The notes beneath the pieces were generated by a model. It had not been told where the DNA came from, ran no database searches, and worked only from the letters and a program-made list of their open reading frames with translations. A stretch of 64,000 nucleotides of DNA from Limnohabitans sp. G3-2. GTDB taxonomy: Bacteria > Pseudomonadota > Gammaproteobacteria > Burkholderiales > Burkholderiaceae_C. Both the position numbers and the translations under genes were made by a program. Each line of letters opens with the position of its first letter. Positions within the stretch are counted from its first letter, which is position 1. Of this stretch, positions 1-64,000 are shown piece after piece. The stretch spans positions 62,001 through 126,000 of the forward strand of contig NZ_NESG01000008.1 in NCBI RefSeq assembly GCF_002778275.1, written 5' to 3'.

Positions 1-2
1 CC

Positions 3-161
3 AGCGGCACCACCTGCACCATGACCACACCGGCCGGCACCCAGACAGGCTGCACCACGGCCATGACCGGCACGGGCAAGGGGGCCTTGCAATGGTCCTT
101 CACGGGCACGCTGTTGCCTTCGGCCAGCGGGACGGTCAGCTTCCGTGTGACGGTGGACTGA
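3..161 (+). CDS. C-terminal fragment of a Thr/Gly-rich repeat (DUF11-like) surface protein
   Basis: Only the last 52 codons of this gene lie in the window. The open frame enters from the left edge and stops at TGA 159-161. The visible peptide is rich in Thr, Gly and Ala and ends in a beta-strand-like segment (SGTVSFRVTVD). That ending is typical of the conserved repeat (DUF11 / isopeptide-type) domains of long secreted or surface proteins. The function cannot be judged from this fragment. It is convergent with the sulfate-binding protein gene. A 9-bp inverted repeat at 182-208, without a T-run, lies between them and might act as a weak terminator. Confidence 0.5.
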   Translation, partial: SGTTCTMTTPAGTQTGCTTAMTGTGKGALQWSFTGTLLPSASGTVSFRVTVD

Positions 162-298
162 ATGCGTGCAAGCGCTCCAAAGGCCAGGCGCTTGAACCGC
201 GCCTGGCCAAGCGCCTTGCAGCTGGCGGCCCCATGAAGCGCTGCGGCCATCCCTCCAACAGACCTGGCAGCGCCCCTTTTACGCGACGCCGTGACGGA

Positions 299-1321
299 TC
301 ACTTCTTGGTGTAAATCTGATCGAAGCTGCCGCCGTCTGCAAAGTGGGCTTTGTCGGCTTTTTCCCAACCCCCAAAGGCCTGATCGATGGTGAACAGGTT
401 CAATTTGGGGAACTGTTTGGCGTATTTGGCCTGGGCCTTGGCCGAGATTGGGCGGTAGAAGTTTTTGCCGGCGATGTCTTGGCCTTCGTCGGTGTAGAGG
501 TATTCCAAATAGGCCTGGGCCACAGCGCGGGTGCCTTTGCGGTCCACGTTTTTGTCGACCACGGTCACGGCCGGTTCGGCCAGGATGCTGATGGAGGGGT
601 AGACCACATCGATCTTGCTGCCGAATTCTTTTTCGAGCAGGTTGGCTTCGTTTTCCCAAGAGATGAACACATCACCCTGGTTGCGTTGCGCGAAGGTGAT
701 GGACGAGCCCCGGGCACCGGTGTCGAGCACCGGCACGTTTTTGTAGAGTGCGGCCACAAAATCTTTGGCCTTGGCTTCATGGCCGTATTTGCGCTTGGCG
801 AATTCCCAGGCGGCGAGATAGTTCCAGCGGGCCCCGCCCGATGTTTTGGGGTTGGGCGTGATGACGCTGATGCCGGGTTTGACCAGGTCGTCCCAGTCAC
901 GGATAGCCTTGGGGTTGCCCGCACGCACCATCAGCACGATGGTCGAGGTGTAAGGCGAGCTGTTGTGCGGCAAGCGTTTTTGCCAGTCTTTGGGAATCAG
1001 ATTGCCGTTTTTGTGCAGCGCGTCGGTGTCACCGGCCAAGGCCAAGGTGGCCACATCGGCATCCAAGCCGTCAATGATGGAGCGGGCTTGCTTGCCCGAG
1101 CCGCCGTGCGACTGCTTGAAGCTCAGGTCTTGGCCGGTTTTGGCTTTCCAGTGGGCGGCAAAGGCCTTGTTGAATTCAACGTACAGCTCACGGGTCGGGT
1201 CATAGGACACGTTGAGCAGGCTGACGGGCGCTTGCGCCTGCGCCGTCAGACCCGACACGGTCAAGGTCAAAGTCAAGGTGAGTAAGGCGGCGAGTTTGAG
1301 AAATGGGCGTTTTGTTTTCAA
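299..1321 (-). CDS. sbp: Sulfate/thiosulfate ABC transporter substrate-binding protein
   Basis: This is a periplasmic binding protein of the Sbp/CysP family that delivers sulfate or thiosulfate to a CysTWA importer. The 340-residue product has a signal peptide ([15 protein letters not shown]..., cut near AQA). It shows the family segments [17 protein letters not shown] and [18 protein letters not shown], which shape the oxyanion pocket. I chose the TTG start at 1321 because GGAG lies 7 nt before it. A GTG seven codons upstream (1342) lacks such a site. No cysT, cysW or cysA gene is adjacent, so the permease must be encoded elsewhere. The family call is firm; sulfate versus thiosulfate is not resolved. 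Confidence 0.9.
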
Positions 1322-1475
1322 GGGATCACTCCGAAAATACACATCAAAAGGCTGATGGGATGGATTCTGGAAGTGATCCTTTCAAACTCAAACGACTGTT
1401 TTTCTATTTCCTAATGAAGGAATCATCTATAGATAAGGCCAGCAAAGAAGGGCTTAACCATAAATGCGTGCAACC

Positions 1476-2351
1476 TTAGAGATTTCTCATGGCCCTTTTG
1501 GCGGTAGCAAACGCATTGGCCCGCATCCCGGCAAACATGTCTTTTAGGAATTGTCTGGCCAAGGGCTGCGCTTTTTCGGGCGAACCGGCATTGAAGGGGG
1601 GCTGCGGGTCGTACTCCAGGTACAACTGCACCGCCTCGGCATAGACCCGGCTTTTCAGCAGCGCCACCAACTTGAGGCCAAAGTCGATCCCGGCCGTCAC
1701 GCCACCGCCTGTGATGCGGTTGCGGTCCACCACAATGCGGCCCCGCGTGGGAATCGCGCCCAACTCTTTGAGCACATCGCGGGTGTCCCAATACGAGGTG
1801 GCTTTGTAGCCCTTGAGCAAACCCGCTGCCCCCAGAATCAAGGAGCCGGTGCACACGCTGGTCACATAGCGGGCGGTTTGACCCTTGGCTTTGAGGAAGG
1901 CCAGAACTTCCGGGTCTTCCATCATGGTGAAGGTGCCCGGCACACCGCCCGGCACAAATAACACATCCAGCTGCTCGGGGCATTGCGCGAAGGTGGTGGT
2001 GGGCTTGATCGGAATGAGCGCGGCAGGCCCCGGGCTTTCATTGCCCACGGGTTCCAGGTCTTTCCAAAGCAGGTGGATTTCCTTGTTCATCAAGGCCTCG
2101 AACACGGTCAAGGGCCCGACCAAATCCTGCAAAAACATGCCCGGATAAACCAACATGCCGATGGTGATTTTGGGGCCCCCAATGAGAGGCGCGTAACGGT
2201 CCATGGTGGCCAGGTGGTGCTCGTCAGCAGCTTGCTTCGAGGGCGCATGCACGGCAGCGGGCTTGGCCGACGCTTGGGACGTCTGCATGGCCGAGTAGCC
2301 CAGCACCACCGAGGGCCAGGACAACAAACGAGAGAAATAACGACGGTTCAT
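1476..2351 (-). CDS. DJ-1/PfpI family protein, isonitrile hydratase-like
   Basis: The 291-residue protein has an N-terminal extension of about 60 residues that starts MNRRYFSRLL and may be an export signal. A DJ-1/PfpI (class I glutamine amidotransferase-like) domain follows. The nucleophile elbow is VCTGS, with Cys167 and Thr168, and an Asp (D76) sits in the LQDLVGP segment. This Asp/Cys-Thr set matches the catalytic residues described for Pseudomonas isonitrile hydratase InhA, which hydrates isocyanides to N-substituted formamides. The gene lies 54 nt downstream of a TonB-dependent receptor on the same strand, so co-transcription is likely. The fold is certain; the substrate is inferred. 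An AraC-type HTH domain, seen in some relatives, is absent. Confidence 0.8.
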   Translation of the reverse strand: MNRRYFSRLLSWPSVVLGYSAMQTSQASAKPAAVHAPSKQAADEHHLATMDRYAPLIGGPKITIGMLVYPGMFLQDLVGPLTVFEALMNKEIHLLWKDLEPVGNESPGPAALIPIKPTTTFAQCPEQLDVLFVPGGVPGTFTMMEDPEVLAFLKAKGQTARYVTSVCTGSLILGAAGLLKGYKATSYWDTRDVLKELGAIPTRGRIVVDRNRITGGGVTAGIDFGLKLVALLKSRVYAEAVQLYLEYDPQPPFNAGSPEKAQPLARQFLKDMFAGMRANAFATAKRAMRNL

Positions 2352-2405
2352 GAGAGCTCAAGGGGCACCCTTGCGGATGCCCCCTCCTGTGGCGTGGTGG
2401 ATGGA

Positions 2406-4562
2406 TCAGAATTTCGAGCTGATGCCCACCACCAGGCTGCGCGGCAAACCGGGTACGACTTGGCCACCACCAAAATAGGCCATGGGTGCGTAATACTGTT
2501 TGTTGAGCAGGTTGCTGATGCTGGCGCTGTACTGGATGTCGCCGCGCTTGTAACTGGCCTGTGCATCCCACAAGGTGACAGCCGGCATCAAGAAGGTGTT
2601 GCTGGTGTCGCCTGCCAGGTTGGAGCGATGCGACGCGCCCAAGCCCAGGCCCAAACCGCTCCACTCGCCTTGTCGCACGTCGTAGCGTGCTGCCACACGC
2701 AGTGTTTGTTCAGGCACATTGAACAGGCGTTTGCCCACCAGGTCCGTGGTGTCCTGAGTGATTTCTGCGGTTTGGTGCGTATAGGCTGCAATCCATGCCA
2801 GTGAAGGTGTGGCTTGCCAGCGCAAGTCAACATCGAGGCCTTTTGCTTGCTGAACACCTGTCTGCACCGAGAAGCCGGTGTTCAAGGGTTCAGCCACTGT
2901 GGCGTTCTTGCGCTGGATATCAAAGAGCGCTGCGGTCGCTGTCAGACCTTGCCAGCCCTTGATGCGAAGACCCAATTCTTTTTGAACGGCTTCCTCCATT
3001 TTGGGCGCAGTTCTAAACAATTTGCCGAAGGGTACGCGGGACATCTCGCTGTAACCACCAAAGAAGGACACGACATCACTGGCGTCAAAGACCGCTCCGA
3101 AGCGAGGCGTGACCTTGCTATTGCTGCGAGGGGTGTTGATGTTGATCATCATGACCGGGTCAACGTAATAATCTTTCCCAGTGGTCCGGGTGTGACGCAA
3201 GCTGCCGTGCAAATGCAAATTGCCGATCTGAACTTGGTCCTGAATAAAGGCCACGGTTGAAGTGCTTCGGTTATGTTGTCGGTTTGATTCGTTAGGCACC
3301 ATGGGCTCAAACCAAACGGGCCTGAAGTTGCCAGATAAATCTGTTGGAGTCAGCCCATCGAGAGGGGAAAACCCCATACCAAATGGATAAGGGTCTGCGT
3401 AAGCCATGAATGCATCGTCACGGGTTTCGTCTCGATCAAGGCCAAAACTGATGCGATGCAAAGCATTCCCTGACTTGATGGATGTGTTCAAGCTGACTTG
3501 GAGGGTGTCTGAGGTCAACTTCTCCCACAAACGCAAGCCATACAAACTCACCGACGATCCAAAACCGCTGCCGAACAAACCCTCACTGCCATAGGGAAAC
3601 GGAAACACCCCCCGCTGATCCACTTCAGCCGTGTTGTGTGCAGCCAGGGCCTTCAAGGTCCAGTCATCGTTCAAGACTTGTGTCCACTGCACATTCAAGC
3701 CGCGTGACTTTTGTGTGGTGTCGGGCAAGCCGGTGGCGGTGACGAAGGTGCTGCGGCCTATGCCTGCAGCAGGCTCGGTGGCCGAGGCGCTGGCGCGGGG
3801 CAAGCCCGAATAATCCACCGTGGTGTTGTCCAGCATGCGGGCCTTGATGACCACTTTGGTTTTGGCATCGGGCGACCAAGACAGGCTCGGGTTCAGCGCC
3901 GACTTGCGGAAGAAAACGCCTTGGGTTTCGCTGTCAGAGCGGTCATGCTCGCCGTTGACCCGAAACGCCCACGCCTCGTTGATGGGCTGATTCAAATCAA
4001 AGTGCGCATTGCGGCGGCCAAAGTTGCCCAACTTGACACCCACTTCACGCGAGGCCTTGGCCACAGGGTCTTTGGTCGTCACTGCAATGGTGCCGCCCAC
4101 CGTCGAATAATTGCCAATCGCCTGCCCACTGCCATACAGGCCACCCGCTGGGCCTTTGATCACATCCATTTGCTGAATGCCCCCCAGACTCTCTTGGTTC
4201 TGAAACCAGCCTGGCACCGAGACACCATCGACCACCATGGCCGCATTGAACCCGCGGATTTTGAAGCCCACGTTGTTGCTGTCGCGTGGATCGATTTCGT
4301 TCACATTGCTGACATTGCGCAAAGCGTCAGAAACCGTTTTGCTGCCCTGGTCCTCGATGACCGAGCGTGGAATGCTCACAATCGACTGAGGCACCTGCTC
4401 TACAGGGACGGCAGAACGTGTCGCGGTTTGTGTGATGGCGGGCTGATATCGCTCTTTGTCAGCCGTGATTTCGATGGTTTGTGTTTGAGCGTGTGCCAAC
4501 GAGACGCAGCAAGCCCATGCGGCCAACGCGACAGGCGATAGACGTGAAATTTGAAAAGACAT
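2406..4562 (-). CDS. TonB-dependent siderophore-type outer-membrane receptor
   Basis: The 718-residue outer-membrane receptor has a signal peptide (MSFQISRLSPVALAAWACC...AHAQ). A plug domain follows (VPVEQVPQSIVSIPRSVIED to about residue 170, including GFKIRGF and MDVIKGPAGGLYGSG). The rest is a 22-strand barrel ending in the C-terminal aromatic residue expected by the BAM machinery (VVGISSKF). The plug wording is typical of ferric-siderophore receptors. The ligand cannot be read from sequence. The neighbouring DJ-1 gene and the upstream copper locus make a metallophore other than an iron siderophore worth considering. There is no FecR-type signalling extension at the N-terminus. Confidence 0.9.
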   Translation of the reverse strand: MSFQISRLSPVALAAWACCVSLAHAQTQTIEITADKERYQPAITQTATRSAVPVEQVPQSIVSIPRSVIEDQGSKTVSDALRNVSNVNEIDPRDSNNVGFKIRGFNAAMVVDGVSVPGWFQNQESLGGIQQMDVIKGPAGGLYGSGQAIGNYSTVGGTIAVTTKDPVAKASREVGVKLGNFGRRNAHFDLNQPINEAWAFRVNGEHDRSDSETQGVFFRKSALNPSLSWSPDAKTKVVIKARMLDNTTVDYSGLPRASASATEPAAGIGRSTFVTATGLPDTTQKSRGLNVQWTQVLNDDWTLKALAAHNTAEVDQRGVFPFPYGSEGLFGSGFGSSVSLYGLRLWEKLTSDTLQVSLNTSIKSGNALHRISFGLDRDETRDDAFMAYADPYPFGMGFSPLDGLTPTDLSGNFRPVWFEPMVPNESNRQHNRSTSTVAFIQDQVQIGNLHLHGSLRHTRTTGKDYYVDPVMMININTPRSNSKVTPRFGAVFDASDVVSFFGGYSEMSRVPFGKLFRTAPKMEEAVQKELGLRIKGWQGLTATAALFDIQRKNATVAEPLNTGFSVQTGVQQAKGLDVDLRWQATPSLAWIAAYTHQTAEITQDTTDLVGKRLFNVPEQTLRVAARYDVRQGEWSGLGLGLGASHRSNLAGDTSNTFLMPAVTLWDAQASYKRGDIQYSASISNLLNKQYYAPMAYFGGGQVVPGLPRSLVVGISSKF

Positions 4563-4665
4563 TTTTATTCCATAGATTGAATTGATGGCGAGAAGGCTGC
4601 GCAGCCCTCAAGGTGTTGACGCCTGCTGGATCCCGAAGCAGTGCGTCCTTTTTCCGTGCGCAAAT

Positions 4666-5175
4666 TCAGCGCGGTGAATTGTTTTTGGGATGAGCCCCAT
4701 GGGACCCATGTGGAGCGCCATGACCGGCATCACCATCCACCCGCAACATGCCCTCAAAGGAAGCGAACTTCTTCAAAGTGTCAGCGGGCAGTCGGCTTTC
4801 GGCCGTTTGCAGCTTTTTCGACAATGCAGTCGCAACATCGTTGGGCATGCCGGTTTGCACCAAAGCGTCTGCTTGTCGCAGGCCATCCCCGGCACAAACC
4901 ACGATCACCCAATGAGCGTGCCGTTTTTGCAGCAACGCACGCCCACCGCGTTCGCCTTGCAACCAACCTGCCAATGCCCAGTCGCCCTCTACAACCACAG
5001 GCGCGACCTGCAAAGGCGACTTGGGTTGGTCAAACTGCTTCTTCATGACATGCACGATGGTCTGCATGTCTTTTGCCGGACTGACCTTGGAAGAGTGATG
5101 ATCCCCAGCAACCTGATGGCCACTGGCAGATGCCAACCAAGCAGCCAAAAAGGCGGAAAAGAAAATTTTTGTCAT
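4666..5175 (-). CDS. Copper uptake system-associated protein
   Basis: This small secreted protein of 169 residues has a short signal peptide (MTKIFFSAFLAAWLASASG) followed by a His-rich stretch (HQVAGDHHSSK). The globular part resembles proteins annotated as 'copper uptake system-associated'. Shared segments include VMKKQFDQP, VVVEGDWALAGW, GGRALLQKRHAHWVIVVCAGDGL and KKFASFEGMLRVD. The C-terminus is again His-rich (HGAPHGSHGAH), suggesting metal contact. It is the last gene of the copper operon, 20 nt after the TonB receptor. Its molecular role is unknown; a periplasmic accessory role for the receptor is the natural inference. Confidence 0.75.
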   Translation of the reverse strand: MTKIFFSAFLAAWLASASGHQVAGDHHSSKVSPAKDMQTIVHVMKKQFDQPKSPLQVAPVVVEGDWALAGWLQGERGGRALLQKRHAHWVIVVCAGDGLRQADALVQTGMPNDVATALSKKLQTAESRLPADTLKKFASFEGMLRVDGDAGHGAPHGSHGAHPKNNSPR

Positions 5176-5195
5176 GGTACTTTTTCCTTTTAGCG

Positions 5196-7073
5196 TCAGA
5201 AACTGGCTTTCACACCCACTTGCAAAGAACGTCCCGGCATGGGGTAGCCCTCGCGAAACGTGTAGGTTTTATCCAAAAGATTCTCGATCGCCGCAAAGAC
5301 TTCGCCACGCTGTCCGAGTTGCGGGACCTTGTATCCCAAGCGCAGATTGGCCACAGTGAATCCATTGACCTGAACGGTATTGGTGCTCACCGTACGCGCT
5401 TGACCCAAAACCGTCATGCGGGTCTGGTGTTGTGCATCGGCACTGGCGCGCCACGGGCCTTCTTGCCAATTGATGCCCACACTGAGGCTGTCTTGCGGTG
5501 CATAAGGTAAGTCTGACTTGCTGCTGTTCAGGTGTGTCCATCCCGCAAACATCTGCCAAGACTTGCCCATGGATTGCGCCCAGGTGAGCTCTGTCCCTGT
5601 CACGTCATAGGTGCCCAAGTGGACAAAACCAGGGGCCGATACTGCAGGAGGGAAAGCAAAAATGTAACGGTCCTTGACACGGTCTTTGAACAGGGCCAAG
5701 TCCACCGAGGTATCGCTCGAGGGTTTCCAGCTCACACCCAACTCCTGATGGTCAAGCCGTTCTGCGCCCAAGGATTTCCAAGTATTTCCGAGGGGAGCCA
5801 TGAGGTGCGACAACACAGCGGCATCCAGTCCTGGGTAGTTGACCCCTTTGGACACCTGAACGCGCAATGCCAAACGTTCCCCCTGCGCCAGTACCAAGCC
5901 CGCTTGATGCGCGGACTCTGACTTCAGGACATTGTGGCTGTAGTGCCGCACACCCACGGACGGCGTGGCCGACCAGCCGCCAGTCAAGTCCAACTTGTGA
6001 CTGACCGCCACAAAGGGAGAGCTCACGCGCAAATCAGCGGCCACGAACCGGGCGGTAGGCACATCACCACCGATCTTGTCGACGTCCAGGCCTGCCTGTA
6101 CCTGCCCACCTTGCCAAGGCTGCAGGCTTTCACGCCAACGCAAGCCCGTTGTTTTGAAGTTGGACTTCAACCCAGGATTTTGTTCCCCATAGCCCTCGGT
6201 GCTGTACACCTTGAAACTGCCTTGAACTTTGTCATGTTGATGTGCGACAGTGAATGCCAACAAATCGCCACGGGTGTTGAAAGTCTGTCCCTTGTTGGCC
6301 TGTGTATCCTGATGGCCAGGGTCGGTCGCGGTATTGCTGCTGTTCATGGCCAGCAGGCGAATCGACCACTGGCGGTCAATCCTGTAACCCAATTGGCCCA
6401 TGACATTGTTCAAGCGACCTTTGGCGTCCGGCCGATGGCCATCGGAAGCAGCATGCCCCTGAGCCAACGCGAAGTCCCAGTCGCCCTGTCGGCCGCTGAC
6501 ATCCAACTGCTCAGCCACGGTACCAAAGCTCCCGCCACGCACACTCACCTCACCCGAGACGCCATCTGCGGCCCGTGCCTTTTTGGGCTCGAGGGCAATG
6601 GCCCCAAACGTGTTCCCAAATTCGTGCAGCTGCGGACCTTTGATGACATTCAATCGGGCCATGCCGTTGAGCGGCAAGAGGTCCAGCAATGGATGGTTCC
6701 AGATGCCCATGTAAAAAGGGACGCCATCGATGTAGGTCTTGATTTCACTGCCGGGGCGGCTGGAGCCCATGCCACGGATATAAACCGCACCACCTTCTTC
6801 ACCACCAAAGGAGCCCACTGGATTGAAGCGAGAAATGCTGACGCCCGGTGTACGGCGCAATGCGGCGGCGGCATCGATCGCATTCAGGTCTTCGATCTGA
6901 CGCGATGTCACTGTCGTGCGGAAACCTGCCATGTCATCGGCACTGTTGCTGTCGATGACGGCGGGCGCAATGATGAGCACATCATTTTGCGGCGATTGCG
7001 CCCATACCGTTGCCGCAGGCAGTAAGCCCCACAGGGCGATTGCAACGGGTGAAAATTTGAATTGTTTTTGCAT
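5196..7073 (-). CDS. TonB-dependent receptor, probable copper importer
   Basis: The 625-residue receptor has a signal peptide starting MQKQFKFSPVAIALWGLL. A TonB plug follows (VTSRQIEDLNAIDAAAALRR, VYIRGMGSSRPG, LNVIKGPQLHEFG), then a barrel that ends with LQVGVKASF. The ATG at 7073 is preferred over the upstream in-frame start at 7124 because the signal peptide begins there. It lies between a DUF2946 ORF (96-nt leader) and the copper-uptake-associated gene (20-nt gap). That context, with PCuAC and MbnP/MbnH upstream, points to copper or a copper complex as cargo. The leader between 7074 and 7169 contains a small CGCC/GGCG hairpin. Confidence 0.85.
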   Translation of the reverse strand: MQKQFKFSPVAIALWGLLPAATVWAQSPQNDVLIIAPAVIDSNSADDMAGFRTTVTSRQIEDLNAIDAAAALRRTPGVSISRFNPVGSFGGEEGGAVYIRGMGSSRPGSEIKTYIDGVPFYMGIWNHPLLDLLPLNGMARLNVIKGPQLHEFGNTFGAIALEPKKARAADGVSGEVSVRGGSFGTVAEQLDVSGRQGDWDFALAQGHAASDGHRPDAKGRLNNVMGQLGYRIDRQWSIRLLAMNSSNTATDPGHQDTQANKGQTFNTRGDLLAFTVAHQHDKVQGSFKVYSTEGYGEQNPGLKSNFKTTGLRWRESLQPWQGGQVQAGLDVDKIGGDVPTARFVAADLRVSSPFVAVSHKLDLTGGWSATPSVGVRHYSHNVLKSESAHQAGLVLAQGERLALRVQVSKGVNYPGLDAAVLSHLMAPLGNTWKSLGAERLDHQELGVSWKPSSDTSVDLALFKDRVKDRYIFAFPPAVSAPGFVHLGTYDVTGTELTWAQSMGKSWQMFAGWTHLNSSKSDLPYAPQDSLSVGINWQEGPWRASADAQHQTRMTVLGQARTVSTNTVQVNGFTVANLRLGYKVPQLGQRGEVFAAIENLLDKTYTFREGYPMPGRSLQVGVKASF

Positions 7074-7169
7074 GGTCTGATGAGATCTGTGCGCGCAGGC
7101 TCTGCCGTACACGCGAAAAAGCACCGCCCAAAAAAATATATCGAGCGGAGGAAATGCGCCTTACGGCGT

Positions 7170-7538
7170 TCAGATCAGATCAGGCGGTCCGCGAGAAGGC
7201 AGCGGCGGCGCGGTACGAGCCAACAACAGCGCCTCAGGCAAGGCTTGCACGATGAAAGCGCGTGCATCGTGCACATGCGCCAAAGCAGCCGCCGTGGGTG
7301 GCGGCAATGCGGGTGTGGCGTGAGCACACAGCGGGCAGTCCATGCTGCTGCTCAAGGCAGTGTTTTCACCCTCGCCTTGCACCACCACTTTCATGACGCC
7401 CATGCTGGAACACACGACGTCCATGGTTTTGGGCTGCAGCGTGGCGGCCAACACCGAAACACCCACAAACAGCATGTACCAAACCAGCAGGAGGCGACTC
7501 AGTGAGCGAAAGAAGGGGTGTGATCGGTACATACCCAT
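7170..7538 (-). CDS. DUF2946 protein, CruR-like putative copper-sensing upstream ORF
   Basis: The product has 122 residues. It has one hydrophobic N-terminal segment (LLLVWYMLFVGVSVLAATL), a Cys in DVVCSSMG (C43) and a CPLC motif (C68, C71), and then a Pro/Ala-rich tail. DUF2946 proteins have this layout. In Bordetella pertussis a DUF2946 ORF (CruR) upstream of a TonB transporter gene was reported to repress it post-transcriptionally in response to copper through its CxxC. Here the ORF starts 3 nt after mbnH and precedes the TonB receptor by 96 nt, the same layout. Homology and position are seen; the regulatory role is inferred. Confidence 0.75.
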   Translation of the reverse strand: MGMYRSHPFFRSLSRLLLVWYMLFVGVSVLAATLQPKTMDVVCSSMGVMKVVVQGEGENTALSSSMDCPLCAHATPALPPPTAAALAHVHDARAFIVQALPEALLLARTAPPLPSRGPPDLI

Positions 7539-7541
7539 GCC

Positions 7542-8690
7542 TCAACGACTGGCTGCCCACGGATTCGCGTGGCGAGGGTTTTGAACAAACGTGTGGTCGG
7601 TCAAGGTGTTCAAGAAAGCGACCAGGTCGCTGACTTCTTGCTCGCTGACCTCGAAGCCCCCGATCAATGAACTGCGCAAGGGGCTGGGCCCGTTGGTCGT
7701 GCCGCCTGCGCGGCCAGCCTGCGCGTAGTGGGCGCGGATGACTTGGTCGAGCGTGGCCAAAGAGCCGTCGTGCATGTAGGGCGCAGTCAGCGCAATGTTG
7801 CGCAGACTGGGCGTGCGGAACTTGCCCATGTCATCGGCGTCGCCCGTGAACTCGCTGATGCCCGGGTTGTCTGCGGGGTAGGCACCCCGGCCATCCAGGT
7901 TGTGCAAGCCTGTGTTGTGAAAGCCGCGCTCGGCCAGAGGCAGCTTGCTGTGGCGGATGTTGTCGGTGAAGGTGAAGCTGCCGTGGCAGTGGTAGCACTC
8001 CATCTTTTCGCCAAAGAACAGGCTTTCTCCGCGCTTGGCCGCTGCTGAGATGGCTTTGGGCTGGCCGCCGTATTTGTACCGGTCATACGGGCTGTCAAAC
8101 GAGAGCAGGCTGCGCTGAAAACTGGCCAAGGCTTTGGTCAGCGTGCCCAGCGAATACAAAGCCTCGCTGCCTTTTGCCGCTTCGACTGGAAAGGCTTTGA
8201 CAAACAAGTCGCGGTAACGCGCATCGGCTTGCAGGCGTGCAAACAGTTCTTTCTCTCGCCCTGCCATGCCCATCTCGACCGGGTGCTCGCCAAACAGCGG
8301 AATGAGCGCCTGCACCTCCAAAGCCGTGAGGTTGGGGTTGGCCCAAGTCAGCACAGGCAGATAGGCCACATTGCCCAGCGCCATGGCGCTGCGTTGACCC
8401 GCTTGCCCGGTCACGCCTTTGGCCACGGCCAGTCCATCGGTGAAGGCTTTGTCTTGGTGGTGGCAGGTGGCGCACGACATGCTGCTGTCCGCCGACAGGC
8501 GTTGGTCGTAAAACAGGTGCCGCCCCAGCTCGACCTTGGCCGCACTCATCGGGTTGTCTGCGGGCACCACAGGGCGTGGCACCCAGGCAGGCAGGTCCCA
8601 ATGAAATACGTCTGTGGAACTGCCCGTGAGCATGGCCCAACCGGCCAAAGCCAGCAGGCAGGTGCTCAGGGTTTTGCGCAAGGGGTTCAT
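7542..8690 (-). CDS. mbnH: Di-heme enzyme of the MauG/CcpA superfamily, MbnH-like
   Basis: The 382-residue exported protein has two c-type heme sites, CATCHH and CYHCHG, and the conserved segment YMHDGSLATLDQVI. This is the architecture of bacterial di-heme cytochrome c peroxidase/MauG enzymes. The partner gene immediately upstream (21 nt) encodes an MbnP-type protein, the hallmark of the 'metallo-mystery pair'. In Methylosinus, MbnH oxidises a Trp of MbnP to kynurenine, creating a copper-binding form. By analogy this enzyme should modify the neighbouring MbnP in the periplasm. It could alternatively be an ordinary peroxidase, but the pairing argues against that. Confidence 0.88.
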   Translation of the reverse strand: MNPLRKTLSTCLLALAGWAMLTGSSTDVFHWDLPAWVPRPVVPADNPMSAAKVELGRHLFYDQRLSADSSMSCATCHHQDKAFTDGLAVAKGVTGQAGQRSAMALGNVAYLPVLTWANPNLTALEVQALIPLFGEHPVEMGMAGREKELFARLQADARYRDLFVKAFPVEAAKGSEALYSLGTLTKALASFQRSLLSFDSPYDRYKYGGQPKAISAAAKRGESLFFGEKMECYHCHGSFTFTDNIRHSKLPLAERGFHNTGLHNLDGRGAYPADNPGISEFTGDADDMGKFRTPSLRNIALTAPYMHDGSLATLDQVIRAHYAQAGRAGGTTNGPSPLRSSLIGGFEVSEQEVSDLVAFLNTLTDHTFVQNPRHANPWAASR

Positions 8691-8711
8691 GGCCGAGCTC
8701 TGGGGTGCAGA

Positions 8712-9596
8712 TCAGCGTTTGGACAAAAGGCGTTGAGGGCCTGCAGCGGCCACGCCGTCATAGGCCAGGCCCAGCGCCTGCATCACAGGTGGGCAGTCGC
8801 CGTCTTTGGAAAAGCTCATGCAGCCGGGCGATGTGCCTTTGGCGTTGACGTCCACATTGGCTTGTGCCAGCACCGCGCCCATGTCGGCCACCACGGTGTT
8901 TTTGCGCAGGTCAAAGCCATCGAAGCGCACCGTCAGGCGGTTGGGGTTTTGGCAAGCGCTGGGGGCCTGGGTTTTGCTCTCGCCCGCGCATGCCGTGCTG
9001 CCCAGGTGCACCGAGTAACGGGTGACCGGGCCCATAGCGTTGGCTGCAGCGGGTTTGTCTGTGCTGATGCCACTGCTGGCGGTGTCGAATTTGATGAACT
9101 TGTAGCCGCCTTGCCAGTTCCAGAACATGGCTGTGGAGTTGAGCGGCGCGGGCGCGACCGTGGGGTCTTGGTGGTTTTGTGCAAAAGGCACGCCCACAGT
9201 GAGTTCCACCCCGGTGTACTCGCCCGCTGGCACTTGGCCGCGCACGCTGGTGTTGGTGGCCTCTGTGCCATTGCGGCAAGGGCCTGCGCCGTTTTCAAAG
9301 TCCAGCAGCGCCACCGATTGCTGTTGCCACACGCCGTCTTGTGCGAGTTGCACAGGCACGGTGCTGCCGTCTTGGCGCACCAGCTTGACTTCGCTCACGT
9401 ACATGCGAAAGTCGCTGGGCGTGATGGTCGAGCGCGTGCTGCCCACGCCTTCGTAACGCTGGCCGCAGGCAAAGGGCTGGCCGTTGATTTGGGCGGCAAA
9501 CTTCAGCTCAACAGCTTGGGAAGTGGGTGGGCTGGGCAAGGTGCTGCAAGCGCTCACGGCCAAGGCCAGTGCCGTCAGGGTGAAAAAATATTTCAT
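8712..9596 (-). CDS. mbnP: MbnP-like copper-binding lipoprotein (metallo-mystery pair four-Cys protein)
   Basis: The 294-residue lipoprotein has a signal peptide and the lipobox AVSAC (Cys17). The family Cys pattern is spread along the chain: FACGQRY, GPCRNG, TACAGES...SACQN and GCMSFSKDGDCPP. A Trp-rich FWNWQGGYKFIKFD segment lies mid-protein. In characterised MbnP a Trp is converted to kynurenine by MbnH and contributes to copper binding. I chose the ATG at 9596 because it begins the signal peptide; the longer frame to 9719 runs through the upstream gene. It lies 19 nt after the PCuAC gene and 21 nt before mbnH, so all three are probably co-transcribed. Confidence 0.88.
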   Translation of the reverse strand: MKYFFTLTALALAVSACSTLPSPPTSQAVELKFAAQINGQPFACGQRYEGVGSTRSTITPSDFRMYVSEVKLVRQDGSTVPVQLAQDGVWQQQSVALLDFENGAGPCRNGTEATNTSVRGQVPAGEYTGVELTVGVPFAQNHQDPTVAPAPLNSTAMFWNWQGGYKFIKFDTASSGISTDKPAAANAMGPVTRYSVHLGSTACAGESKTQAPSACQNPNRLTVRFDGFDLRKNTVVADMGAVLAQANVDVNAKGTSPGCMSFSKDGDCPPVMQALGLAYDGVAAAGPQRLLSKR

Positions 9597-9615
9597 CGTG
9601 TCTTCCAGTTGAAAA

Positions 9616-10161
9616 TCAATGCTGATGCGCAGATGCACCTGCACGCGGTGTTTGCACCCAGACGTTGACACGCCGGGTGCCTGCTTTTTCAAAAACCAAC
9701 TCCAGATCGAAGCGGTCACCGTCTTTGAGGGGTTGGGCCATGTCCAGCAGCATCAGGTGGTGCGTGCCCGCGCCGCCGTGACGCAAGGACACTTCGGTTT
9801 GCGCGGGCAACTCCAAGGCGGGCACTTGGCGCATGCGCATGACCTGGCCGTCCATCTGCATCTGGTGGATTTCTACCCGTGCCGCCACAGCGGTGCGGGC
9901 CGACAGCAGGCGGTCAGGCGTTTTGCCTTTGTTGCGGATGGATTTGAAATACACCGCCCCTGTGGTCGTGCCTGCCAGGCTGGGCGTGGCGTAGGGGTGG
10001 TCTATCACCACATCGCCTTGGCGAAAACCGTGCGCGTGGGCAGAGCCTGTGCCCAACAGCGCCAGGGCCACCACGCCCATGAACAAGCCGCCTGCCACAA
10101 AGCCCAAGCCAAAGCCAGTTTTTTGGGCGCTCTGCCAGAACCTAAAAATCACTTGTTGCAT
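9616..10161 (-). CDS. PCu(A)C-family periplasmic copper chaperone
   Basis: The 181-residue protein has an N-terminal hydrophobic segment (FGLGFVAGGLFMGVVALALL) ending at AHAHG. A DUF461/PCuAC domain follows. The copper ligands of the family's H-M...M...H-M motif are visible as VEIHQMQMDG, VMRMRQVP and THHLMLLDM. The tail ends in His residues (ASAHQH). PCuAC proteins carry Cu(I) in the periplasm, classically to cytochrome oxidase CuA sites. The ATG at 10161 is used; an in-frame start at 10212 would lie inside the upstream regulator gene. The gene follows the Crp/Fnr gene by 10 nt and precedes mbnP, which suggests it serves copper uptake here. Confidence 0.88.
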   Translation of the reverse strand: MQQVIFRFWQSAQKTGFGLGFVAGGLFMGVVALALLGTGSAHAHGFRQGDVVIDHPYATPSLAGTTTGAVYFKSIRNKGKTPDRLLSARTAVAARVEIHQMQMDGQVMRMRQVPALELPAQTEVSLRHGGAGTHHLMLLDMAQPLKDGDRFDLELVFEKAGTRRVNVWVQTPRAGASAHQH

Positions 10162-10171
10162 ACCAGACCTT

Positions 10172-10759
10172 TCAGGCCGCCATGGCAAAGGGCTCAGCCA
10201 CGGCCCACACACTGGGCACGCGCAGGCGGGGTTGCTTGCGTTCGGGCAGCAAGGTGTTGAGTTCGCGGCACACCGTCTCGAAGGTGGAGTCGACCACGCG
10301 GGCCATTTCTTTGAGTGTGGGCAGTTCTTTGCGCTGCACGGTCAACACACGGCCATCGGCCTGCTTGCCCAACACGGTCAACAAATACGCGAGGCGCTGG
10401 ACGATGGGGCCTGTGCGCAAACGGTGCATGTCGCAGGTCTGCCGCTGCTGCTGCAAGAAGCCCTGCGTCATGGTGGTGTAGCGGTCCAGGTCTTGGCCAG
10501 CCGCAATCGGCTTTGTTTGCGCGGCCACCAAGGCCACAGCTGTGAAGGCATAGGGTTCGGCGCACAAAGACTCCACGCCGATCAGGTCGCCGGCTTGGGC
10601 CAGTTGCACCAAAATTTGGCCATCTTGGCCCTGGCGCTCCAGCTTGAAAACACCTTGGGTCACCCGCCACACAGGGCCCACACCGCCTGCGGCCAACAAG
10701 CTTTGGCCACGGTTCACATGGATGGGCTCACCCACCGGAATTTGATTGAAAAATTGCAC
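10172..10759 (-). CDS. Crp/Fnr-family transcriptional regulator
   Basis: The 195-residue protein has an N-terminal cyclic-nucleotide-binding-like beta-roll (GEPIHVNRGQSLLAAG, GVFKLERQGQDGQILVQL, AGDLIGVESLCAEP). A C-terminal winged helix has the recognition region LKEMARVVDSTFETVCREL. There is no N-terminal Fnr-type Cys cluster, so an iron-sulfur oxygen sensor is unlikely. I chose the GTG start at 10759 because AGGAG lies about 7 nt upstream. The frame runs further up to 11023, but that part has no family similarity. It is the first gene after the second DUF2946 ORF and probably controls the copper operon. The effector is unknown. Confidence 0.8.
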   Translation of the reverse strand: MQFFNQIPVGEPIHVNRGQSLLAAGGVGPVWRVTQGVFKLERQGQDGQILVQLAQAGDLIGVESLCAEPYAFTAVALVAAQTKPIAAGQDLDRYTTMTQGFLQQQRQTCDMHRLRTGPIVQRLAYLLTVLGKQADGRVLTVQRKELPTLKEMARVVDSTFETVCRELNTLLPERKQPRLRVPSVWAVAEPFAMAA

Positions 10760-10818
10760 ACGCTGCTCCTGACTGAATGGGCCAGTGCACCTGCATGAAA
10801 GCAGGCGCCTGGCGAACA

Positions 10819-10842
10819 GCAGGCGGGCATGAGCCCGGCCTG
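10819..10842 (-). promoter_or_regulatory. GC-rich hairpin in the leader between DUF2946 ORF and regulator gene
   Basis: A stem of GCAGGC/GCCTGC plus GGGC/GCCC around a 4-nt ATGA loop lies 13 nt after the stop codon of the second DUF2946 ORF and about 60 nt before the Crp/Fnr start. It lacks a U-tract, so it is not a standard intrinsic terminator. It could take part in attenuation or Rho-dependent control of the downstream genes. This is inference from position only. Confidence 0.3.
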
Positions 10843-10854
10843 CCACGGCTGACT

Positions 10855-11253
10855 TCAGGCGTGGGCAGGCGGGGCGCGGGAGTGGACCGTCCAGCGGGGG
10901 ACGGCTTGAGGAATGTCTTGATCCAACTGCGCCAACAAGGGTGGCGCTTGTGGCAAAGCCTGCCACGCCAAGGGGGCGGGCGGCGGTGCCATGCGGTCGC
11001 TGGCCAACACGCACAAGGCGCAATGGTCGAGCATGGTCGCACCCGGCACAGAACCGTCATCGCCCTGTGCATTGCCCGGTTGTTTGAGCGCCGTCTGTGG
11101 TGTGCCCTCGGTGGTGCACACCGTCATCCAAGGCACTGCGCTGCCCTGGCTCCAGGCCCGTGCACGCGAGACCGTGGGGGCCAAAGCCGCCAGCAGCATC
11201 GCGCACAGCAGCCACAGGCTGAGCCTGCGCAGTTGGGCAGAAGTCCAGGTCAT
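10855..11253 (-). CDS. DUF2946 protein, second CruR-like putative copper-sensing upstream ORF
   Basis: The 132-residue protein has an N-terminal membrane or signal segment (LSLWLLCAMLLAALAPTV), a Cys in WMTVCTTEG (C46), the CALC motif (C78, C81) and a Pro-rich tail. This is the same plan as the other two DUF2946 proteins here. The ATG at 11253 is chosen over a TTG five codons upstream; neither has a strong Shine-Dalgarno sequence. It lies 26 nt after a PCuAC gene and leaves a 95-nt leader before the Crp/Fnr gene. That spacing almost equals the 96 nt between the third copy and the TonB receptor. Its role as a leader-peptide copper sensor is inferred. Confidence 0.7.
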   Translation of the reverse strand: MTWTSAQLRRLSLWLLCAMLLAALAPTVSRARAWSQGSAVPWMTVCTTEGTPQTALKQPGNAQGDDGSVPGATMLDHCALCVLASDRMAPPPAPLAWQALPQAPPLLAQLDQDIPQAVPRWTVHSRAPPAHA

Positions 11254-11279
11254 GGAGGGGTCAGGCAAAAGTCAAGAGA

Positions 11280-11756
11280 TCAGTGCTTGTGCGCCGAATG
11301 GCCATCGCCATGCTTCATGGCGGGTGCGCCGGCCATGCGGGCAGCGGCCTTGATTTCGATGTTCTGGCGCTTGCCATCCTTGCCTTCGACCACCAGGGTC
11401 ACCGGTACGGTGTCACCGTCTTTGACTTGGCCTTTGAGGTCCATCAGCATGACGTGGTAACCGCCGGGCTTGAGGTCCACCGCTTTGCCAGCAGGCAAGG
11501 CCAGGCTGGGCACCGCGCGCATTTTCATGACGCCGCCGTCCATGGCCATTTCGTGCACCTCCACCACACCCGCCACAGGCGACTGGGCCGAGACCAATTT
11601 GGCGTCTTGGCTGGACTGCAATTGCATGAAAGCACCTGTGGCCTTTTGCTGCGCCACGGTGGCACGCACCCAGGCGTCTTTGACGGTGACTTGGGCTTGG
11701 GCCTGGCTGAACAGGGCCGACATCAGGACGGCAACAGAGACAACAACGCGTTTCAT
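11280..11756 (-). CDS. PCu(A)C-family periplasmic copper chaperone
   Basis: The 158-residue product has a clean signal peptide (MKRVVVSVAVLMSALFSQAQAQ) and a complete PCuAC domain. The copper-binding pattern is VVEVHEMAMDGGVMKMRAV followed by GGYHVMLMDL. The C-terminal tail is His/Met-rich (MKHGDGHSAHKH), a likely extra metal site. It is the standard-length member of the two PCuAC proteins in the locus. It follows a DUF2946 ORF after a 133-nt gap and precedes another DUF2946 ORF by 26 nt. Delivery of periplasmic copper is known for the family; which acceptor it serves is unknown. Confidence 0.92.
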   Translation of the reverse strand: MKRVVVSVAVLMSALFSQAQAQVTVKDAWVRATVAQQKATGAFMQLQSSQDAKLVSAQSPVAGVVEVHEMAMDGGVMKMRAVPSLALPAGKAVDLKPGGYHVMLMDLKGQVKDGDTVPVTLVVEGKDGKRQNIEIKAAARMAGAPAMKHGDGHSAHKH

Positions 11757-11889
11757 GGCGAACTCCAGTTAATAAAAAGACACGAGGGGAAAGGGTTTGG
11801 CGGCGCTTGAAAGCCAGCGCACTGGACCACGGGCAGGAAGATCGGCTCATGCAGGCACCCCGCACTGGGCCGTCAAACAGCTGCCGTGA

Positions 11890-12255
11890 TCAAGAAAAAG
11901 AGGGGGGAGCGCGGGCCTGCCAGGGCAGCCCGATGAGCGAAGCCAGCCGGGCCTGCTCCAGAGGACGCAGCGCATGAGACAGCCCAACATGGACTGGCGC
12001 TGAAACCGACAGCACCGGGGGCGCTGCCACCGGCAAACACAAGGGGCAGTGCAGGCCTTGGTGGCTGCTTTGCGCCTCATCGCCATCGGCATCGAGCTGC
12101 AGCAGCTTGACGCTGCCCGCTGTGGTGCACACCAGTTGCACACCCTCGGGGTTGACCAACGGCGAAGCCACGGCCACCCCCACAAACAACGCAAACCACA
12201 CCAGCACGAAGCGGGTGAGAAGGGGGGCATTGCGCAGGGATTGCAGACTGAACAT
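11890..12255 (-). CDS. DUF2946 protein, first CruR-like putative copper-sensing upstream ORF
   Basis: The 121-residue protein has a hydrophobic N-terminal segment (FVLVWFALFVGVAVASPLV), a Cys in LVCTTAG (C43), a CPLC motif (C70, C73) and a hydrophobic/Pro-rich tail. The ATG at 12255 matches the usual N-terminus of the family; another in-frame ATG lies at 12306. It is the first minus-strand gene of the copper locus and precedes the signal-peptide PCuAC gene by 133 nt. As with the other two copies, a leader role for the downstream gene is suggested by comparison with Bordetella CruR but is not proven. Confidence 0.72.
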   Translation of the reverse strand: MFSLQSLRNAPLLTRFVLVWFALFVGVAVASPLVNPEGVQLVCTTAGSVKLLQLDADGDEAQSSHQGLHCPLCLPVAAPPVLSVSAPVHVGLSHALRPLEQARLASLIGLPWQARAPPSFS

Positions 12256-12318
12256 GGCGGCAATTATGGCATCGAAGCTTGGGGCCTCTGGACTCACCTG
12301 GTCCATGCACCCGTCTCT

Positions 12319-12741
12319 TCAGAGGGTTGTTTCGGCTTTTTCGTCTGAAATTTGATCGTTTGCCCACTGTGCGCAACGATCGGCCGCACGGGACATGCCT
12401 TGGGCATCCACCGGGAAAAAACCGGGAATGTCGTACTTGTCGAAATGCGCATACGAGGAAAACGCCATGGCCCAATCGGCAAACTGCCGATCGGTGATGG
12501 GGCCTCGCGCCAACAGTTCGACGTTGTGGTGCCGCTCATCGCGCTGGAGGCTTCTCCACAAAGTATCGATGGAGCCACTGGGGCCCTCGATGCACTGAAC
12601 AAAAATTTCCTCGGTGTAGAGCAAATGCCCCGTGATGCCCAAGCTCAGGTTGCGTTTGCGGCACTGCACCAGCAAATTGAACAGGTGCAGACTGCCCAGC
12701 TTGTGGGTGGCTTGTGAGCGGTAAACAAGTCGCTCCAACAT
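12319..12741 (-). CDS. Single-domain BLUF blue-light photoreceptor
   Basis: The 140-residue protein consists of a BLUF domain and a short tail. The flavin-switch residues are present: Tyr7 in RLVYRSQA, Asn31 in KRNLSLGITGHLLY and Gln49 in FVQCIEG. The Trp/Met pair of strand 5 is also present (FADWAMAF, W90 and M92). BLUF domains bind FAD and change hydrogen bonding around the Gln upon blue light. No EAL or other output domain is fused, so it must act through a partner protein. The start has GGAG 6 nt upstream. It is divergent from the GST gene across a 130-bp promoter region. Confidence 0.92.
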   Translation of the reverse strand: MLERLVYRSQATHKLGSLHLFNLLVQCRKRNLSLGITGHLLYTEEIFVQCIEGPSGSIDTLWRSLQRDERHHNVELLARGPITDRQFADWAMAFSSYAHFDKYDIPGFFPVDAQGMSRAADRCAQWANDQISDEKAETTL

Positions 12742-12871
12742 AAGGGCTCCGAATAGAGGGTGGCGATATTTTGGAGGGGCGTCTTGATACGGACCTTACA
12801 GGCATATTGGTGACTCATCGGTTCAGCGACATAGGCTAACCTGCGTTCTACCTGCTTAACTGGAGACTCCC

Positions 12872-13522
12872 ATGCTCACACTCTGCGGCTTCGCAGCCAG
12901 CAATTACCACAACAAAGTCAAATTCGCCTTGCTCGAAAAGGGCGTGCCATTTGAAGAGGAACTGGCTTGGGTCGGTGCCACCGACGCTGCGGCCAGCCCC
13001 TTGGGCAAAGTGCCTTACCTCAAAACACCCGATGGCGCGATGTGCGAATCGGCTGTGATGCTGGAATACATCGAGCAAAAGTACCCGCAAAACCCCCTGA
13101 TCCCTGCCGATCCATTTGCCGCCGCCAAGGTGCGCGAGCTGGCTCTGTTTCTGGACCTGCACCTGGAGCTGGTCGCTCGCAACCTCTACCCCGAAGCCTT
13201 TTTCGGCGGCAAAGTGAGCGACTCGGTCAAAGAAAAAGTCGGTGCGCAGCTTGAGAAAAACGTCGCGGCCTTTGCCAAGCTCGCCAAGTTCGCCCCCTTT
13301 GTGGCGGGCAACAGCCTGACGCTGGCCGATTGCGCCGCCGTCACGCATTTGCCTCTGGTCTCGGGCGCCACCAAGCTGGTTTACGGGAAAGACTTCCTCG
13401 CCGATCTGCCAGCACGCGACTACCTGAAAATGATGGGCGAGCGCCCCCACATGCAAAAGGTCAACGCCGAGCGCAAGGCCAATATGGAGCTGATGTTGGC
13501 CCGCATGAAAGCCAAAAGCTGA
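12872..13522 (+). CDS. Glutathione S-transferase family protein
   Basis: The 216-residue protein has the two-domain GST layout. The N-terminal thioredoxin-like half (MLTLCGFAASNYHNKVKFALLEKGVPFEEE) includes the cis-Pro glutathione motif GKVPYLKT and the ESAVMLEYIEQKYP helix. The C-terminal half is all-alpha and carries the N-capping segment SLTLADCAAVTHLPL. Such enzymes conjugate glutathione to electrophiles or act as thiol-dependent reductases; the substrate is not readable. The ATG at 12872 is preceded by GGAG at 7 nt. It is transcribed alone, divergent from the BLUF gene. Confidence 0.9.
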   Translation: MLTLCGFAASNYHNKVKFALLEKGVPFEEELAWVGATDAAASPLGKVPYLKTPDGAMCESAVMLEYIEQKYPQNPLIPADPFAAAKVRELALFLDLHLELVARNLYPEAFFGGKVSDSVKEKVGAQLEKNVAAFAKLAKFAPFVAGNSLTLADCAAVTHLPLVSGATKLVYGKDFLADLPARDYLKMMGERPHMQKVNAERKANMELMLARMKAKS

Positions 13523-13637
13523 GTCTGTGCGCTTGAGCACCTGATGCAGATCAACCCCGGCCCGTGGCCGGTGTCACGCGGCAGCGGGGGTTGACCCACA
13601 TCAATACCGCGCCACAAGAGGCGCCTAGGATGAAGCC

Positions 13638-14009
13638 ATGACTTCATCCCACACCCCTTCCCTGAACGCCCACCGCGAGCGGCTTTTGCAGGAGCGCGCG
13701 CAACTGCTGCGGCGCATCGCCCAAGAGCGCGGTGGTCTGGTCTCGCGCGCCGACATGGCCGCCGAACACGATGTGCGCAGTTGGGACGACCGGGCCCAGG
13801 CCATTTCCGAGCGCGATGACGAGTTCGCCATGAACGAACACGAAACGGCCGAGCTGGGCGACATCGAAGCCGCACTGGAACGCATGGATGCGGGCACCTA
13901 TGGCCAATGCACCGACTGCGGCGTGCGCATTGCGCCTGCGCGCCTGAACGCCTACCCCACAGCCAAGCGCTGCATCGATTGCCAGACCGTGGCTGAACAC
14001 CACCGCTGA
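13638..14009 (+). CDS. TraR/DksA-type zinc-finger protein
   Basis: The 123-residue protein has an N-terminal helical hairpin and a C-terminal four-Cys zinc finger (CTDCGVRIAPARLNAYPTAK to CIDC). That combination defines the DksA/TraR family. Members bind the RNA polymerase secondary channel and modulate transcription, often with ppGpp. This protein is shorter than housekeeping DksA and lacks a clear DxxDxA tip motif in its coiled-coil, so it is a paralogue, and activity on polymerase is uncertain. The gene stands alone between GST and a VOC protein. Confidence 0.85.
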   Translation: MTSSHTPSLNAHRERLLQERAQLLRRIAQERGGLVSRADMAAEHDVRSWDDRAQAISERDDEFAMNEHETAELGDIEAALERMDAGTYGQCTDCGVRIAPARLNAYPTAKRCIDCQTVAEHHR

Positions 14010-14060
14010 GAGGCCCCAACCTCGGGTTCCTCCCGCTACCCCAGCAGGGGGCTGGCTGAT

Positions 14061-14486
14061 ATGCTTTCGGGCATGCACAGCCTTTTCCATTTTGCTTTTC
14101 ATGTCACCAACTTGGACGAAGCCCGCCGTTTTTATGGCGGGACTCTCGGCTGCCAAGAGGGGCGATCCACCGACACGTGGGTGGACTTTGATTTTTTCTC
14201 TCACCAAATTTCCTTGCACTTGGGCGAGCCGTTCAAAACGACCCTGACGGGCCATGTCGGAGAGCACCTGGTGCCCATGCCGCACTTCGGCTTGGTCTTG
14301 CAAAAGAACGATTGGCAAGCGCTGGCTGATCGCTTGCAAGCGGCCCAGACACCGTTTGTGGTCGCCCCCCATCTGCGCTTTGCAGGTCAGCCGGGCGAGC
14401 AATGGACCATGTTCTTCATGGACCCGTTTGGCAACCCGATCGAAGTCAAAGGCTTTGCCGACCTGGGCACGGTGTACGCGAGCTGA
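14061..14486 (+). CDS. VOC (glyoxalase/bleomycin-resistance fold) family protein
   Basis: The 141-residue protein is a single vicinal-oxygen-chelate module. Typical elements are FHFAFHVTNLDEARRFYGGTL at the start, WVDFDFFSHQISLHL in the middle, and MPHFGLVLQKNDW and FMDPFGNPIEVKGF at the end. The metal ligands of the fold (His, His, Glu) can be placed in these segments. The specific reaction cannot be assigned. The ATG at 14061 has an AGGGGG about 9 nt upstream; an in-frame ATG at 14073 is an alternative. The stop codon overlaps the start of the next gene (TGATG), indicating translational coupling with marC. Confidence 0.85.
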   Translation: MLSGMHSLFHFAFHVTNLDEARRFYGGTLGCQEGRSTDTWVDFDFFSHQISLHLGEPFKTTLTGHVGEHLVPMPHFGLVLQKNDWQALADRLQAAQTPFVVAPHLRFAGQPGEQWTMFFMDPFGNPIEVKGFADLGTVYAS

Positions 14487-15091
14487 TGGGCATGGAGCAC
14501 ACCTTTGCTTCGGCCACCATCTTGCTGCTGCTGATCACCGACCCGCTGGGCAACATCCCCATTTTTGTGAACAGCTTGCGGGCCGTGCCGCCGGAGCGGC
14601 GTGCGCGTGTGATCGTGCGCGAGGTCTTGATCGCCTTTGGCCTGCTGTTGTCCTTCATGTTTGTGGGGCAGTCCTTCCTCAAGGCCATGAGCCTGTCGGA
14701 CGTGTCTTTGCAAATTGGTGGCGCGGTGGTGCTGTTCTTGATTGCGCTGCGCATGATTTTTCCGCCGCCACCCCAAGACACGCCCGTCCCCTTGGCCGAG
14801 CCTTTGATCGTGCCCCTGGCCATTCCCGCTTTGGCAGGCCCCTCGGCCATGGCCACTGTGTTGCTGTTGGTCAGTCAAGCGCCCGAGCGGCGCATGGAGT
14901 GGGTGGCCGCATTGACGGTGACCATGCTGGTGTGCGCCGTGGTGCTGCTGCTGGCCGAACGCTTGCAGCGCGTGGTGGGTTTGCGCGTGGTCTCGGCTTT
15001 TGAGCGATTGATGGGCTTGATTTTGGTGTCCATCTCGGTCGAGATGCTGATTCGGGGCTTGAAGTCCCTGGCGCAAAGCTGGCCGCACTGA
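14486..15091 (+). CDS. MarC-family integral membrane protein
   Basis: The 201-residue inner-membrane protein has about six hydrophobic helices. It carries the MarC signatures ITDPLGNIPIFVNSL near the N-terminus and PLAIPALAGPSAMATVLLL in the middle. The function of the family is not established, although it was once linked to multiple antibiotic resistance. I chose the ATG at 14486, which overlaps the stop of the upstream VOC gene; the longer frame to 14402 lies inside that gene. A second in-frame ATG at 14492 is also possible. It is convergent with mrdA, with 30 nt between the two stops. Confidence 0.9.
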   Translation: MGMEHTFASATILLLLITDPLGNIPIFVNSLRAVPPERRARVIVREVLIAFGLLLSFMFVGQSFLKAMSLSDVSLQIGGAVVLFLIALRMIFPPPPQDTPVPLAEPLIVPLAIPALAGPSAMATVLLLVSQAPERRMEWVAALTVTMLVCAVVLLLAERLQRVVGLRVVSAFERLMGLILVSISVEMLIRGLKSLAQSWPH

Positions 15092-15121
15092 CAAAACCCC
15101 AGCGCCTGCTTGGCCGCGACT

Positions 15122-17095
15122 TCAGTTCAGTTTTCTCGCTTCAAGGGGCACTTCTTGCTTGGTGCGCGGCTTGCCGATCGGGCTGGCCGTTTGCCCCTTT
15201 TGGGTGGCGACCATGTCTTCTTCGCTCGGGTACTGCCCCATCAGCCAGTAGTCAAACACACGCCGCGCGATGGGGGCCGCTGAAGCCGCGCCAAAGCCCG
15301 CGTTTTCCACCACCAAGGCCACCGCGATCTTGGGTTTGTCTGCCGGGGCATAGGCCATGTACAAAGCGTGGTCACGCTGGTATTCCGACAGATTGGCCGC
15401 GTTGTACTTGTCCTTTTGGCCAATGGTGACGGCTTGGGCTGTGCCGGTTTTGCCAGCGCTGGTGTACGCCGCGCCGGCAAACACGCGGGCCGAGGTGCCG
15501 GACGTGACCACGCCCACCAAGCCGTTGCGGACCACCTCCAGGTGCTCGGGCTTGAAACCCAGGTCAAGCGGCTCGGCGGCATTCACCTGCGTTTGCGCAT
15601 GGGTCAAGGCGTCTTGCGTGGCCGACACCACGCGCGGTTTGAACTGCACCCCGCCATTGGCCAGTGTGGCCGTGGCCGAAGCCAGTTGCAACATGGTGAA
15701 GGTGTTGTAGCCCTGTCCAATGCCCAAAGAAATGGTTTCACCGCCGAACCATTTTTTCTGTTCTGGCTTTTTGTAGTAGTTGCGCTTCCACTCGGTGCTG
15801 GGCAAGATGCCGCGCACTTCGCCCGGCAAATCAATGCCCGTGATCTGACCAAAACCCAAAGGCTTCATGAAATCGTGGATGGCGTCCACGCCCATGTCAT
15901 TGGCCAGCGAGTAGTAATAGACGTTGCTGGACAGCGCGATGGAGCGGACCATGTCCACCGGGCCCAAACCACTGTCGCCGTGGCTGCGGAAGGTGTGGCC
16001 CCCATACGTCCATGAACCCGCATCGTTGATGATGGTGCTGGCACTGCGCTTGCCCGTCGACAAAGCGGCCAGGGCCATGAACGGCTTGTAGGTCGAGCCC
16101 GGTGGGTAGGTGCCGCGCAAAGCCCGGTTGAGCAAGGGCTTGTCGATCGACTCGTTGAGCATCTGCCAGTTTTCAACGTCGATGCCGTCCACGAACAAGT
16201 TGGGGTCGAAGGTGGGTTTGCTGACAAAGGCCAACACCTCACCGGTGTTCGGGTCGAGCGCGACCAGCGCGCCACGTCGGGCACCAAACAGGTCTTCCAC
16301 CATTTTCTGCAACTGGATGTCGATGGACAGCACGACGTTTTGCCCCGGCGTGGCCAAGTCGCTGGACAGGCTGCGCGTCGCCCGTCCGCCCGCCGAAGTT
16401 TCCACCCGGTTCACGCCGGTGATGCCGTGCAGTTCGCGCTCGTAACGCTGCTCCACCCCCAGCTTGCCGATGTATTCGGTGCCGCGGTAGTTGCCCGTGT
16501 CGTCCTCTTCTTCCAAGCGCTCTTTTTCCTTGGCATTGATGCGGCCGATGTAGCCCACCACATGGCTGGCCAACTCGCCGTAGGGGTATTGCCGGAACAG
16601 CCGGGCCTTGATTTCAACGCCCGGGAACCGGTAACGCTGCGCACTGAACTTGGCCACCTCTTCGTCGCTCAAACGGGTGCGGATGGGCAAGGAGTCGAAA
16701 CTGCGCGAGTCTTCGCGCAAGCGCTTGAAGCGGCGACGGTCTTTGCCCTGTATGTCCACCACCTCGGCCAAAGCGTCGATGGTGGCTTCGAGGTCGCCCA
16801 CCCGCGAGGGCGTGATCTCCAGTGTGTAGGCCGAGTAATTGCTGGCCAACACCACCCCGTTGCGGTCGAGGATGGTGCCGCGAGGCGGCACCGTGGGGAT
16901 CACCGCGGTGCGGTTGTTTTCGGCCTGCTCCAGCAAGTCGTCATGCCGCACGATCTGCAAAAACGACAAGCGGGCGACCAACAACAAGAAGCAGACCAGC
17001 ACCACGATTTGCATGACGGCCACCCGCCCACGAAAGCGCTGCAGTTCGGCCTGACTGTCACGCAACTCGGCAAGGGAGGGCAGCCACAAGGACAT
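15122..17095 (-). CDS. mrdA: Penicillin-binding protein 2, elongasome transpeptidase
   Basis: The 657-residue protein has one N-terminal transmembrane helix (VAVMQIVVLVCFLLLVARLSF), a PBP dimerisation domain, and a C-terminal transpeptidase domain. The active-site motifs are STYK (catalytic Ser), SSN and KTG (SAGKTGTAQ). It cross-links lateral-wall peptidoglycan with RodA under MreB control. The ATG at 17095 lies 2 nt after the mreD stop; the TTG at 17101 is less likely. It is the last gene of the mreBCD-mrdA operon. The expected next gene, rodA, is absent: the following gene is marC in the opposite direction. Confidence 0.97.
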   Translation of the reverse strand: MSLWLPSLAELRDSQAELQRFRGRVAVMQIVVLVCFLLLVARLSFLQIVRHDDLLEQAENNRTAVIPTVPPRGTILDRNGVVLASNYSAYTLEITPSRVGDLEATIDALAEVVDIQGKDRRRFKRLREDSRSFDSLPIRTRLSDEEVAKFSAQRYRFPGVEIKARLFRQYPYGELASHVVGYIGRINAKEKERLEEEDDTGNYRGTEYIGKLGVEQRYERELHGITGVNRVETSAGGRATRSLSSDLATPGQNVVLSIDIQLQKMVEDLFGARRGALVALDPNTGEVLAFVSKPTFDPNLFVDGIDVENWQMLNESIDKPLLNRALRGTYPPGSTYKPFMALAALSTGKRSASTIINDAGSWTYGGHTFRSHGDSGLGPVDMVRSIALSSNVYYYSLANDMGVDAIHDFMKPLGFGQITGIDLPGEVRGILPSTEWKRNYYKKPEQKKWFGGETISLGIGQGYNTFTMLQLASATATLANGGVQFKPRVVSATQDALTHAQTQVNAAEPLDLGFKPEHLEVVRNGLVGVVTSGTSARVFAGAAYTSAGKTGTAQAVTIGQKDKYNAANLSEYQRDHALYMAYAPADKPKIAVALVVENAGFGAASAAPIARRVFDYWLMGQYPSEEDMVATQKGQTASPIGKPRTKQEVPLEARKLN

Positions 17096-17097
17096 GG

Positions 17098-17619
17098 TCA
17101 AAGGGGCCGGATGTTGTCAGGGGCAAAAGCCCGGCGCTGCGGCGCGAGCAACAAAGCCCCGACCAAGGGCCACAAAGCGGCTTGCATGAACGGCGCCAGC
17201 AACTGGCTCCAATGCGGCCAAGCGTCTTGTACGACCAGGCGCGTGACCCATTCCACCAAAGCGGCCAACACAAACAAGGGCACGATTTGCAAGGCTTGCT
17301 CGCGCAGTGGAAACCACTGCAAACGCCGCTGAACCGCCAAAGCGATGCTGCTGAGCACCACGTAGGACAAAGCGTTTTGCCCCAGCAAAGCCGACTCGTG
17401 CACATCGAGCGCCAAGCCCAGCACAAACGCCAACACCACCCCCACGCGACGGGGCTGGTAGACATTCCAAAACACCACCACGATGGCCAGCACATCGGGC
17501 AGCCAATTCCATCCGGCCAGACCCAACAACATGTTCAGCAACAAGCCCAAGATCAAGGTGAAGGCAATGAAACGGGGGTTGGCCGGGAGCAACAACTGGC
17601 GGCCTGCGGGCATGATCAT
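17098..17619 (-). CDS. mreD: Rod shape-determining protein MreD
   Basis: The 173-residue inner-membrane protein has about five hydrophobic helices (FIAFTLILGLLLNMLLGLAG, VLAIVVVFWNVYQPRRVGVV and others). The VYQPRRVG and GLALDVHESALLGQNALSY segments are characteristic of MreD. It is part of the elongasome with MreB, MreC, PBP2 and RodA. The ATG at 17619 overlaps the stop of mreC (ATGA), showing translational coupling. The frame extends upstream to 17697 but only through mreC. Confidence 0.95.
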   Translation of the reverse strand: MIMPAGRQLLLPANPRFIAFTLILGLLLNMLLGLAGWNWLPDVLAIVVVFWNVYQPRRVGVVLAFVLGLALDVHESALLGQNALSYVVLSSIALAVQRRLQWFPLREQALQIVPLFVLAALVEWVTRLVVQDAWPHWSQLLAPFMQAALWPLVGALLLAPQRRAFAPDNIRPL

Positions 17620-18548
17620 GGCGAGATTCCTGCAGCAGACGTGGGGCCCTTGCCTTTGCGCTTGGGTTCGGGGGGCGCCACGGGCACGGCGGGCCAATCC
17701 TTGACCGGCATCAGCACCAGCAGATGCCGGCCTCGCGGTTTGGCCGTGGGAGTGGCCTGCACGCGGGCAAAGGACGAATCCACCCGACGGTCGATGTGGC
17801 TCACCACGCCGACATGCAAGCCCGCGGGGTACACCCCATCGATGCCGCTGGTGGTGAGCAAATCGCCGGACTTGATGTCGGTGCCCGAGGGCACAAATTT
17901 CAACTCCAAGGCCCCCCCTGGATTCGTGGGGTCGCCAATGGCCACATGGCGTGTGCCGGTTCGTGCGTTCAAAACAGGAATGGTCTGGCTGCGGTCGGTG
18001 AGCAAAGTCACCTCACTGACCAAGGGGTAGACGCGGGTCACTTGGCCCACGACGCCGCCCACATCGATCACGGCCGCCCCCTGCACCAAGCCGGCCACCA
18101 AACCCCGGTCCACCACCAAGCGGTCGGTGTAAGGGTCGGCCGTGTCGTACAAAACTTCAACCGCCTTGGTGGGGCCTGCAAACTGGGCACGCAAATCCAA
18201 AAGGTCACGCAGCTGGGCGTTTTCTTGGGCCAGCAGCTCGACTTGCTGCAGCCTTTGGGCTTGGGCAATGGTGCGGGTTTGGAAGTTTTGCGCCGCGTCT
18301 TGCGCTTTTTCCAAATCACCGAAGTAGGCGCCTAGGCCACTGAAGGCCCGCACAGGCTGTAGCGATAACCATTGCAAAGGGGCCAGCACCACGGCGATGC
18401 CCGAGCGCAAGGGTTGAGAAATCTGGAAACGGTGGTCAGAAGCCATCAACAAAATGGACAGCAAAGAGAGCAGCACCCACTTGGTGGTCGCAGACAAGCC
18501 CTGCCGAAAAATCGGCGGGGCACTGCGTTCCAGGGTATCCAGAGCCAT
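17616..18548 (-). CDS. mreC: Rod shape-determining protein MreC
   Basis: The 310-residue bitopic protein has a cytoplasmic N-terminus, one transmembrane helix (TKWVLLSLLSILLMAS), a coiled-coil (LEKAQDAAQNFQTRTIAQAQ and onward) and a periplasmic beta-barrel pair (RLVVDRGLVAGLVQGAAVID, DLLTTSGIDGVYPAGLHVG). It scaffolds PBP2 in the elongasome. The ATG at 18548 is chosen because the signal for MreC starts there and 28 nt separate it from mreB. The C-terminus is Pro/Lys-rich and overlaps the mreD start by 4 nt. Confidence 0.96.
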   Translation of the reverse strand: MALDTLERSAPPIFRQGLSATTKWVLLSLLSILLMASDHRFQISQPLRSGIAVVLAPLQWLSLQPVRAFSGLGAYFGDLEKAQDAAQNFQTRTIAQAQRLQQVELLAQENAQLRDLLDLRAQFAGPTKAVEVLYDTADPYTDRLVVDRGLVAGLVQGAAVIDVGGVVGQVTRVYPLVSEVTLLTDRSQTIPVLNARTGTRHVAIGDPTNPGGALELKFVPSGTDIKSGDLLTTSGIDGVYPAGLHVGVVSHIDRRVDSSFARVQATPTAKPRGRHLLVLMPVKDWPAVPVAPPEPKRKGKGPTSAAGISP

Positions 18549-18576
18549 GAGGGGGGTGCGCCGGATGCAACCGGGC

Positions 18577-19683
<1,107 letters not shown>

Positions 19684-19831
19684 TCAAATCAGGGGTGTGG
19701 TCAGGGCGGGCTCAAAGACTAACGAGCGGGCGGCACCAAACACAGGATAATACCTGATCCCCCGGCAAAACAGGTCTTTCCAGGCCCCTTTGACGCCGTA
19801 AAAAACGACCTCTTACAACTCTTTTCAAACC

Positions 19832-20131
19832 ATGTCCCTGACCTCGCAGGATATTGCCCGGATTGCCAACCTCGCTCGGCTGGAACTACAACCCGAAGAA
19901 AGTGAGCGCATGCTCACGCAAATCAACGGATTTTTTGGCATCGTCCAAGCCATGCAGGCCGTGGACACCACCGGCATCACCCCCATGGCCCACCCCGTGG
20001 CCGCCATCCAAGACATCACGCTGCGCCTGCGCCCCGACCTGGCCAGCGAGCCCAACCAACGCGACCTGAACCAAACCAGCGCCCCGGCTGTCGAGCGCGG
20101 CCTGTTCCTGGTCCCCAAAGTCATCGAGTAA
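19832..20131 (+). CDS. gatC: Asp-tRNA(Asn)/Glu-tRNA(Gln) amidotransferase subunit C
   Basis: The 99-residue GatC starts [20 protein letters not shown] and contains the conserved linker region with [19 protein letters not shown]. It wraps around GatA and GatB and stabilises the amidotransferase that makes Gln-tRNA(Gln) and/or Asn-tRNA(Asn) from mischarged tRNA. It is the first gene of gatCAB, 3 nt before gatA. A TTGACG at 19790 and TACAAC at 19814 (18-nt spacing) form a possible sigma-70 promoter very close to the ATG. Confidence 0.96.
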
Positions 20132-20134
20132 GCC

Positions 20135-21598
20135 ATGAGTGACCTGCACCAGCTCAGCGTGAAAGCGCTGGCCACCCTGCTCCAAACCAAAGAAGTCAGC
20201 GCCGTCGAAGTGGCCACGCGCTTTTTGGCCCGCATGGGCGGCAACCCGCACAACGCCTTTCTGGACATCGACAGCGAAGTGACGCTGGCCCAGGCCCGTG
20301 CCTCTGACGCCAAATTGGCCGACGGCACCGCTGGCCCGCTCGAAGGCGTGCCTGTGGCGCACAAAGACGTGTTCGTGACCCGCGACTTCGCCACCACAGC
20401 GGGCTCCAAAATCCTGAGCGGCTACCGCTCGCCGTTTGACGCCACCGTCGTGCAGCGCCTGCGCACGGCAGGCATGGTCACCTTGGGCAAGCTCAACTGC
20501 GACGAGTTCGCCATGGGCTCAGCCAACGAAAACTCGGCCTACGGCCCGGTGCAAAACCCCTGGGACACGGCCCGCGTGCCGGGCGGCTCCTCCGGCGGCA
20601 GCGCCGCCGCTGTGGCCGCGGGCCTGGCACCCGCCGCCACCGGCACCGACACGGGCGGCTCGATCCGCCAGCCGGCCAGCTTTTGCGGCATCACCGGCAT
20701 CAAGCCCACCTATGGCCGCGCCAGCCGCTACGGCATGATCGCCTACGCCTCCAGTCTGGACCAAGCCGGCCCCATGGCCCGCAGTGCCGAAGACTGCGCC
20801 CTGCTGCTCAGCGCCATGTGCGGACCCGATTTGGACCGCGACTCGACTTCGCTGGACATGCCCAGTGAAGACTTTTCAGCATCGTTGAATCAATCGATGG
20901 AGGGCCTGCGCATTGGCATTCCCAAAGAGTTCTTTGGCGAAGGCCTGGCCCCCGATGTGCGCGCTGCTGTAGACGGCGCTTTGCGCGAATACGAAAAACT
21001 CGGCGCCAAGCTCGTGCCCATCAGCCTGCCGCGTACCGAGTTGTCCATTCCGGTCTACTACATCATTGCCCCGGCCGAAGCCAGCTCCAACCTCAGCCGC
21101 TTTGACGGCGTGAAGTTCGGCCACCGCGCCAAGGACTACACCGACCTGGTGGACATGTACAAAAAGACCCGCGCCGAAGGCTTTGGCAACGAGGTCAAGC
21201 GCCGCATCATGACGGGCGCTTATGTGCTCTCGCATGGCTACTACGACGCCTACTACCTGCAGGCGCAAAAAATCCGCCGCATGATCGCGGACGACTTCCA
21301 ACGTGCGTTCACCGAGTGCGACGTGATCGCCGGTCCCGTGGCCCCTTCGGTGGCCTGGAAGTTTGGCGAAAACGCCAATGACCCGGTGGCCGACTATTTG
21401 GCCGACATCTTCACCCTGCCCGCCTCGCTGGCCGGCTTGCCCGGCATGAGCGTGCCCGCAGGCTTTGGTGCAGGCCAGATGCCTGTGGGCTTGCAGCTGA
21501 TTGGCAACTACTTCCAGGAAGCCCGCTTGCTGAACGCCGCACACCGCCTGCAACAAGCGACCGATTTCCACCTCCGCCAACCGGAGGGCCTTCAGTGA
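20135..21598 (+). CDS. gatA: Asp-tRNA(Asn)/Glu-tRNA(Gln) amidotransferase subunit A
   Basis: The 487-residue amidase-signature protein generates ammonia from glutamine for transamidation. The catalytic Ser-cisSer-Lys machinery is visible: VPVAHKDVF (Lys), [16 protein letters not shown] (Gly/Ser-rich signature) and [17 protein letters not shown] (nucleophilic Ser region). Length and end ([20 protein letters not shown]) are normal for GatA. The stop is followed by a 93-nt gap to gatB that contains a REP-like palindrome (21610-21664). Confidence 0.98.
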
Positions 21599-21609
21599 AC
21601 CCAGGTTTT

Positions 21610-21664
21610 TGTGGGAGCGAGCCCCTGCTTGCGAATGCTTCGGCCGCAGGAGCGACCTCCCACA
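21610..21664. repeat. REP-like palindrome between gatA and gatB
   Basis: The unit begins TGTGGGAGCGAGCCCCTGC and ends GCGACCTCCCACA, so its outer 8 bp are inverted and its centre contains TTCGGCCGCAGG. It shares its core with the elements at 23163, 24273, 50473 and 53432. It resembles the GTGGGAGCG...-type REP sequences known from Pseudomonas. It fills most of the gap inside the gatCAB operon and could form a hairpin in the mRNA just before the gatB ribosome-binding site. Confidence 0.7.
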
Positions 21665-21691
21665 ATGTCTGATTCATCCGGTGAAAAACAC

Positions 21692-23146
21692 ATGAGCAAA
21701 CTCGTCCAAGGCTACGAAGTCGTCATCGGCTTTGAAACACACGCCCAACTCTCGACCACCAGCAAGATCTTCAGCCGCGCTGCGACAGCGTTTGGCGCTG
21801 AGGCCAACACCCAGGCCTGCGCGGTGGACATGGCCCTGCCGGGCACACTGCCCGTGATGAACATCGGCGCTGTGGAACGTGCCATTGAATTTGGCCTGGC
21901 CATCAACGCCCATATCGCCGAGCGCAGCATTTTTGCGCGCAAAAACTATTTCTACCCCGACCTGCCCAAGGGCTACCAGATCAGCCAGTTCGAGATCCCG
22001 GTGGTGCAAGGCGGTGAGGTGTCGTTCTTTTTGGAAGAAGGCCAGGCAACCGTGCGCAAAACCGTGCGCCTGGAGCGTGCCCACCTCGAAGAAGACGCGG
22101 GCAAATCGCTGCACGAAGACTTCATTGGCCAGTCGGGCATTGACCTGAACCGCGCGGGCACCCCCTTGCTGGAAATCGTGACCCAACCCGACATGCGCAG
22201 CAGCGAAGAGGCGGTGGCCTACGCCAAAGAGCTGCACAAGATCGTGACCTGGATCGGCATCTGCGACGGCAACATGCAAGAAGGCTCATTCCGATGTGAT
22301 GCCAACGTGTCGGTGCGCAAACCCGGCGGCGAGCTGGGCACACGCCGCGAGATCAAGAACCTCAACAGCTTCAAGTTCATGCAGCAGGCGATTGACTACG
22401 AAGTGCGCTGGCAGATCGACCAGATCGAAGACGGCATCGCCATCCAGCAAGCCACCGTGCTGTTCGACCCCGACACGGGCGAGACCCGCGCCATGCGCAC
22501 CAAGGAAGACGCCGCCGACTACCGCTACTTTCCCGACCCGGACCTGCCACCGCTGGTGATTGGCCGCGACTGGGTCGAGCGGGTGAAGGGCGAGATGGCC
22601 GAGTTGCCGCGCGTGATGGCCGAGCGTTTTGTCAAAGACTACGCCCTGCCCGAATACGACGCCACGCAACTGACGCAAAGCAAAGCGGTCGCCGCCTACT
22701 TTGAAGCCACGGCCAAGGCCTGCGGCCAAGCCAAACTGGCCAGCAACTGGATCATGGGCGAAGTCTCACGCCGCCTGAATGCGGGCGAGATGGCCATCGA
22801 GCAAGCCCCGGTGAGCGCCGCCCAACTGGCCGCCCTGATTGGCCGCATCAGCGACAACACCATCAGCAACAACGCGGCGCGTCAGGTGTTTGAAGGTCTG
22901 TGGAACAAAGAGGGCGAAGTCGACGCCCTCATCGAAGCCAAAGGCCTCAAACAGATGAACGACACCGGCGAGCTGGAAAAGATCATCGACGAGGTGCTGG
23001 CCGCCAACCCCAAAAACGTGGAAGAGTTCAAGGCCGGCAACGCCAAAGCCCTGAACGGCCTGGTCGGCCCGATCATGAAAGCCAGCAAAGGCAAGGCCAA
23101 TCCGGGGCAGGTCAATGCCTTGTTGATGAAGAAACTGGGCAGTTAA
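21692..23146 (+). CDS. gatB: Asp-tRNA(Asn)/Glu-tRNA(Gln) amidotransferase subunit B
   Basis: The 484-residue GatB carries the cradle-domain signatures [36 protein letters not shown] and the cysteine segment [19 protein letters not shown]. It has the C-terminal YqeY-like helical domain (residues about 335-484) that binds tRNA. It activates the mischarged tRNA by phosphorylation and accepts ammonia from GatA. The ATG at 21692 starts the conserved N-terminus; in-frame upstream starts (21611, 21665) would translate the REP element. Confidence 0.97.
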
Positions 23147-23162
23147 GGGTCACGCACATGGA

Positions 23163-23235
23163 TGTGGGAGCGAGCCCCTGCTCGCGAATACCGACTTCCT
23201 CAACCCACACTTTGGGCCGCAGGGGCCTCCTTTTA
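23163..23235. repeat. REP-like element downstream of gatB
   Basis: A near-identical half copy (TGTGGGAGCGAGCCCCTGC followed by TCGCGAA) starts 17 nt after the gatB stop. A degenerate right part (GGGCCGCAGGGGCCTCC) ends at about 23235. It belongs to the same family as the copy between gatA and gatB. The remaining sequence to 23326 shows no gene that I can support; 23327-23539 holds a mazE-like remnant. Confidence 0.6.
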
Positions 23236-23326
23236 GGGTCCTGCGGGGAATCCATTGATACCTGGTTCCCCGCCCCGCCCCCGTCTGCACCAACAATCCC
23301 ATCTCGCACAGCACCGTGAGTCCCGG

Positions 23327-23539
23327 TCAACCGAGGCGCGTCACACGCGGCAGAGGTTCACGCATTGCTCGGTGCGGATGCCTTTGGCCAATCAGAAGAG
23401 TCCGTCCATTTGCAGCAAGGCCTTGAATTCGACCTTTTGTTGCCGTGATGAGGACGTGCTGCTCCAAGTCGAATGCGGCCGACTTCATGACTGCGCTTGG
23501 CAGACGCAATGCAGGGTTATTGCCCCATTTGCGCTTCAT
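23327..23539 (-). pseudogene. mazE-like antitoxin remnant (AbrB/SpoVT fold)
   Basis: The N-terminal 38 codons read MKRKWGNNPALRLPSAVMKS followed by a hydrophobic/charged stretch and ATKGRI. This matches the DNA-binding beta-hairpin of MazE/AbrB antitoxins (KWGNSxAxRLPxxV...GxI). After GRI the frame continues with an unrelated, Arg/His-rich stretch to its stop at 23327. The usual acidic C-terminal toxin-binding tail is missing and no mazF follows. I read this as a decayed antitoxin gene with a frameshift or deletion near 23427. It might still be expressed as a short DNA-binding peptide. Confidence 0.5.
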
Positions 23540-23635
23540 GCGCCCTGCAAGCCCATGCGTCGTTGTCGCCCACCCGTGCCCCAACAAGCATGCGGGTTAA
23601 ACTATGCGCACGCCAAAATGCGCATGGAGTTCACA

Positions 23636-23899
23636 ATGCCATCCACCCAAACGACCCCTCGATTGCGCACCGGCGCATCCGGTAAGCGCGCTGTCAATCT
23701 GAGCCTGAGCAACGATGTGCTGGAGGCCGCAAAGCACCTCACCATCAACATTTCTCAGGTCTGCGACAGCCACCTGCGTGAAGTTGTGCGCCGCGAACAA
23801 GAGCGAAAATGGCGCGAGGATCACGCAGAGTTCATCGCTGCTTACAACGCCACCATCGAGGCGGAAGGCTTGCCACTGGATGAGTGGGGAAGTTTCTGA
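23636..23899 (+). CDS. ccdA: CcdA-family antitoxin
   Basis: The 87-residue protein has an N-terminal ribbon-helix-helix-type region (GKRAVNLSLSNDVLEAAKHL) and a C-terminal acidic tail (REDHAEFIAAYNATIEAEGL ... LDEWGSF). The tail resembles the CcdB-binding end of CcdA. It represses its own operon and neutralises CcdB. The ATG at 23636 is chosen for its GGAG 6 nt upstream. In-frame ATGs lie at 23618 and 23624. Its stop overlaps the ccdB start (TGATG), the standard antitoxin-toxin coupling. Confidence 0.9.
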   Translation: MPSTQTTPRLRTGASGKRAVNLSLSNDVLEAAKHLTINISQVCDSHLREVVRREQERKWREDHAEFIAAYNATIEAEGLPLDEWGSF

Positions 23900-24216
23900 T
23901 GGCTCGCTTTGACGTTTATGCCAACCCTGGCAGCCATGCAGCCACCACCCCCTACCTGCTGGATGTACAAAGCGACCTGCTCAACAGCTTGGACACCAAG
24001 TTGGTGATTCCTTTGCGCAGCCTCAAGCACTTCCCAAAGGTCAAGCTGCCGACTCAACTGACACCGATTTTCACCATCGAAGGTGAAGCGTATTTGCTGG
24101 AAACACCCAAAATGGGCGCGGTGCCGCAGCGGGTGCTCAAGTCTCCAGTGACCTCGCTCGCTCAGGGCCAAGACCAGATCACCGCCGCGATGGATTTTTT
24201 GTTGCACGGCTATTGA
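23899..24216 (+). CDS. ccdB: CcdB-family toxin
   Basis: The 105-residue CcdB has the family start ARFDVYANPG, the strand LLDVQSDLLNSLDTKLVIPL, and the C-terminal helix SLAQGQDQITAAMDFLLHGY. The C-terminal helix in F-plasmid CcdB (ending ...WGI) contacts DNA gyrase. CcdB poisons GyrA unless bound by CcdA. The overlap with ccdA and the normal length suggest an intact chromosomal module. A 16-bp tandem repeat array follows at 24273-24359. Confidence 0.92.
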   Translation: MARFDVYANPGSHAATTPYLLDVQSDLLNSLDTKLVIPLRSLKHFPKVKLPTQLTPIFTIEGEAYLLETPKMGAVPQRVLKSPVTSLAQGQDQITAAMDFLLHGY

Positions 24217-24272
24217 TCAGTCCCATTTGACCCCTCGCGTTTTCAGAGCGTGTTCCACGCCCTTCGGCCGCA

Positions 24273-24359
24273 GGGGCGGCCTCCCACAGGGGCGGCCTCC
24301 CACAAGGGGCAACCTCCCACAGGGGCAACCTCCCGCAGGGGCGGCCTCCCACAGGGGCC
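24273..24359. repeat. Tandem array of five 16-17-bp GC-rich units
   Basis: Five consecutive units of the type GGGGCGGCCTCCCACA (third and fourth variants have CAA for CGG; one has an extra A) start at 24273, 24289, 24306, 24322 and 24338, and a partial sixth ends at 24359. The unit equals the right half of the REP-like element seen at 53480-53502. The array appears to be an in-place expansion of one REP half. It lies between the convergent ccdB and FAH-family genes, just beyond the FAH stop. Confidence 0.85.
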
Positions 24360-24374
24360 AGGGTTGTGCTGGCT

Positions 24375-25385
24375 TCAGCGCGCCAGCGGCACCACTTCTT
24401 GCTCGATCGCCCCGAACACGCTCTCGCCATTCAAGCCCTTCATCTCGATGCGGATAGTGTCGCCGTACTTCATGAACTCGGTTGAAGGCTTGCCGTCCAG
24501 GATGGTTTCGATGGCGCGTTTTTCGGCGATGCAGCTGTAACCTTTGGGCCACTCGGGTTGACCGTTCACGTCCACGCTTTTGTTGCTCACGGTGCCACTG
24601 CCCACGATGGAGCCGGCCCGCACATTGCGCGTTTTGCAGATGTGGGCGATCAGCTGGCCGAAGTGGAAAGTCATCTCGGGGCCGGCTTCGCACAGGCCCA
24701 CCTTGCGGCCGTTCCAAGTGGACTGTAGCGTCAGGTGCACGCGGCCGCCTTGCCAGGCCTCGCCCAGCTCGTCGGGCGTCACGGCCACGGGGCTGAAGGC
24801 GGTGGCCGGTTTGCTTTGCAAAAAGCCAAAGCCTTTGCCCAGCTCGTTCGGGATCAGGTTGCGCAGGCTCACGTCGTTGGCCAGCATGACCAAGCGCACG
24901 CCTTCGATGGCGTCATCGGCGCTGGTCTGCATGGGCACGTCGCCGGTGATGACGGCGATCTCGGCTTCAAAGTCGATGCCAAACGTTTCGCTGGCGCACA
25001 CCACCGGGTCGCAAGGGCCGATGAAGTCATCGCTGCCGCCTTGGTACATCAGCGGGTCGGTGTAGAAGCTGCTGGGCACTTCGGACTGGCGCGCTGCGCG
25101 CACCAATTCAACGTGGTTGATGTAAGCCGAGCCATCCGCCCACTGGTAGGCGCGCGGCAGCGGGGCCATGCATTGGGCTGGGTCAAAGGGAAAAGCGTGG
25201 CGGGCTTTGCCTTGGTTCAGCGTGGTGTACAGGTCTTCCAGCTGGGGCGCCAGAAAGTTCCAGTCGTCCAGCACCTGTTGGAGTTTGCTGGCGATGCCGG
25301 TCGCATAATGAGCGGTGCTCAGGTCGCGCGAAACCACCACCAGTTGTCCGTCGCGTGAGCCGTCTTTGTAGGTCGCCAATTTCAT
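24375..25385 (-). CDS. Fumarylacetoacetate hydrolase (FAH) family protein
   Basis: The 336-residue protein belongs to the FAH superfamily, whose members hydrolyse or decarboxylate beta-diketo acids with a divalent metal. The acidic metal triad is recognisable in FGIDFEAEIAVITGDVP and VMLANDVSLRNL. The segments GKGFGFLQSKPATAFSPVAV and AGSIVGSGTVSNKS are typical. It is not the classical fumarylacetoacetase, which is encoded separately at 36990-38315. It is divergent from an IclR regulator across 103 bp, which suggests inducible control in an aromatic or keto-acid pathway. The substrate is unknown. Confidence 0.88.
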   Translation of the reverse strand: MKLATYKDGSRDGQLVVVSRDLSTAHYATGIASKLQQVLDDWNFLAPQLEDLYTTLNQGKARHAFPFDPAQCMAPLPRAYQWADGSAYINHVELVRAARQSEVPSSFYTDPLMYQGGSDDFIGPCDPVVCASETFGIDFEAEIAVITGDVPMQTSADDAIEGVRLVMLANDVSLRNLIPNELGKGFGFLQSKPATAFSPVAVTPDELGEAWQGGRVHLTLQSTWNGRKVGLCEAGPEMTFHFGQLIAHICKTRNVRAGSIVGSGTVSNKSVDVNGQPEWPKGYSCIAEKRAIETILDGKPSTEFMKYGDTIRIEMKGLNGESVFGAIEQEVVPLAR

Positions 25386-25488
25386 GTGGAATGTGTCCCT
25401 GGATGTCGCAATGCGCTACAGTGTGCCGCATCGGAAAATTACGCATTGTTAAATTCGTTTAACTAATCGAAACCAGATTTTAGGCGAC

Positions 25489-26319
25489 ATGGCATCAGAC
25501 ACCAGCACCCTCAGCCCTCCTGAGCACGACAAGGAGCGTGCAGGCATTCAATCGGTCGAGGTGGGCTTTGCCCTGCTGGATGTGCTGGCGCAAGCGCCGG
25601 GGCCTTTGATGTTGCGCGACTTGGCCGCGGCGGCCCAGATGAGTGCCGCCAAGGCGCACCGTTATTTGGTCAGTTTTCAGCGCTTGGGCCTGGTGGTGCA
25701 AGACAGCACCAGCACCCGATACGAGTTGGGCCCGGCCACCTTGCGCTTGGGCCTGGCCACCTTGTCCCGCCTGGACGCGGTCAAACTGGCGCGCGAGCGT
25801 TTACCCGCCCTCATTGAGGCGACTGGCCACACCACCGCCCTGGCCGTTTGGGGCAACCGGGGGCCCACCTTGGTGCACTGGCAAGAAACGCCGCTGGCCG
25901 CGCCGGTGAGTTTGCGTTTGGGCGACGTGATGCCGCTTTTGTCGTCCGCCACGGGGCGCTGCTTTGCGGCCTTCCACCACCATGGCGGCGGGTCTGACAA
26001 AGCGGCACCCATGATCGAACAAGAGTTGGCCCAGGCCCGCAAACTCGGGCGCAAGGACTTGCCCAGCACGCCGGCCCAATTGGAGGCCATGAACGCAGAA
26101 ACCCGCCAACAAGGTTTGGGCCGCGTGGTCAATGTCCTGCTGCCGGGTATTTCGGGTTGGTGCGCCCCCGTGTTTGACGCCGATGGGCACTTGGTCTTGG
26201 GCGTGGTGTCCTTGGGCTCATCTGCCACCCTCGACACCGAATGGGACGGACCCATCGCACAGCGCTTGCGCCAATTTGCGCAGCAACTGTCGGCCGATCT
26301 GGGCTGGCGCGGCCACTGA
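25489..26319 (+). CDS. IclR-family transcriptional regulator
   Basis: The 276-residue protein has an N-terminal winged helix (VEVGFALLDVLAQAPGPLML and RDLAAAAQMSAAKAHRYLVS) and a C-terminal GAF-like effector domain (residues about 105-270). IclR members usually control catabolic genes and bind small acids. Its divergent placement next to the FAH-family gene makes that gene the likely target, through the shared 103-bp region. Seven nt separate its stop from the DUF3108 gene, so read-through is likely. Confidence 0.92.
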   Translation: MASDTSTLSPPEHDKERAGIQSVEVGFALLDVLAQAPGPLMLRDLAAAAQMSAAKAHRYLVSFQRLGLVVQDSTSTRYELGPATLRLGLATLSRLDAVKLARERLPALIEATGHTTALAVWGNRGPTLVHWQETPLAAPVSLRLGDVMPLLSSATGRCFAAFHHHGGGSDKAAPMIEQELAQARKLGRKDLPSTPAQLEAMNAETRQQGLGRVVNVLLPGISGWCAPVFDADGHLVLGVVSLGSSATLDTEWDGPIAQRLRQFAQQLSADLGWRGH

Positions 26320-26325
26320 GCGGAC

Positions 26326-27597
26326 ATGACACAGCGGCCAGACCCCACAGCCCGCATCGCGCCAAAGCCCGTGGCTTGGCAGCTCGCCCCTCCCTCGCGG
26401 CGGCGGCTCGCCGGCTTGGTGCTGACGGTGCTGGCGCTGCACTTGGCGCTGCTTTGGGGCATGACGGGCAGCCTCGATGGGCGTCTGCCCACAGACGAAG
26501 CGGTGCGCGTGGCGCCACTTCAAACACGTTGGATACCGCCTGTGTCTGCACCCGTGACTTCGCCCAGCGTGGCCAAGGCCGCCCAACCCCGCACGCGGAT
26601 CGCGACGGTTCCCAAGGCCCCGTCTGAACCGGTGCTTGTGCCCAGCCCCGAGTCGCCCTCGCTGTCCAGCGATGCCTCTGTCGTGGAACCGCCCCTTGAG
26701 GCGTCCGGAGAAACCAGCACCCCAGCCCAAACCATGGCCGACAGCACGGCAAACATCGCGGCCGCCACCACAGCCGCCACCACGGCAGAAACACCCCGGA
26801 CCGAAACCATCACGGAAGCGGCGCCTACGCCTTCAAGCGCAACGACCCCTCAAGCCATTCAGACCACCCCAACGGCATTGCCGCCCATCCCCGCAGGCGC
26901 TTTGCCGCCCTCGCTGCTGCTCAGCTACAAAATGACGGGCCAGGAAAAAGGATTGAACTACTTTGCCAACGGCGAATTGCGCTGGCAACACAACGACGCC
27001 GCCTACGCTTTGAGCTTGTCGGTGAGGGCATTCCTGATGGGTTCGCGGCATTGGCGCAGTGTGGGCGAGATCAACGAAACGGGTCTGGCCCCTCGGCGCT
27101 TTTCAGACAGCTGGCGCAACGAACGTGCCGCCCACTTTGACCGCGCCAACCAGCGCGTGGTGTTCAGCAACAACGCGCCCATCGCCCTCTTGGAGGCGGG
27201 TGCCCAGGACCAGATCAGCCTGTATGTTCAGCTGGCCGCGGCCATGGCCGGTGCGCCCCAGCGCTTTGAACCCGGCACGCGCCTGCAAGTCCAAACCGCC
27301 ACCATCAAAGACGCCTTGCCCTGGCTGCTCACCTTGGGCGCGAACGAGACCTTGCAACTGAACGGACAAAGCGTGGCGACCGCCAAATGGGTCTGCCAGC
27401 CACGCAACCGATTCGACGCCACAGTGGAGTTTTGGGTGTCTGCCCAGCACGCATGGATGCCCGTGCGCATCAAGATCACCCAAGTCAGTGGCAGCTACAT
27501 CGACCTGATGCTGAGTGACCAGGAGGCCTTGCCGACTTTGCCGGCCTTGCCGACCCCAGTGTCCCCTGGCCCGAACTCGCCCGTCCCAGCCGGTTAA
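26326..27597 (+). CDS. DUF3108 domain-containing membrane-anchored protein
   Basis: The 423-residue protein has one N-terminal transmembrane helix (LAGLVLTVLALHLALLWGM) and a long Pro/Ala/Thr-rich linker (about residues 60-195) that resembles TonB-like spacers. A C-terminal DUF3108 beta domain follows (LLSYKMTGQEKGLNYFANGE, LAPRRFSDSWRNERAAHFDR). The function of DUF3108 is unknown; the layout suggests a periplasmic lipocalin-like domain held off the inner membrane by the linker. It follows the IclR gene closely but has no obvious functional link to it. Confidence 0.85.
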   Translation: MTQRPDPTARIAPKPVAWQLAPPSRRRLAGLVLTVLALHLALLWGMTGSLDGRLPTDEAVRVAPLQTRWIPPVSAPVTSPSVAKAAQPRTRIATVPKAPSEPVLVPSPESPSLSSDASVVEPPLEASGETSTPAQTMADSTANIAAATTAATTAETPRTETITEAAPTPSSATTPQAIQTTPTALPPIPAGALPPSLLLSYKMTGQEKGLNYFANGELRWQHNDAAYALSLSVRAFLMGSRHWRSVGEINETGLAPRRFSDSWRNERAAHFDRANQRVVFSNNAPIALLEAGAQDQISLYVQLAAAMAGAPQRFEPGTRLQVQTATIKDALPWLLTLGANETLQLNGQSVATAKWVCQPRNRFDATVEFWVSAQHAWMPVRIKITQVSGSYIDLMLSDQEALPTLPALPTPVSPGPNSPVPAG

Positions 27598-27667
27598 ATG
27601 CCCCTGCCACTTGAAGTTGTTCGATCCAACACCACGTCAGGGACACAACTTGAGTCAAAATGAAGCC

Positions 27668-27949
27668 ATGAACCTGCTGTACGAATCCGAGACGTTTGCC
27701 GTGATGCATGTGTTGGCCAATGCACCTGCCGAACCCGCGCCTGCCACCAGCAAACCCTTGCTGGAGCGACACGGCTTCGAAATCGTGGACAAACGCTCAG
27801 GCAAAGAGGTTTATCTGGACGGCTCCTGGGCAGAAATGTTCCAGCAACAAATCCAGGCCTGGCAGCAGCACACCCCCACACAAGAAGAAGTGGAAGACAC
27901 GCTCGAGGGCTACACCGGTCTGGCGCAGCAACCGGTTGTGGTGCACTGA
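27668..27949 (+). CDS. DUF3567 family protein
   Basis: The 93-residue soluble protein starts MNLLYESETFAVMHV. It has the segments FEIVDKRSGKEVYLDGSWAE, MFQQQIQAWQ and EEVEDTLEGY, which match the DUF3567 family found in Burkholderiales. No function is known. The start is set at the ATG 27668; the frame is open further upstream but lacks similarity. It is followed by a 184-bp spacer to the convergent aminotransferase gene. Confidence 0.88.
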   Translation: MNLLYESETFAVMHVLANAPAEPAPATSKPLLERHGFEIVDKRSGKEVYLDGSWAEMFQQQIQAWQQHTPTQEEVEDTLEGYTGLAQQPVVVH

Positions 27950-28035
27950 CGCCCCTGGTTGGAGCAGGCCACCTCTTTCAGGCGGCCAGCCAGGTCAACA
28001 CCTCGCGGCTCAGGTGACGACTGTTCGTGGCAGGC

Positions 28036-28061
28036 AAAAAAAGACCGCCCCAAGTGCGGTC
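28036..28061 (-). terminator. Intrinsic terminator of the class III aminotransferase gene
   Basis: On the minus strand a GACCGC/GCGGTC stem with a 7-nt loop is followed by seven T residues (28036-28042). It lies 73 nt after the aminotransferase stop codon. Overlapping GGGGCGG/CCGCCCC pairing could extend the structure. This is a textbook Rho-independent terminator. Confidence 0.85.
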
Positions 28062-28133
28062 GGGGCGGGCTGGGCGAGCGATCTAGGCGAGCAATCTGGT
28101 CGAGCGCTTGGGGCGATCACCGTCGCCCAGCCA

Positions 28134-29468
28134 TCAGGCGTGGCGGCGGATGCTGTCGGCCACGGTCTGCACGATCTGGTCGATGTGGGCGTCTTCCACG
28201 ATGTAGGGCGGGCAGATGACGATGTTCTCGCCCGCAGGGCGCACCCAAACGCCTTTGTGGAAGCAATCCATGAAGATGTCGTAAGCCCGCTTGCCCGGCG
28301 CGCCCGGGATGCTGGCCAATTCGACCGCTCCGGCCAGACCGAGCGTGCGGATGCCGACCACGTTGGGCAAGCCCTTCAAAGTGCTGTGCATCGCCTCGCC
28401 CAGCACCCGTCCTTTTTGCCCGGCGCGGGCAAACAGGTTTTCTTCTTTCATCACATCGAGCGTGGCAATGGCCGCCGCACAGGCGACTGGGTGGCCCGAG
28501 TAGGTGTAGCCGTGGAAAAACTCGATGGCGTGCTGGGGTGAATGGGCGTTCATCATCGCGTCGTAGATGAAGTCACGGCAAATCACGCCGCCCAGCGGGA
28601 TCACGCCGTTGGTCACCGCCTTGGCGAAGTTCAGCATGTCGGGCACCACACCGTAGTAGTCCGCCCCAAAGTTCACGCCCAGGCGGCCAAAGCCGGTGAT
28701 GACCTCGTCAAAAATCAACAAGATGCCGTGCTTGTCGCAAATCTCGCGCAGACGCTTCACATAACCTTGGGGCGGGATGTACCAGCCCGCGCTGCCGGCA
28801 ATCGGCTCGACGATCACGGCCGCGATGTTGCTCGGGTCGTGCAACACCAAAATGCGGTTTTCCAGCTCCAGCAGCGGGTCTTCGGCCCACACCGGCTCTT
28901 CGTGGTGGATGTAAGCGTGGTTCACCGGGTCATGGATGAAACGCATGTGGTCCACACGCGGCAGCAGCTGGGCACCAAACGCCTTGCGGTTGGCGGGCAA
29001 TCCGCCCACGCTCATGCCGCCAAAGTTGACGCCGTGGTAACCCTTTTCGCGACCAATGAACACCGTGCGGTGGCCTTCGCCCCGGGCGCGGTGGTAGGCC
29101 AGCGCCACTTTGAGGGCCGTGTCCGCCGCTTCCGAGCCCGAATTGCAAAAAAGCACTTTGTTCAAGTCGCCCGGCGCCATGTCCGCAATCATTTGGGCGG
29201 CTTTGAATGCCTTGTCGTTGCTGGCCTGAAACGCCGTGGCGTAGTCCAGTGTGTCCAGCTGCTTCTTGATGGCTTCATTGATCGGCTTGCGGTTGTGGCC
29301 CGCGCCCACACACCAGAGGCTGGAGATGCCGTCGATGACCTTTTTGCCGTCGTGTGTGGTGAAGTGCATGCCCTCAGCCCCCACAAAGACACGGGGGTCT
29401 TGGCGGAAAGTGCGGTTGGGCGTGAAGGGCAACCACTGGTTGTCCATGTTGAACTCGGTATGGGCCAC
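28134..29468 (-). CDS. Class III aminotransferase, omega-amino acid:pyruvate type
   Basis: The 444-residue PLP enzyme has the class III features: SLWCVGAGHNRKPI near the N-terminus, FCNSGSEAADTALKVALAYH for phosphate binding, IFDEVITGFGRLG with the cofactor Asp, and LNFAKAVTNGVIPLGGVI with the Schiff-base Lys. Enzymes with the MDNQWLPFTPNRTF start are beta-alanine or omega-amino acid:pyruvate transaminases. The GTG start at 29468 is chosen for its GAGGAG about 7 nt upstream; an internal ATG lies at 29447. It is divergent from purU. Confidence 0.92.
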   Translation of the reverse strand: MAHTEFNMDNQWLPFTPNRTFRQDPRVFVGAEGMHFTTHDGKKVIDGISSLWCVGAGHNRKPINEAIKKQLDTLDYATAFQASNDKAFKAAQMIADMAPGDLNKVLFCNSGSEAADTALKVALAYHRARGEGHRTVFIGREKGYHGVNFGGMSVGGLPANRKAFGAQLLPRVDHMRFIHDPVNHAYIHHEEPVWAEDPLLELENRILVLHDPSNIAAVIVEPIAGSAGWYIPPQGYVKRLREICDKHGILLIFDEVITGFGRLGVNFGADYYGVVPDMLNFAKAVTNGVIPLGGVICRDFIYDAMMNAHSPQHAIEFFHGYTYSGHPVACAAAIATLDVMKEENLFARAGQKGRVLGEAMHSTLKGLPNVVGIRTLGLAGAVELASIPGAPGKRAYDIFMDCFHKGVWVRPAGENIVICPPYIVEDAHIDQIVQTVADSIRRHA

Positions 29469-29653
29469 AGCAAAACTCCTCGAAATCTCTGAATGGGCGC
29501 AGTTTAATGGGCATTTCGGCGGCGTGCCGCCCCAGGGCGACAGGGCGAGGGACGGGAAAACGCGGGTCCTTACAATAGAACCCACTTCAACGACGGCCAA
29601 CAGCGAGCGCCCTCACATGGCCCTGTCGATGCCCCTCCCCCTTGCTTGAATCC

Positions 29654-30502
29654 ATGACCACGACCTACATCCTGACCCTCTCCTGCCCTGACCGCACTGG
29701 CATCGTGCATGCTGTGTCGGGTTTTTTGTTGGAGCGCGGGGGCAACATTGAAGAGGCGGCCCAGTACAACGACCACGACACCGGCCTGTTTTTCATGCGG
29801 GTGCAGTTTGCGTGTGATCGGCTGGACGGCGACAGCTTGAACGCCCAGTGGGCCGCTTTTGCCCAAACCTTCAGCATGAAGTGGGACCTGCACGCCACCG
29901 CCCAGCCCATGCGCACCGTGCTCATGGTCAGCAAGGAAGGCCATTGCCTGAACGACTTGCTGTTCCGCTGGAAAAGCGGCCTGCTGCCTTTGGACATCCG
30001 CGCCATCGTGAGCAACCACCGCGAGTTCTACCAACTGGCCGCCAGCTACAACGTGCCTTTTCACCACATCCCGGTGAGCAAAGACAACAAGGCGCAAGCG
30101 GAGGCCAAACAGTACGAGATCATCCAGGCCGAGGGCGCTGAGCTGGTCGTGTTGGCCCGTTACATGCAAATTTTGAGCGATGACCTGTGCCGAAAGCTGG
30201 CCGGTCGCGCCATCAACATCCACCACAGCTTTTTGCCCAGTTTCAAGGGTGCCAAGCCTTATTACCAGGCGCACGACCGGGGCGTCAAACTGATTGGGGC
30301 CACCGCCCACTATGTGACGGCCGACCTGGACGAGGGCCCGATCATCGAACAAGACGTGGCCCGTGTGGACCACAGCAAAACCGTGGAAGACCTGACGGCC
30401 CAAGGCCGCGACACCGAGAGCCAAGTGCTGGCACGCGCCGTGAAATGGCACAGCGAGCACCGCGTGCTGATCAACGGCCACAAAACGGTGATTTTCAAAT
30501 AA
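29654..30502 (+). CDS. purU: Formyltetrahydrofolate deformylase
   Basis: The 282-residue protein has an N-terminal ACT domain (YILTLSCPDRTGIVHAVSGF) and a C-terminal formyltransferase-like domain. The active-site block is INIHHSFLPSFKGAKPYYQA ... GATAHYVTADLDEGPIIEQD, with the catalytic Asn/His/Asp set. It hydrolyses 10-formyl-THF to formate and THF, balancing one-carbon pools. The ATG at 29654 is preferred over a TTG four codons upstream. Two GGGACAG palindromes follow it, before the LysR gene. Confidence 0.95.
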   Translation: MTTTYILTLSCPDRTGIVHAVSGFLLERGGNIEEAAQYNDHDTGLFFMRVQFACDRLDGDSLNAQWAAFAQTFSMKWDLHATAQPMRTVLMVSKEGHCLNDLLFRWKSGLLPLDIRAIVSNHREFYQLAASYNVPFHHIPVSKDNKAQAEAKQYEIIQAEGAELVVLARYMQILSDDLCRKLAGRAINIHHSFLPSFKGAKPYYQAHDRGVKLIGATAHYVTADLDEGPIIEQDVARVDHSKTVEDLTAQGRDTESQVLARAVKWHSEHRVLINGHKTVIFK

Positions 30503-30512
30503 ATATTCTTGT

Positions 30513-30586
30513 GGGACAGATCTTTAGCTCTGTCCCCAACTGATTAAACTTTGCGGGACAGATCTTCAGCGCTGTCCCCAACTGAT
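30513..30586. repeat. Two tandem 32-bp palindromic repeats (GGGACAG...CTGTCCC)
   Basis: Copies at 30513-30544 and 30555-30586 differ at only two positions. Each has an inverted GGGACAGA/CTGTCCC pair around an AT-rich loop and ends CCAACTGAT; a 10-nt spacer separates them. They fill the gap between purU and the LysR gene. They resemble the dispersed hairpin repeats common in betaproteobacteria more than a regulator operator, but two phased palindromes directly before a LysR start could also be bound by that regulator. Confidence 0.8.
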
Positions 30587-30591
30587 CCACG

Positions 30592-31467
30592 ATGTCCGCC
30601 ACCTCACGCATCCCGCCCATCCAGTGCCTCTTGACCTTTGAGGCCTTGGCGCGGCTGCGCAGCGTGACCCAGGCTGCCGAAGAACTGTGCGTGACGCCCA
30701 GCGCCGTGAGCCACCGGGTCAAACAGCTCGAGCAAATCATCGGCACCAAGCTGTTTGGCCGGGCCGATTTTTCGCTCACCACCGAAGGCATTGAATACCT
30801 GGCCCACGTTCGCGAGGGCTTGGTGTCGCTGCAGCGCTTTCCCAGCGCCAGCAACACGCCCGGACGCCGCAAGCTGCGGCTGGCCGTCACGCCCACCTTT
30901 GCGCGCTCGGTGCTGATGCCGCGCCTCAAACACTTTTTAGACGCCTACCCCGAGATCGACATCACGCTGCAGGTGAGCATTCCCCTGCTCGACGTGGTGG
31001 CCGAAGATGCCGACCTGACGGTGCGCTTTGGCACGGGTCGTTACTCGGACGTGGAGCACGTCTGCCTCGCCAAAGACGAGGTGACGCCCTTGGCATCGCC
31101 CGCTTGGCTGCGCGAAAACGGGCCATTTGCCAGCGCCGAGGACCTGCAAGGCGTGGCCCTCTTGCGCAGCCCACTGGAGCCCTGGCGCACTTGGTTTGCC
31201 GCGCACGATCTGGACTGGCCGGAGCCGACGGATGGTTCATCGTTCAACGACATTGGCCTGATGTGCGACGCCGCCGCCCAAGGCTTGGGGGTGGGCCTGA
31301 TCCGCACCAAGCTCGGGGCCCCCTGGCTGGAAAGTGGCCAATTGGTGCGTTTGTTCGAGCGCAGCGTGCCCAGCCCGCATGCCCATTACCTGTGCTGGCG
31401 CACCGGCACCATGGAACGCTGGGAGTGCGCCACCTTCGCCGACTGGCTGAAAAAAGCGCTGGCCTGA
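30592..31467 (+). CDS. LysR-family transcriptional regulator, GcvA-like
   Basis: The 291-residue regulator has an N-terminal winged helix (LLTFEALARLRSVTQAAEEL, TPSAVSHRVKQLEQIIG) typical of the GcvA/AmpR subgroup. A periplasmic-binding-like effector domain follows from about residue 90 (RKLRLAVTPTFARSVLMPRL). The gene lies 93 nt before the GlcD-like flavoprotein gene on the same strand and may control it. The inducer is unknown. Confidence 0.9.
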   Translation: MSATSRIPPIQCLLTFEALARLRSVTQAAEELCVTPSAVSHRVKQLEQIIGTKLFGRADFSLTTEGIEYLAHVREGLVSLQRFPSASNTPGRRKLRLAVTPTFARSVLMPRLKHFLDAYPEIDITLQVSIPLLDVVAEDADLTVRFGTGRYSDVEHVCLAKDEVTPLASPAWLRENGPFASAEDLQGVALLRSPLEPWRTWFAAHDLDWPEPTDGSSFNDIGLMCDAAAQGLGVGLIRTKLGAPWLESGQLVRLFERSVPSPHAHYLCWRTGTMERWECATFADWLKKALA

Positions 31468-31560
31468 ACGGTCAAATTCACAAACCCGTCAAAGTTTCTT
31501 CAGCCCGGGGCCCTGGGCTTGCGCTTACAGTTGGGCATCACTTTCTAGGTTTTGAATGCC

Positions 31561-33069
31561 ATGAGCGCCAATACCCCCGCCGAGACACAGCAACTGACCG
31601 CCACCGAACGGGCCGAGCGCCAACGCGCTGTGGTCACGGCACTGGGCCGGGTCTTGCCCGCTGACGCCATTTTGTACACCCCCGAAGACACCACGCCCTA
31701 CGAGTGCGACGGCCTGACCGCTTACCGCGAGCGCCCGCTGGTCGTGGCCTTGCCCGAGACCGAGGCCCAGGTGCAGGCGGTTCTGAAAGCCTGCCACGCG
31801 CTGCAAGTTCCCGTGGTGGCGCGCGGCGCGGGCACGGGCCTGTCGGGCGGTGCCATGCCGCACCGCCTGGGCGTGACGCTGTCGATGGCCCGCTTCAACC
31901 AGATCAAAACCGTGGACCCGGTCAGCCGCACGGCGGTGGTGCAGTGCGGGGTGCGCAACCTGGCCATCAGCGAGGCGGCAGCCCCCTATGGCCTGTATTA
32001 CGCGCCCGACCCGTCGAGCCAAATCGCCTGCACGATTGGTGGCAATGTGGCCGAAAACTCGGGCGGCGTGCACTGCCTCAAATACGGCCTGACGGTGCAC
32101 AACGTGCTCAAAGTCAAAGGCTACACCATCGAGGGTGACCCGATCGAGTTTGGCAGCGACGCGCTCGACACCTGCGGCTACGACCTGCTGGCCGTGCTGG
32201 TGGGCAGCGAAGGCATGCTTGCCGTGACCACCGAAGTCACCGTCAAGCTGGTGCCCAAGCCGCAACTGGCGCGCTGCATCATGGCCAGCTTTGACGATGT
32301 GCGCAAAGCAGGTGACGCGGTGGCGGCGGTGATTGCGGCGGGCATCATCCCGGCGGGTCTGGAGATGATGGACGGCCCCATGACCGCTGCCGTGGAAGAC
32401 TTTGTGCACGCCGACTACGACCTGAGCGCGGCGGCGATTTTGCTGTGCGAGAGCGACGGCACGCCCGAGGAGGTGGAAGAAGAAATCGGCCGCATGAGCG
32501 ATGTGCTGCGTGGCTGCGGGGCGACCGCCATCACCGTGAGCCGCGACGAAGCGCAACGCATGAAGTTCTGGAGCGGCCGCAAAAATGCATTTCCGGCCTC
32601 GGGCCGCATCAGCCCCGACTACATGTGCATGGACTCGACCATTCCCCGCAAGCGCTTGGCCGACATCCTGCAAGCCATCTCGGTGATGGAGACCAAGTAC
32701 GCGCTGCGCTGCCTGAACGTGTTCCACGCGGGCGACGGCAACCTGCACCCGCTGATCCTGTTCGACGCGAACGACGCTGACCAGCTGCGCCGCTGCGAGC
32801 TGTTTGGTGCCGAAATTTTGGAGACCAGCGTGGCCATGGGCGGCACCGTCACCGGCGAGCACGGTGTGGGCATCGAGAAAGTCAACAGCATGTGCGTGCA
32901 GTTCAGTGCCGAAGAAAACGAGCAAATGTTCGCCGTCAAACGCGCCTTCGATCCCCAAGGTCTGCTCAACCCCGGCAAAGTGATTCCCACGCTGAACCGC
33001 TGCGCCGAGTACGGCAAGATGCTGGTGCGGGCAGGGGCCATCAAGCACCCGGATTTGCCCCGTTTCTGA
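31561..33069 (+). CDS. FAD-linked oxidase, glycolate oxidase subunit GlcD-like
   Basis: The 502-residue flavoprotein has a PCMH-type FAD-binding N-terminal domain (VVARGAGTGLSGGAMPHRLG, GGNVAENSGGVHCLKYGLT). Its FAD-oxidase C-terminal domain has the NVFHAGDGNLHPLI and TGEHGVGIEKV signatures. Such proteins oxidise 2-hydroxy acids (glycolate, D-lactate). The glcE and glcF partners of glycolate oxidase are not adjacent, so a stand-alone D-2-hydroxy acid dehydrogenase is also possible. The ATG at 31561 is preferred to the TTG at 31552. Confidence 0.88.
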   Translation: MSANTPAETQQLTATERAERQRAVVTALGRVLPADAILYTPEDTTPYECDGLTAYRERPLVVALPETEAQVQAVLKACHALQVPVVARGAGTGLSGGAMPHRLGVTLSMARFNQIKTVDPVSRTAVVQCGVRNLAISEAAAPYGLYYAPDPSSQIACTIGGNVAENSGGVHCLKYGLTVHNVLKVKGYTIEGDPIEFGSDALDTCGYDLLAVLVGSEGMLAVTTEVTVKLVPKPQLARCIMASFDDVRKAGDAVAAVIAAGIIPAGLEMMDGPMTAAVEDFVHADYDLSAAAILLCESDGTPEEVEEEIGRMSDVLRGCGATAITVSRDEAQRMKFWSGRKNAFPASGRISPDYMCMDSTIPRKRLADILQAISVMETKYALRCLNVFHAGDGNLHPLILFDANDADQLRRCELFGAEILETSVAMGGTVTGEHGVGIEKVNSMCVQFSAEENEQMFAVKRAFDPQGLLNPGKVIPTLNRCAEYGKMLVRAGAIKHPDLPRF

Positions 33070-33087
33070 ACCCCTCATTGCCCGCAA

Positions 33088-33222
33088 GATCGACGGCTGC
33101 AGGTCGGTGGCTGTAGGTCGGTGGCTGTAGGTCGGTGGCTGTAGGTCGGTGGCTGTAGGTCGGTGGCTTCAGCCCCGACATGGATTTTTATCCACTTGTC
33201 GGGGCTCAAGCCACCGACCTAC
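33088..33222. repeat. REP block, left copy: 14-bp tandem head plus 26-bp-arm palindrome
   Basis: Five 14-bp units (GGTGGCTGTAGGTC type, first one variant) run from about 33091 into a palindrome. Its arms are 33155-33180 (GTAGGTCGGTGGCTT...CCGACA) and 33197-33222, nearly perfect complements. The loop contains TGGA...TCCA and a T-run. GTAG stands at the base of the stem. The block starts 19 nt after the GlcD-like stop codon and may also end that transcript. Confidence 0.9.
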
Positions 33223-33238
33223 AAAAAACAAAAGCACC

Positions 33239-33739
33239 TCACTCCCTGACGCCGGGCAAGGGGCCTGGGGCAGTGCCCCAGTCAGGTGGATACGCGCCAT
33301 TTTTGACGTAACGGTGAAACGTGCTGTACGGCCAATCGCGCACGTGTTGCACATGACCGTGTTTGAGCGGGTTGTAGTGGATGTAATGCGTGTGCTGCTC
33401 AACGTCGCGGTCGTCGCGCAAGGTGTGCTCCCAAAATCGCCCTTGCCATAAGGCCTGCGTCCCGATACGACCGCGCAGCCTGTGCACCACACCTTGTTTG
33501 ATGAGCATCCAGCGGGTGGAAAAATCGGCATCATCCGGCGGCAAACGCCAGATGGCATGCAGGTGATCGGGCATGAGCACCATGGCCAGGTTTTCAAAAG
33601 GCCGCTGTGCGCGCACATGCCGCATCACATCGCCCAAAGTCTTCACACACCTCGGCTCGCACAGCCAAGGCTGCCGCTCGCGGGTCACCACCGTGAAAAA
33701 GAATGTCCCGCCCGGCGTGTCTGATCGACGGTATTGCAT
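33239..33739 (-). CDS. REP-associated tyrosine transposase (RAYT, Y1/HUH type)
   Basis: The 166-residue protein has the HUH signature MPDHLHAIWRLP (His59, His61) and the RAYT signatures WQGRFWEHTLRDD and HTHYIHYNPLKHG with the candidate catalytic Tyr119. The start at 33739 is supported by GGGAG 8 nt upstream; the longer frame to 33796 lacks similarity. RAYTs cut and rejoin single-stranded REP DNA and are usually single-copy, vertically inherited genes. It appears intact. The flanking REP blocks are its likely substrates. Confidence 0.92.
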   Translation of the reverse strand: MQYRRSDTPGGTFFFTVVTRERQPWLCEPRCVKTLGDVMRHVRAQRPFENLAMVLMPDHLHAIWRLPPDDADFSTRWMLIKQGVVHRLRGRIGTQALWQGRFWEHTLRDDRDVEQHTHYIHYNPLKHGHVQHVRDWPYSTFHRYVKNGAYPPDWGTAPGPLPGVRE

Positions 33740-33832
33740 TTCTGCATCTCCCTGACTTTTTGAAGTCATTGAGCCACGGTTTGAACGCATCAGCAAGTAT
33801 TTACTCAGAAATGCGGATGGACAGTCCTGTCG

Positions 33833-33951
33833 ATCGACGGCTGTCGATCGACGGCTGTAGGTCGGTGGCTGTAGGTCGGTGGCTGTAGGTCGGTGGCTTT
33901 AGCCCCGACATGGATTTTTGTCCACTTGTCGGGGCTCAAGCCACCGACCTC
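33833..33951. repeat. REP block, right copy: 14-bp tandem head plus palindrome
   Basis: The head has units of GATCGACGGCTGTC and GGTGGCTGTAGGTC type (14-bp period). The palindrome has arms 33886-33911 and 33928-33951. Apart from a few substitutions (TTTAGCC for TTCAGCC, one loop base) it repeats the left block in the same direction. It ends 115 nt before the MarR start, so it may influence transcription entering that operon. Confidence 0.9.
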
Positions 33952-34065
33952 CAAGAGACCCTTTTGTTGCACCGGCCACCATCGGCGCCACCACTTGGTT
34001 GCGCACGCAACAAAATGAGCTTAAGATCAAGGCCTCGATCCACACCACTCAAACCGAAGAACGGC

Positions 34066-34500
34066 ATGTCCACGCCCCTTGAGCGAACGCTCACCTATCG
34101 CCTGCACCAGTTGCACAAGCTGACCGATGCGGACAGCCAATCGGCTTATCCCGAATCCACTGGCTTGTCGATGAGCGACGGGCGCTGCCTGACTACGATC
34201 GGCACCTTCGAGCCTTTGTCGGTCAAGGCGCTGGCTGAAAAATCCAACCTGAACAAGGCCCAGGCCAGCCGTGGGGCGCAAGCCTTGGTGGACCAGGGTC
34301 TGGTGCGCAAGGAAGACCGGCCCGACGATGGCCGAGGCGTGGTGCTGACCCTGACCCCTGCCGGACGCAAAGTCTTCAAACGCGCCATGGCCATGGTCGC
34401 TCAGCGCAACGGTCAAATTTTCGGCTGTCTCACGCCACAAGAACAAGCCACATTGAGCACCCTGTTCGACCGCCTGATTGCCCACGCCCGCCCACGCTGA
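34066..34500 (+). CDS. MarR-family transcriptional regulator
   Basis: The 144-residue regulator has a winged-helix DNA-binding domain: PLSVKALAEKSNLNKAQASR for the recognition helix and KEDRPDDGRGVVLTLTPAGR for the wing. MarR proteins usually repress catabolic or resistance genes until an aromatic ligand binds. It lies 21 nt before the FAD monooxygenase gene on the same strand and is its likely regulator. The frame is open to 33910 but that part covers the REP palindrome. Confidence 0.9.
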   Translation: MSTPLERTLTYRLHQLHKLTDADSQSAYPESTGLSMSDGRCLTTIGTFEPLSVKALAEKSNLNKAQASRGAQALVDQGLVRKEDRPDDGRGVVLTLTPAGRKVFKRAMAMVAQRNGQIFGCLTPQEQATLSTLFDRLIAHARPR

Positions 34501-34521
34501 ATCCCCCCTCTCTCAAGCCCT

Positions 34522-36213
34522 ATGCACACCCCCAGCACGCAAGCCCGGCCTTCGATTTATTACACCTACGAAGTGTTCAAGCCTTGGCTGGCATCCGCAC
34601 ACCCGAAGCCAACTCGCCAAAAAGTCGTGATCGTTGGCTCCGGCCCCGCCGGCATGGTGACGGCGCTGGAGTTGGCGCGTCACGGCGTGCCCAGCGTGGT
34701 GCTGAGCGCCGAGTTGCAGTTCTCGCAGGGCAGCCGGGCGATTTGCTTCACCCGTCGCTCCATGGAAATCCTGCAACAAGTGGGCGTGGCCGACCGCATG
34801 ACCGCTGGCGGCCTGCCCTGGCGCTTTGGCAACTCGTATTACCGGGGGCAGCGCGTGTTCCGCATGGAGGCGCCGCACGATTCCGATGACCGCTTCTTTC
34901 CGATCATCAACGTGCAGCAGCAGTTCATGGAGGAATACCTGCACGACGCTTGCCAAGCCAACCCGCTGATCGATTTTCGCTGGGGCAACAAGGTCAACGC
35001 CGTGGACCAGCAAGACGGCTTCGCCGTGCTCGAAGTGGACACACCCGAAGGTCCTTATGCGCTGGAGAGCGACTGGGTGGTGGCCGCCGACGGGGGCCGC
35101 TCAGGTCTGCGCAGCGCCCTGAATTTGCAGATGGAAGGCGCGTCCTACGAAGGCTTTTTCGTGATCGCAGATATCCAAATTGACCTGCCTTTCCCAACAG
35201 AGCGCCTGGCTTTTTTTGACCCCGACTGGAACCCCGGCAACACCATCTTGATGCACCGCGAACCGAACGGCATGTGGCGCGTGGACTACCAGCTGCCCCC
35301 CGGCGAAACGCCCGAAGAGGCGCTGCGCCCCGAGTCGCTCAAGGCCCGCATCGACGCCCAGCTGGCCATGATCGGCCACGCCGGCCAGCCGTGGGTGATG
35401 GACTGGTCCTCGGTCTACTCGGCGCGCACGCTCACACTGCCTGACTTCGTGCACGGCAGCGTGATCTTCACCGGCGACGCGGCGCACCTGCTGCCGATAT
35501 TTGGCGTGCGCGGGGCCAACACCGCCTTCCAGGACGCACAGTCGCTGGGCTGGCATCTGGCTTTTGTGGTCAAAGGTCTGGCAGGCCCAGCGCTGCTGGC
35601 CAACCACAGCACCGAGCGCGTCGGCGCAGCACGCGAGATCATCACCGAAGCAGGCAAAAGCACTCGCTTCATGGCACCGCCCAGCCCCGGTTTTCGATTG
35701 TTGCGCGACGCGGTTCTGTCGCTCTCGCTCACCCAAGAGTTTGTGCGCCCGCTGTACCACTGGCGCACGTCCAGGCCCCACGCGTACACCCACTCGGTGC
35801 TCAACAGCACGGGGGATGACAACGGCCTGTTCAAAAGCGGTCCGGCCCACGGTGCACCACCGCAAAACGTGCGTTTGGCGGCGAACGACTTCCTGCTCGA
35901 CCACTTGGGCGGCGGCTTTGACCTGCTGTACTTCACCGATGCGCCGGCCGTGCCCGAGGCGCTGCAGCGCGTCATCCAGACCGCGCGCGCCCAGGGCATG
36001 CCCCTGAACGTGATCGCCGTCGGCGCGAGCCACGCCGTGGATGGGGCCGACCAACACCTGCCCGATGCCGACGGTCACCTGCGCGAGCGCTATGGCGTGC
36101 CCGCCAACGGGGGCGCGTACCTGCTGCGCCCCGACCAGCACATCTGCGCCCGCTGGCTCACGCTGGACGCCACCCGCCTGCAAGCCGCACTCACCACCGC
36201 CCTGCCTCAATAA
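34522..36213 (+). CDS. FAD-dependent aromatic hydroxylase (PheA/TfdB/MhpA-like)
   Basis: The 563-residue group A flavin monooxygenase has the Rossmann GxGxxG (VIVGSGPAGMVTALELARHG), the DG motif (VVAADGGRSGLRSAL) and the GD motif (GDAAHLLPIFGVRGANTAFQ). A thioredoxin-like C-terminal domain follows, of the kind in phenol or 3-(3-hydroxyphenyl)propionate hydroxylases. Such enzymes add a hydroxyl next to an existing ring hydroxyl using NAD(P)H and oxygen. With a fumarylacetoacetase in the same operon, a hydroxyphenylacetate giving homogentisate is a plausible substrate. This is inferred. Confidence 0.88.
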   Translation: MHTPSTQARPSIYYTYEVFKPWLASAHPKPTRQKVVIVGSGPAGMVTALELARHGVPSVVLSAELQFSQGSRAICFTRRSMEILQQVGVADRMTAGGLPWRFGNSYYRGQRVFRMEAPHDSDDRFFPIINVQQQFMEEYLHDACQANPLIDFRWGNKVNAVDQQDGFAVLEVDTPEGPYALESDWVVAADGGRSGLRSALNLQMEGASYEGFFVIADIQIDLPFPTERLAFFDPDWNPGNTILMHREPNGMWRVDYQLPPGETPEEALRPESLKARIDAQLAMIGHAGQPWVMDWSSVYSARTLTLPDFVHGSVIFTGDAAHLLPIFGVRGANTAFQDAQSLGWHLAFVVKGLAGPALLANHSTERVGAAREIITEAGKSTRFMAPPSPGFRLLRDAVLSLSLTQEFVRPLYHWRTSRPHAYTHSVLNSTGDDNGLFKSGPAHGAPPQNVRLAANDFLLDHLGGGFDLLYFTDAPAVPEALQRVIQTARAQGMPLNVIAVGASHAVDGADQHLPDADGHLRERYGVPANGGAYLLRPDQHICARWLTLDATRLQAALTTALPQ

Positions 36214-36222
36214 GGACACACC

Positions 36223-36411
36223 ATGTCACCACCCACACTCACCATCGGCGGGCTGGAGGCCGTGTACGACGCATTGGCCACCGCCTTGGACCAAGCGGGC
36301 TCAGACAAGGCGCAGCTGTTCCTCGTCAAGTTGGCTTTGCTCAACGCCAATGCGCTGGCCGACGAGGCGTTGTTCCAGCAACACCTCCACGCCGCCCTGC
36401 AAGACCTCTGA
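36223..36411 (+). CDS. DUF2783 domain-containing small protein
   Basis: The 62-residue helical protein (GGLEAVYDALATALDQAG ... LVKLALLNANALADE) matches DUF2783, a small family often next to flavin monooxygenases in betaproteobacterial aromatic operons. It lies 9 nt after the hydroxylase gene and 30 nt before the VOC gene. The function is unknown. Its small size and constant company suggest a partner or stabiliser of the hydroxylase, which is inference. Confidence 0.82.
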   Translation: MSPPTLTIGGLEAVYDALATALDQAGSDKAQLFLVKLALLNANALADEALFQQHLHAALQDL

Positions 36412-36441
36412 TCCCACCCTCATCCACACCAGGAGACCACC

Positions 36442-36978
36442 ATGCTCGTTCAATCCGTTCACCACGTCGCCTACCGCTGCAAAGACGCCAAAGAAACCGT
36501 CGAGTGGTACCAAAAGCACCTCGACATGAAATTCGTGCTGGCCATTGCCGAAAACGAGGTGCCCTCGACCAAAGCACCGGACCCGTACATGCACATCTTT
36601 CTGGATGCGGGCCAAGGCAACATCTTGGCTTTCTTTGAGCTGCCCAGCCAGCCCGAGATGGGCCGCGACGAGAACACCCCCGCCTGGGTGCAGCACCTGG
36701 CCTTGAAAGTCGATTCCATGGCCACGCTGCTGGCCGCCAAAGACAAACTGGTGGCGGGCGGTGTCGAGGTGCTCGGCCCTGTCGACCACACCATCTTCAA
36801 AAGCATTTACTTCTTTGACCCCAGTGGTCACCGCCTCGAATTGGCAGCCGACTGCGGCACACCCGAGATGATGAAAAAGCTCGACGAGGTGAAGTGGGAC
36901 ATGCTGCAAGAGTGGAGCCAAACCAAGCGCGCGCCCAAGCACGCCGCCTGGATGCACGACGGCAGCATGAGCGTGTGA
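36442..36978 (+). CDS. VOC family protein in aromatic operon, possible ring-cleavage enzyme
   Basis: The 178-residue protein has a complete vicinal-oxygen-chelate module. Candidate metal ligands are His in VHHVAYR, His in WVQHLALKV and Glu in HRLELAAD, the 2-His-1-Glu set of extradiol dioxygenases and glyoxalases. A C-terminal helical extension (MMKKLDEVKWDMLQEWSQ) is unusual for glyoxalases. An AGGAGA site precedes the ATG. It sits between an aromatic hydroxylase and a fumarylacetoacetase and could perform the ring opening or an isomerisation. The exact reaction is unknown. Confidence 0.82.
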   Translation: MLVQSVHHVAYRCKDAKETVEWYQKHLDMKFVLAIAENEVPSTKAPDPYMHIFLDAGQGNILAFFELPSQPEMGRDENTPAWVQHLALKVDSMATLLAAKDKLVAGGVEVLGPVDHTIFKSIYFFDPSGHRLELAADCGTPEMMKKLDEVKWDMLQEWSQTKRAPKHAAWMHDGSMSV

Positions 36979-36989
36979 AACAGCAGGCG

Positions 36990-38315
36990 ATGACCATGCT
37001 CAACGACACCCACCACCCTGGCCTGCGCAGCTGGGTCGCCTCGGCCAACGCCGCAGGCACCGACTTCCCCATCCAAAACCTGCCGTTTGCGGTGTTCCGC
37101 CGCCAGCGCTCGTCCGAGCCCTGGCGTGGCGGTGTGGCCATTGGCGACCAGATCGTGGACCTGGCGGCTCTTGCCCAGTCCGGCGTTCTGCAAGGCCAAG
37201 CCGCTGCTGCCGCGCAAGCGGGCGCACAAGACAAACTCAACGCCCTGATGGCGCTGGGCACAGCGGCCTGGAGCGCCTTGCGCCTGGCCCTGTCACGTGC
37301 CCTGCGTGAAGGGTCACCCGAGCAAGCCGCTCTGCAAGCGTGCCTGGTGCCGCAAGCCGAGGCCGAATACGCGGTGCCCGCCCGCATCGGCGACTACACC
37401 GACTTCTACACCTCGGTGCACCACGCCACCAACATCGGCAAGCAGTTTCGCCCCGACAACCCACTGCTGCCCAACTACAAATGGGTGCCGATTGGCTACC
37501 ACGGCCGCGCGTCCAGCATTGGCGTGTCGGGCCAGCAGTTCCGCCGCCCGCTGGGCCAGACCATGCCCCCCGGAGCGACCGTGCCATCGTTTGGCCCCTG
37601 CAAGCGGCTGGACATTGAGCTGGAGCTGGGCATCTTCATCGGCAGCGGCAATGCCCTCGGGGACGCGGTGGAGATCACCGAAGCCGAAGACCATGTGTTT
37701 GGCATCTGCCTGCTCAACGACTGGTCGGCGCGCGACATCCAGGGCTGGGAATACCAGCCGCTCGGCCCCTTCCTGGCCAAGAACTTTGCCACCACCGTGT
37801 CGCCCTGGGTCGTCACGCTCGAAGCGCTGGCCCCCTACCGCGTGCCCTTCACCCGCGCAGAAGGCGACCCGCAACCCATGGCCTACCTGGACTCAGCGGC
37901 CAACCGCAGCGGCGGCGCTTTTGACATCCAGCTGCAAGTGGGCCTGCAAACGCCCCAGATGCGCGAAGCCGGGCAGCTTGAGGCCAGCATCTGCCGCACC
38001 AACTACCGCCACGCCTACTGGACCGTGGCACAAATGGTCACGCACCACACGGTCAACGGCTGCAACCTGCAGCCCGGCGATCTGCTGGGCAGCGGCACGC
38101 TCTCTGGCCCCACACTCGACCAGGCGGGCGCTTTGATCGAGCTGACCACGGGCGGCAAACACCCCTTGACCCTGCCGGGCGGCGAGCAGCGCACCTGGCT
38201 GGAAGACGGCGACCGCGTGGTGCTGCGCGGCTGGTGTGAAAAAACAGGCGCTGCGCGCATTGGCTTTGGCGAATGCGTGGGCACGGTGCTGCCGGCGCGC
38301 GTGCCCAAGGGCTGA
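36990..38315 (+). CDS. fahA: Fumarylacetoacetase
   Basis: The 441-residue enzyme is a full-length classical fumarylacetoacetase. The SH3-like N-terminal domain contains LPFAVFRRQ. The catalytic domain has IGDYTDFYTSVHHATNIGKQ with the metal Asp and catalytic His, YHGRASSIGVSG and ELGIFIGSGNALG (metal Glu). It hydrolyses 4-fumarylacetoacetate to fumarate and acetoacetate. The ATG at 36990 starts 11 nt after the VOC gene; an in-frame ATG follows at 36996. Its presence is the strongest clue that the operon produces fumarylacetoacetate or a close analogue. Confidence 0.93.
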   Translation: MTMLNDTHHPGLRSWVASANAAGTDFPIQNLPFAVFRRQRSSEPWRGGVAIGDQIVDLAALAQSGVLQGQAAAAAQAGAQDKLNALMALGTAAWSALRLALSRALREGSPEQAALQACLVPQAEAEYAVPARIGDYTDFYTSVHHATNIGKQFRPDNPLLPNYKWVPIGYHGRASSIGVSGQQFRRPLGQTMPPGATVPSFGPCKRLDIELELGIFIGSGNALGDAVEITEAEDHVFGICLLNDWSARDIQGWEYQPLGPFLAKNFATTVSPWVVTLEALAPYRVPFTRAEGDPQPMAYLDSAANRSGGAFDIQLQVGLQTPQMREAGQLEASICRTNYRHAYWTVAQMVTHHTVNGCNLQPGDLLGSGTLSGPTLDQAGALIELTTGGKHPLTLPGGEQRTWLEDGDRVVLRGWCEKTGAARIGFGECVGTVLPARVPKG

Positions 38316-38330
38316 CCGGCTGCGGTTCAT

Positions 38331-38348
38331 CGCGACGCGGGCGTCGCG
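38331..38348. terminator. Short perfect inverted repeat between convergent genes
   Basis: CGCGACGC and GCGTCGCG flank a 2-nt centre in the 62-nt space between fumarylacetoacetase and the convergent carboxyltransferase gene. No T-run follows on either strand. It may slow polymerases from both sides; support is structural only. Confidence 0.3.
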
Positions 38349-38377
38349 CCCACCAAGGGCGGGCACCGCTTCCTCGC

Positions 38378-40183
38378 TCACCAGGTGTCGATCGCCAGCG
38401 TGCCGTCCAAGGGCCGGACCTGCCCAGCCTCCAAGCCCGCCACCAGCCAGTCGCGTGTGGTGGCCGGGTCGATGACCGCGTCGATCTCCAGCGTCGCGGC
38501 CATGTGGATGGCGCTGCCGTTGTCGTATTGCTGCGCCAGCAACTGCTCAAACAGCGCTTCACGCTCGGGGCCCTCGGGCAGGGCCTCCAGCTCTTTGCGG
38601 TAACCCAGCCGCACGGCGCCCTCCAGGCCCATGCCGCCAAACTCGCCCGTGGGCCAGGCCACCGTGCTCAGGGTTTCGTGAAAGCCGCCCCCTGTCATGG
38701 CCATCGCGCCCAAACCGTAGCCTTTGCGCAGCACCACGCTGAGCAGCGGCACCCGCAAATGCGCGGCCGCCACGAACATGCGCGAGACATGGCGCACCTG
38801 CGCCGTGGCCTCGGTGTCCGGTCCCACCATGAAGCCGGGGGTGTCGACCAGGCTGACGATGGGCAGACCGTGCGCGTTGCACAGCTGCATGAAGCGGGCC
38901 GCTTTGTCGGCGGCATCGGCGTCGATCGCACCCCCCAAGTGCAGCGGGTTGTTGGCCAGCATCCCCACCGGACGGCCCGCGATGCGCGCCAGCGCGGTGT
39001 GGATGCCCACCCCGAAGCCGGTGCGCAAATGCATCAGGCTGCCCTCGTCGGCCAGGCCCTGCAGGGCGGCGCGTGTGTCGTACACGCGCAAACGGTTTTC
39101 TGGCACCACATGGCGCAAGGCCTCGGCGGGCGGGGCTTGCCATGCACGCACCGCCCCCTGGAAAACCGACACATACTGCCGCGCCGCTGACACCGCCTGC
39201 GCTTCCGTCTCCACCAGCACATCGATCACCCCATTGCCATGCTGCACATCGCTCGGGCCGATTTGCTCGGGCTTGAAGACGCCCAGGCCACCGCCTTCGA
39301 CCATGGCGGGGCCTCCCATGCCGATGTTGCTGTCACGGGTTGCGATGATCACGTCGCAGCAGCCCAGCAAAGCGGCATTGCCCGCAAAGCAGCGCCCCGC
39401 CACCACGCCCACCACCGGCACCCGGCCGTTGAGGCGCGCAAACGACGCAAAGGTGGCCAGGTTCAGGCCTGCCACGATGGCCACGTCAACGTCGCCCGGC
39501 CTGCCCCCGCCGCCTTCGGCAAACAGCACCACGGGCAATTTGTTTTGCAGGGCCACGCCCAACATGCGGTCGGTTTTTTGGTGGTTGCGCATGCCTTGTG
39601 TGCCCGCCAGCACCGTGAAGTCGTAGGCCATGACCACCACACGCTGACCGTTGACGCAGCCGATGCCCGTGACCATGCCGTCGGCAGGCGTGTTGCGCAT
39701 GAGGTCGTCGGCGCTGCGGCGGCGGCTTTGCGCGGCCACCGCCAGTGCGCCGTACTCCACAAACGAGCCTTCGTCGCACAGGTCCGCGATGTTTTCTCGG
39801 GCCATGCGCAGACCCTGTGCATGGCGCTTGGCCACGGCTTCGGGGCGCTGTGCGTCTTGCGTGAAGGCCAGGCGCCCTTGCAGTTTTTTCAGGTCGCCCC
39901 GCTCGGCGCCGGCCACAGCCTCGTGCGCTGGGGGCGGGGCGGACGCCGGACTGGCCAGCCCTTCAGACACCGGCGCCAGTGTCAGCAGCACCTCACCCTC
40001 TCCCACCGTCTCGCCGGGCTGGAAATACAGCTCAGCCAAACGCCCTGCGTGAGGCGAGCGGATTTCGTGCTCCATTTTCATGGCCTCCAAAATCACCAGC
40101 ACATCCCCGGCGGCCACCACATCACCGGCTTGTGCCAGCCACTGCACCACCTGGGCTTGAAGAGGGGCATGAATTTTTTGCAT
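38378..40183 (-). CDS. Biotinyl domain-carboxyltransferase fusion protein
   Basis: The 601-residue protein starts with a biotinyl/lipoyl domain (about 1-75) bearing the biotinylation motif EAMKMEHE. A carboxyltransferase domain pair (about 95-600) follows, resembling the beta subunit of propionyl- or methylcrotonyl-CoA carboxylase (FVEYGALAVAAQSRR, GGGGRPGDVDVAIVAG, LVDTPGFMVGPDTEA). No biotin carboxylase domain is present or encoded nearby, so a separate BC subunit must serve it. The fused order BCCP-CT is uncommon. The acyl-CoA substrate is unknown. It is divergent from the asparaginase gene. Confidence 0.85.
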   Translation of the reverse strand: MQKIHAPLQAQVVQWLAQAGDVVAAGDVLVILEAMKMEHEIRSPHAGRLAELYFQPGETVGEGEVLLTLAPVSEGLASPASAPPPAHEAVAGAERGDLKKLQGRLAFTQDAQRPEAVAKRHAQGLRMARENIADLCDEGSFVEYGALAVAAQSRRRSADDLMRNTPADGMVTGIGCVNGQRVVVMAYDFTVLAGTQGMRNHQKTDRMLGVALQNKLPVVLFAEGGGGRPGDVDVAIVAGLNLATFASFARLNGRVPVVGVVAGRCFAGNAALLGCCDVIIATRDSNIGMGGPAMVEGGGLGVFKPEQIGPSDVQHGNGVIDVLVETEAQAVSAARQYVSVFQGAVRAWQAPPAEALRHVVPENRLRVYDTRAALQGLADEGSLMHLRTGFGVGIHTALARIAGRPVGMLANNPLHLGGAIDADAADKAARFMQLCNAHGLPIVSLVDTPGFMVGPDTEATAQVRHVSRMFVAAAHLRVPLLSVVLRKGYGLGAMAMTGGGFHETLSTVAWPTGEFGGMGLEGAVRLGYRKELEALPEGPEREALFEQLLAQQYDNGSAIHMAATLEIDAVIDPATTRDWLVAGLEAGQVRPLDGTLAIDTW

Positions 40184-40272
40184 GCGCTCATTGTGCGGCG
40201 ATGCCCCGGAGACAGGGGGTCAAGTCCGGGACAATTTAAACTGGATTTTTTGGCCCGCACCGAGATCCGACC

Positions 40273-41289
40273 ATGAACTTCGAACCCCTGATCGAGTTGA
40301 CCCGCAACGGCGTGCAGGAATGCGTGCACCTGGGCGCACTGGCCGTGACAGACACCGAAGGCCGTGTGCTGGCGCACGTGGGCAATCCACACTGGCTGTG
40401 CTTCACCCGCTCCACCCTCAAGGCCCTGCAGGCACTGCCCCTTGTGCAGTCCGGCGGCGTGGCGCACTTCGGTTTCACGCCCTCCGAGCTGGCCATGATG
40501 TGCGCCAGCCACAACGGCGAGGAGATGCATGTCGAGCAGGTCGCGTCCATCTTGCGCAAAAGTGGCACCAACACCCGGCAAATGCGCTGCGGCTGCCATG
40601 TGCCCTACCGCTTCACGTTTTTGGACCTGCCCATGCCCGAAGGCTTTGCCTACGACGAGCGGCACCACAACTGCAGCGGCAAACACAGCGGCTTTTTGGC
40701 GTATTGCGTGCAACACGGTTGGCCCACCGACAGCTACACCGAGGTGGACCACCCGCTGCAACAAGACATTCGCCGGGCCGTGGCGCACCTGGCGGGCCTG
40801 AGCGAGCAGGATTTGGCGCTGGGCATCGACGGTTGTTCAGCGCCCAACTACGCCATGCCCTTGTCGCGGCTCGCCCGCAGTTATGCCCGCTTGGCAAGCC
40901 CGCAATCCGATGGTTTGTACGGCCACAGCCTGCAGCAGCTGGGTCAGGCCATGAGCACCTACCCCGAATTGGTGTCGGGCACGGGCAGGAACGACGCCGA
41001 CTTCATGCGCGCAGGTCGGGGCGACTGGGTCAGCAAAGTGGGGGCCGACGGCGTGCAGGTCGTGGCCAGCCGTGCGCGGGGCCAGGCCCTGGCGGTCAAG
41101 ATCATGGACGGCAACAAAACGGCGCTGTTTGCGGCCACGGTCTGTGCCTTGGACCAACTGGGCTGGCTGGACGATGCGCAGCGCCAGCAATTGGCCCCTT
41201 GGCGGGCCGCCACGCTGCTGAATGTGGCGGGCATCGCGGTGGGCGAGCGGCGCAGTGTGTTCCAGCTTCAAGCCGGCGAACCCGGCTGA
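40273..41289 (+). CDS. L-asparaginase II family protein
   Basis: The 338-residue protein matches the bacterial asparaginase II family that is unrelated to E. coli AnsA/AnsB. Diagnostic segments are HNCSGKHSGFLAYCVQHGWP, GIDGCSAPNYAMPLSRLARS and ASHNGEEMHVEQVASIL. It should hydrolyse asparagine to aspartate and ammonia in the cytoplasm; no signal peptide is seen. It stands alone and is convergent with yggS. Confidence 0.88.
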   Translation: MNFEPLIELTRNGVQECVHLGALAVTDTEGRVLAHVGNPHWLCFTRSTLKALQALPLVQSGGVAHFGFTPSELAMMCASHNGEEMHVEQVASILRKSGTNTRQMRCGCHVPYRFTFLDLPMPEGFAYDERHHNCSGKHSGFLAYCVQHGWPTDSYTEVDHPLQQDIRRAVAHLAGLSEQDLALGIDGCSAPNYAMPLSRLARSYARLASPQSDGLYGHSLQQLGQAMSTYPELVSGTGRNDADFMRAGRGDWVSKVGADGVQVVASRARGQALAVKIMDGNKTALFAATVCALDQLGWLDDAQRQQLAPWRAATLLNVAGIAVGERRSVFQLQAGEPG

Positions 41290-41308
41290 AGCGGTCCAGG
41301 CGGCGCGT

Positions 41309-41992
41309 TCAGCGCTTGCCGAAAATCGCCGTGCCCACGCGCACCATGGTGCTGCCTTCGGCAATCGCGGCCGCCATATCGGCGCTCATGCCCATGGACA
41401 AGGTGTCGAGTGACAGCCCTTGCTGGCGCAAAGCCTCCAGCAAACTTTTGGCCTGGGCGTGCACCGCCCGCATCTGGGCATCGGTGGGTGCTGGTTCGGG
41501 AATGGTCATGAGGCCGCGCAACTGCAAACGCGGCAAAGCGGCCACGGCCTGCGCCAGCGCGGGCAGCTCTTGCGGGCGCACGCCGGATTTGGTCTCGCCG
41601 CCGTCCACATTCACCTGTATGCACACCTGCAAAGGCGGCAAGTGGTCTGGGCGCTGCTCGGACAGTCGCTGGGCGATTTTGAGGCGGTCCACGCTGTGCA
41701 CCCAATCAAAGTGCTCGGCCACCAAGCGCGTCTTGTTGCTCTGGATCGGGCCAATGCAGTGCCATTCCAGAGCCAGGTCTTGCAAGGCCCCGATCTTGTC
41801 CACCGCCTCCTGGATGTAGTTTTCGCCAAAAGCGGTCTGCCCTGCGGCGTGGGCGGCGCGCACCGCCTCTGGCCCCCAGGTTTTGGACACGGCCAACAAA
41901 GACACGCTGTGGGGCGCGCGGCCAGCGGCTTGGCAGGCCACTTCAATTTGCGCCTGGACACGCAACAGGTTTTCAGCAATGGGGGTGTTCAT
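41309..41992 (-). CDS. YggS/PROSC-family PLP homeostasis protein
   Basis: The 227-residue protein has the YggS fold. The PLP Lys is in LLAVSKTW, and GQTAFGENYIQEAVDKI, LEWHCIGPIQSNKTR, VCIQVNVDGGETKSG and LSMGMSADMAAAIAEGSTMVR are typical. It binds PLP without known catalysis and buffers the vitamin B6 pool. The ATG at 41992 is chosen; the upstream frame to 42073 has no similarity. It is divergent from the beta-hydroxyacid dehydrogenase gene. Confidence 0.94.
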   Translation of the reverse strand: MNTPIAENLLRVQAQIEVACQAAGRAPHSVSLLAVSKTWGPEAVRAAHAAGQTAFGENYIQEAVDKIGALQDLALEWHCIGPIQSNKTRLVAEHFDWVHSVDRLKIAQRLSEQRPDHLPPLQVCIQVNVDGGETKSGVRPQELPALAQAVAALPRLQLRGLMTIPEPAPTDAQMRAVHAQAKSLLEALRQQGLSLDTLSMGMSADMAAAIAEGSTMVRVGTAIFGKR

Positions 41993-42136
41993 GGCCTGAG
42001 CGTACCAAACCGCAGGCGGGCTCTGCGCAGCCAGGCCCCACTGTCGCCAACTCGGCAAAGAAATGCACCCCACACGAACCGGTGTACGGCCAGACTGCTA
42101 AATTACCCCTTTTCAACGACCTTCAGCGAGACCCCC

Positions 42137-43042
42137 ATGAGCCAAATTGCAGCCAAAACCTACGAATCCGCCCCCGCCCGCCAAGTGGCCTTTTTGGGTC
42201 TGGGCGTGATGGGCTACCCCATGGCCGGCCACCTGGCCCGTGCCGGTCACCACGTCACCGTGTACAACCGCAGCGCCGCCAAGTCGGCCGCTTGGGCCGC
42301 CGAATGCCCGGGCAACGCCACCGCACCCACCCCGCGCGAGGCCGCGGCCGGTGCCGACATCGTGTTCGCCTGCGTGGGCAATGACGCCGACTTGCGCAGC
42401 GTGGTGTTGGGCAAGGACGGCGCTTTTGCCGGCATGAAGCCCGGCGCGATTTTTGTGGACCACACCACGGCATCGGCCGAAGTGGCCCGCGAGTTGTACG
42501 CCGAAGCCCAAAAATTGGGCCTGCACTTTGTGGACGCGCCCGTCTCCGGCGGGCAAGCCGGGGCACAAAACGGCATGCTCACCGTGATGTGCGGTGGCGA
42601 CGCCGCGGCGTTTGACGATGTGAAGCCTGCCGCCATGGCGTTTTCTCGGGCCTTCACCTTGCTGGGTGCATCCGGCGCAGGACAGTTGGCCAAGATGGTC
42701 AATCAGATCTGCATCGCCGGTCTGGTGCAAGGCTTGTCTGAAGCGGTGGCCTTTGGCCAGCAAGCGGGTCTGGACATGCACCAGGTGCTGGACGTGATCG
42801 GCAAGGGCGCGGCGCAAAGCTGGCAGTTGGACAACCGCGGCAAGACCATGGCCGACGACAAATTCGAGTTTGGTTTTGCGGTGGACTGGATGCGCAAAGA
42901 CCTGGGTTTGGTGCTGGACGAAGCCAAACGCAACGGCGCCCGCTTGCCCGTGACCGCCTTGGTGGACCAGTTCTACGCCGATGTGCAAAAAATGGGCGGT
43001 GGCCGCTGGGACACCTCGAGCCTGATTCGCCGTTTGCGCTGA
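42137..43042 (+). CDS. NAD(P)-dependent beta-hydroxyacid dehydrogenase (3-HIBDH/GarR family)
   Basis: The 301-residue protein has an N-terminal Rossmann fold (VAFLGLGVMGYPMAGHLARA), the substrate segment FVDAPVSGGQAGAQNG and the catalytic Lys in GQLAKMVNQICIAG. Family members oxidise 3-hydroxyisobutyrate, reduce tartronate semialdehyde or reduce succinic semialdehyde (GLYR type). The frame is open far upstream (to 41420), but only across yggS, so the ATG at 42137 is used. A strong terminator follows. Confidence 0.92.
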   Translation: MSQIAAKTYESAPARQVAFLGLGVMGYPMAGHLARAGHHVTVYNRSAAKSAAWAAECPGNATAPTPREAAAGADIVFACVGNDADLRSVVLGKDGAFAGMKPGAIFVDHTTASAEVARELYAEAQKLGLHFVDAPVSGGQAGAQNGMLTVMCGGDAAAFDDVKPAAMAFSRAFTLLGASGAGQLAKMVNQICIAGLVQGLSEAVAFGQQAGLDMHQVLDVIGKGAAQSWQLDNRGKTMADDKFEFGFAVDWMRKDLGLVLDEAKRNGARLPVTALVDQFYADVQKMGGGRWDTSSLIRRLR

Positions 43043-43065
43043 GCGCAGAGCGGCGTTTTACCCAC

Positions 43066-43094
43066 AAAAAAAGCGACCCGAGGGTCGCTTTTTT
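43066..43094. terminator. Bidirectional intrinsic terminator
   Basis: A GCGACC/GGTCGC stem with a 4-nt loop is flanked by A-run and T-run, so both strands give a hairpin followed by U residues. It lies between the convergent dehydrogenase and dolP-like genes and should end both transcripts. Confidence 0.92.
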
Positions 43095-43111
43095 GGGTGC
43101 GCGTGGCCGCA

Positions 43112-43738
43112 TCACTTCTTGGGGGTCGGCTGACTCAATCGCTTGAGCTCTTCCTCGGAGATCTCGTCGAACACGCGGACCACTTTGCTCACGCCGCCAA
43201 TGCCGCGGACGATGTCGCTGGCACGCTTGGCTTCACGGGCCGTCACGCGGCCCATCAAATACACAACGCCGCGCTCGGTCACCACCTTGATGGCATTGAC
43301 CTGCAGGTCTTTGGCATCGATGAATGCGGCCTTGGCCTGACCCGTGATCACGAGGTCTTTAGACCGCTGGGTCACGCTGCTGGGCAAGGCCACGGCCAAA
43401 TCGTTCACCACGGACAACACGTTTTCTTGGCTTTGCGCCAATTTTTCAGCGCGCTCTTTATCGGCCTGCGTGCGCACCTCGCCACTGAGCAGGACCTTGC
43501 GGTTGAAGCTGGTCACATTCAGGTGGATGCGATCGCCCAGGTCTTGGCGAACGGCACTGGCGACCTTGAGTTCAATGGCCTCGTCTTCCAATTGGGTCCC
43601 GGCCGTGCGACGGTCGGTGGCCACGATACCGGTCATGACGGCACCGCCCACCAACAAAGGCGCGCAAGCGGACAAGCTGGACAAGGCCGCAGCCAAAACC
43701 ACAGCGCTCAAAACCGAAGATTGAAAATTGCGTTTCAT
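43112..43738 (-). CDS. dolP: BON-domain outer-membrane lipoprotein, DolP (YraP)-like
   Basis: The 208-residue lipoprotein has a lipobox (LSAC, Cys25) and two BON domains (about 50-120 and 125-195). Conserved pieces are VTSFNRKVLLSGEVRT and VVTERGVVYLMGRVTAREAK. DolP in E. coli maintains outer-membrane integrity and supports BAM. The gene starts directly after the diaA-like gene with no gap. The order yraN-diaA-dolP next to rsmI is the same as in enterobacteria, which supports the assignment. Confidence 0.88.
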   Translation of the reverse strand: MKRNFQSSVLSAVVLAAALSSLSACAPLLVGGAVMTGIVATDRRTAGTQLEDEAIELKVASAVRQDLGDRIHLNVTSFNRKVLLSGEVRTQADKERAEKLAQSQENVLSVVNDLAVALPSSVTQRSKDLVITGQAKAAFIDAKDLQVNAIKVVTERGVVYLMGRVTAREAKRASDIVRGIGGVSKVVRVFDEISEEELKRLSQPTPKK

Positions 43739-44323
43739 TTAAAGAGGCTCCTGTTCACCCAACAATTGGGTGTCAATTCCATCACAAAGACAATGCAGCA
43801 CCAGGTACTGCACTTCACGAATTCGTGCGGCTCGCTCATGCGGCACACACACATGCACATCGGTTTCACGCAGCTGTCGGGCCAAGCCGCCACCATGGTG
43901 CCCGGTCAAGGCCAAGACGCTGATTTCGCGGTCATGGGCCGCTTGCACGGCCTCGACCAAAGCGGGCTCTGCGCCGTCGGAGCTGATGAGGACCAACACA
44001 TCGCCCATTTGCCCCAGCGCTTGCACCTGCCGGGCCAAACCTTGGCCATCGGTCCAGCGGGTGGCCGTCACGGCATCCGCAGACAAGGCCAAAGCCGCCA
44101 AGCCCGGGCGCTCCCGCTCAAAACCACCCACCAGCAAGTTCGCCAAGTAATGCGCCAAGGCAGCCGAAGGGCCCATGCCACCGACCAAGACTTTGCCGCC
44201 ACCGGTGACGCAGGCCATCACCGCCTGAACAGCCGAATCCACAGGCTTGGCCAAAGATTCGGCCACCTGGTAGTGCAAGTCGGCACTGTCAATGAAGTGT
44301 TGTTGGATACGGAGGTCTAGCAT
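43739..44323 (-). CDS. diaA: SIS-domain protein, DiaA / GmhA-like
   Basis: The 194-residue SIS-domain protein starts MLDLRIQQHFIDSADLHYQV and has the phosphosugar-type loop GKVLVGGMGPSAALAHYLAN and LVLISSDGAEPALVEAVQAA. It resembles both phosphoheptose isomerase and DiaA, the DnaA-binding initiation protein. The conserved catalytic Glu/His pair of GmhA is not obvious, and the yraN/dolP context favours DiaA. Function in replication initiation is therefore inferred from synteny. Confidence 0.82.
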   Translation of the reverse strand: MLDLRIQQHFIDSADLHYQVAESLAKPVDSAVQAVMACVTGGGKVLVGGMGPSAALAHYLANLLVGGFERERPGLAALALSADAVTATRWTDGQGLARQVQALGQMGDVLVLISSDGAEPALVEAVQAAHDREISVLALTGHHGGGLARQLRETDVHVCVPHERAARIREVQYLVLHCLCDGIDTQLLGEQEPL

Positions 44324-44388
44324 GCGCAGGCGATGATAACCCCGCTCACTGCCCTGCCACCCTAAAATGCCGTTTTTTCCCTGGTATT

Positions 44389-44775
44389 TCAGGCCGCATC
44401 AAAAGCCGCCTGCAGCCATTGGGGTCCGCTCGACTCGATGGTCACGACATCGAAGCGGGCAGGCGGCAGACGACGCCAGCGCTGCAGATAGTGGTGCGCT
44501 GCAAAAACGATGCGCCGCTGCTTCACCCACCCAATGCTGGCCGCAGCCCCGCCATGGTCAGATCGACTGCGCTTGCGCACCTCGACAAACACCACGGTGC
44601 CGTCTGCAGCCTGCATGATCAGGTCGATTTCGCCGCCCCCTCGGCCGGGCGTCCGATAATTGCGCTGTAGCAAGCGCAAACCGCGCGCTTGCAAATAGGC
44701 CAGCGCCTCGTCTTCGCCCGCATCCCCCCGGGCTTTGGTGGTTGGGGCTGGCGTGTTCTTTTTGAGGAATTGCAT
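44389..44775 (-). CDS. YraN family (UPF0102) putative endonuclease-fold protein
   Basis: The 128-residue protein has the restriction-endonuclease-like core: GDAGEDEALAYLQARGLRLL, then NYRTPGRGGGEIDLIM and VVFVEVRKRS. The E-I-D and E-V-R/K residues correspond to the nuclease metal motif. Its biological role is not settled. The ATG at 44775 shares its first base position with the TTG start of rsmI on the other strand, so the promoters of both genes must lie inside each other's coding regions, or rsmI starts further in. Confidence 0.9.
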   Translation of the reverse strand: MQFLKKNTPAPTTKARGDAGEDEALAYLQARGLRLLQRNYRTPGRGGGEIDLIMQAADGTVVFVEVRKRSRSDHGGAAASIGWVKQRRIVFAAHHYLQRWRRLPPARFDVVTIESSGPQWLQAAFDAA

Positions 44776-45689
44776 TGACTCCGTCTCCCTTGTCAGCCTC
44801 GTTCGCCAAAGCCTTGGAGGCTGCGCGCGACGCTGCCGGATCGCAAAACAACCCGGCCAGCACACTGTATGTCGTGGCCACCCCGATTGGCAACCTGGCC
44901 GACATCAGTCTGCGGGCTTTGCATGTGCTGGGCCAAGTCGATGCCATCGCTTGCGAAGACACCCGGCACACCCAACAACTGCTCAGGGCCTACGGCCTCG
45001 AGCGCCCCGGCACCCAATTGTTGGCGGTTCACCAACACAACGAAGCCGAGGCGGCCCAATCCGTGATCGCCCGACTGGCCCAGGGCGAACGTGTGGCCTA
45101 TGTGAGCGATGCGGGCACGCCAGCCATCAGCGACCCGGGCGCCCGCTTGGTGGCCGCCGTGCGGCAAGCGGGTTGCCGTGTGCTGCCCCTGCCAGGCGCC
45201 AGCAGCGTGACCACGGCCCTCAGCGCCAGTGGCATGACGGGAGACAAGGGGTTTGTCTTCACCGGTTTTTTACCCAGCAAATCGGGCGAACGTCAGCAAG
45301 CGGTGCAGTCCTTGGCGCAAGAAAGCCGCGCCGTGGTGCTGCTGGAGGCGCCGCACCGCATCGAAGCTTTGGCGCAAGCCCTGTCGGTGTTGGGTGAGCG
45401 CCGCATCACGGTGGGGCGTGAGCTGACCAAGCAATTTGAGCAAATTGAAACCATCGCAGCGCACGCCTTGCCAGCCTGGCTGGCCGAAAAACCCGATCGC
45501 CAGCGCGGCGAGTTTGTGCTGGTGCTGCACGATGCACCTGTCGCCACGACCGAGGGCGAAGGCCTGCGCGTGCTGCAAGTGCTGCTGCCAGAGCTGCCCC
45601 TGAAAACGGCCGTCAAGCTGGCGGCCGACATCACGGGTGAATCCAAAAATGCCTTGTACGACCAAGCCCTCGCGCTGAAGAAGGGCTGA
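44775..45689 (+). CDS. rsmI: 16S rRNA (cytidine(1402)-2'-O)-methyltransferase
   Basis: The 304-residue protein has the tetrapyrrole-methylase fold with LYVVATPIGNLADISLRALH, ACEDTRHTQQLL, YVSDAGTPAISDPGARLV and FTGFLPSKSGER, all RsmI signatures. It methylates the ribose of C1402 in the decoding centre with SAM. The TTG start at 44775 has GAGGA about 6 nt upstream. It is convergent with the EamA transporter gene. Confidence 0.94.
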   Translation: MTPSPLSASFAKALEAARDAAGSQNNPASTLYVVATPIGNLADISLRALHVLGQVDAIACEDTRHTQQLLRAYGLERPGTQLLAVHQHNEAEAAQSVIARLAQGERVAYVSDAGTPAISDPGARLVAAVRQAGCRVLPLPGASSVTTALSASGMTGDKGFVFTGFLPSKSGERQQAVQSLAQESRAVVLLEAPHRIEALAQALSVLGERRITVGRELTKQFEQIETIAAHALPAWLAEKPDRQRGEFVLVLHDAPVATTEGEGLRVLQVLLPELPLKTAVKLAADITGESKNALYDQALALKKG

Positions 45690-45727
45690 ACGCCGCGCGC
45701 CGATGGGTGGGCAAAAGCCTGCAACCG

Positions 45728-46651
45728 TCAGCGCTTGCGCAAACCCAGCCACATGACGGTGGCCACCACCACCAAGGCCCCCACCAGCTGCATGGGCGCA
45801 ATGGTTTGCCCCAACACCGCCCAGGCCAAGACCAAGGCAAAAACGGGCTCCACATTCATGATGGCCGAGTTGCCCACCACCCCCAACTTGGGCAACACCG
45901 TGAACATGATCGTGAAGGCGGTACCGTATAAAAACGTCAACGCCCCCAGACCCCACCAACCCGCTGTGGCATTGGGCAGATGGAAACCACTTTGCGTGGC
46001 CGCGACGGCGGCGGCCAACACCGCCACCGTCGCCATGGTCGTGAAGGTGCGCAAACGGCCATCCACATCAGCCGCCTCATGTTGGGTGATGACCATGGCC
46101 AAACCGAATGTGGCTGAAGCTGCCAAGGCAAAGGCGATGCCCACCCCGATTTGGGCCCAGTGCTGCGCTGCGCCCAGACCTGAAGCGGCGCCCAACACAT
46201 CCAGCGCCAAGGCCAGGCCGAACAAAAGCAATGGCATGGCCAGCAAAACCGCAGGCTCTGGGCGGTGACCGTAGAGCACACGCGCCCAAAACGCGGTCAG
46301 CAGTGGGTAGGTGTTGAACGCCAACAGGGCCAGTGCCACGGGCAGTCGTGCCACGGCAGAGTAGAGGCAGACACTTTGCACAGCGATCAAGACGCCGATC
46401 AGCAGCAAAGTTCGAGGCTGGCGCTGCGACAACTTGAGGCTCACTTTTTGCTGCCACAGGATCAAGGCCAAGACCAAGGCCGTCACGCTGCTGCGAAAAG
46501 TGACCGCGGTCACCACATCCACACCCTGGTTGAAAGCGGTTCGGGCCGCCACATGGTTGGCCCCCATCATGAGGGCGATCAGCAAGAGTGTGAGAAAACC
46601 GGTCAGGGTCAAGCGGGAATAGGCGCCCGGAACTTGGGTGTGTGAGGACAT
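45728..46651 (-). CDS. DMT/EamA-family transporter
   Basis: The 307-residue inner-membrane protein has ten hydrophobic helices in two EamA repeats (GFLTLLLIALMMGANHVAAR in the first half; FLYGTAFTIMFTVLPKLGVV in the second). Such proteins export amino acids or other metabolites. The signature AIMNVEPVFALVLAWAVLGQ is typical. The substrate cannot be inferred. It is transcribed alone. Confidence 0.9.
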   Translation of the reverse strand: MSSHTQVPGAYSRLTLTGFLTLLLIALMMGANHVAARTAFNQGVDVVTAVTFRSSVTALVLALILWQQKVSLKLSQRQPRTLLLIGVLIAVQSVCLYSAVARLPVALALLAFNTYPLLTAFWARVLYGHRPEPAVLLAMPLLLFGLALALDVLGAASGLGAAQHWAQIGVGIAFALAASATFGLAMVITQHEAADVDGRLRTFTTMATVAVLAAAVAATQSGFHLPNATAGWWGLGALTFLYGTAFTIMFTVLPKLGVVGNSAIMNVEPVFALVLAWAVLGQTIAPMQLVGALVVVATVMWLGLRKR

Positions 46652-46766
46652 GGCTTCTATTTAACCACCCACTCACCCCGAAGATGACATGCAGGTGACT
46701 GCGCATCTGTCGCGCCCGCCCTGACGCGCGCTGTTCAGGCCACCGCGCTGTTGGGCCATGGGCATT

Positions 46767-47783
46767 TCACACGACGTCGCCGTAGAGGCCTCGGCCCTGC
46801 GCATGCAACCGGCTCAGACCCAACAAAACGTCGGTCAAGGGCGTGGGAATGGCCGTCAGTTGCCCCAACTCACGCACGGCAGAGACCAGGGCATCGAGCT
46901 CGACAGGTTTGCCCGCTTCCACGTCTTGCAGCATGGAGGTGCGAAATGCGCCCAATTTGCGCGTCAAGGCATGGCGGTCTTCGGGCTGCTGATCGATGGG
47001 GATGCCGATCTGTGCACCGATGGCTTTGGCTTCGAGCATGACCCCCGAGATGAATTGGCGAACCAAGGGGTCGTCCAAAATTCGGTCCGTGGTGGCGCCT
47101 GTGAAGGCGCTGATCGGGTTGATGGTCATGTTGCCCCAGAGCTTGTACCAAATGTCTTTTTGAATTTGCGGCGACAGCGTGGCGTTGAAGCCCGCTCGGC
47201 GCAGCAGGGCATGCAGCGCCTGCACGCGGGGTGAGGCCTCGCCCGTGGGCTCGCCCACGATCAAGCCGTCCCCAAAGTGGTGGCGGATCACGCCAGGCGC
47301 ATCCACCGAGCAGCTGGCATGGACCACGCAGCCGATGATGTGCCGAGCGGGCAGTGCACGCGCAATGGTGCCCTGGGGGTCCACCGCGTCCAATGAGCGC
47401 CCGGCCACCGGGCCGCCAAAGCCCTGCAAAAACCACCATGGCACACCGTTCATGGCGGTCAGCACGACGGTGTGGGGCCCGATCAGGGGCCCCACCTGCT
47501 GTGCGACCGAAGCCAGCGCAGGGGACTTGACGGAGATGACCACCACATCTTGGACGCCCAATGCCTGGGCATCGTTGGACGCCCTGACGGGCTGGGTGTG
47601 CCACTCGCCAGCCTGATGAAGTTGCAGACCGCTCTGCTGCAGCGCGGCCAGGGTGTCGCCCCTGGCCAATACGCTGAGGTCCGCCCCAGCGCGGGCCAAG
47701 TGCACCCCCATCCAGCCGCCAATGGCGCCTGCACCGACGATGGCGATCTTGTTGAATTTCACATCGTTCTTTGTTTCGCTCAT
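46767..47783 (-). CDS. Ketopantoate reductase (PanE/ApbA) family protein
   Basis: The 338-residue NAD(P)H enzyme has an N-terminal Rossmann motif (IAIVGAGAIGGWMGVHLARA) and the C-terminal ApbA domain with KDIWYKLWGNMTINPISAFT. It reduces a 2-oxo acid to a 2-hydroxy acid; true PanE acts on ketopantoate. The start ATG overlaps the stop of the class II aldolase gene (ATGA), so the two work or are made together, which argues for a carbonyl substrate linked to that aldolase rather than pantothenate synthesis. Confidence 0.88.
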   Translation of the reverse strand: MSETKNDVKFNKIAIVGAGAIGGWMGVHLARAGADLSVLARGDTLAALQQSGLQLHQAGEWHTQPVRASNDAQALGVQDVVVISVKSPALASVAQQVGPLIGPHTVVLTAMNGVPWWFLQGFGGPVAGRSLDAVDPQGTIARALPARHIIGCVVHASCSVDAPGVIRHHFGDGLIVGEPTGEASPRVQALHALLRRAGFNATLSPQIQKDIWYKLWGNMTINPISAFTGATTDRILDDPLVRQFISGVMLEAKAIGAQIGIPIDQQPEDRHALTRKLGAFRTSMLQDVEAGKPVELDALVSAVRELGQLTAIPTPLTDVLLGLSRLHAQGRGLYGDVV

Positions 47784-48568
47784 GCGCGCCACCCTGGACC
47801 CTGCTTGTCCATCTGGCGCACCAGCGCCTCAAACACGTCTTGCCCAGCCCCGTGGTGGGGGTTGAACTGCAAGGCATCGCGCGTGCACTTCGCGGCAATG
47901 TCTTCGGGCACCGGGATCGGTGCACCCATGCTCTGAGTGGCCAACTGGATTTCACAAGCCCGCTGCAAAGTCCACAAAATCGCAAAGGTCTGCGACAGGC
48001 TGGCGCCCCATGCGAGCAGGCCATGGTTGCGCAAAATCACCGCCGGCTTGCTGCCAATGCTTTGCAGCACACGCGGGCCTTCTCCTGCATGGATGGTGAT
48101 GCCCTCAAAGTCATGGTAAGCCACCATGCCATGCAGCTGGGCGGAGTAGAAATTGCTCTGCGACAGGCCGTCCTTCAGACAAGCCACCGCCACACCGGCG
48201 GTCGTGTGCGTGTGCATGACGCAGTGCGCCCCTTCAAGGCCACCGTGCAAAGTGGCATGCACCACAAAACCCGCCGGGTTGACCTTGTACGGCGAGCCGT
48301 CCAGCACCTCGCCTTGCATGTTGATCTTGACCAAATTGGAGGCCGTGACCTCGCTGTAGTGCAGGCCAAAAGGGTTGATCAAGAAGTGCTTCTCGCCCCC
48401 GGTCGCGCTGTCGGGCAAGCGCAGCGTGATGTGGTTGTAAATCATCTCTGTCCAGCCGAGCATGGCAAACACGCGGTAGCACGCGGCCAGTTCCAGCCGG
48501 GCTTGCCATTCGTCAGGATGGACCCGCGCTTGCAGCGAAGGCACCACAGGTTGGGGGGATGGAAACAT
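47780..48568 (-). CDS. Class II aldolase/adducin-family protein
   Basis: The 262-residue protein has the zinc-aldolase fold (GWTEMIYNHITLRLPDS, MHTHTTAGVAVACL with His ligands, and VILRNHGLLAWG). Members cleave or decarboxylate sugar phosphates and related aldols. It lies downstream of hpaI, separated by 91 nt that contain a palindromic repeat. The overlap with the following reductase gene suggests a two-gene unit. The substrate is unknown. Confidence 0.88.
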   Translation of the reverse strand: MFPSPQPVVPSLQARVHPDEWQARLELAACYRVFAMLGWTEMIYNHITLRLPDSATGGEKHFLINPFGLHYSEVTASNLVKINMQGEVLDGSPYKVNPAGFVVHATLHGGLEGAHCVMHTHTTAGVAVACLKDGLSQSNFYSAQLHGMVAYHDFEGITIHAGEGPRVLQSIGSKPAVILRNHGLLAWGASLSQTFAILWTLQRACEIQLATQSMGAPIPVPEDIAAKCTRDALQFNPHHGAGQDVFEALVRQMDKQGPGWRA

Positions 48569-48583
48569 CAGGCTCTCCTTGAG

Positions 48584-48646
48584 TGGGGGTCACAGCCCCC
48601 TGTTGATGGGCTCGGCTGACCAAAAATGAACAGGGTCTGACCCCCA
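48584..48646. repeat. Palindromic repeat between hpaI and aldolase gene
   Basis: The left arm (48584-48604, TGGGGGTCA...CCCTGTT) pairs with the right arm (48629-48646, AACAGGG...TGACCCCCA) with small internal bulges. The GGGGGTCAGACCC-type sequence is a dispersed repeat I know from many proteobacteria. It may act as a transcription or mRNA-processing boundary between hpaI and the aldolase gene. Confidence 0.75.
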
Positions 48647-48659
48647 TTCGTTCGGTCGG

Positions 48660-49475
48660 TCAATAGGTGCTGCCCTTGGCAGGCACGGCGGTGGTGATCT
48701 CTTTTTTGAAGTGCGCCGCCAAATCGGTGGTGTGGCGCATCAAAATTTGGGTGTCCAGGCCCACCGCCACGAACAAGGCACCCAGCTGCAGGTACTGCGC
48801 AGCCAGTTGTCGGTCGGGCGTGAGGATGCCGGGGGCCTTGCCGGCTTTCCGGATGCGGGCGATGGCGTCAGAGATGGCCGCTTGCACCTCAGGGTGTGCC
48901 GCGTTGCCCACATGGCCCATCGATGCAGAGAGGTCGGCCGGGCCGATGAACACGCCGTCCACGCCGGGGGTGGCGGCAATGGCGTCCAAATTCTCCAGCG
49001 CCTGGCGTGATTCCACCTGCACCAACAGGCAGACCTCTTGATTGGCACGCTTGAAATAGTCGGGGTAGTGGCCCCAGCGCGATGCCCGCGCACCCGCCAT
49101 GCCGCGCACACCGCCTTGCCCATCGTCTTGGGGGTAACGCATGGCTTGCACCAGCTGCGCAGCTTGTTCTGCCGTGTCCACCATGGGCACCAGGATGTTT
49201 TGCGCGCCCAGGTCCAGATACTGCTTGATGAGCGCTGTCTCGCCCAAAGGAACCCTGCACACCGGGTGGCTGGCCGGGTAAGCCGCCAAGGTTTGCAGTT
49301 GCGCCTGGATGCTGCGCAAGTCGTTGGGCGCGTGCTCACCGTCAATCACCAGCCAGTCAAAGCCGGCCAAGGCACAGATTTCGGCGGTGTAGGCACTGGC
49401 CAGGCCCATCCACAGGCCGATTTGCGGCTGTTGGTTTTGCAAGGCTTGCTTGAAAAGGTTTGTGGGCGTGTTCAT
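48660..49475 (-). CDS. hpaI: 4-hydroxy-2-oxoheptanedioate aldolase
   Basis: The 271-residue class II (metal-dependent) aldolase has [48 protein letters not shown] and [17 protein letters not shown], the HpcH/HpaI pattern with Arg, Glu and Asp ligands. It splits 4-hydroxy-2-oxoheptanedioate to pyruvate and succinate semialdehyde, the last step of the homoprotocatechuate pathway. It follows hpaH after a 168-nt gap with a GC hairpin at 49572-49588. Confidence 0.95.
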
Positions 49476-49571
49476 GGGACGTTGCCTCGTTTTGAAAGGG
49501 AAAAAGGTTTGCAGGTTGTTGGGGTCGGGGTGGCGGCTCGGGCGATGTGGCCAAGCGAAGCGCCTCTGAGC

Positions 49572-49588
49572 CCGGGCCGCCAGCCCGG
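49572..49588. promoter_or_regulatory. GC hairpin between hpaH and hpaI
   Basis: CCGGGC and GCCCGG flank a 5-nt loop in the 168-nt gap between hpaH and hpaI. No T-run follows. It could be a partial terminator or an mRNA-stability hairpin. The rest of the gap shows no gene. Confidence 0.3.
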
Positions 49589-49643
49589 CCCCAGCAGCCT
49601 CCCGCTGTCGAAAGACACAGCCACTGCAGACGCTTCCAAAGGC

Positions 49644-50459
49644 TCAAACAAACCGAAACTCCAGTTTGCCCAATGGCCCGTAGTCCGCCTCAAACACATC
49701 CCCCACTTTGGCCAGGGCAGGTTTGGTGAACGAACCGGCCAGCACAATTTCGCCCGCCTGCAGGTGTTCGCCCCAGGGCGCGAGCTTGTTGGCCAGCCAG
49801 GCAATGCCCACCGCCGGGTGCCCTTGCACGCCAGCCGCGAGACCTGTCTCCTCGACCACGCCGTTTTGGCGCAGCACCGCGCCGCACCAGGGCAGGTCGG
49901 TGGTCAATGGGTCCACCCGCTTGGCCCCCAGCACAATGCCTGCATTCGCCGCGTTGTCGCTGATGGTGTCGTACACCTTGCGCATCACCTTGTTGTGGCG
50001 GTCGAACTGCTCGATGCGCGAGTCGATGATTTCGATGGCGGGCGTGACGTAGTCGGTGGCCTCCAGAACCTGCTGCACCGTCACGTGGGGGCCGCGCAGT
50101 TCTTTTTTGAGGATGAACGCCAGCTCCACTTCCACACGGGGGGCGATGAAATCCGTGAAGGGGATGTCCAGCACCTGGCCGGGCGTGCAGTCGTAGCGCA
50201 TGTCGTCCAGCAGCGTGCCGTAATCGGGCTCGTCGATCTGGCTCGAGACCTGCATGGCCCGGCTCGTCAACCCGATCTTGTGGCCGATCAGGGTGCGCCC
50301 CTCAGCGAACTTGATCTGCATCCAGGCGCGGTTGATGCGGTAGCCGTCTTCGATGGTCATGCCCGCAAAGCGCTTGGAAAAGTGCTCGATCTGGGTGCGG
50401 GTTTTCTCGGACTGGTGGAGCTCGCGCGCGAGCTCTTGGATCAAGGCGTCGTCAAACAT
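49644..50459 (-). CDS. hpaH: 2-oxo-hept-4-ene-1,7-dioate hydratase
   Basis: The 271-residue protein has the FAH-like fold of the MhpD/HpaH hydratases. Typical segments are [49 protein letters not shown] and [20 protein letters not shown]. It adds water to 2-oxohept-4-ene-1,7-dioate with Mg2+. It follows hpaF after a 111-nt gap with a REP-like palindrome, and precedes hpaI. Confidence 0.94.
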
Positions 50460-50472
50460 ATTGCGGATTTCC

Positions 50473-50549
50473 TGTGGGAGCGCGCCCCTGCGCGCGAATG
50501 AATGTCATGGGCGTCAACCACCGTTCGCAAGCAGGGGCTCGCGCCGACA
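50473..50549. repeat. REP-like palindrome pair between hpaF and hpaH
   Basis: A left unit (50473-50498, TGTGGGAGCGCGCCCCTGC...) and an inverted right unit (50524-50549, ...GCAGGGGCTCGCGCC) face each other. Internal CGCGC palindromes add structure. It is the same family as the elements near gatB. It lies between two genes of the hpa operon, as a paired (BIME-like) unit. Confidence 0.78.
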
Positions 50550-50570
50550 AAAGTCAGAGGCTGTGTCATC

Positions 50571-51002
50571 TCAAACCTTGTTGAAAAGCGGATGGAGGTT
50601 GCTGTGCTTGGCGTCGAACACCTCGGGGCCGACGTCGATCTGCAGCGTGATGCCGATGTGGCGCTGCGCCATCACCGGCGCGAAAAAGGCTTTGGCCACG
50701 TCGAGCAGGGTCTGCCCAGCGGCTTGCTGGGTGGCCTCGCTGCGGCCACGGCCCATGCGCAGGTTCAGGTACACAAAAGCGTAATCGCCTGAGCCGCCGG
50801 CCTCACGCCCTGCCGCGCCGCCATCGGCCACCGCGTAATGCGGCGCGGGGTAAGCCAGCACGCGCGTGCCGCCCGTCGGAAAAACCTGCTGGCCTTGTTC
50901 GTCGCGCACGGTGAGCATGGCGTCGGCCATCTGGCGGCACAGGGTGCTCATGTGGACTTCGGCGTCCAGCTGGCCGGTGTAGAGGATCACGAGATGGGGC
51001 AT
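50571..51002 (-). CDS. hpaF: 5-carboxymethyl-2-hydroxymuconate delta-isomerase
   Basis: The 143-residue protein starts MPHLVILYTGQLDAEVHMST; after removal of Met it has an N-terminal Pro, the catalytic base of the tautomerase/CHMI family. FVYLNLRMGRGRSEATQQAA is also characteristic. It converts 5-carboxymethyl-2-hydroxymuconate to the 5-oxo form. The ATG at 51002 is chosen; the open frame extends five codons upstream. It follows hpaD after 11 nt. Confidence 0.93.
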   Translation of the reverse strand: MPHLVILYTGQLDAEVHMSTLCRQMADAMLTVRDEQGQQVFPTGGTRVLAYPAPHYAVADGGAAGREAGGSGDYAFVYLNLRMGRGRSEATQQAAGQTLLDVAKAFFAPVMAQRHIGITLQIDVGPEVFDAKHSNLHPLFNKV

Positions 51003-51013
51003 GTGCGCACTCC

Positions 51014-51940
51014 TCAAAGGCGGGTGCCGATGGCCGTGTAGCCCTCGGCACGGCTGGCCACGGCAGCGGGCACTTTGGCGCCGTCCTGCGGTGTGACTTC
51101 AAAAATCGCGTTGAGCTGGCCCGTGCCGCTGGCGCCAAAGTAGGGCGTCACCATGTCCACCGCGCCGTCATAGCCGGTCCAGCCCAAAGCGCCCATCAGC
51201 ATGGCGGTGTCGTGCATGAAGCCTTCGCCGTGGCCTTTGCTGGCGTACTCGGGCAGCATCTCGCAAAAGGCTTTCCATTCGCGGTTGCCCCACATCTGCA
51301 GCACCTGCTTGTCCAGCTGCTCTAAAAACGGGCTCCAGACCTTGTGCGCAAACTCCGGTGCCAGGCCGTTTTGGGCAAAGCGGTGCGAGAGCGATCCGCT
51401 GGCCAAAAAGGCCACCTTGCCCTCGTAATGCTGCTCCACCGCCTCGCGCATGGCCCAGCCCAGGCGGGCGCTGTCGTTCAGGTAATGCACCATGCACAGC
51501 GCCGACACCGACACCACCTTGAAGTGCTGGTCTTCGTTCATGTAACGCAGCGGCACCAGCGTGCCGTACTCGGGGCCGAGCGTGGTGTTGTCGTGCGCCA
51601 GTGTTTCGACACCGTGCGCATTGGCCACTTTGGCCAGCAGGTGCCCCAGCTCAGGGTTGCCCGGTGACTCGAAAGCCATGTGGTGGATGAAGTGCGGCAG
51701 CTCGTTGCTGGTGTACTCCCCTTTGAAATGCGGCGCGCAATTGATGTGGTAGTTGGCGTTGACGAGCCAGTGCGTGTCGAACACCACCAGCGTGTCCACC
51801 CCCAAGGCGCGGCAGCGGCGGCTGATTTCTTTGTGGCCGTCGATGGCGCTTTGGCGCGTGCCAAAACGTGGCCCCGGGATTTCGCTCAGGTACATGCTGG
51901 GCACGTGGGTGATTTTGGCGGCGAGTGCAAGTTGGCCCAT
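51014..51940 (-). CDS. hpaD: 3,4-dihydroxyphenylacetate 2,3-dioxygenase
   Basis: The 308-residue class III (LigB-type) extradiol dioxygenase starts MGQLALAAKITHVPSMYLSE and includes FDTHWLVNANYHINCAPHFK and FLASGSLSHRFAQNGLAPEF, which supply His and Glu ligands for Fe(II). It opens the ring of homoprotocatechuate next to the diol. The ATG at 51940 lies 2 nt after hpaE; the longer frame to 52588 runs through hpaE in another frame and is rejected. Confidence 0.95.
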   Translation of the reverse strand: MGQLALAAKITHVPSMYLSEIPGPRFGTRQSAIDGHKEISRRCRALGVDTLVVFDTHWLVNANYHINCAPHFKGEYTSNELPHFIHHMAFESPGNPELGHLLAKVANAHGVETLAHDNTTLGPEYGTLVPLRYMNEDQHFKVVSVSALCMVHYLNDSARLGWAMREAVEQHYEGKVAFLASGSLSHRFAQNGLAPEFAHKVWSPFLEQLDKQVLQMWGNREWKAFCEMLPEYASKGHGEGFMHDTAMLMGALGWTGYDGAVDMVTPYFGASGTGQLNAIFEVTPQDGAKVPAAVASRAEGYTAIGTRL

Positions 51941-51942
51941 GG

Positions 51943-53412
51943 TCAGACTCCCCAATGCGGAATGTGGTGCGATCCCATCGAGACCGCCACGTTTTTGGGC
52001 TCGCAGAACACCTCGTAGCTCCAGGTGCCGCCTTCGCGGCCGGTGCCGCTGGCCTTGGTGCCGCCAAAGGGCTGGCGCAGGTCGCGCACGTTCTGGCTGT
52101 TGACGAAGCACATGCCGGCCTCCACCGCCGCGGCCACGCGGTGCGCGCGGCCCAGGTTCTCGGTCCAGACGTAGCTGGACAGGCCATAGTCGATGTCGTT
52201 GGCTTTGGCAATCGCATCCTGCTCGTCCTTGAAAGGGATCAGGCAGGCCACGGGGCCGAAAATTTCTTCTTGCGCGATGCGCATGCGGTTGTCGACATCG
52301 GCAAACACCGTGGGCCAGACGAAGTTGCCGTGCTTCACATGCGCGGGCAGATCTGCCGCGTAAGCGGGCTGGTCCAAGCCGCCGCACAGCAGGGTCGCGC
52401 CCTCTTTGGGGCCGAGTTCGATGTAGCTGCGCACCTTGGCCAGATGGGCCTTGGAGATCATCGGGCCGACGATGGTTTTCTCGTCGAGCGGGTCGCCCAC
52501 GGTGATGCGCTTGGCCCGCTCGGCGAACTTGGCGGCAAAGTCGGCGTAGATGCTTTGCTGCACCAGGATGCGGCTGCCTGCCGTGCAACGCTCGCCGTTG
52601 TTGGAGAAGATCATGAAGATGGCGGCATCGAGGGCGCGGTCCAAATCGGCGTCTTCAAAGATCACGAAGGGGCTTTTGCCGCCGAGTTCCATGCTGAATT
52701 TTTTCAGGCCCGCGCTTTGCACGATGCGGTTGCCCGTGACAGTCGAGCCGGTGAAGCTGATGGCCCGCACATCGCGGTGCGAGACCAGCGGCTCGCCCGC
52801 TTCCTTGCCATAACCGTGCACCAGATTCAGCACGCCCGCGGGCACCCCCGCTTCGAGCGCCAGCTCGCCCAAACGGGCCGCGGTCATGGGCGAGAGTTCA
52901 CTCATCTTGAGCACCGCGGTGTTGCCAAAAGCAAGACACGGCGCGACCTTCCAGGTGGCGGTCATGAAGGGCACGTTCCAGGGGCTGATGAGCGCGCACA
53001 CCCCCACCGGATGGAACAGGGTGTAGTTCAGGTGCGTGGGCGTGGGGTAGGTGTGGCCGTCCACGCGGGTGCACATCTCGGCAAAGTAGTAGAAGTTGTC
53101 GGCCGCACGCGGCACCAGCTGCTTGCCGGTCTGGCTGATGGTTTGGCCGCAGTCTTTCGTCTCGGTCTGCGAGATTTCAGGCACGTGTTGGGTGATCAGC
53201 TCGCCCAGCTTGCGCATGACGCGGGCGCGCTCGGTGGCGGGTGTGGCCGCCCATTTCGGGAAAGCGGCTTTGGCGGCGGCAACGGCAGCGTTGACTTGGG
53301 CCTCACCGCCCGAAGCCACTTCGGCCAGCACTTCTTGCGTGGCGGGGTTGATCGTCTCGAAGTAGTCGCTGCCTGCGACTTTCTGTCCGTTGATCAGGTG
53401 GTCAATTTTCAT
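51943..53412 (-). CDS. hpaE: 5-carboxymethyl-2-hydroxymuconate semialdehyde dehydrogenase
   Basis: The 489-residue aldehyde dehydrogenase has PWNVPFMTATWKVAPCLAFG, the NAD motif FTGSTVTGNRIVQ, the catalytic Glu in FSMELGGKSPF and the catalytic Cys in NNGERCTAGSR. It oxidises the ring-cleavage semialdehyde to the dicarboxylate. The ATG at 53412 begins MKIDHLING; upstream in-frame codons translate the REP element. hpaG2 lies 97 nt upstream. Confidence 0.95.
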   Translation of the reverse strand: MKIDHLINGQKVAGSDYFETINPATQEVLAEVASGGEAQVNAAVAAAKAAFPKWAATPATERARVMRKLGELITQHVPEISQTETKDCGQTISQTGKQLVPRAADNFYYFAEMCTRVDGHTYPTPTHLNYTLFHPVGVCALISPWNVPFMTATWKVAPCLAFGNTAVLKMSELSPMTAARLGELALEAGVPAGVLNLVHGYGKEAGEPLVSHRDVRAISFTGSTVTGNRIVQSAGLKKFSMELGGKSPFVIFEDADLDRALDAAIFMIFSNNGERCTAGSRILVQQSIYADFAAKFAERAKRITVGDPLDEKTIVGPMISKAHLAKVRSYIELGPKEGATLLCGGLDQPAYAADLPAHVKHGNFVWPTVFADVDNRMRIAQEEIFGPVACLIPFKDEQDAIAKANDIDYGLSSYVWTENLGRAHRVAAAVEAGMCFVNSQNVRDLRQPFGGTKASGTGREGGTWSYEVFCEPKNVAVSMGSHHIPHWGV

Positions 53413-53431
53413 GGGGTTTCGGACCTCTTTA

Positions 53432-53502
53432 GGAGGCCGCCCCTGCGGCCGAATGGTTGGGAATGGCGGTGGGCTTTGCATTCGGCCGCAGGGGCGGCCT
53501 CC
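53432..53502. repeat. REP-like 23-bp perfect inverted repeat between hpaG2 and hpaE
   Basis: Arms 53432-53454 and 53480-53502 are perfect reverse complements (ATTCGGCCGCAGGGG... type) around a 25-nt spacer. The right arm equals the unit of the tandem array at 24273. In the hpa mRNA it would form a very stable stem just before the hpaE ribosome-binding site, possibly lowering expression or stabilising the upstream segment. Confidence 0.85.
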
Positions 53503-53509
53503 CACAGCA

Positions 53510-54274
53510 TCAAATGGCAACGATGGTGTTTTGCAGCGCCCCAATGCTTTCAATCTCGGTCACCACCACATCGCCCGGGTTCACGTTGACGATGCCGTCG
53601 GGCGTGCCGGTCAGGATCAGGTCGCCGGGGTTGAGCGTCATGAAGCTGCTGAAGTACTCGATCAGCGTGGGCACGTCGAAAATCATGTCGGCAGTGCTGC
53701 CGCTTTGCGTGAGCTGCCCGTTGACGGTGGTTTGCAGCTTGAGGGCCATGGGGTTGGGCACGTCGGACGCGTCCACCAACCAGGGGCCGATGGGCGTGCA
53801 GGTGTCGCGGTTTTTCACGCGCAAGTTGGGGCGGTACCAGTTCTCCAGGTAGTCGCGGATGGCGTAGTCGTTGGCCACGGTGTAACCCGCGATGAAGTCG
53901 TAGGCGTCGGCTTTTTTCACGCGGCGGGCGGTGCGGCCCACCACCACGGCCAGCTCGCACTCGTAGTGCATGTAGTTCACGTCTGCCGGGCGCTTTGTGA
54001 ACGCCTTGTGCCCGATCAGCGAAGCCTCGCCCTTCATGAAGGCCAGCGGCTCTTCTGGGGCCTTGAAGGCCAGCTCCTTGGCGTGGTCGGCGTAGTTCAG
54101 GCCGAGCGCGATCACGGTGCGTGCCTGCGGCACGGGCGCGAGCGGTGGCAGCCAAACGACCTCGTCATAGGCCACGCAGCGGCCCTGGTGCGGGCCTTGG
54201 GTGATGCGCAACTGGCCGTCGAACGCCACGGCTTGCTGGATGGCGCCGGACCAGGCAATGCGTGCGTGCTTCAT
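53510..54274 (-). CDS. hpaG2: FAH-family enzyme HpaG2 (2-hydroxyhepta-2,4-diene-1,7-dioate isomerase/decarboxylase part)
   Basis: The 254-residue protein has the FAH catalytic domain with GLNYADHAKELAF, YECELAVVVGRTARRVKKAD, GYTVANDYAIRDYLENWYRP and PGDLILTGTPDGIVNVNPGD. It corresponds to one half of the bifunctional E. coli HpaG (HpcE). Together with hpaG1 it decarboxylates and isomerises 5-oxopent-3-ene-1,2,5-tricarboxylate. The start overlaps the hpaG1 stop by 4 nt (ATGA). Confidence 0.92.
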   Translation of the reverse strand: MKHARIAWSGAIQQAVAFDGQLRITQGPHQGRCVAYDEVVWLPPLAPVPQARTVIALGLNYADHAKELAFKAPEEPLAFMKGEASLIGHKAFTKRPADVNYMHYECELAVVVGRTARRVKKADAYDFIAGYTVANDYAIRDYLENWYRPNLRVKNRDTCTPIGPWLVDASDVPNPMALKLQTTVNGQLTQSGSTADMIFDVPTLIEYFSSFMTLNPGDLILTGTPDGIVNVNPGDVVVTEIESIGALQNTIVAI

Positions 54275-54903
54275 GCGGCACCTCCAAGTGCTGTGACCAC
54301 CGAGACCAAGCCGGGGGCGGAAATCTCCACCCGATCGCCCGCTTGGGCGCGGGGGCGCGTGCCATCCGTCAGGCAGTCGGTGCCCACCATCAGCACATCC
54401 CCGGGCTGCAAAGTCATGAATTCGCCCACATCGGCGAGCAAGGCCGGCAAGCCGCGCACCAACGCGCGCAGGTCCAGGGTTTGCACCAAGTCGCCATTGC
54501 GGCGCACGGCGATCTGCAGCGCGGCCCAGTCAGACACCTGGCCCGTGGTCACCTGCGCAGGCAACGCCAGAAAACCGTCGCGGCAGCGGAACTTGACCGG
54601 CGGGCGGTAATAACTTGCATGCGGCACAGACCAGTCGTTCAGCAGCGCAGCACCCGACACCTGGCCGTGGCTCCCGATCACCAGGCCGAGTGTCGCGCCG
54701 ATGTCGACTTCGGTCACGCCATCCTGCAGCACCAGGTCTTGCCCAGCGGGGCTGAAGGTGTTGGCCGTCTTGACGTAGAGCACGGGCGCTTTGGGCGCGG
54801 CTTTGTGCGGGTCTTGCGTCATGCGCGGGGACCACAGGTCCCACTCGCGGCGAAAGTTGAGCAAGGTGCCATACACCGTGCCTTGGGGGGTCCAAGGGTT
54901 CAT
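54271..54903 (-). CDS. hpaG1: FAH-family enzyme HpaG1 (tricarboxylate decarboxylase part)
   Basis: The 210-residue protein is the second FAH-like half (TVYGTLLNFRREWDLWSPRM at the start; VDIGATLGLVIGSHGQVSG; LQPGDVLMVGTDCLTDGTRP). It matches the other half of fused HpaG. Separate G1 and G2 genes with overlapping ends suggest a heteromeric enzyme. The stop overlaps hpaG2 and the start overlaps the hpaR stop (ATGA), so hpaR-G1-G2 are translationally linked. Confidence 0.9.
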   Translation of the reverse strand: MNPWTPQGTVYGTLLNFRREWDLWSPRMTQDPHKAAPKAPVLYVKTANTFSPAGQDLVLQDGVTEVDIGATLGLVIGSHGQVSGAALLNDWSVPHASYYRPPVKFRCRDGFLALPAQVTTGQVSDWAALQIAVRRNGDLVQTLDLRALVRGLPALLADVGEFMTLQPGDVLMVGTDCLTDGTRPRAQAGDRVEISAPGLVSVVTALGGAA

Positions 54904-55391
54904 CGTTCTTCTTCCTCGGCCAGCTCTTCTGGCGTTTCGGTGTCAGGGGTTTCGAGAGCGATCACCTCGTCGAGCAGTGCGTACAGCTGCCCCAGCTTGG
55001 CCTTGCCCAGTTGCTGCTCCATCCAGCTGTAGTGCGCCTCGATCGTTTGCGACAAAGCCTGCACTTTGCGCAGGCCCAGCGCGGTGGCGCGCACCACGGT
55101 TCGGCGGGCGTCTTGCGGGCAGCGTGCGCGCTCGATCAGGCCATCGCGCTCCATGCGGGTGAGCACACCGGTCAGGCTGGGCCCGAGCAGGTAGGCCTCG
55201 CGGGCGACGCGGCCGGTTTCTGTGCCCGCCAGGTCCTGGGCATGCTCGCCGAGCACCCGCAGCACACGCCACTGTTGGTCCGACAGGCCATGCTGGCGCA
55301 GGCTCGGGCGCGTGTGGGCCATGACGGCTTCGCGCGCCTGCAGCAGCAAGCGCGGCAAGTTGCGGTGGACAAAAGGGGTGGTGTGGCTCAT
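54900..55391 (-). CDS. hpaR: Homoprotocatechuate degradation operon regulator HpaR
   Basis: The 163-residue MarR-family repressor has QWRVLRVLGEHAQDLAGTET (helices 2-3), AYLLGPSLTGVLTRMERDGL (recognition helix) and RCPQDARRTVVRATALG (wing). It heads the hpa cluster and is expected to be released by homoprotocatechuate or 4-hydroxyphenylacetate. A perfect 16-bp palindrome (55394-55409) lies 2 bp before its start codon and is the natural operator. Confidence 0.93.
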   Translation of the reverse strand: MSHTTPFVHRNLPRLLLQAREAVMAHTRPSLRQHGLSDQQWRVLRVLGEHAQDLAGTETGRVAREAYLLGPSLTGVLTRMERDGLIERARCPQDARRTVVRATALGLRKVQALSQTIEAHYSWMEQQLGKAKLGQLYALLDEVIALETPDTETPEELAEEEER

Positions 55392-55393
55392 TT

Positions 55394-55409
55394 ATTTAAC
55401 ATGTTAAAT
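55394..55409. promoter_or_regulatory. Candidate HpaR operator palindrome
   Basis: ATTTAACATGTTAAAT is a perfect palindrome of MarR-operator size and AT-rich in an otherwise GC-rich window. It lies in the hpaR 5' leader or promoter, 2 bp from the ATG and in the divergent region shared with the hydrolase gene at 55513. Autoregulation by HpaR is the expected use. Confidence 0.72.
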
Positions 55410-55512
55410 GAATCCAAGCTTTCCTCCATGCGGGTTTCTACCGAGCCAGGCCCTCACACCCCTCTGGCCGATCCGCCTTTTCAAATAAGATGCCTGAAAT
55501 TCCGGAGGTCTC

Positions 55513-56538
55513 ATGGTCCTTGTGCGTCATTTCAAGAAGGGGTGGCTGGCCGCCTGTTGGGGTCTTGTGGGACTCGGCTGTGCGGCCCAGTCCGCGCCGG
55601 ATTGCAAACCCGCCCCAGAAAACGTCGCCGAATTGGTCCAAATCCGTCCACGTTTTCACACGGTCAGGGGGCCTCTGGCCGAGTTCGACCCTTGTCACAA
55701 AGCGTCCAAACTCTCGGTCCCCACGCGCTGGAATGGCAGTCCGCTGCCCAGCAAACCCCCTTTGGTCATCATTGCGCACGGCGGCGGCGGCCTGGGCATG
55801 CTGGAAAACAACCTGGCCGCAGCGCTGCGCAAGCACGACGTGGCCACGCTGGTGTTTGACGCCTACCAACTCAACGGCTTTTACCAAGGCTACCCCTTTT
55901 GGGGGTCCCAAGCGACCAACGAATCGCGCCAGCGCATGATCTACAAAGCCGCCAAAGGCGCTTACGAGTGGGCCCTCACGCAGTCAGACAAAGTCGACAC
56001 GCGCGCCATCTTTCTGCAAGGCGTGTCCAACGGGGCAGCGGTGGTGGCCAACCTGGCCAGCGTGGTCAACCCCGAGCATGTCCGAGCTGTCATCCCAGAA
56101 GGCTTGCCGGGCATGGGCATCGGCCTGCCCGACAGCGTGGCCGTGCCGGTGCGGCTTGTCTTTGGCAAGATCGACAACTACGGCGGCAAACACCCGGAAG
56201 ACTGGATGTGGCAACGCCAGGACAGTTGCCGCGTCAACCGTGTCCCCAGCCCAGAGCTTCCAGCTGGCAATGCACAACACTGCAACGGGCGACAAAACCC
56301 GGCAGACATGACCGAGAAACCCATCGACTGGATGCAGCGGCTCAAGGCCCAAGGCGCGGACATCGAGGTTTGGTTTTACGACCATGCCGCACACGGTATT
56401 TTCCAGGGCCCCATCGACCGCAAAATGCTGACCTACGGCACCGACAACACCACCTTCTCATGGACCGGCTCCGACCCTTCGGCGAAGGAAAAAATGTTGG
56501 CCGATCTGGTCAAACTGATCCAAAATTCCCGCCCCTGA
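55513..56538 (+). CDS. Secreted alpha/beta hydrolase (dienelactone hydrolase-like)
   Basis: The 341-residue protein has a signal peptide or lipoprotein-like N-terminus (LAACWGLVGLGCAAQSAPDC). Its alpha/beta-hydrolase fold has the oxyanion segment IAHGGGGLGMLENNL, the nucleophile elbow GVSNG (Ser in LQGVSNGAAVVANL) and the catalytic His in FYDHAAHGIF. A strong GGAGG precedes the ATG. It is divergent from hpaR. Its substrate is unknown and a link to the hpa pathway is only positional. Confidence 0.8.
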   Translation: MVLVRHFKKGWLAACWGLVGLGCAAQSAPDCKPAPENVAELVQIRPRFHTVRGPLAEFDPCHKASKLSVPTRWNGSPLPSKPPLVIIAHGGGGLGMLENNLAAALRKHDVATLVFDAYQLNGFYQGYPFWGSQATNESRQRMIYKAAKGAYEWALTQSDKVDTRAIFLQGVSNGAAVVANLASVVNPEHVRAVIPEGLPGMGIGLPDSVAVPVRLVFGKIDNYGGKHPEDWMWQRQDSCRVNRVPSPELPAGNAQHCNGRQNPADMTEKPIDWMQRLKAQGADIEVWFYDHAAHGIFQGPIDRKMLTYGTDNTTFSWTGSDPSAKEKMLADLVKLIQNSRP

Positions 56539-56547
56539 CGCACGCAC

Positions 56548-57597
56548 ATGAAACCTCATCACCGATTGCTGGACCTCTTGCCCCCCATCGTGCAAGCCCC
56601 GATGGCGGGTGCGCAAAACCACCGACTCGCCGCTTCGGTCTGCGAAGCCGGGGGCCTGGGCTCACTGCCGGCGGCCATGCTCAGTCTCGCGGACCTGCAC
56701 AGCGAACTCCAGGCGCTGCAGCAAGCCACCGCCCATCCTTACAACGTCAACTTTTTTTGCCACGCCCAACCCGCACCCGATGCGGCGCGCGAGCAGGCTT
56801 GGCAGCGGGCCCTGGCCCCCTATTTCCGAGAACTGGGACTCGACCCTGAAACCATTCCGAAAGGACCGGGGCGCATGCCTTTCAGCGCCGAAACGGCCGA
56901 TGTGCTGGCGCCATTTCGTCCGGCGGTGGTGAGTTTTCACTTTGGGCTGCCATCGCCCGAGCTGGTCGCCCGCGTCAAAAGCTGGGGCAGCCTGATCCTG
57001 TCTTCCGCCACCACCGTCACCGAAGCCTTGTGGCTGCAGGCCAACGGGGCGGACGCCATCATTGCCCAGGGCCTGGAAGCTGGAGGGCACCGCGGCATGT
57101 TCCTCACGGACGAACTCAGCACACAGCTGGGCACCTTCGCACTGCTGCCCCAGATCGTGCAGGCGGTCCAGTTGCCCGTGATGGCGGCCGGCGGGATCGG
57201 CGGCGCAAGTGGGATCGCCGCGGCCAAGGCACTGGGGGCCGCGGGCGTGCAGATCGGCACGGCCTATTTGTGCAGCCGCGAAGCCACCACCAGTGCTGTG
57301 CACCGCAGCGCTCTGCAGTCTCCCGCCGCGCAGCACACCGCCTTGACCACCTTGTTTTCTGGCCGCCCGGCACGCGGCATCGTCAACCGCTTGATGCGCG
57401 AACTCGGCCCTCTCAACGCGGCAGCACCCGCTTTCCCCTTGGCCACAGCGGCCATCGCGCCACTGCGCGCGGCCGCCGAAGCTGCGGGCAGCAGCGATTT
57501 CACGCCGCTGTGGTCGGGCCAAAACGCCAGCGGCTGCCGCGATTTGCCCGCCGCCGACATCACCCGCGAATTTCTGCAGGCATGGCACAGCGACTGA
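56548..57597 (+). CDS. Nitronate monooxygenase family flavoprotein
   Basis: The 349-residue TIM-barrel FMN protein has PIVQAPMAGAQNHRLAASVC at the start, SSATTVTEALWLQANGADAI, the Gly-rich LEAGGHRGMF and VMAAGGIGGASGIAAAKALG with FMN-phosphate contacts, and VQIGTAYLCSREATTS. It oxidises nitronates or acts as an NAD(P)H:quinone reductase. It follows the hydrolase after 9 nt and precedes radA after 28 nt, so it may be in one transcript with both. Confidence 0.88.
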   Translation: MKPHHRLLDLLPPIVQAPMAGAQNHRLAASVCEAGGLGSLPAAMLSLADLHSELQALQQATAHPYNVNFFCHAQPAPDAAREQAWQRALAPYFRELGLDPETIPKGPGRMPFSAETADVLAPFRPAVVSFHFGLPSPELVARVKSWGSLILSSATTVTEALWLQANGADAIIAQGLEAGGHRGMFLTDELSTQLGTFALLPQIVQAVQLPVMAAGGIGGASGIAAAKALGAAGVQIGTAYLCSREATTSAVHRSALQSPAAQHTALTTLFSGRPARGIVNRLMRELGPLNAAAPAFPLATAAIAPLRAAAEAAGSSDFTPLWSGQNASGCRDLPAADITREFLQAWHSD

Positions 57598-57625
57598 GCC
57601 TTTCGCTCAGGCACACTTGCACCCC

Positions 57626-59002
57626 ATGGCCAAAGACAAATCGATATTCACCTGCACCGAATGCGGCGGCACCAGCGCCCGCTGGATGGGCAAATGCCCC
57701 AGCTGCAATGCCTGGAACACCCTGATCGAAGGCTCGACAGAGCCCGCGGCTGGCAAAAACCGCTTTGGCTCGGTGCACGCCTCTCTGGCGCCCACTTCGG
57801 AGGTGTTGCCGCTGGCCCAAATCGAAGCGGCCGACTTCGAGCGCCACCCCACCGGCATCGACGAACTCGACCGCGTGCTGGGCGGGGGCATGGTCGAAGG
57901 CGGGGTGGTGCTGATTGGCGGCGACCCGGGCATCGGCAAATCCACTTTGCTGCTCCAAGCGGTGGATGCCTTGCAACGCAGCGGCATGAACACCCTTTAT
58001 GTGACGGGCGAAGAAAGCGGCGCCCAAGTGGCCATGCGCTCGCGCCGCTTGGGCCTGCCGGACTCTCAAGTGCCGGTGCTGCCCGAGATCCAGCTCGAGA
58101 AGATTTTGCACACCCTGCAAGCACGCCAACCCGGCATTGCCATCATCGACTCGATCCAGACGGTGTATTCGGACCAACTGACCAGCGCCCCTGGCTCGGT
58201 GGCGCAGGTGCGCGAATGCGCGGCGCACCTCACGCGCACCGCCAAATCGACCGGCACCACCATCGTGCTGGTGGGCCACGTGACCAAAGAGGGCGCACTG
58301 GCTGGCCCGCGCGTGCTCGAGCACATGGTGGACACGGTGCTGTACTTTGAAGGCGACACCCATTCCAATTTCCGCCTGATCCGCGCCATCAAGAACCGCT
58401 TTGGCGCTGTGAATGAAATTGGCGTGTTTGCCATGACCGAAAAAGGCCTGAAAGGGGTGAGCAACCCCAGCGCCATCTTTTTGAGCCAACACGCCGAGCC
58501 CGTGCCCGGCAGTTGCGTGATGGTCACGCTCGAAGGCACACGGCCTTTGTTGGTTGAAATTCAAGCGCTGGTCGACAGCGGCGGTCCCTCGCCTCGCCGC
58601 TTGAGTGTGGGCCTGGACCGGGACCGCCTGGCGATGCTGCTGGCGGTGTTGCACCGCCACGCGGGTGTGGCTTGCATGGACCAAGACGTGTTTGTGAATG
58701 CGGTGGGCGGCGTGCGCATCAGCGAGCCCGCCGCCGACCTGGCGGTGATGCTGGCCATCACCAGCAGCCTGCGCGGCAAGCCACTGCCCAAAGGCTTCAT
58801 TGCCTTTGGCGAAGTGGGCCTGGCCGGCGAAGTGCGACCCGCCCCCCGCGGTCAGGATCGGCTGAAAGAGGCTGCAAAACTGGGATACACACTGGCCGTC
58901 ATTCCCAAAGCCAACGCGCCCAAGACGCCCATCCCTGGCATGCGCGTGCATGCCGTGGAAAGGATTGAGGAGGCGATGGCTGTGGTGCGCGAGCTGAGTT
59001 AA
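57626..59002 (+). CDS. radA: DNA repair and recombination protein RadA
   Basis: The 458-residue protein has an N-terminal C4 zinc finger (CTECGGTSARWMGKCPSC), Walker A (GGDPGIGKST), the RadA KNRFG motif (AIKNRFGAVNEIG) and a C-terminal Lon-protease-like domain (VNAVGGVRISEPAADLAVML). It is a hexameric helicase that extends RecA-made D-loops. The ATG at 57626 is preferred to a TTG three codons upstream. It is convergent with the DUF5666 gene with only 3 nt between stops. Confidence 0.97.
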   Translation: MAKDKSIFTCTECGGTSARWMGKCPSCNAWNTLIEGSTEPAAGKNRFGSVHASLAPTSEVLPLAQIEAADFERHPTGIDELDRVLGGGMVEGGVVLIGGDPGIGKSTLLLQAVDALQRSGMNTLYVTGEESGAQVAMRSRRLGLPDSQVPVLPEIQLEKILHTLQARQPGIAIIDSIQTVYSDQLTSAPGSVAQVRECAAHLTRTAKSTGTTIVLVGHVTKEGALAGPRVLEHMVDTVLYFEGDTHSNFRLIRAIKNRFGAVNEIGVFAMTEKGLKGVSNPSAIFLSQHAEPVPGSCVMVTLEGTRPLLVEIQALVDSGGPSPRRLSVGLDRDRLAMLLAVLHRHAGVACMDQDVFVNAVGGVRISEPAADLAVMLAITSSLRGKPLPKGFIAFGEVGLAGEVRPAPRGQDRLKEAAKLGYTLAVIPKANAPKTPIPGMRVHAVERIEEAMAVVRELS

Positions 59003-59005
59003 CAC

Positions 59006-60556
59006 TCAATCGTCGTGATCGCTGTAGCCATTCTTGACTTCCAGCTTGATGACCTGAAAGACATTGTTGGCGTCCATATAACCTTTGGCTTCGACAAAAC
59101 TGCCGTTGACAGGGACGCCATGCTCAAACCTGGTATTGACCGAAGACAGTGCGTTGTAAACCACGCCAAGTCGTGTCAATTTGAAAGTGCTGGACACCCC
59201 TGACCAGTCACTGACCTGGCCATACATTTCAAAAACGCGGCCCGCACTGAGATTGGTTCCCGAAGCCACCTTGATTTCAACCTTGGTGGCCATCAGAATG
59301 CCATCGGCATAGCTGCCCTTGACTTCCACGAACGCACCGTTGGTGAGATGCGCTGAAGATCCGTAAGGAAAATATGCTGAACGAGCATCCACGTTCACAC
59401 CTTGCACCGTGAAGCTGCTGCCGCTCAAATTGCTGACTGCGCCGTAAAACTCGTTGCTGTAGGCGGTGTTTGAGCCGTCATTGCCAGTGAAACTGCGTTG
59501 GCCTTCGACTTCAACACGTGTCGCTGCCAACACAGCGCCAGACCATGTTCCCTTGATTTCATACAAGGCACCCTGAGTCAATGAGACGCCGCTGACTTCG
59601 ACGCCGCCCACCCGCCAGCGGGAGCCATCCAAGACCGCTGCGCCTTTGATCTTGGCATAGCTGGCAGCGCTGGGCGCGCCTTCGAAACGGGTCAAATAGG
59701 ACGCATTGACCAGCTGAAGCCGTGCAGCGGTCAGTGCCGTGCCGTTCCATTGGCTGATATCGGCAGCCAAGGCTCTCACCGCATCACCCACCCTTGGAGT
59801 GGTGACTGACGGTTGAATAGTGCAGCCATTGCAGTTGACCATAACGCTGCTGCTGGCATCAGTCTTGACGGTGTAGCTGTTGCCCGATATCGCCGTGATG
59901 GTTCCCCGTACCGCCACATCCATGGCATGCGCCGAAGCGCTGGTGACCACGACACGCGTCGCCAAAAAACGACCGTCTGATTGCGTCAATCCGTAAACCG
60001 TGAGCAACGGGGCATTGCTCAGTCCAGCGAGTTGCGTCAAGTTGGTGATGGGGGTGCCTGTCGAAGTGCCATCGGTTGTGCCGCCGTAGGTTGTGGCTGA
60101 AGTCAGCTGGATGGTTTGTGTCGGCAAGGTCAAGGTGAGTGCAGATGTGTCCACGGCGCTCATCGTGCCGCGCACACCGCCCACCACACGAATGCGGGCG
60201 GCACGGCCCAAGCTTTGTGCGTCATCCACATCACCCAAAAGGGCGACTGTCATGCCCAAGGCCAATGGACTGTTGTACGCCGCGGTATTGTTGTCGTAGC
60301 CGGTGCTGAAGTCATCGCCGTCATAGACCATCGCATCCGTGGTTTCAAACCTCACGCCATTCACCACAATGGACCCCAGCCCGGTGATGGCACCTTGGTA
60401 GGTCGCCGAGACACCACTGAATGTGGCGGCTCCCGCCGGGTTGGTTGACCAAGTGACAGGGGAGCCATCCTCTGAAAGTTCTCCCCCACCGCCACCACAG
60501 GCCACCAGAAATACACTGGTCAGCAAAAACGGGGAAATCCAATTGAAACGTGACAT
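59006..60556 (-). CDS. DUF5666 repeat lipoprotein
   Basis: The 516-residue lipoprotein has a lipobox (LVACGGGGG) followed by several OB-like beta modules. Each repeats phrases of the type 'V-G-D/V-R... G...L.A.RV.V' (for example GLGSIVVNGVRFETTDAMVY, FEMYGQVSDWSGVSSTFKLT and SFVEAKGYMDANNVFQVIKL). That is the DUF5666 pattern. The ATG at 60556 has GGAG 5 nt upstream; a further ATG lies at 60571. The function is unknown; surface location is likely. Confidence 0.82.
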   Translation of the reverse strand: MSRFNWISPFLLTSVFLVACGGGGGELSEDGSPVTWSTNPAGAATFSGVSATYQGAITGLGSIVVNGVRFETTDAMVYDGDDFSTGYDNNTAAYNSPLALGMTVALLGDVDDAQSLGRAARIRVVGGVRGTMSAVDTSALTLTLPTQTIQLTSATTYGGTTDGTSTGTPITNLTQLAGLSNAPLLTVYGLTQSDGRFLATRVVVTSASAHAMDVAVRGTITAISGNSYTVKTDASSSVMVNCNGCTIQPSVTTPRVGDAVRALAADISQWNGTALTAARLQLVNASYLTRFEGAPSAASYAKIKGAAVLDGSRWRVGGVEVSGVSLTQGALYEIKGTWSGAVLAATRVEVEGQRSFTGNDGSNTAYSNEFYGAVSNLSGSSFTVQGVNVDARSAYFPYGSSAHLTNGAFVEVKGSYADGILMATKVEIKVASGTNLSAGRVFEMYGQVSDWSGVSSTFKLTRLGVVYNALSSVNTRFEHGVPVNGSFVEAKGYMDANNVFQVIKLEVKNGYSDHDD

Positions 60557-60666
60557 ACCCACTCCATTCATGACAGAAATGGAAAGTTTGGCCCCCCCGC
60601 ATGAAGCTCGGCTTAAGAGAAAATATCGCGCGGCAGGTCAAGCCACTCAAGGCACAATGGGCCCCC

Positions 60667-61068
60667 ATGAATTTCAACAAAATACTGGCCCCATTGGTCA
60701 TTGTGGGTTTCACGGTCGGTGCTTGGCAGGCTTTTCAGTGGGCGGGCATTGCCTTGGCGGCAGGCGGCGTGGTGATGTGGATCTTGCTGCACTTCACACG
60801 CATGGTCACGATCTTGAAGAAAGCCGCTGACCGGCCCATCGGCCATGTGGCCAGCGCCGTCATGCTCCATGCCAAGCTGCGAAAAAATGTCTCTTTGATG
60901 CACGTCATCGCCTTGACCCGCTCTTTGGGCACGCTGTTGACAGACAAAGACGCTCAGCCCGAGATTTACACCTGGACCGATACCAGCCAATCGGTGGTCA
61001 CCTGCACCTTTGTCGGCGGCAAACTGACCGCGTGGACACTGGTACGCCCCCAAGAGCCAAACCCTTAA
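60667..61068 (+). CDS. Small inner-membrane protein, conserved in Comamonadaceae
   Basis: The 133-residue protein has one or two N-terminal transmembrane helices (ILAPLVIVGFTVGAWQAFQW, IALAAGGVVMWILLHFTRM). A cytoplasmic part follows (RPIGHVASAVMLHAKLRKNV, LTRSLGTLLTDKDAQPEIYT). I recognise it as a conserved family in Burkholderiales, sometimes labelled 'glycerate kinase' in databases without support from the sequence; no kinase motif is present. It precedes ilvE by 47 nt. Confidence 0.75.
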   Translation: MNFNKILAPLVIVGFTVGAWQAFQWAGIALAAGGVVMWILLHFTRMVTILKKAADRPIGHVASAVMLHAKLRKNVSLMHVIALTRSLGTLLTDKDAQPEIYTWTDTSQSVVTCTFVGGKLTAWTLVRPQEPNP

Positions 61069-61115
61069 AATCACGGGCAATCCCGTTTATCCCGGCTAAT
61101 TCAAAGGAAACTTTC

Positions 61116-62066
61116 ATGAGCGTTGTCATCCCCTCCATGTCAGACCGTGACGGCAAAATCTGGATGGACGGCCAGATGGTCGATTGGCGCGACGCCAAGA
61201 TCCATGTGCTGAGCCACACCCTGCACTACGGTTGCGGCGCTTTCGAAGGCGTGCGCGCTTACAAAACCGAGCAAGGCACCGCCATCTTCCGTTTGGCCGA
61301 GCACACCGAGCGCCTGTTCAACAGCGCCAAGATTTTGCGCATGAACATCCCCTTCACCCCAGCGCAGGTCAACGAAGCCCAACGTGCCGTGGTGCGCGAG
61401 AACAACTTGGAAAGCGGCTACATCCGCCCCCTGACCTGGATTGGCGACAAAAAACTGGGCGTCAGCCCCAAGGGCAACACCATCCACCTCATGGTGGCCG
61501 CCTGGACTTGGGGCGCCTACTTGGGCGAAGAAGGCATGAAGCGCGGCATCCGCGTGAAAACCAGCAGCTACACCCGCCACCATGTCAACATCACCATGAC
61601 GCAAGCCAAGGCGGTGAGCAACTACACCAACAGCATTTTGGCCAACATGGAAGTGACCGACGAGGGTTACGACGAAGCCCTGCTGCTGGACACCTCCGGC
61701 TTTGTGTCCGAAGGCGCGGGCGAGAACATCTTTGTGGTCAAAAATGGCGTGATCTACACACCCGATTTGTCGGCCGGTGCCTTGAACGGCATCACCCGCA
61801 ACACGGTGTTCCACATCGCCAAGGATTTGGGCCTGGAGATCGTGCAAAAACGCATCACCCGCGACGAGGTGTACATCGCCGACGAAGCCTTCTTCACCGG
61901 CACCGCCGCCGAAGTCACGCCGATTCGCGAACTCGACCGCATTGCCCTGGGCAAAGACGACTACGTGGGCAGCCGCGGCCCCATCACCGAAAAAATCCAA
62001 AGCGCCTTCTTTGACATCGTCAACGGCCGCAACCCCAAGTACGCCCATTGGCTGACCTTGGTTTAA
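61116..62066 (+). CDS. ilvE: Branched-chain amino acid aminotransferase
   Basis: The 316-residue fold-type IV PLP enzyme has LHYGCGAFEGVRAYKTEQGT, YIRPLTWIGDKKLGV, TMTQAKAVSNYTNSILANME (PLP Lys in QAKAVSNY) and SGFVSEGAGENIFVVKNGVI. It transfers amino groups between glutamate and the keto acids of Leu, Ile and Val. The ATG at 61116 has AAAGGAA upstream. The zinc-finger gene follows after 11 nt. Confidence 0.97.
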   Translation: MSVVIPSMSDRDGKIWMDGQMVDWRDAKIHVLSHTLHYGCGAFEGVRAYKTEQGTAIFRLAEHTERLFNSAKILRMNIPFTPAQVNEAQRAVVRENNLESGYIRPLTWIGDKKLGVSPKGNTIHLMVAAWTWGAYLGEEGMKRGIRVKTSSYTRHHVNITMTQAKAVSNYTNSILANMEVTDEGYDEALLLDTSGFVSEGAGENIFVVKNGVIYTPDLSAGALNGITRNTVFHIAKDLGLEIVQKRITRDEVYIADEAFFTGTAAEVTPIRELDRIALGKDDYVGSRGPITEKIQSAFFDIVNGRNPKYAHWLTLV

Positions 62067-62077
62067 GGAACACCCCC

Positions 62078-62284
62078 ATGAGCAACCCCACTGTTGAACT
62101 GCTGGCCACCGACCTGAACCCCCAAGGCGGTGTGTTTTGCCCCAGCCCCAAAGCCGATATGAAACTCTGGAACAGCCACCCCAAGGTCTATCTGGATGTG
62201 GCCAAAACCGGCCAGGGCAAGTGCCCTTATTGCGGCACGCTTTACCAGTTGAAAGCGGGTGAAGTGGTGGGTCACCACCACTGA
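62078..62284 (+). CDS. Small zinc-finger protein (zf-CHCC type)
   Basis: The 68-residue protein contains Cys21, His34, and a CPYC pair (KCPYCGTLYQL), the C-H-C-C zinc-binding layout of the zf-CHCC family. This family resembles the mitochondrial complex I subunit NDUFS6. In betaproteobacteria it commonly follows ilvE, as here with an 11-nt gap. The role is unknown. The C-terminus is His-rich (GHHH). Confidence 0.9.
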   Translation: MSNPTVELLATDLNPQGGVFCPSPKADMKLWNSHPKVYLDVAKTGQGKCPYCGTLYQLKAGEVVGHHH

Positions 62285-62300
62285 AGCTGCCCAGCAGGCC

Positions 62301-63644
62301 TTAAGTTTCCTTGGCGTGCACCCGCGAGGCCAAGGCCACCAACAACAGCACCGGCAAGCCCAACCAAGCCGTGGCCGTGAAGAAACTGGCGTAGCCGTGG
62401 GCGTCGACAAAGTCGCCCGAAAACCCGGCAATGAACTTGGGCAACAAAAGCATCATGGAGCTGAGCAAGGCGTATTGCGTGGCCGAATAGCTGATGTTGG
62501 TGAGTGACGACAAATAAGCGATGAAGGCCGCCGAGGCGATGCCACTGGCCAGGTTGTCGGCCGAGATGACCCAAACCAGGGCCTGCACGTCATGCCCCAC
62601 ACCACTGAGCCAGACAAACAGCATGTTGCTGGCCGCGCTCAAAGCCGCGCCCAACATGAGCACGCGCATGACCCCCCAGCGCGCCGACAAAACGCCACCG
62701 ACAAAGGCACCGACCAAGGTCATGATGACGCCATACACCTTGGTCACACTGGCCACTTCGGTTTTGGTGAAACCCATGTCCACATAAAACGGGTTGGCCA
62801 TGATGCCCATGACCACGTCGCTGATGCGGTAAACGGCAATCAAGGCCAACAGCAGCACCGCCTGCCAGCGGTAACGGCGCCAAAAATCAGCAAAGGGTTC
62901 GACCACTGCCCCTTTGAGCCACTCGGCCAAGTTGCGCGCAGGCGCAAAGGGTGCGGGCACCGGCTCGGGTGAGGCCAGCACCACCCACATGCCCGGCAGC
63001 ATGCTCAGGGCCATGACCAAATAAGCCGCTTGCCAGGCCGACTGCACATAGCCCGTGGCTTGCTCGCCTTGGGCCCAGGCCGCCACCCACAAAACACCCG
63101 CCCCAGCCCAAATCATGGCCAGGCGATAACCCGTTTGGTAACTGGCCGCCAAAGCCGCTTGGGCATGGGCCTCGGCCGACTCGATGCGGTAAGCGTCCAA
63201 GGCAATGTCTTGCGTGGCGGAAGCGATGGCCACGGCCAAAGCACAAGCCACCAAGGGGCCGAGCAGTTGCGATGGATCGTTCAGTGCCATGCCCACCAAA
63301 CCTCCAGCAATGACGGTTTGCGACAACAGCAGCCAGCTGCGCCTGCGGCCCAAATGCCTCGTCAAGCCTGGAATCGGCAGGCGGTCGACCAAAGGAGCCC
63401 ACATCCATTTGACGCCATACGCCAACCCCACCCAGCTCAGGTAACCAATGGTGCTGCGGTCAATGCCGGCCTCACGCAGCCTGAAACTGAGTGTGCCCAG
63501 CACCAGCAGCAAGGGCAGTCCTGCAGCAAAACCCAATGCCAGCATGCGAAGACAGGCCGGTTGCAAATACAGTTGCAAGGCTTCGCGCCAAGTGCGCACA
63601 GCGCTTGGCACGGGCAGATCAGAAGGTGGAAGGTGATGGGCCAT
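62301..63644 (-). CDS. AmpG-like MFS transporter
   Basis: The 447-residue inner-membrane protein has 12 hydrophobic helices and MFS motifs: LGFAAGLPLLLVLGTLSFRL near the N-terminus, WVGLAYGVKWMWAPLVDRLP (motif A region) and SATQDIALDAYRIES, a hallmark of AmpG. AmpG imports anhydro-muropeptides for peptidoglycan recycling. No ampC or ampR is adjacent. The wording strongly supports the AmpG group, although paralogues with other substrates exist. Confidence 0.9.
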   Translation of the reverse strand: MAHHLPPSDLPVPSAVRTWREALQLYLQPACLRMLALGFAAGLPLLLVLGTLSFRLREAGIDRSTIGYLSWVGLAYGVKWMWAPLVDRLPIPGLTRHLGRRRSWLLLSQTVIAGGLVGMALNDPSQLLGPLVACALAVAIASATQDIALDAYRIESAEAHAQAALAASYQTGYRLAMIWAGAGVLWVAAWAQGEQATGYVQSAWQAAYLVMALSMLPGMWVVLASPEPVPAPFAPARNLAEWLKGAVVEPFADFWRRYRWQAVLLLALIAVYRISDVVMGIMANPFYVDMGFTKTEVASVTKVYGVIMTLVGAFVGGVLSARWGVMRVLMLGAALSAASNMLFVWLSGVGHDVQALVWVISADNLASGIASAAFIAYLSSLTNISYSATQYALLSSMMLLLPKFIAGFSGDFVDAHGYASFFTATAWLGLPVLLLVALASRVHAKET

Positions 63645-63717
63645 GCCGCCATTATCGAATGAGGACCGAAACGCCCTTCAAACGGGGGGGCGCGCCCTTC
63701 GCTATCATGGCGTCACC

Positions 63718-64000
63718 ATGTGCTTGATTTGTCACCTCAAAACCGCCTCTGTTGCCCCCGACTCGGGCGACACCCCCTCGCCACTTTGGCAAGCGCGCCG
63801 CGCTTTTTTGCTGGCTGCAGGTTCATCGGCGGCCACAGGCGTCTTGGCGCAGGTGGACGTGGGTGCCTCCTCCAGTTTGCGCAAACTGGTGCCTGCCGAA
63901 ACACTGGAGACCTCTGCACGCCAGCAGTACGCGCAGGTCTTGTCGGAAGCCCGTGCCAAAGGGGCCTTGGCGCCCGATGACCACCCGCAGTTGCAACGCT
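63718..64000 (+). CDS. Start of a Tat-exported protein, probably M48-family metallopeptidase (partial)
   Basis: The frame opens with ATG at 63718 and runs past the right edge without a stop (94 codons visible). A Cys pair at the start (MCLICHLK), a twin-arginine-like signal (RRAFLLAAGSSAATGVLAQ) and the segment SLRKLVPAETLETSARQQYA resemble the N-terminus of Burkholderiales M48 peptidases as I remember them. The catalytic HExxH would lie beyond the window, so the peptidase call is tentative. Confidence 0.55.
   Translation, partial: MCLICHLKTASVAPDSGDTPSPLWQARRAFLLAAGSSAATGVLAQVDVGASSSLRKLVPAETLETSARQQYAQVLSEARAKGALAPDDHPQLQR

Follow-up and report, generated by a model that had tools for sequence, protein, structure and literature searches.

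Three putative copper-sensing, ribosome-stalling leader peptides in one probable Limnohabitans copper-uptake operon, one of them ahead of a regulator gene

A minus-strand run of genes from the freshwater bacterium Limnohabitans sp. G3-2, located in a 64,000-nt stretch of contig NZ_NESG01000008.1 (the window), appears by analogy with published systems to be a copper-uptake operon with three separate copper-sensing, ribosome-stalling leader peptides (uC, uB and uA), one of which lies upstream of a regulator gene (Table 1). Judged by their anatomy, all three are leaders of the CruR type, and we consider it somewhat probable (roughly 55%) that they work in series on one mRNA. The gene layout is compatible with a single transcript: the gaps after uC, uB and uA are long, and the other gaps from PCuAC1 to the NF033672 gene measure 9–26 nt.

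Table 1 Leaders, genes and other features of the run, in order of transcription.
Feature	Position	Strand	Remarks
Leader uC, 121 aa, CPLC, RAPP-SFS	11890..12255	-	Heads the run, upstream of PCuAC1; DUF2946 33.9 bits and motifs
Extended -10 and start codon, TGCCATAAT-N7-ATG	12253..12271	-	Predicted leaderless promoter of uC
Gap uC-PCuAC1, 133 nt	11757..11889	-	C/T-rich stretch upstream of PCuAC1 start
PCuAC1, periplasmic copper chaperone	11280..11756	-	PF04314 133 bits
Leader uB, 132 aa, CALC, RAPP-AHA	10855..11253	-	Internal; 26 nt downstream of PCuAC1; DUF2946 55.8 bits
Hairpin, 12 nt downstream of uB stop	10819..10843	-	Kept in most of 13 relatives
Gap uB-Crp/Fnr-like gene, 95 nt	10760..10854	-	
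Crp/Fnr-like regulator, 195 aa, GTG start, GGAG upstream	10172..10759	-	Profile match to PDB 2zcw_A, E 3.8e-5
PCuAC2	9616..10161	-	PF04314 110 bits
MbnP family copper-binding protein	8712..9596	-	TIGR04052 298.6 bits (cut-off 140)
MbnH family di-heme enzyme	7542..8690	-	TIGR04039 461.7 bits (cut-off 362.85)
Leader uA, 120 aa from ATG 7532, CPLC, RGPP-DLI	7170..7532	-	Internal; 9 nt downstream of MbnH; DUF2946 32.0 bits
Gap uA-TonB receptor, 96 nt	7074..7169	-	Small hairpin immediately downstream of uA stop
TonB-dependent receptor, 625 aa	5196..7073	-	PF00593 79.7 and PF07715 61.8 bits
Copper uptake system-associated protein	4666..5175	-	NF033672 136.8 bits (cut-off 50)

CruR (BP2923) is the leader of the cruR-bfrG/crtA-bp2921 operon of B. 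pertussis, a single leader in first position whose transcription start was mapped 45 bp upstream of its start codon; 45 residues separate its CxxC from RAPP, three more residues follow, and the gap to the next gene is 162 nt (PMC9426467). The window leaders share with it DUF2946, the CxxC, RAPP (RGPP in uA) three residues from the end, a spacer of about 44 residues (though 41 in uC) and the long gap after the leader, as well as, for uA only, a TonB receptor downstream. Unlike CruR, they number three within a single run that has a predicted leaderless head, and uB and uA lie inside it. An earlier note, made from this DNA alone, had called the three CruR-like DUF2946 upstream ORFs, and this identity holds, since all three exceed the Pfam cut-off of 23.7 bits (the scan of uC was run from a start at 12306) and share the arrest motifs. 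The stops, the upstream Cys, the CxxC motifs and the distances to the genes that follow (TonB receptor, Crp/Fnr-like regulator and PCuAC) were also as it had described; the R(A/G)PP arrest signature, present in all three leaders, had been overlooked there.

All three ORFs end in the same layout of CxxC, 41–44 residues, R(A/G)PP, exactly three residues and stop. The spacer is 44 residues in uA and uB and 41 in uC, the latter four below that of CruR, where PMC9426467 gives a conserved range of one or two; in 53 leaders from other genera it is 42–47. Likely start codons are ATG 12255 for uC, chosen because of the conserved -10 in front of it, ATG 11253 for uB, and ATG 7532 or 7538 for uA. The uB ORF has no Shine-Dalgarno sequence and may be poorly translated. 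Across Limnohabitans, the spacing is 44 for uA (n=20), 44 for uB (n=15) and 41–42 for uC (n=19), counting only leaders in which the two motifs are present, as they are in 137 of the 139 hits to the profile, and pN/pS is 0.34, 0.53 and 0.44, respectively. Such near-constant spacing, together with these ratios, marks the pattern as more than chance. The ORFs might instead encode ordinary small exported copper-binding proteins with no regulation in cis, as their metal-binding motif and hydrophobic N-termini (judged by eye) would allow, and an internal position resembles that of any operon gene. We find this very improbable, given that R(A/G)PP is followed by just three or four residues in 54/54 Limnohabitans copies, the constant spacing, the long gaps behind and the published cis action of CruR.

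The same arrest core is known from RAPP/RGPP sequences, CruR included, for which arrest has been published, and PCuAC and TonB genes are among the genes listed downstream of such peptides (PMC12992588). The most stable arrest was reported for RGPP, the version found in uA (PMC12992588). These peptides were surveyed as single leaders (PMC12992588), whereas the window holds three. CruR-type ORFs are described as coming first 'in most cases', 'overwhelmingly' and, in the Fig. 7 legend, 'systematically' (PMC9426467), but uB and uA are internal in the operon; uC may be the first ORF for its own promoter, despite a BLUF gene upstream. The portions of the published work on such ORFs that we drew on place them first in operons and do not mention serial internal leaders.

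A promoter-like element is found at the head of the run only. The -10 of uC ends 7 nt upstream of its ATG, so that a leaderless mRNA is predicted, and uB and uA lack such a -10. The strict pattern TGNNATAAT-N4..9-ATG had 29 matches when the loci were searched on both strands (1,753,496 nt in total), 29/29 at DUF2946 starts: in front of 19/19 uC, 0/15 uB and 5/20 uA copies and five other leaders. A relaxed pattern, ATAAT-N5..10-ATG, which was set after viewing the upstream sequences of loci called held out and so gives no blind test, preceded 26 of 27 non-internal Limnohabitans leaders, 1 of 30 internal ones and 13 of 720 other ATG genes. A sigma-70 scan of positions 5000–13000 returned zero promoter-like sites; since it missed even the uC promoter, such scans see little here. 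These data bear on whether uB and uA might each be served by an internal promoter and a short transcript of their own, as in the published single-leader case. Promoters can indeed accompany leaders, as the five uA copies with the strict -10 element show: four of them are second copies or lie downstream of a non-copper gene, and the fifth, a third-position uA (L044), begins 90 nt downstream of MbnH. Leaders also behave as cassettes, and internal promoters of another type may be compatible with the missing -10. Separate transcripts nevertheless seem unlikely to us, because the element is missing from all 15 uB and from 15 of 20 uA copies and internal leaders begin 3–91 nt downstream of the preceding gene.

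If the leaders act in series, transcription would start at the uC start codon. Extrapolating from B. pertussis CruR, a ribosome would stall at R(A/G)PP on each leader when copper is low, excluding Rho and letting RNA polymerase proceed to the next segment: the first chaperone, then the regulator with the second chaperone and MbnPH, then the TonB receptor. Copper bound to the CxxC, just emerged from the ribosome, would release the stall, and Rho would terminate transcription in the 95–133-nt gap behind the leader. By this analogy each leader would be an independent copper-responsive checkpoint. From the single transcript that we propose, we also infer a graded order of repression, in which the importer would be the most copper-repressed gene and the first chaperone the least, because distal genes need read-through at more leaders. 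Arrest-peptide leaders would then serve as checkpoints within operons too, beyond on-off switches at the operon start; copper would turn the operon down stepwise, rather than once at its start, and genes on one transcript could have different copper thresholds.

The regions behind the leaders are consistent with a role in termination, in that gaps of at least 60 nt follow 55 of 56 Limnohabitans leaders but separate only 2 of 47 pairs of adjacent copper genes, and a rho gene was found (685.6 bits). The 3' ends of DUF2946 ORFs have a C-over-G excess (0.131 vs 0.006), smallest for uC (54 C, 47 G). We rejected this bubble as evidence for Rho sites, since proline codons account for the excess and it is gone at third positions (-0.03 vs +0.06). 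Intrinsic terminators were not in excess (6 found vs 10.3 expected in shuffles).

An opposite sign of control is conceivable from CutF, the leader of cutFOG in Rhodobacter capsulatus (PMC9973294, PMC8456105), in which copper would cause stalling and thereby open a stem-loop that covers the ribosome-binding site of the following gene. CutF and the present leaders are members of one broad family (PMC9973294), CutF being likewise an exported DUF2946-like cis leader with a proline-rich C-terminus, and DUF2946-like ORFs have also been reported upstream of NosR regulators (PMC9973294, PMC8456105). Hairpins do follow leader stop codons (mean z -1.08 over 108 sequences; -2.17, -1.41 and -0.31 for uA, uB and uC of the window), and the one downstream of uB showed no compensatory changes among 13 relatives (0/10 pairs changed on both sides). 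However, CutF has CxxxC rather than CxxC, copper-induced expression and a stem-loop over the ribosome-binding site. In our set this region is less paired behind DUF2946 leaders (0.495, n=98) than behind other genes (0.558, n=208), on which ground such a stem-loop was rejected, and uptake and chaperone genes lie downstream, with no copper oxidase. We regard CutF-like control as improbable.

The layout recurs in relatives. All three leaders occur together in 10 of 23 fetched Limnohabitans loci, with genes called by our own script rather than a standard gene finder, and internal leaders and leader-Crp pairs were also seen in other genera, where the 30 single-leader loci were the top of a score list and not a random sample. 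The earlier note had spoken of a triplication with one copy in front of a transcription factor. Three leaders are present, one of them before the Crp/Fnr-like gene, but a recent tandem triplication was rejected: uB is ~25% identical to uA and to uC, and a tree, built from 115 columns by a quick method and with many of its forks open, separates the three into old clades, with a different type of downstream gene for each. Four TonB receptors that are unrelated to one another have almost identical uA leaders in front of them; if receptors are swapped behind one leader, the leader would be a portable regulatory part. One relative (L071) has no uB, suggesting that uB is dispensable there. Leader clusters were detected in 4 of 110 genomes with Pfam alone (counted by eye) and in 12 of 110 with our own profile, to which 6 of these 12 genomes had themselves contributed sequences. 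When the search was widened to the class, 6 of 232 genomes had a match, three of them outside the family, and the only leader cluster was that of the window; the profile, built from one family, may miss distant leaders. In one cluster (G110) an opposite-strand PCuAC gene lies between the two leaders, so clustered leaders need not share an operon.

A fuller scheme, which we put forward tentatively and think rather doubtful as a whole, would combine a leaderless head, followed by a series of CruR checkpoints that have no promoters of their own, segment-wise trimming by copper and exchangeable leader cassettes with a gated Crp/Fnr-like regulator that activates leader-headed promoters, closing a transcription-translation loop. 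If true, a nascent-chain metal sensor would be tied to a transcription factor. The main text of PMC9426467 does not mention Crp/Fnr. Beyond its PDB profile match (Table 1), the regulator scores below the cut-offs of Pfam HTH_Crp_2 (15 bits, cut-off 27) and NCBIfam (20 bits, cut-off 274), and its AlphaFold model has a pLDDT of 59 and a pTM of 0.49; its relatives L074 and L088 pass PF00027. No Crp/Fnr box was found at the window's own uC promoter (5 mismatches). Of the 44 leaders with a -10 element, 7 have a Crp/Fnr-type palindrome, TTGAY-N4-RTCAA (at most one mismatch), to which a general Fnr could bind, centred at -37.5 to -40.5 relative to the start codon, and all seven sit in loci encoding this regulator.

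On the minus strand the copper run reads uC, PCuAC1, uB, a Crp/Fnr-like gene, PCuAC2, MbnP, MbnH, uA, a TonB receptor and, last, the copper-uptake-associated NF033672 gene; the three short ORFs singled out in the earlier note, here uC, uB and uA, all exceed the Pfam cut-off for DUF2946. Each carries a CxxC, followed by 41–44 residues, RAPP or RGPP, three further residues and the stop, an anatomy matching that of CruR, the DUF2946 leader peptide of Bordetella pertussis, in the accessible text of PMC9426467. According to that text, the response to copper depends on CxxC and the operon's expression on RAPP, while the accessible part of PMC12992588 reports in vitro arrest by CruR, with RGPP as the strongest arrest core. 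Among Limnohabitans copies, RGPP occurs in 20/20 uA, 1/15 uB and 0/19 uC; the motif itself served to separate uA from uC copies, and the tree described below yields the same sets.

Layout and conservation are what is observed in the locus. By analogy, its best fit is the CruR model acting three times in series, through uC, uB and uA, whose copper sensing, arrest and Rho termination would be carried over from the published case. A full-text literature search, with most subscription journals outside its reach, found no description of several DUF2946/CruR leaders in one operon, nor of one before a Crp/Fnr gene; the legend of Fig. 7b in PMC9426467 mentions several transcription units at one locus.

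The gaps behind uC, uB and uA measure 133, 95 and 96 nt; between the other neighbouring genes of the stretch that begins with PCuAC1 and ends with the NF033672 gene, they are 26, 10, 19, 21, 9 and 20 nt. Across the fetched Limnohabitans loci, 55/56 leader gaps reach at least 60 nt, against 2/47 control gaps; in other genera the counts are 66/68 and 10/43.

Coordinates of the copper run and of neighbouring or related features
Feature	Sequence	Position	Strand
Copper run, uC to NF033672 gene	window	12255 to 4666	minus
BLUF (blue-light sensor) gene, 95 bits	window	12319–12741	minus
Leader-like ORF	L055 (G000 contig 1)	5459–5815	
Leaderless-type promoter pattern	G000 contig 1	90134–90152	
Hairpin, z -6.4	L044	9957	
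Hairpin, z -4.4	L068	6555	

All three leaders (uC, uB and a uA) share one strand in 10/23 fetched Limnohabitans loci; eight of these ten three-leader genomes fall within the 60-genome sample, a lower bound, as fetching was limited to genomes with Pfam pairs. Four loci hold a shortened version, uC-PCuAC1-uA, and L071 is without uB. A tree of 110 leaders, built by a quick method from few columns, separates the 20 uA, 14 uB and 19 uC leaders into supported sets, with uA and uC sharing a larger set and uB placed elsewhere. Each set also has a single downstream gene type. The three are thus old paralogues; the triplication proposed in the earlier note stands as three DUF2946 leaders in one locus, with copies of old origin.

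The 17 uA leaders compared have a mean identity of 86%. The receptors behind them, which match Pfam TonB models where tested, form four groups with only 22–26% identity between groups, yet the leaders remain 82–87% identical across these groups; uA is thus a cassette kept while the receptor behind it changes. The window's genome also holds a fourth leader-like ORF (L055), His-rich and lacking CxxC, with a C-terminal RAPPVLI; lying 90-odd nt upstream of a 676-aa ORF resembling a TonB receptor, it is perhaps a sensor of another metal.

Upstream of uC we found TGCCATAAT, seven nucleotides and then the ATG. The pattern TGNNATAAT-N4..9-ATG matches 29 times in 1,753,496 nt, always at DUF2946 starts (uC 19/19, uA 5/20, uB 0/15, plus five others). 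Genome-wide, the element is not restricted to DUF2946 genes: with N7, hand-summed counts from 60 Limnohabitans genomes give 118 matches to TGNNATAAT and 6 to the reversed pattern; the window's genome has 5 matches to TGNNATAAT. A relaxed -10 pattern precedes 26/27 Limnohabitans leaders without a preceding copper gene, 1/30 behind one and 13/720 other ATG genes; outside the genus it precedes 6/44 and 11/15 non-internal leaders (two sets) and 0/13 internal leaders, those directly behind a copper gene. With a -10 element this near the ATG, the transcript is predicted to begin with the start codon itself and so to be leaderless. The position of the element predicts such an mRNA for uC, unlike B. 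pertussis CruR, for which the accessible text places the start site 45 bp upstream. Shine-Dalgarno-like sites precede 0/27 Limnohabitans leaders not behind a copper gene, 7/30 behind one and 368/720 other genes, a scarcity that agrees with the weak translation reported, in the accessible text, for CruR. A leaderless-type promoter pattern also lies ~145 nt 5' of the rho gene, and in L044 and L068 a very stable hairpin directly follows the uC stop.

Relatives of the window's Crp/Fnr-like regulator occur in 15 loci, all from Limnohabitans or Comamonadaceae in the collection searched. A Crp/Fnr-type palindrome, looked for and not found at the window's uC promoter, lies at -37.5 to -40.5 in 7/44 leaders with a -10 element, and at scattered positions in 4/85 other leaders (expected background, 0.013 per 85 positions). 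All seven palindrome leaders, two of them near-copies, sit in loci encoding this Crp/Fnr-like regulator.

Outside the genus we found internal leaders (13 cases, plus L125) and leader-Crp/Fnr pairs (seven fetched loci of other genera, plus L113, with the leader immediately 5'). Within the family, a profile built from 45 leaders matched 91 of the 110 genomes searched, which represent 109 genera; 12 have at least two leaders on one strand within 6 kb, and three have at least three clustered: the window's genome, G071 and G115, whose third leader lacks a canonical CxxC. Across the order, 43 of 150 genomes matched, with clusters by eye in four (G000, the window's genome; G654; G589; G256); two of the three G654 leaders end in AAPP, not RAPP. 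Locus L124, from another Burkholderiales family, has three DUF2946 ORFs, two with SAAPP replacing RAPP and possibly arrest-deficient.

The BLUF gene adjoins uC upstream on the same strand; BLUF-like ORFs occupy the equivalent place in L037–L041, L045 and L046 and are absent from L042, L047, L052 and L053.
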